Below are positions 1 through 37,537 of a stretch of DNA of 37,537 bases, one piece after another (positions within the stretch are counted from its first letter, which is position 1; each line of letters opens with the position of its first letter). The notes under the pieces are model-generated. The model did no database searches. It was not told where the DNA came from and saw only the letters and a list, made by a program, of their open reading frames with translations. Position numbers and translations under genes: made by a program. Source of the DNA: Deltaproteobacteria bacterium (GTDB lineage: Bacteria; Desulfobacterota; Desulfobacteria; Desulfobacterales; UBA11574); the NCBI GenBank assembly GCA_019308685.1, contig JAFDHQ010000010.1, positions 1-37,537 of the forward strand, given 5' to 3'.

Positions 1-894
1 ATAGGACTTCCTGTTGACTCTTTAGGTCAGGAGTATTCTGATGAAGTGAGTGGTAAAGTAAAAAAAGATAGACTTCTTGCCGAAAAATTTGACGGTTACC
101 TCGGTGTAATGGATAGATATTACAATCATTATATATTGATTCCCGGCGGTGAATATATTGTCGGAGCTAAAAAGCCCGGAAAGGATGAAAAACCCGAGCA
201 ATTGATCTCATTATCCCCTTTTTATATTGGCAGATTCCCGGTAACTAACGGACTTTTCCAAATATTTGTTGAGAAAACAGGATATAAAACTGCGGCAGAA
301 AAAATTGGATATGGAAATGTTTATTATGGGCGTTTTCAAAGAAAAGAAGATGAGACAACCGGTTTAATAACATCTACTTGGAATTCCTCTCTGTATTGCG
401 AAACCGTGGAAGGAGCTTGCTGGTATCAGCCGTGTGGTCCCGGCAGCACGGTTCACAATAAAAGAAATCACCCCGTGGTTCAAATCAGCCTTGAAGATGC
501 TATGGCTTTTGCAGCATGGACCGGTAAAAGACTCCCCACTGAAAATGAATGGGAGGCCGCATCAAGAACTACAAAGGGATGGATATTACCATGGGGAAAA
601 GAATGGAAAAAATATACGTGCAACATTGAAGATAGTTGTACTGGCGACACAACCCCAGTGGAAAAATACGCAGAATTTGAAAACGATTTTGGGGTCGTTG
701 ATACCATCGGAAATATTTTAGAATGGACATTGGACAATTTTACAGAGCCGTCGGATAATAAAAATAAATATAGATATCATATCGCAAAAGGTGGAAGCTG
801 GATATCAGGAGATGACATCAGATTATTCAGCCGCTTCAAGATAACGCCTGAATCTCATTCTAACATCCTTGGATTCAGGTGTGTTGCCCATTAA
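1..894 (+). CDS. SUMF1 / formylglycine-generating-enzyme-fold domain protein, 5'-truncated by window edge
   Basis: ORF track starts at GTG 46, but the frame is open to base 1 (IGLPVDSLGQEYSDE-VSGKVKK...). SUMF1-type motifs: PFYIGRFPVTNGLFQIF, HPVVQISLEDAMAFAAWTGKRLPTENEWEAASR, GNILEWT, AKGGSW...GFRC. No Cys pair typical of catalytic FGE in the GGSW...GFR segment. Confidence 0.85.
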   Translation: MGLPVDSLGQEYSDEVSGKVKKDRLLAEKFDGYLGVMDRYYNHYILIPGGEYIVGAKKPGKDEKPEQLISLSPFYIGRFPVTNGLFQIFVEKTGYKTAAEKIGYGNVYYGRFQRKEDETTGLITSTWNSSLYCETVEGACWYQPCGPGSTVHNKRNHPVVQISLEDAMAFAAWTGKRLPTENEWEAASRTTKGWILPWGKEWKKYTCNIEDSCTGDTTPVEKYAEFENDFGVVDTIGNILEWTLDNFTEPSDNKNKYRYHIAKGGSWISGDDIRLFSRFKITPESHSNILGFRCVAH

Positions 895-944
895 TTTTGA
901 TAAATCGGGAATACAAAACTTGCCTTGATATCTCCCTTGGCCCC

Positions 945-1053
945 GGCGGCGTTCTCCCTCGTTTTTAATCCTCGATATAGCGCGCTATGCCTGCGGTTGA
1001 AAACTCGCTCGGGCTTTGCCGAAAACCAAAATCTACCATTTCTAAATGGATAC
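945..1053. repeat. Intergenic imperfect hairpin with perfect 12-bp palindromic core
   Basis: ATAGCGCGCTAT at 977-988 flanked by degenerate arms (GGCGGCGTTCTCCCTCGTTTTTAATCC / GCGGTTGAAAACTCGCTCGGGCTTTGCC), then CATTTCTAAATGGATAC (1037-1053). Confidence 0.45.
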
Positions 1054-1340
1054 TAATTAAGAAAAATCAATTCTTTTTTGCTTTAACACCCTCACTTCAA
1101 TGCCCGCCTGGGTTTGAAAACAGAATTGCGGTTAGACACTCAAAAGCAAAGATGGTTCATATGTTATGAATATTGCATAAAGCTTTTCAAAATGTGAAGT
1201 GTATTACATAAAATTGATAAATAAAGTACATAATATTCCATTAAAAAATCCCTGTCAAATTGTCCAACCATTTGAATTCATTATATTTAATATCAAAGAC
1301 CCAACTGTGCATGGTTTTTGCTATCTTAAGATTGATAAAC

Positions 1341-1470
1341 TCGTAAAAAGTCCGATTTAGACGGTTTCGTAAAAAGTTCAAATTCAAGGCGTGCAAATTT
1401 TGTAATCATGAGGCGTACTTATCGTACGTTGAATGATTGCGAAATAGTGAAAATATAACCGCTTAAAAAG
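1341..1470. repeat. Intergenic imperfect-palindrome repeat element
   Basis: TCGTAAAAAGT direct repeats at 1341-1351 and 1367-1377, followed by a 49-bp imperfect palindrome ATTTTGTAATCATGAGGCGTACTTATCGTACGTTGAATGATTGCGAAAT (1397-1445). Confidence 0.6.
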
Positions 1471-1573
1471 TATTTTGTAAAAAAAAATGATTATACCGGA
1501 AGCTTGTTTGAAATCGAATTGTTAAAAAAACTAAACGGTTACAAATTATTTTGTTATAAAACATTCTACTAAA

Positions 1574-2821
1574 ATGTTCGGCTTCAATAAGGATTTTATG
1601 GTTATGAATGATAGACCAACAGCAACAAATATAACCTTACATAAGAAAAAAGATAAATTGTGCCCGGATAGAATATGGATAATATCTAAAGGTAGATATA
1701 CAAATTTTGATTTGAGCCGGATTTGGGAGGGAGTTAAAAAACAGACGGCAATGGTATATAACATATCCGAGTTGGCCAGGTATTTGCTTAATCCCAATCC
1801 TCTTCAAATAAAAAAAAAGCTGGTTGGATGTGAAATTCATTATCGCACGCCTCTTTATAACGTAAAAGAAAATATCAGGAAACTATTACCACAAAAATTG
1901 CGCGGACTGTTAAAAGATAATCAAATCCCAGTTGAAGTGCTCAAATCAGATTGGGATACAGACAACAGTCCTGGTAAAGACGATAATTTTGAGTCCCATT
2001 TAAATAAAATAACAGAACTATTAAGACCTTATAATCCTATAATAAAAAGCCTAAACAAAATAGATCCAAGTAAAGTATTTGATGTGGTCGGAATTTGTGA
2101 GGATATTGGAGGGCATCTTTCAAATTTAAATATTCCGGGGAGTATAATGGATAAACTTAATTATATCAGAGCGAATATCTCGAAAGATGTCGGAGTCATC
2201 CTTGAAAAAGCTTATATTGCCGACGGATTGTTTGAGATGAAAGGATTCAATTTCAAATCCTTTGATAAAAATAAATCATTTCGGTTAATCAGATTTTTAA
2301 TAAACGGAATATCAAAAGCCTGTGTTCTCGATTCTGATAATAAAGTTGAATTCTGGATTGATGACATTAAACTTGTTCAATACATGCTGTTGTTTGATCA
2401 ATTAATTGAAATAGATCCGAAATTGAATAGTTCTCTTAGCCTGTGCACTGCCGGAAAAGCAGAACCACTGAAACTCCTTTTTAGCAAACCCCTTGAGATC
2501 GATTATTCCGAAGCTCATCTGCCTGAAGTATATAAAGGGGTGTTTGAGAAACTTAATATAGGGGCAAGTAAAAAAAATGTGGTTAAGCGTGTGTTAAATA
2601 AATCTCAAGTTGGAATTTCGTTCAACTATGTTCCTATGTCCGTTTATGATAAAAGGAGGTTATTTGTCAATTTTTCTGTGATGCATAATTTTAAAGCTCT
2701 TGAGCCCATAAAAAATGATTTGCCTCTGGTATATTCAGAAATTAATAAGATAGCTTCTGTGACCGAAGCAGGAAAATTTTATTTGTTGGACTCTTTCAGG
2801 GGATACAAAGATGACAAGTGA
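1574..2821 (+). CDS. Uncharacterised protein, coupled to downstream LonB-like protease
   Basis: 415-aa ORF, no family recognised. Stop (2819-2821) overlaps the ATG of the next gene at 2811. AAGGA upstream of ATG 1598/1604 suggests the true start may be 24-30 nt inside the ORF call. Confidence 0.8.
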   Translation: MFGFNKDFMVMNDRPTATNITLHKKKDKLCPDRIWIISKGRYTNFDLSRIWEGVKKQTAMVYNISELARYLLNPNPLQIKKKLVGCEIHYRTPLYNVKENIRKLLPQKLRGLLKDNQIPVEVLKSDWDTDNSPGKDDNFESHLNKITELLRPYNPIIKSLNKIDPSKVFDVVGICEDIGGHLSNLNIPGSIMDKLNYIRANISKDVGVILEKAYIADGLFEMKGFNFKSFDKNKSFRLIRFLINGISKACVLDSDNKVEFWIDDIKLVQYMLLFDQLIEIDPKLNSSLSLCTAGKAEPLKLLFSKPLEIDYSEAHLPEVYKGVFEKLNIGASKKNVVKRVLNKSQVGISFNYVPMSVYDKRRLFVNFSVMHNFKALEPIKNDLPLVYSEINKIASVTEAGKFYLLDSFRGYKDDK

Positions 2822-5075
2822 TTATAAAGAAAATGATTACGCCTGGATAAAAGAGTTGATGCATTATCCTCAGACTCTGGAACAACAGCTTTCTTTTTTT
2901 AAGGATACCTCCAAAATTCCAGTGCCGAAAGACCCCATCGAACAGGTGATCTTTCAGGATAAAGCCAAAAGGGCCATAAGGAAAATCGCTCAAAACAAAG
3001 GACATATCCTTATGGTCGGAAGACCGGGGACTGGGAAATCAATGCTTGCGAATATGTTTAACCAAGTTATTGATAAGTCGCTTGGAGACTATTTAAGGCC
3101 CAAGCAATCTATTGTGGCCTACCCGGGGAAAGATAAAAATAACATACGAATTGCCTATGAAAATTCTGAAAAAATAGATGACCGGATTGCAGAGATAACT
3201 AACAGGATAGTATCTGTAGAAGAAAGTATGGATGATTTCAGTCTTTCTGATCAGATAAATGCCGCCAGGAAAGTAAAAAAATACCTGCTTTGGGCCACAG
3301 GTATTGGTGTTATTGCCGGCTTTTTCTTTGCTCCGGCATTTATTGCCACAGGACTAACCGGTATCGGTGCAATATTCATGTACATGCAGGAGAGTAATTA
3401 CAGAGTGCAGGAGAAAATACAAAATGAGGCCTTTACCGGTAAAAAAAACGCTGTCAAGCATCTATATGATATGGTTCCGGAGGTTTTATACGATCCCAGA
3501 AAAGATAATGGGTTAATGGCTAGAATATCCGAACCGGATTCCAGAAATATGAAAGGAGGGTTCAGACATGATCCCTACCAGTCAGGCAATCTTCATACCC
3601 CGGCTCATAAGCGGGCGTATTTGGGCGCCCACGCAAAGTCTCCGATTATTTACATTGATGAGTTAAAAACACTTATTAAGGTGGGGTATATGTCTGACCT
3701 GCTGGAGATAATGCAGAACAAAAAGTTTATTCTTGAAGGTGGCAGGAACACAGGAAGCGGTTCTGCGGATCGGTCGGAAAATCATTTAAAAGCCGATAAT
3801 ATAATCGTTGCCTGCTGCAATCATGATACTCTGGAATTTCTTCAGAAAGAAGGAGATGGTGCTTTTCTCAGTAGAATAGAAGACAAAGGAGAAATTATTC
3901 ATTTGGAAAGTGCAGTTCCTGAAACATCGAAAAATATCGAACAGGTTGTACAATATGTAAAGCAGGAAATACTTAATCTTGGGGAAGAATTCAAGGATGC
4001 CTGGGAAGGGGTTATAGAAAAGGAAGGTTACGAAGGGGTCAGGAAAAGAAGTGAGCACATATTCGGTAAACGTCTTCCTGATGATTACAAATTGAAGGAG
4101 CGAGAGTTTTCCAGAGATGCTGTTTTGGAAATAATAAAGGAGCTTCGATGTCGTGCGTCAGATAAAAAATTAAGCAGTATCCTAAGACCGATAAATGGTA
4201 TAATCAAGACTGCCGAGTTTGAGGCAATACTCGATAATGCCCAATTGGTTTTGCCGGAACATGTTAGGCGTGCTCTGGATAAGCATTTAAGCCTTGAGGG
4301 AGAAATCTCCAAAGAAATGGTTAAGCACAAGAAGGATCTTAAGAAATACATCGGCGCAATGACGGATTCTATCGGTTATGTTGTGGGCTTGGCAGTAAAT
4401 TATTCAAAATCGAGCGGGCAAATGTTCGGCCAACCGTTGCCGATCCATTGCCAAATTAATGCAGGAGGTTCAGACACGGTTGTTGCCCCCGGCAGAATCG
4501 GTGATATTGCCAAGGGTGCTGCTCAGAATGTTAGAGCTTCAATAAAAAAAGTATTGCAGAAAATCGGGGCACCTTATGTGGGATATGAAATGCATGTGGA
4601 GTATATACAGGCCCATAGTGGTGTGGAGGGGGATAGTGCTTCCGTTGCCATGGATATTGCAATTATATCAGATTATATAAAGCAGCCGGTCAATCAAAAA
4701 ATAGGAGTAACCGGCTCCCTGACGGGTGATATTATTCTGGCTGTCGGAGGAGTTACTGAAAAAATTATATCCATAATGGATCCTGTTCTTGGAATGGAAG
4801 GCGCATGCATTCCTTGGCAGAACAAGCACGACATAGAACCCCTTTTAATAAACACAGAATATGAATATATCCAGAATGAAGAAGTCCCGGGCATTAGAAT
4901 CTACAGGGTTCAAAACAAAAAGGATCCTTTTGACATATATTTTTGCAAGACGAAATATAATGCTTATCAGATATTGATGGGCCTGGACAAACAAGAAGTT
5001 GAAACTAGGATGACCATGAGAAGTAAGGAAGATTTAGAGTTTATTCAAAGAATGAAAGGCACGTTGCCCAATTGA
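2811..5075 (+). CDS. LonB-type (archaeal-like) membrane-anchored ATP-dependent Lon protease, S16 family
   Basis: Walker A GRPGTGKSMLAN, Walker B PIIYIDEL, sensor-1 region NIIVACCNHD. Hydrophobic segment KKYLLWATGIGVIAGFFFAPAFIATGLTGIGAIFMYM between Walker A and B. Protease motif HSGVEGDSASVAMD (Ser codon 4635-4637) and VGGVTEKI (Lys). Confidence 0.9.
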   Translation: MTSDYKENDYAWIKELMHYPQTLEQQLSFFKDTSKIPVPKDPIEQVIFQDKAKRAIRKIAQNKGHILMVGRPGTGKSMLANMFNQVIDKSLGDYLRPKQSIVAYPGKDKNNIRIAYENSEKIDDRIAEITNRIVSVEESMDDFSLSDQINAARKVKKYLLWATGIGVIAGFFFAPAFIATGLTGIGAIFMYMQESNYRVQEKIQNEAFTGKKNAVKHLYDMVPEVLYDPRKDNGLMARISEPDSRNMKGGFRHDPYQSGNLHTPAHKRAYLGAHAKSPIIYIDELKTLIKVGYMSDLLEIMQNKKFILEGGRNTGSGSADRSENHLKADNIIVACCNHDTLEFLQKEGDGAFLSRIEDKGEIIHLESAVPETSKNIEQVVQYVKQEILNLGEEFKDAWEGVIEKEGYEGVRKRSEHIFGKRLPDDYKLKEREFSRDAVLEIIKELRCRASDKKLSSILRPINGIIKTAEFEAILDNAQLVLPEHVRRALDKHLSLEGEISKEMVKHKKDLKKYIGAMTDSIGYVVGLAVNYSKSSGQMFGQPLPIHCQINAGGSDTVVAPGRIGDIAKGAAQNVRASIKKVLQKIGAPYVGYEMHVEYIQAHSGVEGDSASVAMDIAIISDYIKQPVNQKIGVTGSLTGDIILAVGGVTEKIISIMDPVLGMEGACIPWQNKHDIEPLLINTEYEYIQNEEVPGIRIYRVQNKKDPFDIYFCKTKYNAYQILMGLDKQEVETRMTMRSKEDLEFIQRMKGTLPN

Positions 5076-5299
5076 GGCCCCCCGTTAAGGGCGAATCAAT
5101 ATCATCATTTAATACACCAGTACCAGAATTTTTTTCAGATGCTACAATAGCCTGTCAGTTTATTGTTATTATCTGTCAATAATTTGCCATCAAACCTACC
5201 CGATTAAAAGCCCGAGTTTATGAGTAATATATGTTGTATCTTATTGATATCATATAATTTTTTACATTTCCGTTTAATTCCGTCGAAATAATTACAAAT

Positions 5300-5315
5300 C
5301 GGCACATATGTTGCA
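5300..5315 (+). promoter_or_regulatory. Putative sigma-54 (-24/-12) promoter upstream of the PilB-like ATPase
   Basis: cGGCAC-atatg-TTGCA, with GG (5301-5302) and GC (5313-5314) separated by exactly 10 nt; close to consensus TGGCAC-N5-TTGCW. Intergenic, about 104 nt before ATG 5419. Confidence 0.6.
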
Positions 5316-5418
5316 GACAAATATAAAAATCAAATTTAATCTCATTTATAAATTATCCGTTAAGCCTTACAGCCGCGATATATAAAATTGCGAAGCGATT
5401 TTATTAAAATAATAATAA

Positions 5419-7665
5419 ATGGCAAAAACAATACCCATGCAAAATAATAATCCTGCCAAGACGATCCCGTCAAGGAAATCAAGCCTGAAATCGACCATCA
5501 TGGATCAATCCGGAGCTGGAAAGGTCAAGATTGGAGAGATTTTATGCAAAGAGGGCTACATTACCGGCACCCAACTGGAAGATGCTCTAAACTATCAGAA
5601 AAAAAATAAGGGGCGCCTGGGAAACATACTGATTAAACTCGGATATATCGAAGATGATACCATTGTAAGTGTTCTGAGCCGTATCCATAACTATCCTGCC
5701 GTATTATTATCAAAAACAACGCCTGATCCCGAAGCCATCAAGCTCGTACCGTATGAAATGGCTAAAAAATACTTGGCTTTTCCTATTAGATTCAAAGGAG
5801 AAGATCTTGTCGTTACCATGGCGGAGCCGACCGACACCTCTGCTGTTGCTGATTTGCAGAACGAAGTTCAAAAAAGCATCAGTATCAGTATTTCTACCGA
5901 GAAAGATATCATTGAGGCATACAGAACTCATTATAAAATAGAGGATGAAGAGTATAACAGTTTACTTGGCCAAAAAGAGGTAGTCTCCGAAGAAGAAGAT
6001 GAACCTGTTGCATTAGTCGATGACTTCGGTTCACTGGTTTCCGAGGCTGTGGGGGAGTTGGAGTTAGTAGATACAGGAAGCATCGACGTTGCAGATGAAT
6101 ACACGGCATCTGATGCTCCCATTATAAAACTGGTGAACGGCATTCTGGTAAAAGCCATTAATGAGGGCGTTAGCGATATTCATATCGAACCTTTTGAGAC
6201 GATGTTGCAGGTAAGATATAGACTGGATGGCTACCTTTTTAAATCCATGAATCTGCCCACCACTATAAAAAATGCTGTAAATTCAAGACTTAAAATTTTA
6301 GCCGGACTTAATATCGCCGAACGTCGTGTACCGCAGGACGGCAGGATAAAAATGAACTTCGGGAAAAGAAAGACCATCGATTTTCGCGTTTCTACATTGC
6401 CGACCCTTTTTGGTGAGAGCATTGTCATGCGTGTCCTTGACCAGAGCTCACTTAGTGTAGATCTCACTAGAATGGGGTTTGAAAAAGAAACGCTTAATAC
6501 ACTTGAACGTTGTATTTTCCGACCTTATGGTATGCTGCTTGTTACCGGCCCCACCGGAAGCGGTAAGACAACTACTTTATACTCGGTTCTAAACAAACTG
6601 AATAGAGAGGATAATAAAATACTTACGGTTGAGGATCCAGTAGAATTTAACTTCAGGGGAATCAATCAGGTGAATGTCAAAGATGATGTGGGAATGACAT
6701 TTGCTTCGGCTCTCAAGGCCTTCTTACGCCAGGACCCTGATATTATTATGGTGGGTGAAATTAGAGATTTGGAAACTGCCGAGATCGCCATAAAGGCCGC
6801 CATGACGGGACATCTGGTTTTCAGTACACTCCACACAAACGACTGTCCTTCAACTGTTGGACGTCTTTTGGATATCGGCATACCGTCCTATCTGGTGGCA
6901 TCTTCATTGACAATGGTTCTTTCTCAACGCCTCGCACGAAAACTTTGTCCCAAATGTAAGGTTAAGGATAAAAATTTTAATCCGGCCGAATTGGAAGATA
7001 TGGGATTCTCCTCAGATGAAATATCCAAGCTTGAAATATACGGACCCGGGGGGTGTTCAGAATGTATGGGTGCCGGGTATAGAGGGCGCGTCGGGCTGTT
7101 TGAACTTATGGAGGTAACCGATAGGATTTCCAGAATAATCAGTGCCCAGGTGTCGGAAGACCAATTGAGAAAGACCGCGTTACTGGAAGGCATGGTTACC
7201 TTAAGAGATGCAGGTCTGGAAAAAATACGTCAGGGGGTGACTTCTGTCGAGGAAATATTGAAGCGGACAACCGTAACCAAAAGCGCCGTTCCCGCATATC
7301 TTGCTGATCCTGAAGTAGAGCAATATGAAAACAAAGCCGTCATTTTCCGGGAAGGTAATAGGGGATCGGACTTTTTTAAACTAATCAAAGGTGAATTAGT
7401 TGTAGTGAGAAACGGCAAAAAGATCGCCGATATTATGCAACCCGGAGAATATTTCGGAGAAATATCAGCCATAACCGGCAAGCCGAGGTCTGAAACAGTG
7501 ATGTCAAGAGGCAATTCGGTTGTCCAACGCTTTCCGGGTGATAAGTTGCCTGAAATCATCGAAAAATATCCGGATATCACGACAAAATTATTAGAAATAA
7601 ATGCTGATCGTCTAAATCATGCACATAATATTATTGTAAATATTATGAATAAAAAAATGCCATGA
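5419..7665 (+). CDS. PilB/GspE-family type IV pilus/type II secretion ATPase with N-terminal MshEN-like domain and C-terminal cyclic-nucleotide-binding domain
   Basis: MshEN-like KIGEILCKEGYITGTQLEDALNYQ...RLGNILIKLGYI; Walker A GPTGSGKTTTLY; VGEIRDLETAEIAIKAAMTGHLVFSTLHTND; CPKC...CSEC zinc motif; C-terminal cNBD with phosphate-cassette-like FGEISAITGKPRSETV. Confidence 0.9.
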   Translation: MAKTIPMQNNNPAKTIPSRKSSLKSTIMDQSGAGKVKIGEILCKEGYITGTQLEDALNYQKKNKGRLGNILIKLGYIEDDTIVSVLSRIHNYPAVLLSKTTPDPEAIKLVPYEMAKKYLAFPIRFKGEDLVVTMAEPTDTSAVADLQNEVQKSISISISTEKDIIEAYRTHYKIEDEEYNSLLGQKEVVSEEEDEPVALVDDFGSLVSEAVGELELVDTGSIDVADEYTASDAPIIKLVNGILVKAINEGVSDIHIEPFETMLQVRYRLDGYLFKSMNLPTTIKNAVNSRLKILAGLNIAERRVPQDGRIKMNFGKRKTIDFRVSTLPTLFGESIVMRVLDQSSLSVDLTRMGFEKETLNTLERCIFRPYGMLLVTGPTGSGKTTTLYSVLNKLNREDNKILTVEDPVEFNFRGINQVNVKDDVGMTFASALKAFLRQDPDIIMVGEIRDLETAEIAIKAAMTGHLVFSTLHTNDCPSTVGRLLDIGIPSYLVASSLTMVLSQRLARKLCPKCKVKDKNFNPAELEDMGFSSDEISKLEIYGPGGCSECMGAGYRGRVGLFELMEVTDRISRIISAQVSEDQLRKTALLEGMVTLRDAGLEKIRQGVTSVEEILKRTTVTKSAVPAYLADPEVEQYENKAVIFREGNRGSDFFKLIKGELVVVRNGKKIADIMQPGEYFGEISAITGKPRSETVMSRGNSVVQRFPGDKLPEIIEKYPDITTKLLEINADRLNHAHNIIVNIMNKKMP

Positions 7666-8723
7666 AAATAAAATGTTCGAAATGCAACAAGGTATATAAA
7701 ATTCCAGACGAGAAACTTCCGGCCGGGAAAAAGTATGCCGTTCAATGTCCGGCCTGCAAAAACCGTATCGTAATCGATTTGCAGTCTCAGCCAACACAAA
7801 AACAATCTCTTAACACGTCAAAATCCGTTGAAAAAAAGGAGACGGTCTTATCGTTGGGCCAAAAGCGTCCCAGCGGCATGACTCTAAAATACGGTATTTT
7901 ACGATCATTGGGTGATTTACCGGCCATGCCTCATATTGTGCAAAAGGCCCAAGAGATTATTGCGAAACCGGATTCAAATTTGAAGGAGCTTTCGAGTCTA
8001 ATAGAGATAGAACAGGCAATCGCAACCAGAGTTTTGAAATTGGCGAATTCTACATATTACGGTTTAAGCGGAAAGGTTTCTTCGGTTCAGCATGCGTCTG
8101 TTTTGCTGGGGTATAAAACTCTTGGAGAACTCATAACAGTGGCGGGTATTTCAGGCCTGATGGATAAGAATCTGAACGGATACGATTTGAGTTCGGAAGA
8201 TCTGTGGCGACATTCCATAGCTGTTGCCGTTGGTTCACGGATTATTGCGGGCAGGAAAGATCCGGAATTCGGTAATGAAGCATTTTTTGCAGGACTGGTG
8301 CATGACGCGGGAAAAGTTGTACTTGATCAACATGTTTACGAAAGAAAGGACGATTTTGAAACGTTTATGGGAAATGGTCAACATACTTTCCTGAGTGCTG
8401 AAAAAGAGATTCTGGGATTCGATCACTCAGAAATGGCCTTTGAATTATGTCAGAAATGGCAGATTCCTTCAAATCAAAGCGATGCCATAAAATTTCATCA
8501 TTGTCCCTCAAAATCCGAAGGCAATGAATTGGCTTACATACTTCATCTGGCAGATTTTATCGCAATGATGAACGGATATGGAGCAGGTCAGGACAGTTCA
8601 ATGTATCAGATGGAAGAAGGAACCCTGGAATTTTTGTCCCTGCAAGATAAAGATCTAAATGACATCCAGAGTCAAGTTATTGAATCTGTTGAAAAAATGT
8701 TGCAAGAGATACCTTCCGGTTGA
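7662..8723 (+). CDS. HDOD-domain signalling protein with N-terminal MJ0042-type zinc ribbon
   Basis: ATGA overlap with previous gene. N-terminus MKIKCSKCNKVYKIPDEKLPAGKKYAVQCPACKNRI (CxxC...CxxC). HDOD features LPAMPHIVQKAQEII, LSSLIEIEQAIATRVLKLANSTYYGL, HSIAVAVGSRIIA, FFAGLVHDAGKVVLDQ. Confidence 0.88.
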   Translation: MKIKCSKCNKVYKIPDEKLPAGKKYAVQCPACKNRIVIDLQSQPTQKQSLNTSKSVEKKETVLSLGQKRPSGMTLKYGILRSLGDLPAMPHIVQKAQEIIAKPDSNLKELSSLIEIEQAIATRVLKLANSTYYGLSGKVSSVQHASVLLGYKTLGELITVAGISGLMDKNLNGYDLSSEDLWRHSIAVAVGSRIIAGRKDPEFGNEAFFAGLVHDAGKVVLDQHVYERKDDFETFMGNGQHTFLSAEKEILGFDHSEMAFELCQKWQIPSNQSDAIKFHHCPSKSEGNELAYILHLADFIAMMNGYGAGQDSSMYQMEEGTLEFLSLQDKDLNDIQSQVIESVEKMLQEIPSG

Positions 8724-8841
8724 TCGATCAACTGAAATGTTTTATTTTAAAAAATCAAAGTTAAGAACGCATAAAACAGGTAAACTCTAAGGGCAACCCC
8801 CTGATAAAAATCTCGATATATCAAATAAGCAAATTATAGAT

Positions 8842-10047
8842 TCATGAGTTCATTTTTTTAAGCAATGGAATAAATTTATGGTTGGCTTTTGGAAATGGAT
8901 ACTGATCAATGTCTTGGAGTTTTATCCAGAGGTGATCTATGGGTCCGTTCAATTGAACATTGCCCGCCAGGTATTTGCAGCAAAATACATCCACACGAAT
9001 TTTAAAATGAGTATAAGCATGTTTTACCCGCATGAGGAAAGAACTGACTTCCACGGAAATATTCACTTCTTCTTGGATCTCTCTGACACAGGCTGTTTCT
9101 GCGCTTTCGCCTTTTCTAACCTTTCCGCCCGGAAATTCCCATAGCCCGCCCAAGAGTCCGTCAAGTTTTCTTCGGGTAATTAAAACATGGGTATTTTTAA
9201 ACACAACACCCACGGCAATATGATACTCCGGTCTGGGCGGACTTTTGATCCGTTGGGGATAGTTATCTATGGTTTGGAATCGATAAGTACGGCAATAGGA
9301 TAGAAGAGGGCATATCCCGCAATTTGGGTTTTTCGGTTTACAAATCAATGCCCCCAACTCCATTAATGCCTGGTTAAACATACCGGGTTGTTTCGGATCT
9401 AACAGCTTTTCGGATGCCTCTTTGAATATTTTATACGAAGCGGATTTGTTTACAGGCGCATTTATCTGAAGCATACGGGCAAGCACTCGCTTGACATTTC
9501 CGTCTACTACGGCATGGGGTTTATGAAAGGCGATACTTAATACGGCGGATGCGATGTAATCCCCCACCCCCGATAAGCTTTTAAAATCATGCCAGTTACC
9601 GGGAATTCTTCCTTGGTGTTTTTCAAGCACCGTCTTTGCCGCCCGATGCAGATTTCGTGCCCGTGCATAGTATCCCATTCCCTCCCAGACCTTGAGTACT
9701 TCGTTTATATCGGATTGAGCCAGAGATTGCACATTCGGAAAATGAAAAAGAAAAGTCCGGTAATAGGGCAGAACCGTGTTCACCTGGGTTTGCTGTAGCA
9801 TGACTTCAGACACCCATATGCAATAGGGATCATCTGTTTCACGCCAGGGCAGAGAACGTTTGTTTTTTTTATACCATAAGAAGAGTTCGGATTGGATTTG
9901 ACGGATCTTTTTGGCTGTCATATTAAGACAATTCATCGCTGGATCGGAATAGTCATCCGGGACCTTTAAAAACAGGCAGATCTTCCAAAAAGGACAAAAG
10001 ATGTGTAAATCAATGCCATGAAAATTATTCTTTAGGGTGACACTCAA
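8842..10047 (-). CDS. mutY: A/G-specific adenine glycosylase MutY with C-terminal NUDIX domain; true start probably 9936 or 9921
   Basis: HhH-GPD region (WVSEVMLQQTQVNTVLPYY, LSGVGDYIASAVLSIAF...VVDGNVKRVLAR); FeS Cys motif C-x6-C-x2-C-x5-C (CKPKNPNCGICPLLSYC); NUDIX box GGKVRKGESAETACVREIQEEVN. The N-terminal ~37 aa look non-homologous and overlap the upstream gene. Confidence 0.95.
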   Translation of the reverse strand: MSVTLKNNFHGIDLHIFCPFWKICLFLKVPDDYSDPAMNCLNMTAKKIRQIQSELFLWYKKNKRSLPWRETDDPYCIWVSEVMLQQTQVNTVLPYYRTFLFHFPNVQSLAQSDINEVLKVWEGMGYYARARNLHRAAKTVLEKHQGRIPGNWHDFKSLSGVGDYIASAVLSIAFHKPHAVVDGNVKRVLARMLQINAPVNKSASYKIFKEASEKLLDPKQPGMFNQALMELGALICKPKNPNCGICPLLSYCRTYRFQTIDNYPQRIKSPPRPEYHIAVGVVFKNTHVLITRRKLDGLLGGLWEFPGGKVRKGESAETACVREIQEEVNISVEVSSFLMRVKHAYTHFKIRVDVFCCKYLAGNVQLNGPIDHLWIKLQDIDQYPFPKANHKFIPLLKKMNS

Positions 10048-10537
10048 TGCAACCGGTAGGACCGGTGTTGGGCAGTTTTGTGTTCAACGTCTGGTATGAC
10101 ATTTCCATTTCTTTGCGCTTTGCTTTGATGGCTTTATGGCACCCGACACAATTCTGATGAAACGCATACTTGAAATATTTGATGCCTGTATCCGTATAAG
10201 CCAGGTATTTGGTGGGCTTTTTCGGAGACTCGAGCAGGTCATGGCAACCCGATGTTGTGCAACTGGTAATTTGAGTTTTTCCGTCCCATTTGTGGTGACA
10301 CATTCTGCACTCATAAATAAAATGCTTGGAATGATGGAATTCAACCGGGGACCTTTTCTGTTCGACCGTCCCTTCCGGTTGGAGAACAATAACACCCATG
10401 GGAACACGCATAACCTCCAGCTTCTCTTCACCGGCATCTGCATCTGGTCCGGTTGCTTCCCATGAGATCCCCAGAGTAAAAGCCATCATCAAACACAACA
10501 CCCCAATGCGTATTTTATTCATCTTTATCCTTTTCAT
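10025..10537 (-). CDS. Tetraheme class III (c3-type) periplasmic cytochrome
   Basis: Signal-peptide-like N-terminus (MNKIRIGVLCLMMAFTLGISW) and four heme motifs: CRMCH, CTTSGCH (CX4CH), CVGCH, CIECH; HHSKH upstream of heme 1. Confidence 0.9.
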   Translation of the reverse strand: MKRIKMNKIRIGVLCLMMAFTLGISWEATGPDADAGEEKLEVMRVPMGVIVLQPEGTVEQKRSPVEFHHSKHFIYECRMCHHKWDGKTQITSCTTSGCHDLLESPKKPTKYLAYTDTGIKYFKYAFHQNCVGCHKAIKAKRKEMEMSYQTLNTKLPNTGPTGCIECHPKE

Positions 10538-10710
10538 AAAAAAAATAGCTTTAAATTCTTTAAGTTAGTGTCGTTAAAAGGTATTCAAGGATAATATTTC
10601 TGTTTTCGAGCATGCAAAAATTAAATTAAAAAGACACTAATGCTAAATATATTAAAAAATTTCAATAAAAAAATGATCTTCTCGGCTATTTTTTTTGATG
10701 TTCTGATACA

Positions 10711-10962
10711 ATGACTAAAAAAGACTTCAAAGATTATATTTGCCGGCCCTTTTGTATGTTTTATAAAGAAGGGCAAAAAGAAGAGATGGCCTGTCAGGGT
10801 GCCCTCGTTGTCGAGTCTTTGGTTCGTCAGGAACGGATTTCCTTAGAGCAGATATATTTATCGATTAAAAATTATCAGTTATGTCTAAAGCACAAGGATA
10901 CACTCACCCGATATGTATGCCGGCAATGCCCGTTCCCTACGAAACTGCCGCCCGGTATTTGA
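10711..10962 (+). CDS. Small Cys-rich protein, probably 3'-truncated/fused to following radical-SAM remnant
   Basis: 83-aa ORF: DYICRPFCMFYKEGQKEEMACQGA...TRYVCRQCPF, then an abrupt non-conserved-looking tail (PTKLPPGI). Adjoins an out-of-frame SPASM remnant. Confidence 0.5.
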   Translation: MTKKDFKDYICRPFCMFYKEGQKEEMACQGALVVESLVRQERISLEQIYLSIKNYQLCLKHKDTLTRYVCRQCPFPTKLPPGI

Positions 10963-11323
10963 ATTACGCTTTTGGAGGCGGTTACCATGGTTCATCGGAA
11001 GGATTTGCCTGCGGCAGACATCTGATGACTGTTCTGCCTGATAAACAGGCGGTTAAATGCGGATTTTATACCGACCGCCCCCTGGGAGATGCACAGAAAA
11101 GCCTGAAACAATGCTGCCGGAATTAAAGGACATTGATGTTAATGATTTTAATGTCATCTGGCATCATCCTATATTGAATCATTTTAGAACATTTAATAAA
11201 AACAACTGCCCCCAAACTGCCTGTTTGCTGTTTCATTCCTGCCATGGGGGGTGTCCGGCATTGAGTTATATTTTTTATAACATGCTCAACGGACCGGACC
11301 CGAGATGTGTTAATCAAGAATGA
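10881..11323 (+). pseudogene. Radical-SAM protein C-terminal (SPASM-like) remnant, frameshifted
   Basis: ORFs 10881-11126 (frame 3: NYAFGGGYHGSSEGFACGRHLMTVLPDKQAVKCGFYTDRPLGDAQKSLKQC) and 11057-11323 (frame 2: PELKDIDVNDFNVIWHHPILNHF...NCPQTACLLFHSCHGGCPALSYIFYNMLNGPDPRC) form one SPASM-like domain if a single base is added near 11116. No radical-SAM CxxxCxxC core is present upstream. Confidence 0.7.
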
Positions 11324-11326
11324 TCG

Positions 11327-11701
11327 TTGAGAAAAGAAAAATCTATGAAAAGGAGCATCATAATGAACACATTTGATCTGAAAAATAACGCCCTAATTTC
11401 CGATTCCGGTGAATCTATTTTCGGCATGGAACATACCGGCAGTCATGCCTGCTATATGATCTATGGGGTTTTAAAACCCGGGCAAGAAAAACGGGTGATA
11501 AAACCCGGAAAAGGTCATGAAGAAATGGTTCTTGCCGTGAAAGGAAATTTTGAAATATCCGGACGATTCAGCGGTGAGCTGAGGGAAGGATGCGCATTTC
11601 ATGTTGCCGGTGAGGACACGGTTACTCTTCAAAGTACAGACACCACAGATGCATGTTATGTCATTGCCGGCGGTCATTCCCAGGACGGGCATCATCATTG
11701 A
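11327..11701 (+). CDS. Cupin-fold protein; start probably ATG 11345
   Basis: Small beta-barrel-like sequence: GSHACYMIYGVLKPGQEKRVIKPGKGHEEMVLAVKGNFEISGRFSGELREGCAFHVAGEDTVTLQS. AAAAGGAGC near ATG 11363 also allows a shorter form. Confidence 0.65.
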   Translation: MRKEKSMKRSIIMNTFDLKNNALISDSGESIFGMEHTGSHACYMIYGVLKPGQEKRVIKPGKGHEEMVLAVKGNFEISGRFSGELREGCAFHVAGEDTVTLQSTDTTDACYVIAGGHSQDGHHH

Positions 11702-11753
11702 CTTCTAAATAGTGTCCATCCATAAATGTTGTGCCAACTGAAGGGTATGTGGG

Positions 11754-14030
11754 TTACGTTTTCTGTTTATAGCCACATCCTTTGGTATGACAGGAAAGAT
11801 AAGTACCTTGTTTTTTCGTGGTTTTTTCAAGCAGGAAACCAGCGCCGCACTTGGGGCATTCTTTAGCGACAGGCTTGTCCCATACGGCGAAATTACAGTC
11901 GGGAAATTGGCTGCAGCCGTAAAATATTTTACCCCGTTTGGACTTGCGCTGCATAAGAGTGCCGTCACAGTCTTTCTCAGGGCAAGTTACGCCGGTTGGC
12001 TGCACCTCGTTGTCAGAGACAACCGATTGAGTGTTTCTACAGTCCGGGTAACCGCTGCAAGCGTAAAATGTACCGTATTTCCCCTGTTTGATGAGCATGG
12101 GTCTTCCACATTTTTCACAGACTCTATCGGAAGCTTCGTCAGAAGACGGCTCAATAGGATGAATTACGCCTTTTTCATCCCGGGCGTAGTTTCGGGTATA
12201 GGTACATTTCGGATAGTTGCTGCAACCCAGAAAATGTCCGTTTTTGCCGACCCTGATCGTTAGTGTTGAATGACATTTGGGACAGACCAGGTCTGTTGGC
12301 ATACCCACGGCCTTTAAACTGAGCATATCTGTTGAAGCTGTTTTTAGGGTGTTTTGAAAAGAGTCATAAAAGCGTTCCAAGACTTCTAAAGAATTAACAT
12401 CTGAAGCTTCTATACGGTCCAGGTTATCCTCCATTTTTGCGGTAAATTCCACATCAAATACTTCGGGGAAGCTTTGCACCAGCAGGTCGTTTACGATAAA
12501 TCCAAGCTCGCTGGGCTTAAAATAATTTTTAACCATATCCACATATCCCTTTTCTCTGATTGTGGAGAGAATGTTTGAATAAGTGCTGGGACGGCCGATC
12601 CCGTTTTCTTCGAGCTCTTTGACCAAAGACGCTTCCGAAAACCTTGGGGGCGGCAGGGTAAAATGTTGTTTGGGCTCTAATTTATTGAGTTTCAAGACCA
12701 TTCCTTCATCAAGTTCAGGAAGATCATCTTTTGCCTGCCGGTTTTTGCTTTCGATCTCTTCGTCCACAGACATATAAAGTGCCATGAAACCGGGAAACTT
12801 AACTGTTGATCCGCTTGCGGTGAACAGGTAAGAACCTGCTTTTATCGATACGGAGGTTTTATTGATAAGCGCCTGCTTCATCTGGGATGCAACAAAGCGC
12901 TCCCAGATCAGCCGGTATAAGGCAAGCTGGTCTTTGGAAAGATACGGGGTTACTTTTTCAGGTGTATTAAAAACCGATGTGGGCCGTATGGCTTCATGGG
13001 CATCTTGAGCCTTTTTACGGTTTTTGAAAATTCTCGGCTTATCCGGAGCATATTTTTCTCCGAATTTTTCACGAATAAGTTCGAGAGCCTGAAAAGCGGC
13101 TTCTTTTGCAATGCGTATGGAATCTGTCCGCATATAAGTGATTAGCCCTTCGGGTTCACCGGGTCCAAAGTCTATACCTTCGTAAAGCTGTTGAGCGATG
13201 CTCATGGTCTTTTTGGCCGAGAATCTTAACTTTCGTATGGCTTCCTGTTGGAGTTTGCTAGTAATAAACGGCGGGAGAGGATTTCTTTTCGTGGTTTTCT
13301 TCTGAACTTTTTCCACGGTAAATTTTTCTCTGGACAGCTCTTCCACAATGGAACTCGATGCTTTCTCGTCGGGAATTTTAATTTTTTCCCCTTTCTTTTT
13401 AACCAGCTTTGCCGTAAATGGTGGTGGTGCGTTATCCTCAAGGTGAGCGGTTATCGACCAGTACTCTTCGGACTCAAAGGCCTGGATAGCGCGTTCCCTT
13501 TCACAGATGATCCGAACGGCAACGGACTGTACCCGCCCGGCGCTGAGTCCGCCTTTTACTTTACGCCACAACAAGGGAGATATCTGGTATCCCACAAGTC
13601 TGTCAAGAATCCTGCGAGCCTGCTGGGCTTCATACTTGTTACGATTGAGATCTTCAGGCGATGCAATCGCCTTATGAATGGCGTTTTTTGTAAGCTCATG
13701 AAAAAGAACTCTGTGGAATCTTCTCCCCTTTTTTTTGAGAACTTCAGCGGTATGCCATGCGATGGCTTCACCTTCCCTGTCCGGGTCAGGCGCAAGGTAA
13801 ATATCATTTGAATCGCCTGCAGCCTGTTTCAGAGATTTTATCACTTTTTGTTTTCCGGGAATGTTCGTATATATGGGTTTAAAACCTTCCTCGATATTGA
13901 TGCCGATTTCCTTTGCCGGAAGGTCCTTTATATGACCGACGGTTGCAGCGATATTGTAATTATTACCGAGATATTTTTTAAGAGTTCTCACTTTAGTTGG
14001 GGATTCTACGACAACAAGCGGTTTGATCAC
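11754..14030 (-). CDS. topA: DNA topoisomerase I (type IA) with C-terminal zinc-finger repeats
   Basis: VVESPTKVRTLKKYLG, DPDREGEAIAWH, SAGRVQSVAVRII, active-site YMRTDSIRIA; four C-terminal Cys4-type zinc-finger repeats. Confidence 0.98.
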   Translation of the reverse strand: MIKPLVVVESPTKVRTLKKYLGNNYNIAATVGHIKDLPAKEIGINIEEGFKPIYTNIPGKQKVIKSLKQAAGDSNDIYLAPDPDREGEAIAWHTAEVLKKKGRRFHRVLFHELTKNAIHKAIASPEDLNRNKYEAQQARRILDRLVGYQISPLLWRKVKGGLSAGRVQSVAVRIICERERAIQAFESEEYWSITAHLEDNAPPPFTAKLVKKKGEKIKIPDEKASSSIVEELSREKFTVEKVQKKTTKRNPLPPFITSKLQQEAIRKLRFSAKKTMSIAQQLYEGIDFGPGEPEGLITYMRTDSIRIAKEAAFQALELIREKFGEKYAPDKPRIFKNRKKAQDAHEAIRPTSVFNTPEKVTPYLSKDQLALYRLIWERFVASQMKQALINKTSVSIKAGSYLFTASGSTVKFPGFMALYMSVDEEIESKNRQAKDDLPELDEGMVLKLNKLEPKQHFTLPPPRFSEASLVKELEENGIGRPSTYSNILSTIREKGYVDMVKNYFKPSELGFIVNDLLVQSFPEVFDVEFTAKMEDNLDRIEASDVNSLEVLERFYDSFQNTLKTASTDMLSLKAVGMPTDLVCPKCHSTLTIRVGKNGHFLGCSNYPKCTYTRNYARDEKGVIHPIEPSSDEASDRVCEKCGRPMLIKQGKYGTFYACSGYPDCRNTQSVVSDNEVQPTGVTCPEKDCDGTLMQRKSKRGKIFYGCSQFPDCNFAVWDKPVAKECPKCGAGFLLEKTTKKQGTYLSCHTKGCGYKQKT

Positions 14031-14089
14031 AGTATTACCTCATCACATTATTAAAATTGGGGGCAAAGCCCCAGGTTCTTTTCTTTCCT

Positions 14090-15199
14090 TTACTCCATGG
14101 CTTCCCGGGAAAAGAGTTTTCCCGGGGATTGGAGCACAATACCTTTCAGCTCCAGCTGGAGCAGAATGCTCGATAGTTTGCCAGGTTTCATGGAAAGCTT
14201 CCTTGCAAGGTCATCGATGTGAAGCGGATACGGACCAAGGGCTTCAAACACAAGGGATTCCTTGGATGATAAATGCGAGATCCTTTCCATGGTTTCATTA
14301 CCGGTTTTATCCTCTTCATGCGGGGCCTTAATTGCATAAGAGAGTTCTTCCATAATATCCTGGGCATGTTCAACCAGTTTGGCCCCCTGTTTTATAAGCG
14401 TGTGTGTCCCGGTGCTTTTGAATGAATGAATGCTTCCCGGAATGGCAAATACTTCCCTGTTTTGTTCTGCGGCAAGTCGGGCGGTTATCAGTGATCCGCT
14501 TCTTTTTGTAGCTTCAACGACCACGGTTCCAAGGGAAATGCCGCTAATTATCCTGTTTCGTATCGGGAAATTGTGTGGTTCAGGTTCCCTCAACAAAGGA
14601 AATTCCGAAATAACGGCGCCGTTTTCGGCGATGGTATGGAAAAGCTTGCGGTTTTCTGCCGGATAAACGATCTCCAGACCGCTTCCTAACACCGCAATCG
14701 TCCTTCCTCCGCCTGTTAATGCGCCTTGGTGGGCAGCCGAGTCAATGCCAATTGCCATGCCGCTGACGATCGTCATTTTAAGTAAAGCCAAGTTCTTACA
14801 CAGACGACGGGTTGTAGAGATTCCGTATTCTGTTGCATTCCTGGAGCCCACAACCGCTATATTTTTAAATGAACCGTTAAGACGGCCGAAAACATACAAA
14901 AAGGGCGGAGGATCCGGTATTTGAAGTAAAAGGTGTGGATAATCCGTATCCGACATGGTGACAATTTTATAACCTTTTTTGATCACAAGGTCGAGATCCT
15001 TTTTGACCGAATCACGAATTATGTGATGCTTTATTGCGGAGACAAGACGAGGTGTTATGCCTTTTACCTCAAGAAGATCCTTTCTGGATGCTTCAAAAAC
15101 ATTCTCCGGTGAATTAAAACAATCTATAAGCCGCTTGAAAAGGTGATTTCCTATTCCCGGAACACTTTTCAGAACAAACCATGGCAGAATGTTTTCCAC
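14090..15199 (-). CDS. dprA: DNA processing protein DprA
   Basis: VVGSRNATEYGISTTRRLCKNLALLKMTIVSGMAIGIDSAAHQGAL, VYPAENRKLF, EFPL...HNFPIRNRIISGIS; C-terminal winged-helix-like region. GTG start directly after the secF stop. Confidence 0.95.
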   Translation of the reverse strand: MENILPWFVLKSVPGIGNHLFKRLIDCFNSPENVFEASRKDLLEVKGITPRLVSAIKHHIIRDSVKKDLDLVIKKGYKIVTMSDTDYPHLLLQIPDPPPFLYVFGRLNGSFKNIAVVGSRNATEYGISTTRRLCKNLALLKMTIVSGMAIGIDSAAHQGALTGGGRTIAVLGSGLEIVYPAENRKLFHTIAENGAVISEFPLLREPEPHNFPIRNRIISGISLGTVVVEATKRSGSLITARLAAEQNREVFAIPGSIHSFKSTGTHTLIKQGAKLVEHAQDIMEELSYAIKAPHEEDKTGNETMERISHLSSKESLVFEALGPYPLHIDDLARKLSMKPGKLSSILLQLELKGIVLQSPGKLFSREAME

Positions 15200-16240
15200 T
15201 TATTTCTTTCTTCCACGACCATGCCATGCAAGGAGTATGGGGCTTGCAACGTAAACCGATGAGTAGGTTCCGATCATAACGCCTATTATCATTGCAAATG
15301 CAAAATCATGAATAATCCCGCCTCCCAGCACAAACAGAGCAATAACGACAACAAGGGTGGTTATAGAGGTCAGTATGGTTCGGCTGAGAGTCTCATTTAC
15401 ACTTCTGTTAATTATGAGATCCAGGGAATTTTTTGGAAGTTTCTTCAGATTTTCCCGGATTCTGTCAAAAATAATGATGGTGTCATTTAGCGAATATCCG
15501 ATAATGGTGAGGAGCGCTGCGATAATCGGAAGGGTAAATTCTTTGTCAAAAATAGAAAATATGCCAACGGTTATGGTGACATCATGAATAAGGGCCACAA
15601 TAGCCCCCATAGCGTATTTCAGCTCGAGAAACCAGAAAAGCAAGAGGGTTACGATCAATGCGGCTGCGATAAGATAAGGAACGCTCACATTAAAAATAGA
15701 AAGAAGATAGACAGCACCCATGAGAGCAGCGGCCATGACTCCGCTTAGAACCCATTTGAATTCAAAACGGCCGGATATATATATCGTAATAAAAAGCAGG
15801 GCGAAAAACATGGCAAAAAGCGCTTTTTCCCGTAAATCTTTGCCGACCTGAGGTCCGACCATCTCAATACGACGAATGTTGACTGCATTTCCTGTTGAGG
15901 CTTCCAGGGCTTTCTGTACTTTTGAAGAAAATCCCTGTGAGGTCATAACAGACATGTCCGTTCGGATAAGATATTCATTATCACTCTGATCACCGAATTG
16001 TTGAACTGACGATTTGCCCAAATCTATGGTGGCAAGGCCCGTTTTTATTCTATTCAGGCTTGCAGGGGTGTTAAACTTTACCTGTATCAATGTACCGCCG
16101 GCGAAATCGATACCATATCTGGGTCCTTTATGAATTAATAGAGAGGTAATACTGACAAGGATCATAGCCAGGGATATTAAGAAAGCGATTTTTCTCTTAC
16201 CTACAAAATTAATGTTGATATCAGGTTTTATAAACTGCAT
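15200..16240 (-). CDS. secF: Protein translocase subunit SecF
   Basis: GIDFAGGTLIQVKF; DLR...FALLFITIYISGRFEFKW; SLNDTIIIFDRIREN. Confidence 0.97.
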   Translation of the reverse strand: MQFIKPDININFVGKRKIAFLISLAMILVSITSLLIHKGPRYGIDFAGGTLIQVKFNTPASLNRIKTGLATIDLGKSSVQQFGDQSDNEYLIRTDMSVMTSQGFSSKVQKALEASTGNAVNIRRIEMVGPQVGKDLREKALFAMFFALLFITIYISGRFEFKWVLSGVMAAALMGAVYLLSIFNVSVPYLIAAALIVTLLLFWFLELKYAMGAIVALIHDVTITVGIFSIFDKEFTLPIIAALLTIIGYSLNDTIIIFDRIRENLKKLPKNSLDLIINRSVNETLSRTILTSITTLVVVIALFVLGGGIIHDFAFAMIIGVMIGTYSSVYVASPILLAWHGRGRKK

Positions 16241-16310
16241 TGATGGTGTCCCCTAAGATTGTTATGTTATGCTTTTTGATATAACGATTTAGTTGAAATA
16301 GTTTGCGACA

Positions 16311-17888
16311 TCAGATGCTTAGGCTTTTAGTCTTTAGTTTTACTAAGAAATAATCGAATATTAACCGGGACAGAATAAGGGCTGTAAAAAGACTGGAAAG
16401 TACACCCAAACTGAGTGTTACTGCAAATCCTTTGACCGGGCCGGTACCGAACTGGAACAGGACAAGGGCCGCAATAAGCGTTGTTACGTTAGCGTCGAGT
16501 ATGGTAAGAGAAGCCCTGTTATAGCCAGCATCCACGGCCGCTCGCGGTGTCTTGCCTATTTTCATTTCCTCCCGTATACGTTCGAATATGAGAACATTGG
16601 CGTCAACGGCCATGCCGATAGTCAGAATTATCCCTGCAATACCCGGGAGTGTCAACGTAGCCTGAAAGCCGGCCAGCCCTCCGGCGATCAGGATAATATT
16701 AAGAATCAGCGCAACGTCTGCGATAAGCCCTGAACCCCTGTAATAGACAATCATAAACAGGATAACGAGGATACCCCCGACGCACATGGAGATAAGCCCT
16801 TTTCTAATGGAATCGGTTCCAAGAGAAGGACCCACAGTTCTCTCCTCAAGGATGTTTACCGGGGCCGGAAGGGCGCCGGCACGAAGGGCAATGGCAAGAT
16901 CACGCGCTTCTTCAGTGGTGAAACGTCCGGTAATTCGGGCCTGACCGCCGGTAATTTTTTCCTGAATGACCGGTGCTGAATAGACTTTGTCATCCAAAAC
17001 GATTGCCAGACGTTTTTTTACATTTGCTCCGGTTATTCGTGCAAAATCTCTTCCCCCTTTTTTGTCGAAATTGATGGAAACATAGGGTTCGTTGTATTGA
17101 GAGTCTATTTGAACCTTTGCATCCGTTAGATGTGCCCCGGTTAAAAGGGTTCGTTTTTTTATAAGATAGGGAGTTTTAATGACACGGCGAGTTTCCGGAT
17201 CTTCTTTAATGCCATAGAGAACCTCGCTGCCCGGAGGCACATTCCCTTGCAAAGCGGCATTTAGATCATGGGTCTCATCCAGCAGTTTGAATTCTAAAAG
17301 AGCGGTCCTTCCAATAAGATCCTTGGCCCTTTTAGTATCTTTGATGCCGGGGAGCTGGATAAGTATCCGTTTCTCACCCTGTTGACGAATATCCGGCTCG
17401 CTGACGCCAAACTGATCGATTCGGTTTCTGATGGTTTCAAGGGCCTGTTCAGTTGCCAGCTTCTTGATATGACTGGACTCCTTGTCAGGAAGATCCAGCA
17501 TCATCGAATGGATGTCGTCATGGGTTGATCTTGAAAGAATACGTAAATTTTTAAATTCTTTGTCGAGCAGTTTTTCAAATTTGTCAATGTTTTCTTGGCC
17601 TCGAAACACCACCGAAATACGGCTGCCTTCGATACGGTTCAAGCTGGTATGCCGAATGTGTTCCTTCTTTAAAAGACTTCGCATTTCCTGACTGATACGT
17701 TCTATGGTGCTTTCTACGGCTTTTTCCGTATCCACTTCAAGCGCGAGATGCATGCCGCCTTGAAGATCGAGTCCTAAATTTATCTTTTTATGGGGCCACA
17801 AAGATGGTTTTATGGTCGGTAGTATGTAAATAATAGCAATGACAATAACTGCAATAACGGAAACCGCACGCCATGAGAGATTTTTCAA
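16311..17888 (-). CDS. secD: Protein translocase subunit SecD
   Basis: LGLDLQGGMHLALEVD; RNRIDQFGVSEPDIRQQG; GMAVDANVLIFERIREE. Confidence 0.98.
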   Translation of the reverse strand: MKNLSWRAVSVIAVIVIAIIYILPTIKPSLWPHKKINLGLDLQGGMHLALEVDTEKAVESTIERISQEMRSLLKKEHIRHTSLNRIEGSRISVVFRGQENIDKFEKLLDKEFKNLRILSRSTHDDIHSMMLDLPDKESSHIKKLATEQALETIRNRIDQFGVSEPDIRQQGEKRILIQLPGIKDTKRAKDLIGRTALLEFKLLDETHDLNAALQGNVPPGSEVLYGIKEDPETRRVIKTPYLIKKRTLLTGAHLTDAKVQIDSQYNEPYVSINFDKKGGRDFARITGANVKKRLAIVLDDKVYSAPVIQEKITGGQARITGRFTTEEARDLAIALRAGALPAPVNILEERTVGPSLGTDSIRKGLISMCVGGILVILFMIVYYRGSGLIADVALILNIILIAGGLAGFQATLTLPGIAGIILTIGMAVDANVLIFERIREEMKIGKTPRAAVDAGYNRASLTILDANVTTLIAALVLFQFGTGPVKGFAVTLSLGVLSSLFTALILSRLIFDYFLVKLKTKSLSI

Positions 17889-18050
17889 TGATCTTTTCCT
17901 TTTCTGAGGTTGTGCCTAAATTAAAATGACGGCTACTCATCCATTCTGGAGACAGGGCTCAACCGCGTCGAATGCGGATAAAAATTGAACATAAGTCATC
18001 GTAAAGAAAAAAAATCAGCTAATCTTTGTAATTAAGGATGGCTATTTGAA

Positions 18051-18419
18051 TCAGCCCTTCTTTTTTTTAGATTCCTGGATCTGTGATGAAGACTGGATGA
18101 CTTGGCTGACGTTACCGCGGGCAATCTTTACACGGACCTTGTCAGCTATTTCAACAGTCATCGTGGTTTCACTCACGGCTGTTACCAGACCGTGAAGGCC
18201 TCCGCTGGTTATGATGCGATCTCCCTTTTTAAGACGGTTTATCATTTCACGATGTTCTTTGGACTTTTTCTGCTGGGGTCGAATAAGCAGAAAATAGAAA
18301 ATAACGAACATCAGGATAATCGGGATCAGTGATGAAAATCCACCTGCTCCTTGGCCTGCAGCCCCCCCGCCTTGGCCCATTGCATAAGCGATATTTATCA
18401 AGATAAATCCTCCTTGCAT
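18051..18419 (-). CDS. yajC: Preprotein translocase subunit YajC; start possibly at internal Met
   Basis: IPIILMFVIFYFLLIRPQQKKSKEHREMINRLKKGDRIITSGGLHGLVTAV; upstream of secDF. Confidence 0.95.
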   Translation of the reverse strand: MQGGFILINIAYAMGQGGGAAGQGAGGFSSLIPIILMFVIFYFLLIRPQQKKSKEHREMINRLKKGDRIITSGGLHGLVTAVSETTMTVEIADKVRVKIARGNVSQVIQSSSQIQESKKKKG

Positions 18420-18763
18420 GGAAATAGTTTCGTTTTTTTATACCAATCGATTTTTCTAAAGTTCTATCCGCCTCAGGCGTGATTTTTCAACAAAAATTTA
18501 ATTATACCTGAAACGGTAATATTTTCAAAAAAGGTAAATGTCACCTTTTATTTTGTATTAAAAAGTATAAAAAACGGCGCTGATATACTGCAATTCATTA
18601 CATACGTCAAATGTTTATTTCAATATAAAAAACACAACCCTTTTTATCGGCAATGAAAACAGTCTGTTATTTACAATTTTGCTTTTTGTTGTCAGGTCAC
18701 CGTTTATGCCGAAAATTATGTTATTCAATTTCTCAAAAATTTTTTCCGCCTCGGGAGGGGCCA

Positions 18764-18906
18764 AGGCCCCCGATACACGATCATTTCTGGATGGACACGA
18801 GTTATGCAGATTTTAGGTGCTAACTCAATTACTCAATGAACGGATACAAGAAAACATCGGATTTCTGTAGGTCTGGAGTACAGGAATGATCGTGTATCGG
18901 GGGCCT
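18764..18906. repeat. Long-range inverted repeat: 22-bp perfect arms, 99-nt spacer
   Basis: Left arm AGGCCCCCGATACACGATCATT (18764-18785); right arm AATGATCGTGTATCGGGGGCCT (18885-18906), exact reverse complement. Confidence 0.95.
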
Positions 18907-18920
18907 CTGGGTCTGAATTT

Positions 18921-19688
18921 TCATTCAAATTGATTGGGTGGTATCCAGAGCGTTTCACCGTCAAATTGAATGCGATTTACATGTTCGTAATCAATAAGGT
19001 CCAGAAGTTCAAAAATTTGGTCCATATTATAGATAACTACCTTGCTCAAGGGATATATCAGGTTAAGATCAACATCTATTTTGCGTTCTTTTATGTTGTA
19101 AATATTAACTGTTTTTTCAGAAAATTTAAGAAGTTTACCAACCCCCGAGCTTTGACCTCCCTTTTCAGGTTCGTCGGCAAGTGGTGAAAGGGCGATCCCT
19201 TTATGAGCAAAGTAATCTTTAAGGAAATTAAAATGTATATTCCAGATATTGTCTCTGGGCTGAACAACGTATATTCCGAATGTTTCTGAATCTTTCATTG
19301 AATCCATTTTTTTTGACTTGATGTCCCTTTCAACAATATCGCCGCTTTTAATACGTATTTTATCCAAAATTTCCTGCATGGAAACCGTTGAATCGCCGAT
19401 TTTAAAAGATTCATCAGATTTTGTAATAATGTCAACCCCTTTTTCAACTCCGTATTCTGCCTTTCGTTTTTTCATCAGCGCTATGAGCTCTTCATCTTTT
19501 TCGATGTTATTGTAATCAATGACACTCTTTTCTGTTGAAGGCATATGAATTTTTTCAGGCTCATTTTGCGTATTAACTTTTGAGTCTTTCTTTAACCAGA
19601 ACCATAAACCGGAAACTGTAATAAGAATTATACAGCTGACTACAATTCCTATGGCTTTACTTGATGTTTGAGAAGTTTTTTTGGGCAT
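18921..19688 (-). CDS. Membrane-anchored protein with LysM-like segment, otherwise uncharacterised
   Basis: Single N-terminal TM (KAIGIVVSCIILITVSGLWFWLKK); YVVQPRDNIWNIHFNFLKDYF resembles LysM; C-terminal DGETLWIPP. Confidence 0.65.
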   Translation of the reverse strand: MPKKTSQTSSKAIGIVVSCIILITVSGLWFWLKKDSKVNTQNEPEKIHMPSTEKSVIDYNNIEKDEELIALMKKRKAEYGVEKGVDIITKSDESFKIGDSTVSMQEILDKIRIKSGDIVERDIKSKKMDSMKDSETFGIYVVQPRDNIWNIHFNFLKDYFAHKGIALSPLADEPEKGGQSSGVGKLLKFSEKTVNIYNIKERKIDVDLNLIYPLSKVVIYNMDQIFELLDLIDYEHVNRIQFDGETLWIPPNQFE

Positions 19689-19812
19689 AACAATAACGGT
19701 ATCTTAAAGAGTTAAAAAATAATTTTTTAATAACTATTATAAGCGTTATTTTCTGAATTATGAACTTATTTTTTCGTGAACCCTAACCCGTAAAAGTCCG
19801 CCTTATTCCGGT

Positions 19813-21321
19813 TTACTTATCACAAATAATCTTACTCATTCCATGGACAACTGAGTTATCTCCCTCGATGGTAATGGAAAGGTTGCGCCTTATTTCCAGG
19901 TCAAGAATTTCTTTGCGTTTCTTATTCAAAAGATAGTCGGCCACCTCCGACGGGACGATCCCCTTTACTTTTGAAATCTCATCTTTTAAGGTTTCGAGAC
20001 GAAGTTTGCGGAGAAAGTCGAGGACCAGCATCTCGGTAGAAGGTATAAGCCCTTTACCCCCGCAATGACTGCAGGATTCAAAACTGCTGGATTCAATGGA
20101 CGGTCTGAGCCGCTGTCTCGACATTTCCATCAGTCCGAACATTGAAATCTTACCGATCTTTGTTTTTGCCTTGTCATATTTCACATTGTTTTTGACGGCC
20201 CTAAATACTTCTAATTTATGTTTGGGATCTCTCATGTCGATAAAATCGATCACAATAAGACCACCCAAATCTCTGAGTCGCAATTGACGAGATATTTCCT
20301 CGGCTGCTTCAATATTGGTCTGAAGAGCGGTCTGTTCAATAGATTTTTTTTGGGTGGCTTTACCTGAATTGACATCAATGGAAACCAGCGCTTCTGTCTG
20401 TGTTATAATGATATACCCCCCGGATTTTAATTTGACCCGGCTTTCATATATGGATGCGATCTGTTCTTCCAGTTGGTATTTTGTAAATATCGGCTTGTCC
20501 GTTTTGTAGTGTTTGACGATCTTGGTATGTTTTGGGGAAATGATTTTAACAAAGTTTTTAACTTCATGATATATGGCAACATTGTCTATAAGGATTTCGG
20601 TTACATCGGGGGTGAAATAGTCACGTATGGATCGTAAAGCAAGGTTTTGCTCCTTGTATAGTAGTGCCGGAGGTTTTGCTTTGGCCACATCTTTTTTAAT
20701 GTTTTTCCAGATCCGTAACAGATATCTTAAATCCCTGGACAAGCGCATTTTGGTACAGTTTACTCCGGCGGTTCGTACGATGATGCCGAATCCTTCAGGC
20801 AATTTGAGTTTGTTGATAATACCTTTAAGGCGGCTTCTTTCATCTTCATCTTCTATTTTACGTGAAATGCCACGGTTATCGCTTCCGGGCATAAGCACTA
20901 GGTATCTTCCCGGGAGAGATATGTAAGTTGTGAGCATGGCCCCTTTTTTCATGAACGGGTCTTTTATGACCTGTACCAGGACTTCCTGACCCCGCCTCAC
21001 CATTTTTTTTATGGACTTGTCTTTTGAAAGATTATCCTGAAAATAGTCGCTGTGAATTTCATGTTTCTGAAGAAATCCATGGCGATCCGCCCCGTAATCT
21101 ACGAATACGGCCTGCAGGCTCGGCTCAATATGTGAAATAACCGCCTTGTAAATGTTGCCGTGGATAATTGCCCTTGCAGCACTTTCGATATGAAATTCTT
21201 CGAGTTTTACATCTTTTACTTTTGCAATCCTGCATTCCTCAGGATCTATGGCATTAATAAGGATTTTGCTCATAAAATATCGGTCCTTCAACACCGGAAT
21301 TGATGCCTTTATTTTAAGCAC
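19813..21321 (-). CDS. rng: Ribonuclease G/E family; start probably Met at 21273
   Basis: S1-like HGNIYKAVISHIEPSLQAVFVDYGADRHGFL; GGYIIITQTEALVSIDVNSGKAT; LRLRDLGGLIVIDFIDM; RQRLRPS; CSHCGGKG. Confidence 0.95.
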   Translation of the reverse strand: MLKIKASIPVLKDRYFMSKILINAIDPEECRIAKVKDVKLEEFHIESAARAIIHGNIYKAVISHIEPSLQAVFVDYGADRHGFLQKHEIHSDYFQDNLSKDKSIKKMVRRGQEVLVQVIKDPFMKKGAMLTTYISLPGRYLVLMPGSDNRGISRKIEDEDERSRLKGIINKLKLPEGFGIIVRTAGVNCTKMRLSRDLRYLLRIWKNIKKDVAKAKPPALLYKEQNLALRSIRDYFTPDVTEILIDNVAIYHEVKNFVKIISPKHTKIVKHYKTDKPIFTKYQLEEQIASIYESRVKLKSGGYIIITQTEALVSIDVNSGKATQKKSIEQTALQTNIEAAEEISRQLRLRDLGGLIVIDFIDMRDPKHKLEVFRAVKNNVKYDKAKTKIGKISMFGLMEMSRQRLRPSIESSSFESCSHCGGKGLIPSTEMLVLDFLRKLRLETLKDEISKVKGIVPSEVADYLLNKKRKEILDLEIRRNLSITIEGDNSVVHGMSKIICDK

Positions 21322-21479
21322 TTGCTTTCTTAAATAAATATGAAATTGTCATATACAAGTCAATCGATTTCTTATCCCTTGCTATTTATATCGTGTTATG
21401 GCATGTGAAAATAATCTGATGGATGACATAAAATTATCTTTAAGAAACTAAACCATGGAAGCGAGGTCGAACAGATACA

Positions 21480-24071
21480 ATGGATGAAAGATACGATCCT
21501 AAAATCATAGAATCCAAGTGGCAAAATTTCTGGGAAACATCCAAGCTTTTTAAGGTCAAAGAGGATCCGGGTAAGGAAAAATATTATCTTCTGGAAATGT
21601 TTCCCTATCCGTCCGGCAACATTCACATGGGACATGTAAGGAATTATACCATCGGTGATGTGGTTGCAAGATACAAAAGAATGCGAGGATTCAATGTTCT
21701 TCATCCAATGGGATGGGACGCATTCGGTATGCCTGCGGAAAACGCTGCAATTGCGAACAATAGCCATCCCGCCAAATGGACCTATGAAAATATTGATACC
21801 ATGCGATTTCAGCTCAAGCGTATCGGTTTTTCATACGACTGGGACAGGGAAATCGCAACATGCAGTCCGGAATATTACCGGTGGGAACAATGGCTGTTTT
21901 TAAAGATGTACGAAAAGGGAATGATTTATCGCAAGGAATCTTTTTTGAACTGGTGCGAACACTGCCAGACGGTTTTGGCTAACGAGCAGGTGGAAGCCGG
22001 TATGTGCTGGCGCTGTGGCAAGACGGTTCGGCAGAAAAAACTCTGGCAATGGTTTTTCCGTATTACAGATTACGCGGAAGATCTACTGGCATATTGCGAC
22101 AAGCTTCCCGGATGGCCTGAAAAGGTTATCACCATGCAGAAGAACTGGATCGGAAAGAGTGTGGGTGCGGAAATTCGGTTTCCCATAGAGAATACAGATG
22201 AACAGATACCGGTTTTTACAACCCGGCAGGATACGGTTTATGGCGCAACGTTTATGTGCCTTGCTCCGGAGCATCCGCTGGTATTAAATTTGTCAAAAGG
22301 AACGCTTCAGGAAGACGAAGTTCGCGAATTTGTCGAACGAATATCCCTGCAAGACCGATCGATTAGGGCGGTGGACAGTTATGAGAAAGAAGGCGTATTT
22401 ACCGGCGCCTATTGCCTCAATCCGCTGAGCGGGGCACGGATGCCGATTTATACCGCAAACTTTGCACTCATGGAGTATGGCACAGGAGCGGTTATGTCCG
22501 TTCCCGCACATGACCAGCGTGATTTCGATTTTGCTCGAAAGTACAACCTGGATATCGTGGTGGTCGTAAAACCGTATGGTGACGATCTGGATTGCGCCAC
22601 CATGAGCGAAGCATACACCGGTGACGGTGTGATGGTTAATTCGGGCCGGTTTGACGGAATGGACAACGTCACGGCACTGGATGAAATCGCTTCTTTTCTG
22701 GAACAGAAAGGAATGGGCCAGAAGACCACAAGTTTCAGGTTGAGGGACTGGGGTATTTCAAGGCAGCGATACTGGGGGGCGCCGATTCCCATGATTCATT
22801 GCAAAAAATGCGGAATTGTTCCCGTTCCGGAGAAGGATCTTCCCATTCTGCTCCCGGAGAATGCCGATCTTCTGGAGGGTGGAAGGTCGCCGCTGGGGGC
22901 TCTCGATTATTTTGCAAAGGCAACCTGTCCAGCTTGTGGCGATCCTGGGGCCAGAAGAGAGACAGACACGATGGACACCTTCGTGGAATCTTCATGGTAT
23001 TATGAAAGATACTGCAGCCCGGATTTTGACAGCGGTATGTTTGACAAAACGGCGGTAGATTACTGGATGCCCGTTGATCAATATATAGGCGGCGTTGAGC
23101 ATGCTATTTTACATCTGCTCTATTCAAGGTATTATACCCGCGTGTTGAACGATTTTGGACTGGTAAAATACAAAGAACCGTTTACCCGGCTTTTGACACA
23201 GGGGATGGTCTGTAAAGAGACGGTTTCATGTCCGGAACACGGTTTTCTTCTCCCTGAAGAAGTGGAAGAGGGTGGTGAGAACCGGCATTGTAAAAAATGT
23301 GGTAAGGGGGTTACCTTTGGCCGGGTTGAAAAAATGTCCAAGTCCAAAAAAAATGTTATCGATCCAAATATTCTTCTTGAAAAGTACGGTGCGGATACAA
23401 CGAGACTTTTTTGTCTTTTTGCAGCCCCTCCGGAAAGGGATCTTGAATGGAGTGAGCAGGGTGTTGAAGGTGCGTATCGCTTTCTGAACCGTGTCTGGCG
23501 CCTTGCTTGGAACTGGATCGATCTAATAATGGATGCAACTCCCTTTGATGGAAGTCCCGATCTTTTGGAAGGCAGGACCCGTGAAATATTCAAAAAAACC
23601 CATGCAACCATATATAAAGTTACAAAAGATATAGAAGACCGGTTCCATTTTAATACAGCAATCAGTGCAATCATGGAACTTGTGAATACCCTGTATGGAA
23701 TCGATCCTGTAAAAAGTGACAATCAAGATGCCAGTGTCATGCGATTTGCCATGGAATCTGTTGCGCTCCTTTTATCGCCGATGGTTCCCCATTTTGCCGA
23801 AGAACTCTGGGAGACCCTGGGCTTTGAGTCCAGCGTTTTATTGGCGTCGTGGCCGTCATACCGAGAAGACGCACTGTTAAAGGATGAACTTTTGATCGTA
23901 ATTCAGGTAAACGGCAAACTAAGAAGCAAGTTCCATGTTGATGTGGATGCAGATGACAATACCATCAAAGCGTTGGCTCTTTCGGACGAGCGTATTCAAA
24001 AATTCATAGATAATAAACCGATTAAGAAAATTATTGTCGTTAAAAATAAACTTGTTAACATTGTGGTATAA
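21480..24071 (+). CDS. leuS: Leucyl-tRNA synthetase
   Basis: [25 protein letters not shown] (HIGH-type), [12 protein letters not shown], editing-domain region, leucyl-specific architecture. Confidence 0.99.
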
Positions 24072-24614
24072 GTGATGAGATTAACCGCAGAAGGATCGTT
24101 TTTTGTTATAAAAAAATATGCCTGGGCATTGATTCTGTTAGGGTCGTTTCTTTCAGCTTGCGGCTACCGTTTTGCCGGTGGGGGAAGTCTTCCATCCGGT
24201 ATAACATCGATCAGTGTGGAGATGTTTGAAAACCGAACCGGAGAAACCGGGGTGGAGAATATTATTACAAATGATCTCATATATGAGTTTACCCGGCATG
24301 AGCAGGTGGTTGTAACCGGAAGTGATACGGCCGATGCAATTCTTACCGGTGTTGTTCAATCGATCAGTGAAAGAGCGATTTCACACACCGGCGAGTATAC
24401 CTCCAATGAAAGACGGGTTGAACTTAAACTCGATTTGCAATTAACAGATAGAACCGGTGGGATCATAAGGTCTGCAAAAGCTATTTCAGGCAATGAAGCT
24501 TACAAGGTGTCGTCCACAAAACAAGGCACCGAACTAAATAAAAAGGTTGCCATAAAAACGCTTTCCAAAAGGCTTGCGGAAAATATTTTTAACAGGTTAA
24601 CCGTCGATTTTTAA
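24072..24614 (+). CDS. lptE: LPS-assembly lipoprotein LptE (RlpB family)
   Basis: Lipobox LSAC|GYRFAGGGSLPSGITSISVEMFENRTGETGVE; follows leuS. GTG 24072 or ATG 24075 start. Confidence 0.88.
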   Translation: MMRLTAEGSFFVIKKYAWALILLGSFLSACGYRFAGGGSLPSGITSISVEMFENRTGETGVENIITNDLIYEFTRHEQVVVTGSDTADAILTGVVQSISERAISHTGEYTSNERRVELKLDLQLTDRTGGIIRSAKAISGNEAYKVSSTKQGTELNKKVAIKTLSKRLAENIFNRLTVDF

Positions 24615-24710
24615 AAAAGTCCATCGCACTCCCGAAACAAAGGCCGCTTTTGCTTTGCGCTGTAAGCTTTCTGGCGCTTTGAGTGAGCCCTTACCCCCAT
24701 GAAATCCGGA

Positions 24711-24986
24711 TTAGGCCGAGATGGTGTTTACAAGTTTGGAAAGGCGGGAAATTTTTCGAGATGCGGTTTTACTGTGGATTACACCCTTTTTCGCTGCATT
24801 ATCGATTATTGATTTTGCAATATTGAGTTCAGCCAGTGCCGCTTCATTCGATTTTTCGTTAACAGTTTGTCGTACGCTTTTAACGATATTCTTTATCCTT
24901 GTTTTTGAAGATTTGTTGCGCATTCGCTTTTTTTCGTTTTGGCGTGCACGTTTTATCGCAGATTTATGATTGGCCAATTTTATCAA
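24711..24986 (-). CDS. rpsT: 30S ribosomal protein S20
   Basis: LANHKSAIKRARQNEKKRMRNKSSKTRIKNIVKSVR...AAKKGVIHSKTASRKISRLSKLV. Confidence 0.98.
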   Translation of the reverse strand: MIKLANHKSAIKRARQNEKKRMRNKSSKTRIKNIVKSVRQTVNEKSNEAALAELNIAKSIIDNAAKKGVIHSKTASRKISRLSKLVNTISA

Positions 24987-25083
24987 CTCCTTTTAATCTA
25001 ATATCATAAATAAAGACATACTAAGTATAAATTCCCGGAAGATATGTCAAGCTTTATTTTAACCCAGTAATTCTAAATTAATA

Positions 25084-26676
25084 ATGAACCCAACAACAAA
25101 CCAGCCAACCACTGAAAACCACCGTGTGACAAAAACGGCCGGAATTGTCGGATCAGCAACTTTATTGAGCCGCCTTTTCGGTTTCATAAGAGATGTGGTG
25201 ATTGCCTGGTTTTTTGGCGCCGGGCTCGCTTCGGATGCTTTTTTTGTCGCTTTCAGAATCCCCAATCTTTTAAGAAGACTTTTTGCCGAAGGTTCTTTGA
25301 GCGCTGCATTTATCCCCGTTTTTACCGAACACCTTACTAAGGCGGGAAAAGATGATGCCTTTAAAATGGCAAGGTCCGCCATAAGGCTCCTTTCCGTGTT
25401 TCTTGTTGTCACTGTTATTGCAGGTGTTTTGCTGTCCCCGGTTATCATCCGGCTTATCGCTCCCGGGTTTGTCGCCTCCCCTGAAAAATATTCACTTACG
25501 GTACTGTTAACCCGTATCATGTTTCCATATATTTTTTTTATCGGACTTGTTGCACTTTGTATGGGGATACTTAATGTCCTCGGCCATTTCGCCGCACCGG
25601 CCCTGGCCCCGGTATTTTTGAACATTTCCATAATAGGCTCGGTATTATTAATTGCACCTCACATGGCTGATCCGGTGACCGGGATTGCCATCGGGGTGCT
25701 GATCGGAGGATTTTTGCAACTGGCACTTCAGGTGCCCTTTCTGATAAAAAAAGGGTTTTATTTCTGGAAAAAAGCAAACATTTACCACCCCGGCCTAAAA
25801 AAGGTCGGCCTGCTCATGCTCCCCACCGTATTTGGCGCCGCTGTATACCAGATCAACATCCTGGTAGGAACCCTGCTTGCTTCTTTACTGGTCCAAGGAA
25901 GTGTGTCGTATCTTTATTATGCCGACCGCCTGGTACAATTTCCACTCGGAATATTTGCCATAGCCACGGCCACTGCTGTTTTGCCAAGTCTTTCCAGGCA
26001 GGCGGCTGAAAAAGATTTGCAGGCCGTCAGAGATACCTTTTCATATGCCATGAGAATGGTCTTTTTTATCACCATCCCTTCTATGGTGGGCCTGATCGTA
26101 TTGAGGGAACCTATTATTGAATTGTTGTTTAAACGAGGAGCTTTTGATTCGGAAACCACGCGTTTGACTGCATATGCGCTTTTGTATTATAGTATAGGTC
26201 TCTGGGCGTTTTCAGCGGTACGGATTGTTGTTTCAACGTTTTATGCATTACAGGACACAAGGACGCCGGTACGAACTGCTATCGTATCCGTTTGTGCCAA
26301 TATCATACTTGGAGTCATTCTTATGGGACCGATGGGACACGGTGGGCTTGCGCTCTCAACGTCCCTTGCTTCCATGTTGAACTTGGGGCTTCTTGTCCGG
26401 GTCTTGAGGAAAAAACTCGGTGCGCTGGGGTTAAAAGGTATTATCGAGTCCGCCTGTAAAACAATGATTTGTTCAGGGATTATGGGAGCTGTTGTATGGG
26501 CCACTGCGTTTTTGATTATTCCGTCTGAAGACGGCACATTATCCGGTCTTTTCTTCGGTCTCATGGGAAGTATCGTGACCGGTCTTGTTCTTTATGGTTC
26601 TTTTTCCTTACTACTTAAGAGCAAGGAACTAAAAAATGTTCTGGCCATAGCCGGGAAGGGCATAGATAAAAAGTGA
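25084..26676 (+). CDS. murJ: Lipid II flippase MurJ
   Basis: TLLSRLFGFIRDVVIAWFFGAGLASDAFFVAFRIPNLLRRLFAEGSLSAAFIPVF; multiple TM segments. Confidence 0.98.
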   Translation: MNPTTNQPTTENHRVTKTAGIVGSATLLSRLFGFIRDVVIAWFFGAGLASDAFFVAFRIPNLLRRLFAEGSLSAAFIPVFTEHLTKAGKDDAFKMARSAIRLLSVFLVVTVIAGVLLSPVIIRLIAPGFVASPEKYSLTVLLTRIMFPYIFFIGLVALCMGILNVLGHFAAPALAPVFLNISIIGSVLLIAPHMADPVTGIAIGVLIGGFLQLALQVPFLIKKGFYFWKKANIYHPGLKKVGLLMLPTVFGAAVYQINILVGTLLASLLVQGSVSYLYYADRLVQFPLGIFAIATATAVLPSLSRQAAEKDLQAVRDTFSYAMRMVFFITIPSMVGLIVLREPIIELLFKRGAFDSETTRLTAYALLYYSIGLWAFSAVRIVVSTFYALQDTRTPVRTAIVSVCANIILGVILMGPMGHGGLALSTSLASMLNLGLLVRVLRKKLGALGLKGIIESACKTMICSGIMGAVVWATAFLIIPSEDGTLSGLFFGLMGSIVTGLVLYGSFSLLLKSKELKNVLAIAGKGIDKK

Positions 26677-26969
26677 TTTCAAAGCAAAATATTCTGCTTG
26701 CTTTAGCAATAATCGTATTGTTTTCGTTGCTAATTTTCACTATATTCGGTGAAAATGGCCTTTCGGATTTATACCGGATCAAAACGGAAAGAGACATTCT
26801 GTTAAAGAAAAATGATAAACTGATCCGGGAAAACCTTTCCTTGTATCGTGAAATAGAAAGATTAAAGAACGATCCCGAATATGTAGAGAATGTGGCCAGG
26901 AACGAACTTGGCGTAATCGGTAAAGACGAGGTTGTGATCAAGGTAAAAAAAGGCAGAAAGGCTAAATAA
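26673..26969 (+). CDS. Septum formation initiator FtsB/DivIC family
   Basis: N-terminal TM followed by coiled coil (KNDKLIRENLSLYREIERLKNDPEYVENVARNELGVIGKDEVV). GTGA overlap with murJ. Confidence 0.85.
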   Translation: MISKQNILLALAIIVLFSLLIFTIFGENGLSDLYRIKTERDILLKKNDKLIRENLSLYREIERLKNDPEYVENVARNELGVIGKDEVVIKVKKGRKAK

Positions 26970-26974
26970 AAGTA

Positions 26975-27250
26975 ATGGAAGATGATGTTTTTTATACCCG
27001 GACCATGGCAAAAGTCTATGCCGATCAGGGTAATTTAGGTAAAGCGGCAGAAATTTATAACTATCTATTAAAACAGGAACCGGGTCGCCAGGATCTCATC
27101 GATGCGCTTTCTGAAATTGAAAACAGAGGCTTTGATAAAAATCGAGAGAATCTTTTCATGCTGTTCAGTGAATGGATCGATCTCTTGCTCAGGTTTAACG
27201 GCACTCAAAAGCTTAAGAAACTACAAAGATATATCGGTGATCAGAGATGA
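26975..27250 (+). CDS. TPR-like small protein
   Basis: TRTMAKVYADQGNLGKAAEIYNYLLKQEPGRQDLIDALSEIE resembles a TPR helix pair. Coupled to coaBC by ATGA overlap. Confidence 0.7.
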   Translation: MEDDVFYTRTMAKVYADQGNLGKAAEIYNYLLKQEPGRQDLIDALSEIENRGFDKNRENLFMLFSEWIDLLLRFNGTQKLKKLQRYIGDQR

Positions 27251-28443
27251 AACGTCTTATCCGTAATAAAAATATCGTACTGGGTGTATCCGGAGGGATT
27301 GCAGCATACAAAAGCGTCGAACTTTTAAGGCTCCTTATCAAGGAGGAGGCGAAGGTCAGGGTCATTATGACGAAGAATGCCTTAGAGTTTGTGGGGTCTC
27401 TGACTTTTTGGGCCTTATCCCGTCAACCGGTTTGTACCCGTCTCTTTGAAACGGTTGATGATGCCTCCATCAGGCATATTGATTGGGCAAATGAAGCGGA
27501 TGCTGTGATTATTGCACCGGCGACGGCGAATATTATCGGCAAGATCGCCGGCGGGATTGCCGATGATGCACTGAGCACTTTCATTCTGGCGGTAACATGT
27601 CCCGTGGTCATCTGTCCTGCTATGAACACGAATATGTTTGAAGCAAAAGCGGTCCGAAGGAATCTTGAGAGGCTCAAGTCCGATGGGCATTTTGTCATAG
27701 AACCGGAATCCGGGGAGCTTGCTTGCGGTGCTACGGGTCCCGGTCGCCTTCCTGAACCCGAAGATATTCTTGACCGGCTGTTATTTCGTCTTTCACCCAA
27801 AGATATGAAGGGGAAAAAGATACTTGTAACCGCCGGTCCGACGCGCGAATTTATCGATCCGGTTCGGTACATCAGCAATCCTTCTTCCGGGAAGATGGGC
27901 TTTGCAGTAGCAAGGGCTGCAGAACAAAGGGGGGGGAATGTTATTCTGATAACAGGCCCGACAGATCTTCCCAATCCAAATAACGTAACGGTGGTTAGGG
28001 TGGGCACGGCCCGGGAGATGGCCCTTGCTGTGTTTGAGCACATGGAAGATTCGGAAATCATTATTAAGGCAGCAGCAGTTTCTGATTACCGGCCAAAGGA
28101 GCAGTCCGGACAAAAAATCAAGAAGGAAAAGGATGAACGGGTTTTGTCACTGGAAAAAACCCGGGATATATTGAAAGAAGTGGGGAGGAGAAAAAAAGAT
28201 CAGATACTTGTGGGGTTTGCTGCGGAAACGGAGAACCTTGAATCGTTTGCAGAAAAAAAACTGCTTGAAAAAAATCTTGATATTATTGTGGGAAATCTCG
28301 TGGGGGGACCTTCTTCGGGTTTTGGTAGTGACACCAATAAGGTGACCCTGTTTTATAGAGACGGCACAAATGAGGATATTCCTGAAATGCAAAAAGATGA
28401 GGTCGCCCATATTCTTCTGGACCGGATACTACAGAAAAATTAG
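27247..28443 (+). CDS. coaBC: Bifunctional phosphopantothenoylcysteine decarboxylase/phosphopantothenate-cysteine ligase
   Basis: LGVSGGIAAYKSVELLR; CPAMNTNMFE; ILVTAGPTREFIDPVRYISNPSSGKMGFAVA; KAAAVSDYRP. Confidence 0.98.
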   Translation: MKRLIRNKNIVLGVSGGIAAYKSVELLRLLIKEEAKVRVIMTKNALEFVGSLTFWALSRQPVCTRLFETVDDASIRHIDWANEADAVIIAPATANIIGKIAGGIADDALSTFILAVTCPVVICPAMNTNMFEAKAVRRNLERLKSDGHFVIEPESGELACGATGPGRLPEPEDILDRLLFRLSPKDMKGKKILVTAGPTREFIDPVRYISNPSSGKMGFAVARAAEQRGGNVILITGPTDLPNPNNVTVVRVGTAREMALAVFEHMEDSEIIIKAAAVSDYRPKEQSGQKIKKEKDERVLSLEKTRDILKEVGRRKKDQILVGFAAETENLESFAEKKLLEKNLDIIVGNLVGGPSSGFGSDTNKVTLFYRDGTNEDIPEMQKDEVAHILLDRILQKN

Positions 28444-28445
28444 TT

Positions 28446-28619
28446 AGTTTCCATCCAGAAATGGCCCTTTTCCGCAATCTCTGCGCCTGCCCCGTGAAAT
28501 GCGGAGCCTATTTCTCTGGGGTCAATCTGCGGAATCACTTGTGCGGCGTACTACGTGTCCGCGTAATTCCTTGATTTCCTTGACCTTGCGAAAAATTGCT
28601 CATTTCTGAATTGGAAACT
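28446..28619. repeat. 174-bp intergenic element with imperfect terminal inverted repeats
   Basis: Left AGTTTCCATCCAGAAATGGCCCTTTTCCGCAA; reverse complement of right end AGTTTCCAATTCAGAAATGAGCAATTTTTCGCAA. Internal stem GGAATCAC-TTGT-GCGG / CCGC-GTAATTCC at 28531-28570. Confidence 0.8.
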
Positions 28620-28642
28620 TAATTTGTGCCCAATATAGATTT

Positions 28643-29377
28643 ATGGATGGACATTATTTACAAACACCCATACTTAGGCAAATGTCTTATAAAATCGATT
28701 TTGATACGACACTTGAAGAACTATGCGAAACCTTCCGATTTTTATCTGAAAACGGTTGCCATGGTTTTGACTGTTCAAAAGAAAGCCTTAATATAATGGA
28801 ATCTTGGGGGCATAAAGAGGACCTTTCATCCGAAACCTTGGACATGATCCGAATTGATTTGGGTGAATGTCGCCGCTGCCGGCTTTGGGAAAGTCGAAAA
28901 AATATTGTCTTTGGCGCCGGTGATTTTCATGCAAGACTGGTATTTGTGGGGGAAGGACCGGGCTATGATGAGGATCAAAAAGGGGAGCCTTTTATCGGGG
29001 CTGCCGGGCGTCTTCTGACAAAAATTATAGAGGCCATTAACTATACCCGCGATCAGGTTTATATATGTAATATCATAAAATGTCGCCCTCCGGGTAACAG
29101 AAATCCCCTGCCGGACGAGATAGAGGCCTGTTTTCCTTATTTAAAGCGTCAACTTGTGGCCATAAAGCCGGATATTATATGTGCCCTGGGGACCTTTGCC
29201 GCACAGACATTGCTTGAAACAAAACAACCGATTTCAAAACTCAAAGGGCGCTTTCATGATTATAACGGAATAAGGGTGTTACCCACATATCATCCGGCCT
29301 ACCTTCTTCGCAACCCCGACAAAAAACGTGATGTCTGGGAAGATATGAAAAAATTGATGAAGGCACTGGGCGATTAA
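28643..29377 (+). CDS. Uracil-DNA glycosylase, family 4/5-like; start possibly ATG 28682
   Basis: GAGDFHARLVFVGEGPGYDEDQKGEPFIGAAGRLL; YICNIIKCRPPGNRNPLPDE; LPTYHPAYLLRNPDKKRDVWEDMK. Confidence 0.93.
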   Translation: MDGHYLQTPILRQMSYKIDFDTTLEELCETFRFLSENGCHGFDCSKESLNIMESWGHKEDLSSETLDMIRIDLGECRRCRLWESRKNIVFGAGDFHARLVFVGEGPGYDEDQKGEPFIGAAGRLLTKIIEAINYTRDQVYICNIIKCRPPGNRNPLPDEIEACFPYLKRQLVAIKPDIICALGTFAAQTLLETKQPISKLKGRFHDYNGIRVLPTYHPAYLLRNPDKKRDVWEDMKKLMKALGD

Positions 29378-29457
29378 ACGTCCCGGAGATTTTACAACAA
29401 CCCATTATTCCAACGTTCCATTTGTGAATGAAAAGAACTAAATTGAATTAAAAAAAC

Positions 29458-30747
29458 ATGAAAAAAATATTTTTCCTTATATCAGCCCTGTTATTGTTTT
29501 TATTCTGCTGCCCCGGAAACGGTTTTACAGCAGCAAATGAGGTCTATATTATCCAGATGTCGGGTCACATCAGTCCGGCGGTGGCTAATTTTTTGAAAAA
29601 AGGGATCAATAGAGCTTCGGAGGAAAACGTTTCATGTATTATCATCGAGCTTGACACTCCGGGTGGTCTTGCCGAATCCATGCGTGAAATTGTAATGGCA
29701 ATTTTTGCAAGTAAGGTTCCAGTTGTGATTTATGTGTCACCGAGCGGGGCTAGGGCCGCTTCAGCAGGCGTTATGATCACCATGGCGGCGGACATTGCAG
29801 CCATGGCGCCGGGAACAAACATCGGTGCGGCACATCCGGTGGGGGCCGGCGGAAAGGAAATCAGCGGTGCTATGTCCGAAAAGGTAATAAATGACATGGT
29901 GGCCCATGCAAGGAGTATCGCAAAAAAAAGGGGAAAAAACGCCGATTGGGTTGAAAAGGCCGTCCGAAAAAGCGTTTCGGTGACCGAAACCGAGGCGCTA
30001 AAGGCAAATGTCATAGATATCGTGGCAAAAGACTTAGATGATCTGATCCGTCAGATTAACGGCCGCAAGATTCAAGACAAGGGAGTTTTAACACTCGACA
30101 ATGTTAAAAAGACTTTTCTGAAAGAGGATTTAAGGACTAAAATTTTAAAGACCATCAGCAATCCCAATATTGCGTATATTCTTATGATGATCGGTCTTGC
30201 CGGTCTTTACTTTGAATTGTCACACCCCGGCGCAGTTCTCCCCGGGGTTGTAGGCGGTATTTCCATTATCCTGGCTTTTTTTGCATTTCAGACCATACCG
30301 GTTAACTATGCAGGATTTCTCCTTATCGTTCTTGCCCTTGTTTTTTTTATTATGGAGATGAAGATTACAAGCTACGGGCTTTTAAGTATAGCGGGCATAA
30401 CTTCTCTTTTGCTCGGTTCTATTATGTTATTTGAAAACAGTGGTACCGGTATGAGACTGTCATGGGAAGTGCTCATACCGACGATTGTCTTAATTTCGGG
30501 ATTTTTTGTAGTTGTTTCAGGACTTGTTTTTAAATCACATCTATCTAAACCGAGAACCGGTGCGCGGGGCCTGATCGGGGAAATAGGGGTCGTAAAAGAA
30601 CCTCTAATGCCTGAGGGCAAGGTGTTTGTGCATGGAGAACTGTGGAGAGCAATCTCAAAAAATCCCATCCAAACCGGTGACAGAGTCCGGGTTGTAAAGG
30701 TTGTCAATCTTGTCCTTGAGGTGGAACCGGTTGAAAGGAGCGTATAA
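29458..30747 (+). CDS. NfeD family membrane serine protease (ClpP-class N-terminal domain)
   Basis: Signal peptide; [52 protein letters not shown]-terminal TMs plus NfeD OB-fold-like domain. Confidence 0.93.
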
Positions 30748-31514
30748 TGTATACCGTAATCGCCATAGTTGTACTGACTGTTTTTTTTCTGTCCGCGGCC
30801 ATACGTATTTTAAACGAGTATGAACGCGGGGTTATATTCAGGCTCGGCAGGGTGATAAAGGCAAAAGGGCCCGGGCTGATCATACTTATTCCGATCGTCG
30901 ACAAAATGGTAAAGGTAAGTATGCGTCTTGTGGCCATGGATGTCGATCCTCAGGACGTTATTACCCGGGACAATGTTTCCGTAAAGGTAAATGCCGTTAT
31001 CTATTATAGGGTCATTGAGCCCATAAAAGCGGTTATCGAAGTGGAAGAATACCATTATGCAGTGTCACAGCTTGCACAGACAACGTTACGGAGCGTATGC
31101 GGTCAGGCGGAACTCGATGAGCTGTTGTCCGCAAGGGAAAAGATTAATTCTCAGCTTCAGGAAATATTAGATATGCACACGGATCCGTGGGGAATTAAGG
31201 TCACGACAGTGGAGCTCAAGCATATTGATTTGCCCCAGGATATGCAGCGGTCCATGGCTAAGCAGGCTGAGGCCGAGAGGGAACGGCGTGCCAAGATCAT
31301 CAATGCCGACGGTGAATTTCAGGCCGCAAACAAGTTGGCCGAGGCTGCCGAGATTATACGTGACCATCCCATGGCATTGCAGCTAAGATATCTCCAGACC
31401 ATGCGTGAGATATCTGCCGAGCAGAATACCACCACGATCTTTCCGTTCCCCCTGGAACTTTTTAAGCCGTTTCTTGCGATAATGGATAAAGAAAAAAAGG
31501 GGGATGGCCAATAA
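30747..31514 (+). CDS. Slipin / SPFH-band 7 (stomatin-like) protein
   Basis: [77 protein letters not shown]. Adjacent to nfeD. Confidence 0.95.
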
Positions 31515-31635
31515 CGGTCATCTATTTATTGACATAATATGTAAAAATTGTTAACAAATCATCTTTTTTGCGGGGGTTTTGAAGCCTCCGCTTATGCTTT
31601 TATAAACAAAGGAGAGAAAAGGAGATTCCTGTAAC

Positions 31636-31962
31636 ATGGGTAAAAAGAAAAAAGAGACCAAAGAAAAACCGCTGGAGAAAATGACGGCCAAGGAATTGAG
31701 GGAGATTGGCAAGCAACTGACTGAAATAACAGGTGTTTATGGGATGAACAAGGCCGAGCTTATCAGCGCGATAAAAGAGGCGAGAGGAATAAAAGAAGAT
31801 TTAACGAAAAAGACCGATTCCTCAGTCCGGGAAATTAAAAAAAAGATCAAGGCGCTGAAGGCGGATCGAGAAGCCGCTCTTAGCAATAATGATAATAAAA
31901 TGGCAGAAATTTATAGACGCCGACTGACCAAACTGAAAAAAAAGACCCGAAGAGCTGCTTGA
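31636..31962 (+). CDS. Small Lys-rich protein with Rho N-terminal-like (SAP-like) motif
   Basis: MTAKELREIGKQLTEITGVYGMNKAELISAIKEARG resembles the Rho-N domain; Lys-rich coiled C-terminus. SD-like GGAGA upstream. Confidence 0.7.
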   Translation: MGKKKKETKEKPLEKMTAKELREIGKQLTEITGVYGMNKAELISAIKEARGIKEDLTKKTDSSVREIKKKIKALKADREAALSNNDNKMAEIYRRRLTKLKKKTRRAA

Positions 31963-32903
31963 TTTTGATGAATTCACTTTATTTGAAGAAACAGATAGAA
32001 TTTTTCATCGAGTCCCTTTCCTCTGAAAAGGGGTATTCCGCAAATACTTGCCGCGCATACTCTCACGACCTCAAAGAGTTTGTATCACTTATTTATAAAG
32101 AACGCTTTTCAGGGAAGAAGAAACAAAATTCTATACATAATTTCACTGCAGATCAGGTCGATGGGTTGATGATAAGGGGGTATCTGGGATTTTTACACAA
32201 AAAAAACAAAAAGGTTACCATAGCGCGGAAGCTTTCAGCCATTCGCTCTTTTTTCAGATACCTCGTCAAACGGGGTATTATTCTGGACAGTCCGCTGGAT
32301 TCAATTTTGACGCCGAAACAGAAAAAAACAATTCCCGTATACCTTCCTGTTGATGACATTTTCAGGTTGCTGGATTCAATAAGGACAGATACACTTTCTG
32401 GTTTGAGGAGCCGTGCAATTTTTGAAACCCTTTATTCGAGCGGCATTCGTGTTTCAGAGCTTGCCGGTATGAACGTGTTTGATGTTGATTTTAGAAAACA
32501 AGTGATTCGTGTGCTTGGAAAAGGGAACAAGGAACGGATTGTGCCCGTGGGTAAAAAGGCTTTAACGGCTATTTCCGATTACAGAGAAAGGCTGCAAATC
32601 GAAGCCGGTATAGGCACAGATGAAAATACGCCTCTGTTTTTAAACAAAAACAAGGGTCGTCTTACGACCCGTTCGATCGGACGTATTCTGGAAAAGACAG
32701 CAAAAGAATGCGGATTGTTAATACCTGTTTCCCCACATTCCATGCGTCATTCTTTTGCAACCCACTTACTCGATGCAGGGGCGGATTTGAGGGTGGTGCA
32801 AGAGATGTTGGGCCATAAAAGCCTTTCTACAACCCAGAAATATACTCATGTAAGTATCGACAGATTAATGGAAACCTATGATAAAGCGCACCCAAGACGA
32901 TAA
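31959..32903 (+). CDS. Tyrosine recombinase XerC/XerD; start probably ATG 31968
   Basis: SAM-like N-domain; TLYSSGIRVSELAGMN (catalytic R); HSMRHSFATHLLDAGADLRVVQEMLGHKSLSTTQKYTHVS (HxxR...H...Y). Confidence 0.95.
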   Translation: MILMNSLYLKKQIEFFIESLSSEKGYSANTCRAYSHDLKEFVSLIYKERFSGKKKQNSIHNFTADQVDGLMIRGYLGFLHKKNKKVTIARKLSAIRSFFRYLVKRGIILDSPLDSILTPKQKKTIPVYLPVDDIFRLLDSIRTDTLSGLRSRAIFETLYSSGIRVSELAGMNVFDVDFRKQVIRVLGKGNKERIVPVGKKALTAISDYRERLQIEAGIGTDENTPLFLNKNKGRLTTRSIGRILEKTAKECGLLIPVSPHSMRHSFATHLLDAGADLRVVQEMLGHKSLSTTQKYTHVSIDRLMETYDKAHPRR

Positions 32904-32923
32904 CACAGGGAAAAAATAAAACG

Positions 32924-33454
32924 ATGATATTTCATGGAACAACAATTCTTGCCGTCAGACATAAGGGCAAAGCGGCTGTAGCCAGTGACGGCCAGGTTAC
33001 ATTGAATAATACCATTATAAAGCATCAGGCAAAAAAAGTCAGAAGGATTTACAATGACCGTATAATCGTGGGATTTGCCGGGGCCACTGCCGATGCCTTA
33101 AACCTTTCCGAACGTTTGGAAAAAAAGCTTGAGCGATATAATGGAAACCTGACTCGCAGTGCCGTTGAACTGGCACGGGACTGGCGTACCGACAAGTATT
33201 TGAGGCGTCTGGAAGCTATTATGATCGCGGTGGACGATAAAAACATGTTTGTTATCTCAGGAAACGGTGATGTGATTGAGCCGGACGAAGACCTCATGGG
33301 TATAGGGTCCGGGGGCATCGGAGCCCAGGCGGCGGCAAAAGCCATGATGAGAAATACGGATATGGATGCGGTTGATATTGTTAAGGAGGCAATGAAAATA
33401 GCAGGTTCCCTATGCGTATTTACAAATGACACGATTACGATTGAAGAGTTGTAA
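32924..33454 (+). CDS. hslV: ATP-dependent protease subunit HslV
   Basis: HGTTILAVRHKGKAAVASDGQVTLNNTIIKHQAKKVRRIYND; GSGGIGAQAAAKAM; next to hslU. Confidence 0.98.
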   Translation: MIFHGTTILAVRHKGKAAVASDGQVTLNNTIIKHQAKKVRRIYNDRIIVGFAGATADALNLSERLEKKLERYNGNLTRSAVELARDWRTDKYLRRLEAIMIAVDDKNMFVISGNGDVIEPDEDLMGIGSGGIGAQAAAKAMMRNTDMDAVDIVKEAMKIAGSLCVFTNDTITIEEL

Positions 33455-33566
33455 AAACAAAAAGCAAAATGGATCAAAAACAGGAGTTTCCTAAAACCCT
33501 TTTAATCTCAATAAATTGTAGAAATTACAAGATGTAAAATTATCCATAACAGGTAGTTAGCAGAAA

Positions 33567-34940
33567 ATGAGTAGTCTAAAACCCAACGAAATCGTTCAAG
33601 AACTTGATAAATATATCATTGGCCAGCACCGGGCAAAACGTTCTGTTGCCATTGCTCTAAGGAATCGTTGGCGCAGGCAGCAGGTGCCGGAAGATATTCG
33701 TGATGAAATTGTCCCCAAGAATATTATCCTTATCGGTCCCACCGGGGTAGGTAAGACAGAGATAGCAAGAAGGCTGTCAAATTTAACCGATTCTCCATTT
33801 ACTAAGGTCGAGGCTTCCAAGTTTACGGAAGTAGGATATGTAGGACGGGACGTTGAATCTATGGTAAGAGATCTTCTCGAACTTACGGTCAATGAACTTA
33901 AATCAAAGGAACAAGAGGCCGTAAAAGAAAAAGGATGTCAGATTGCCGAAGAGAGAATGCTCGATCTTTTGCTTCCAAAAGGAGGAGTTCAGCCCACACA
34001 GAAGCGTGAAGATTCAAAAGAGACACAGTTTGAACTGGTAACCTATAAAAGCGATGAATCTTCCCCTACAAGGGAAAAGCTTCGAAAAATGCTTCGCCAG
34101 GGAAAACTAGATAATCGATACGTTGATCTTGATGTGTCGGACCGAACCATGCCTATGGTTGAGATTTTCTCCAACGTGGGCATGGAGGAGATGGGGATTA
34201 ATTTTAAAGATATGATCGGCGGTCTTCTTCCCAAAAGTACAAAGCGTCGTAAGGTAAAAGTACCCGAAGCCATGGAGATGCTTGCGGCTGAAGAGGCTCA
34301 GAACCTGGTAGATATGGACAAGGTGGTCAAAAAGGCCATAAAAAAAGTCGAGCAATCAGGAATCATTTTTCTTGATGAAATTGATAAAATTGCCGGAAAA
34401 GACGGCACCCATGGTCCTGACGTGTCCAGGGAAGGCGTTCAGAGGGATCTCCTCCCGATTATAGAAGGGAGCACTGTTTCAACAAAATACGGTCCGGTCA
34501 AGACGGACAATATCCTTTTCATTGCTGCCGGGGCCTTTCATACCATAAAGCCGTCCGATTTAATTCCGGAGCTCCAGGGACGGTTTCCCATAAGGGTGGA
34601 ACTGGATGCTTTGGGTCAGAAGGAGTTTGTAAGGATACTGATAGAGCCAAAAAATGCTCTAATGCTTCAATATGTGTCTCTTTTAAAGACCGAAGGTGTT
34701 GATGTTGTTTTTGAGGATGAAGCGATTGAAGAAATAGCAAGGATTGCCGAAGAAGTTAACAATATGACCGAGAACATTGGTGCCCGGAGACTTTATACTC
34801 TTATGGAGTGCATGCTGGAAGATATCCTTTTTGAAGCACCGGATATGCGGGAAAAGAAAATAGTCATCGATAAAAAGTATGTGGAAGACAAATTGAAGGA
34901 TATCAAAGATGACGAGGATCTTAGCCGGTATATTTTGTAA
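33567..34940 (+). CDS. hslU: HslU ATPase subunit
   Basis: [52 protein letters not shown]-terminal LSRYIL. Confidence 0.99.
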
Positions 34941-35009
34941 GAAATAGTAATTTTTTAAAAGACCATCAACGTCGATTTACTGTATATGTTTATGGGGTAA
35001 TTAAGTTAT

Positions 35010-35185
35010 TGGAAATTCCAAATAAAAAATCCCAAAAGACAAACAAATAACAATGACCGAAATTCAAAATTTCAAACAAAAAAGCAATCGCTTTGATGCG
35101 GTTTGGAATTTGGAGTTTGAAATTTGAGATTTATTTGAAATTTGATGCTTGAGATTTGTGATTTAATGAATCTTTAGGGCTTGGG
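35010..35185. repeat. AT-rich intergenic inverted/direct repeat block
   Basis: AAATTTCAAAC (35067-35077) is the exact reverse complement of GTTTGAAATTT (35115-35125); direct repeat TTTGAAATTTGA at 35116-35127 and 35134-35145. Confidence 0.7.
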
Positions 35186-35241
35186 GTTTATGATTTTAAA
35201 AAATAGTCAAAAGGTTGTACTTTACTTAAGAAAAGAAGATA

Positions 35242-36123
35242 ATGAATATGAACTCGAATGTTGCTGACATACTGATTGAGGCGTTGCCGTATATTCGTCG
35301 TTTTTATGGAATGACCGTGGTTGTAAAGTACGGAGGTCATGCCATGGTCGACGAGCAGTTGAAGGAGGATTTTGCCCGGGATATTACTTTAATGAAGTTT
35401 ACGGGACTGAATCCGGTTATTGTTCATGGTGGTGGCCCGCAGATCAACTCGGTTCTTGACCGCATGGGTATGGATTCCAGATTTGTAAAAGGGATGCGTC
35501 TTACAGATGAGGCGACCATGGACGTTGTGGAGATGGTTTTAGGAGGCAAAGTAAACAAGGGGATTGTTGCTCAGATCAATCAGCAGGGGGGTAAGGCGGT
35601 GGGTTTGAGCGGTAAGGACGGAGGACTTATTCGTGCCAGAAAGCTCCACATCGTTTACCAAGAGGATAACGATAAGCCGCCGGAGATTATCGATCCGGGC
35701 CTGGTGGGCGAGGTGACCCATGTCAACCCGAGCATCATCGATACGCTGACCCAACAGGATTTTATTCCCATTATCGCACCGGTCGGCGCCGGGGAATCCG
35801 GCGAAACATACAACATAAATGCAGACCTCGTTGCAAGCAGTATCGCCATAGCCCTTTCAGCAGGTCGACTTATTTTGCTAACAGATGTAGATGGAGTCCT
35901 CGATTCTTCAGGGTTACTCATATCGTCAATTCGCGCGGAAAACATCCATCAGATGGTGGAAGAAAAAATCATCTCAGGAGGAATGATCCCTAAAATCGAA
36001 TGTGCCTTAGAGGCACTGGAAAACGGAGTTGAAAAGGTGCACATAATAAACGGTAGCAAGCGCCATGCCTTATTACTCGAGCTTTTTACCGATAAGGGGA
36101 TCGGTACCGAGGTAACCATATGA
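35242..36123 (+). CDS. argB: Acetylglutamate kinase
   Basis: [55 protein letters not shown]. Confidence 0.98.
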
Positions 36124-36142
36124 TTGATAGAAAGGTCTCAAA

Positions 36143-37324
36143 ATGACCCAAGAGATAATAAAAAAAGCAGATCAGGTTATCGCAAAAACCTATAAAAGGT
36201 TTCCCATTGTCGTCGCAAAAGGCGAAGGATGCAAGCTTTGGGATTCAGATGGTAAAAAATATACCGATTTTGTTGCCGGGATTGCCGTATGCAATCTCGG
36301 CCATGCACATCCAGGGGTTTCAAAAGCGCTTTTCATGCAGGCAAATACCCTTTTTCATGTGTCGAACCTTTATTATACAATTCCCCAGGTAGAGCTGGCG
36401 TCCCGGCTTGTGGAAAACAGCTTTGCCGACCGGGTATTTTTCTGTAACAGCGGAGCCGAAGCAAATGAGGCCGCCATTAAGCTGGCCAGAAAATATTTCA
36501 AGGAAAAAGGGGAAAGTGGAAGATACAGAATACTTTCCATGGAGCATTCATTTCATGGACGGACCATGGCCACCCTTTCCGCAACCGGACAGGATAAAAT
36601 AAAACAAGGATTCGAACCCGTTCTCGAAGGCTTTGACTATGTACCGTTTAATGAAATTAGCACATTGCGCAAGAAAATTGGCCCATCCACATGCGCTGTT
36701 TTAGTAGAACCGATCCAGGGTGAAGGCGGGGTTCGCTGCCCTGATCCCGAATACCTTAAGGCCGTAAGGCAGACTTGTGACGAAACCGGCACTCTTTTAA
36801 TTTTTGATGAAATACAGACGGGGATGGGACGTACCGGCAAACTTTTTGCCTACGAGCATTTCGGTATAGCGCCGGATATAATGACCCTGGCCAAAGCTCT
36901 AGCCAATGGATTGCCCATCGGGGCCATGCTGGCCAGAGAAGAAATTGCGGATGCGTTCGGGCCGGGGTCACATGCTTCGACATTTGGCGGCACCCCGGTT
37001 GTCACCGCGGCGTCACTTGAAGTTGTCCGGGTGCTTTTAGAAGAAAATATAATCGATCATTGCAAAAAAATAGGAACTTATTTTAAGGAAAGGCTTGAAT
37101 GGTTAAAAAACAGGCATGAATTGATTGAGGATGTTCGCGGTATGGGTCTGCTTTTGGGAATGAAGCTAAAAATAGAGGGGGATCAGATTGTTGCTTCGTG
37201 CATGGAAAAAGGGTTTCTGATAAACTGCATCCAGGGGAATATTTTACGGTTTATTCCACCGCTCATCATAGAAAAAGAAGAGATAGATGCTTTAGTGGCA
37301 TGTCTGGATGAGATTTTAGATTGA
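36143..37324 (+). CDS. argD: Acetylornithine aminotransferase
   Basis: FVAGIAVCNLGHAHP; FFCNSGAEANEAAIKLARK; LIFDEIQTGMGRTGKLFAYEH; TLAKALANGLPIGAML. Confidence 0.97.
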   Translation: MTQEIIKKADQVIAKTYKRFPIVVAKGEGCKLWDSDGKKYTDFVAGIAVCNLGHAHPGVSKALFMQANTLFHVSNLYYTIPQVELASRLVENSFADRVFFCNSGAEANEAAIKLARKYFKEKGESGRYRILSMEHSFHGRTMATLSATGQDKIKQGFEPVLEGFDYVPFNEISTLRKKIGPSTCAVLVEPIQGEGGVRCPDPEYLKAVRQTCDETGTLLIFDEIQTGMGRTGKLFAYEHFGIAPDIMTLAKALANGLPIGAMLAREEIADAFGPGSHASTFGGTPVVTAASLEVVRVLLEENIIDHCKKIGTYFKERLEWLKNRHELIEDVRGMGLLLGMKLKIEGDQIVASCMEKGFLINCIQGNILRFIPPLIIEKEEIDALVACLDEILD

Positions 37325-37352
37325 AAATATTCAAGTAGACGGTGAGGTAACA

Positions 37353-37537
37353 TTGAAAAAAGACATTTTGACACTTATAGATCTAACCCGAGAGGATTTT
37401 GAAATTCTCTTTGAACGGGCGAGCGAACTGAAAAAAAGGTATAAAAACGGGATTACAGACAAGTCCCTTGCCGGTAAAACCCTGGGTCTTATTTTTGAAA
37501 AACCGTCTACCCGAACACGCATCTCCTTTGAAGCGGC
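37353..37537 (+). CDS. argF: Ornithine carbamoyltransferase, 3'-truncated by window edge
   Basis: TTG start with GAGGT upstream: MKKDILTLIDLTREDFEILFERASELKKRYKNGITDKSLAGKTLGLIFEKPSTRTRISFEA (STRTR motif); follows argB-argD. Confidence 0.93.
   Translation, partial: MKKDILTLIDLTREDFEILFERASELKKRYKNGITDKSLAGKTLGLIFEKPSTRTRISFEA

Follow-up and report, generated by a model that had tools for sequence, protein, structure and literature searches.

The N-domain of LonA proteases is thought to bind substrates, and the known Lon adaptors are usually small proteins whose genes are unlinked to lon. Precedents for proteins that regulate Lon are SmiA (PMC9204741) and LarA (PMC10665427). Membrane-inserted LonB has been described as confined to archaea, the bacterial group with a LonB-like site having neither AAA+ motifs nor transmembrane regions (PMC3391209), or as mainly archaeal, with the LonBA of Firmicutes set apart (PMC9569914). 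The criterion for LonB is an Asp residue directly before the catalytic Ser (PMC9569914, PMC2605481), and a spacing of exactly 42 residues between the catalytic Ser and Lys is given for both Lon subfamilies (PMC9569914). Bacterial LonB-like sequences have been recognised by their active-site motif, one of them in Geobacter (PMC2605481), thus B-type sites in bacteria are already known.

The window analysed here, a stretch of 37,537 nucleotides, carries on its + strand two overlapping genes: A (1574..2821), encoding a 415-aa soluble protein of no known family, and LON (2811..5075), encoding a B-type Lon protease of 754 aa that combines an AAA+ module with a Ser-Lys peptidase and has a membrane insertion. 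The stop of A and the start of LON overlap by 11 nt (2811..2821, + strand, ATGACAAGTGA); the coordinates of the two frames and their overlap agree with those reported in the first-pass annotation. An AGGGGA run resembling a Shine-Dalgarno sequence for LON (2798..2803, + strand) lies within the last codons of A (R409-G410). When 28 homologous loci were compared, A was located upstream of LON, on one strand and in one order, in all 28. The junction was an overlap of 4, 8, 11 or 20 nt in 23/28 loci and a gap of 1-54 nt in the other five, and most loci had a G-rich, Shine-Dalgarno-like run in the final codons of A. No conserved third operon gene was found. The kept layout of the junction and the motifs conserved in the 28 homologues show that the locus did not arise by chance. 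Judging from the overlap and the gene layout, A and LON are probably made by coupled translation from one transcript. The Shine-Dalgarno run itself may explain an invariant Gly near the C terminus of A.

The residues expected of an AAA+ ATPase are in place in LON, all features of which lie on the + strand. Walker A (GRPGTGKS, residues 70-77, 3018..3041) and Walker B (IIYIDE, residues 279-284, 3645..3662) are conserved in the 28 homologues, with G70, P72-S77, D283 and E284 invariant, and so are the positions matching sensor 1 (N337), the Arg finger (R355) and sensor 2 (R459). Invariant as well are the catalytic Ser609 (in EGDSAS, 4635..4637), the D608 just before it (GDSA) and the catalytic Lys651 (in GGVTEK, 4761..4763). 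Between Walker A and Walker B there is a hydrophobic insertion (residues 158-190, 3282..3380), which was found in 28/28 homologues and in Natrinema LonB; it is the single hydrophobic stretch that a hydropathy scan detects in the LON of the window, its location in the membrane being predicted. The Walker motifs, the insertion between them and the GDSAS and GGVTEK motifs had been pointed out before, and all were seen again, conserved in the homologues. Because the ATPase residues and the Ser/Lys pair are invariant, LON is expected to be an active ATP-dependent protease.

In searches of Pfam and NCBIfam LON matched Lon_C (4.5e-14), LonB_AAA-LID and TIGR00764, and its best PDB relative was the archaeal LonB 3k1j (E=3.8e-54), far ahead of the LonA and LonC structures. 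The LonA-type N-terminal region is absent: Walker A starts at residue 70, and there was no match to the Pfam LON N-domain. The score for TIGR00764 (ATP-dependent protease LonB, equivalog) was 269.5 bits, about half the curated cut-off of 516.6. The catalytic Ser and Lys are 41 residues apart in 28/28 LON homologues, whereas the count is 42 for Natrinema LonB and also for the four measurable paralogues of the host (three LonA and one of GDSAS type). The shortening is located around the TGSLTGD loop (residues 634-640, 4710..4730), which is shorter than the TGSLSVRGD of Natrinema LonB and has other residues in place of the S-V-R-G of archaeal LonB. An insertion of about 40 residues (393-433, 3987..4109) is conserved in the clade, specific to it and absent from the LonB of Natrinema and T. 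onnurineus. In a tree built from the lid and protease region, where the row of 3k1j was partial, the LON clade stood alone on a long branch with a support of 1.0, and its placement relative to archaeal LonB and bacterial Lon-like proteases was weak (0.81). The description of LON as an archaeal-type LonB is therefore apt for the layout of the protein but not for its membership, in view of the separate clade, the 41-residue spacing, the additional insertion and the score below the TIGR00764 cut-off. Elsewhere in the host genome a Lon_C match (G000 C157:12494-13031) is split over two open frames of 572 and 97 aa and may be a Lon paralogue that is broken or has undergone a frameshift.

The two genes were found together in all genome samples. 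Among 96 related genomes A was present in 23 and LON in exactly those 23; among 395 genomes of the phylum A and LON occurred together in the same 9; and among 390 genomes of the class LON was detected in 60, with A adjoining it by coordinates in 59. The LON of the remaining genome (G721) is a cut-off copy, which starts 31 bases from the contig end at residue 410. Three genomes appeared to have A only: in one (G608) A runs into the contig end, in another (G666) it is broken by a run of N, and in the third (G538) the match extends over 48 residues (E 1.8e-4) and was not confirmed by tblastn. A 66-residue fragment of A without LON (L037) lies at a contig edge, and its genome carries the pair at another position. 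LON followed A in the fetched loci wherever the contig permitted. One genome (G668) has two complete pairs (C146 and C194; L115 and L116), whose LON proteins are both about 74% identical to that of the window; this could be due to duplication or to a mixed bin. Overall, the pair was found in about 65 sampled genomes, which are related and thus not independent, and none was shown to have one gene alone. The first-pass annotation had proposed that the 415-aa protein is a dedicated partner of the protease and that its homologues should be looked up for neighbouring LonB genes; they adjoin LON wherever the assembly allows. With this co-occurrence and adjacency across the class and phylum samples, the partnership of A and LON is well supported. 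The quality-control role that the first-pass annotation gave to the protease, and the part of adaptor, substrate or regulator that it gave to A, are conjectural.

The two proteins differ in their rate of change. The median pairwise identity is 38% for A and 68% for LON, and A evolves about 2.5 times faster as estimated from tree distances. The inter-genome distances of A and LON are correlated (r=0.84, a value reached by 0/2000 permutations), mostly as a result of shared descent, which alone would also yield a correlation. The two gene trees contain five pairs of well-supported conflicting splits, suggesting some exchange of partners or tree error. A faster A whose distances follow those of LON is the pattern to be expected if A lends specificity to a conserved machine.

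In Pfam, NCBIfam, PADLOC and PDB, neither single A sequences nor the family gave any match above curated thresholds; the 415-aa protein thus stays without a characterised family, a match to which would have argued against the first reading of it. In Pfam, one member matched DUF6827 weakly (E 0.006) and two matched DUF4279; these hits were below cut-off and were rejected. Profile searches recognised neither a DNA-binding nor an enzymatic nor a receiver domain in A, profile comparison revealed no internal repeats, and a hydropathy scan no hydrophobic segment. The C terminus contains a conserved YLLDSxxG. Structure models of A, obtained in two AlphaFold runs with six sequences, were poor (mean pLDDT 45 for the full length and 58 for the C-terminal half), and a Foldseek search returned no match at E <= 0.001; for these reasons no fold is claimed for A, and nothing in its structure models points to an adaptor. 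A scan of genome contigs, which detects close relatives only, found relatives of A in five Desulfobacterales-type MAGs, the nearest in Eth-SRB2.

A ~103-bp element just upstream of A (1343-1445) has at least 40 copies in the host genome at 97-100% identity and looks like a non-coding mobile repeat. Further upstream there is a gene for a protein with an FGE-sulfatase (SUMF1-like) domain (46-894). Downstream of the pair, the gene for a type II/IV secretion ATPase (MshEN + T2SSE) whose C terminus carries a cyclic-nucleotide-binding domain (5419-7665) overlaps by 4 nt the next gene, which encodes a zinc-ribbon HDOD protein (7662-8723); a second species of the genus likewise has these two genes downstream of its A and LON. 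A MutY-like HhH-GPD glycosylase with a C-terminal NUDIX_4 domain is encoded on the opposite strand (8842-10047, -). PADLOC matched neither A nor LON beyond weak generic AAA/Lon hits, and a defence system was rejected for lack of PADLOC support. Carriage of A by mobile elements was likewise rejected, as no match to A was found in phage, plasmid and viral-contig collections.

We regard it as probable that A and LON together make up a membrane protease of two obligate genes, with A as its specificity factor or as an activator or regulator. By homology to Lon, LON would assemble into an ATP-driven hexameric peptidase, which the hydrophobic insertion would anchor in the inner membrane, its ATPase and peptidase facing the cytosol. 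A, presumably produced from the transcript of LON through coupled translation, would dock on LON, a candidate site being the clade-specific insertion at residues 393-433, and the docked A may pick or license substrates at the membrane. This interpretation takes into account that LON has no LonA-type substrate-binding N-domain and comes with an inseparable soluble protein, which is best taken for the specificity or activation unit that LON lacks. A protein of 415 aa that is obligate differs from the usual known adaptor, thus A may possibly be a structural subunit or a substrate instead.

The idea that A is a dedicated substrate, a labile regulator degraded by LON until a signal stabilises it to act elsewhere in the cell, would suit a soluble protein that evolves faster than the protease. 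Receiver domains (PF00072) are found in 12/97 flanking genes as compared with roughly 2-5% genome-wide, a count that ignores phylogenetic kinship, and this excess is a weak hint at a signalling or regulatory setting, in which such a regulator would fit. However, none of the domains by which a regulator might act was recognised in A, and the YLLDSxxG is ambiguous as a sign of a C-terminal degradation tag, which was set aside since the Shine-Dalgarno run of LON shares those codons. We consider this explanation unlikely. Less likely still, A could be an inhibitor or gate that restrains a dangerous membrane protease, the two forming a pair of the toxin-antitoxin or defence kind. The strict co-occurrence, the two complete pairs in one genome and the patchy spread over the members of one genus (found in G000, G002 and G006, missing from G001 and G003-G005) are what such a pair might display. 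On the other hand, the PADLOC result does not favour it, there is no consistent defence family among the neighbours of the pair, the phage, plasmid and viral-contig collections yielded no A, and the identities of LON (81-93% within the family of the window, lower in others) look like descent with loss, not mobility.

Lon-type proteases are common and neighbouring genes often persist in close relatives, therefore LON might be an ordinary bacterial LonB that stays next to an unrelated gene by operon inertia only. The pair, however, is kept in many families and also outside the class while the flanks change, which makes linkage by chance or inertia unlikely, and the uncoupled cases in the class and phylum samples are assembly edges or an unconfirmed weak match. 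Taken together, these observations leave very little room for inertia, and the obligate two-gene protease is the reading that we prefer.

The openly accessible literature searched did not describe a bacterial clade that unites intact AAA+ motifs and an internal membrane insertion with a 41-residue spacing and an obligate partner, and the passages that a keyword search retrieved from one review of archaeal membrane proteases (PMC9263693) name no adaptor of LonB. Little is known about how LonB chooses its substrates, and a bacterial LonB-like protease inseparable from its partner would offer a directly testable system for specificity conferred in trans at the membrane. Membrane-inserted LonB is placed only or mainly in archaea by published classifications (PMC3391209, PMC9569914), whereas LON is bacterial, and its clade would add a Lon subgroup with a changed Ser-Lys loop. 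We suggest, tentatively and with some doubt, that LON represents a new Lon subfamily of bacterial, membrane-anchored B-type enzymes with an altered active-site loop, which works only as a two-subunit protease with A, a protein of new fold, choosing substrates in trans.

Compared with known systems, LON is closest in layout to archaeal LonB (T. onnurineus 3k1j, Natrinema), with which it shares the membrane insertion in the AAA+ domain, the lack of an N-domain and the Asp before the catalytic Ser. It differs from archaeal LonB in being bacterial and forming its own clade, in the Ser-Lys spacing (41 and not 42), the ~40-residue insertion, additional segments in its C-terminal region and the score below the TIGR00764 cut-off, and in the obligate partner. 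LonC and the bacterial Lon-like proteases also have a LonB-like active-site consensus in bacteria (PMC3391209), but LonC is devoid of AAA+ consensus motifs and transmembrane segments, whereas LON has AAA+ motifs and a hydrophobic insertion. The LonBA of Firmicutes is likewise a bacterial Lon presumed to be membrane-bound; its active site is of A-type and its insertion domain is N-terminal (PMC9569914), in contrast to the B-type site and internal insertion of LON. Steering or activation of Lon by a separate protein has parallels in LonA with SmiA (B. subtilis), LarA (Caulobacter) and HspQ (PMC9204741, PMC10665427). No Pfam, NCBIfam or PDB family match links A to these three in searches made at the family level. 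Unlike them, A is a large protein that matches no family and whose gene always adjoins that of its protease, and this protease is of B-type with a membrane insertion.
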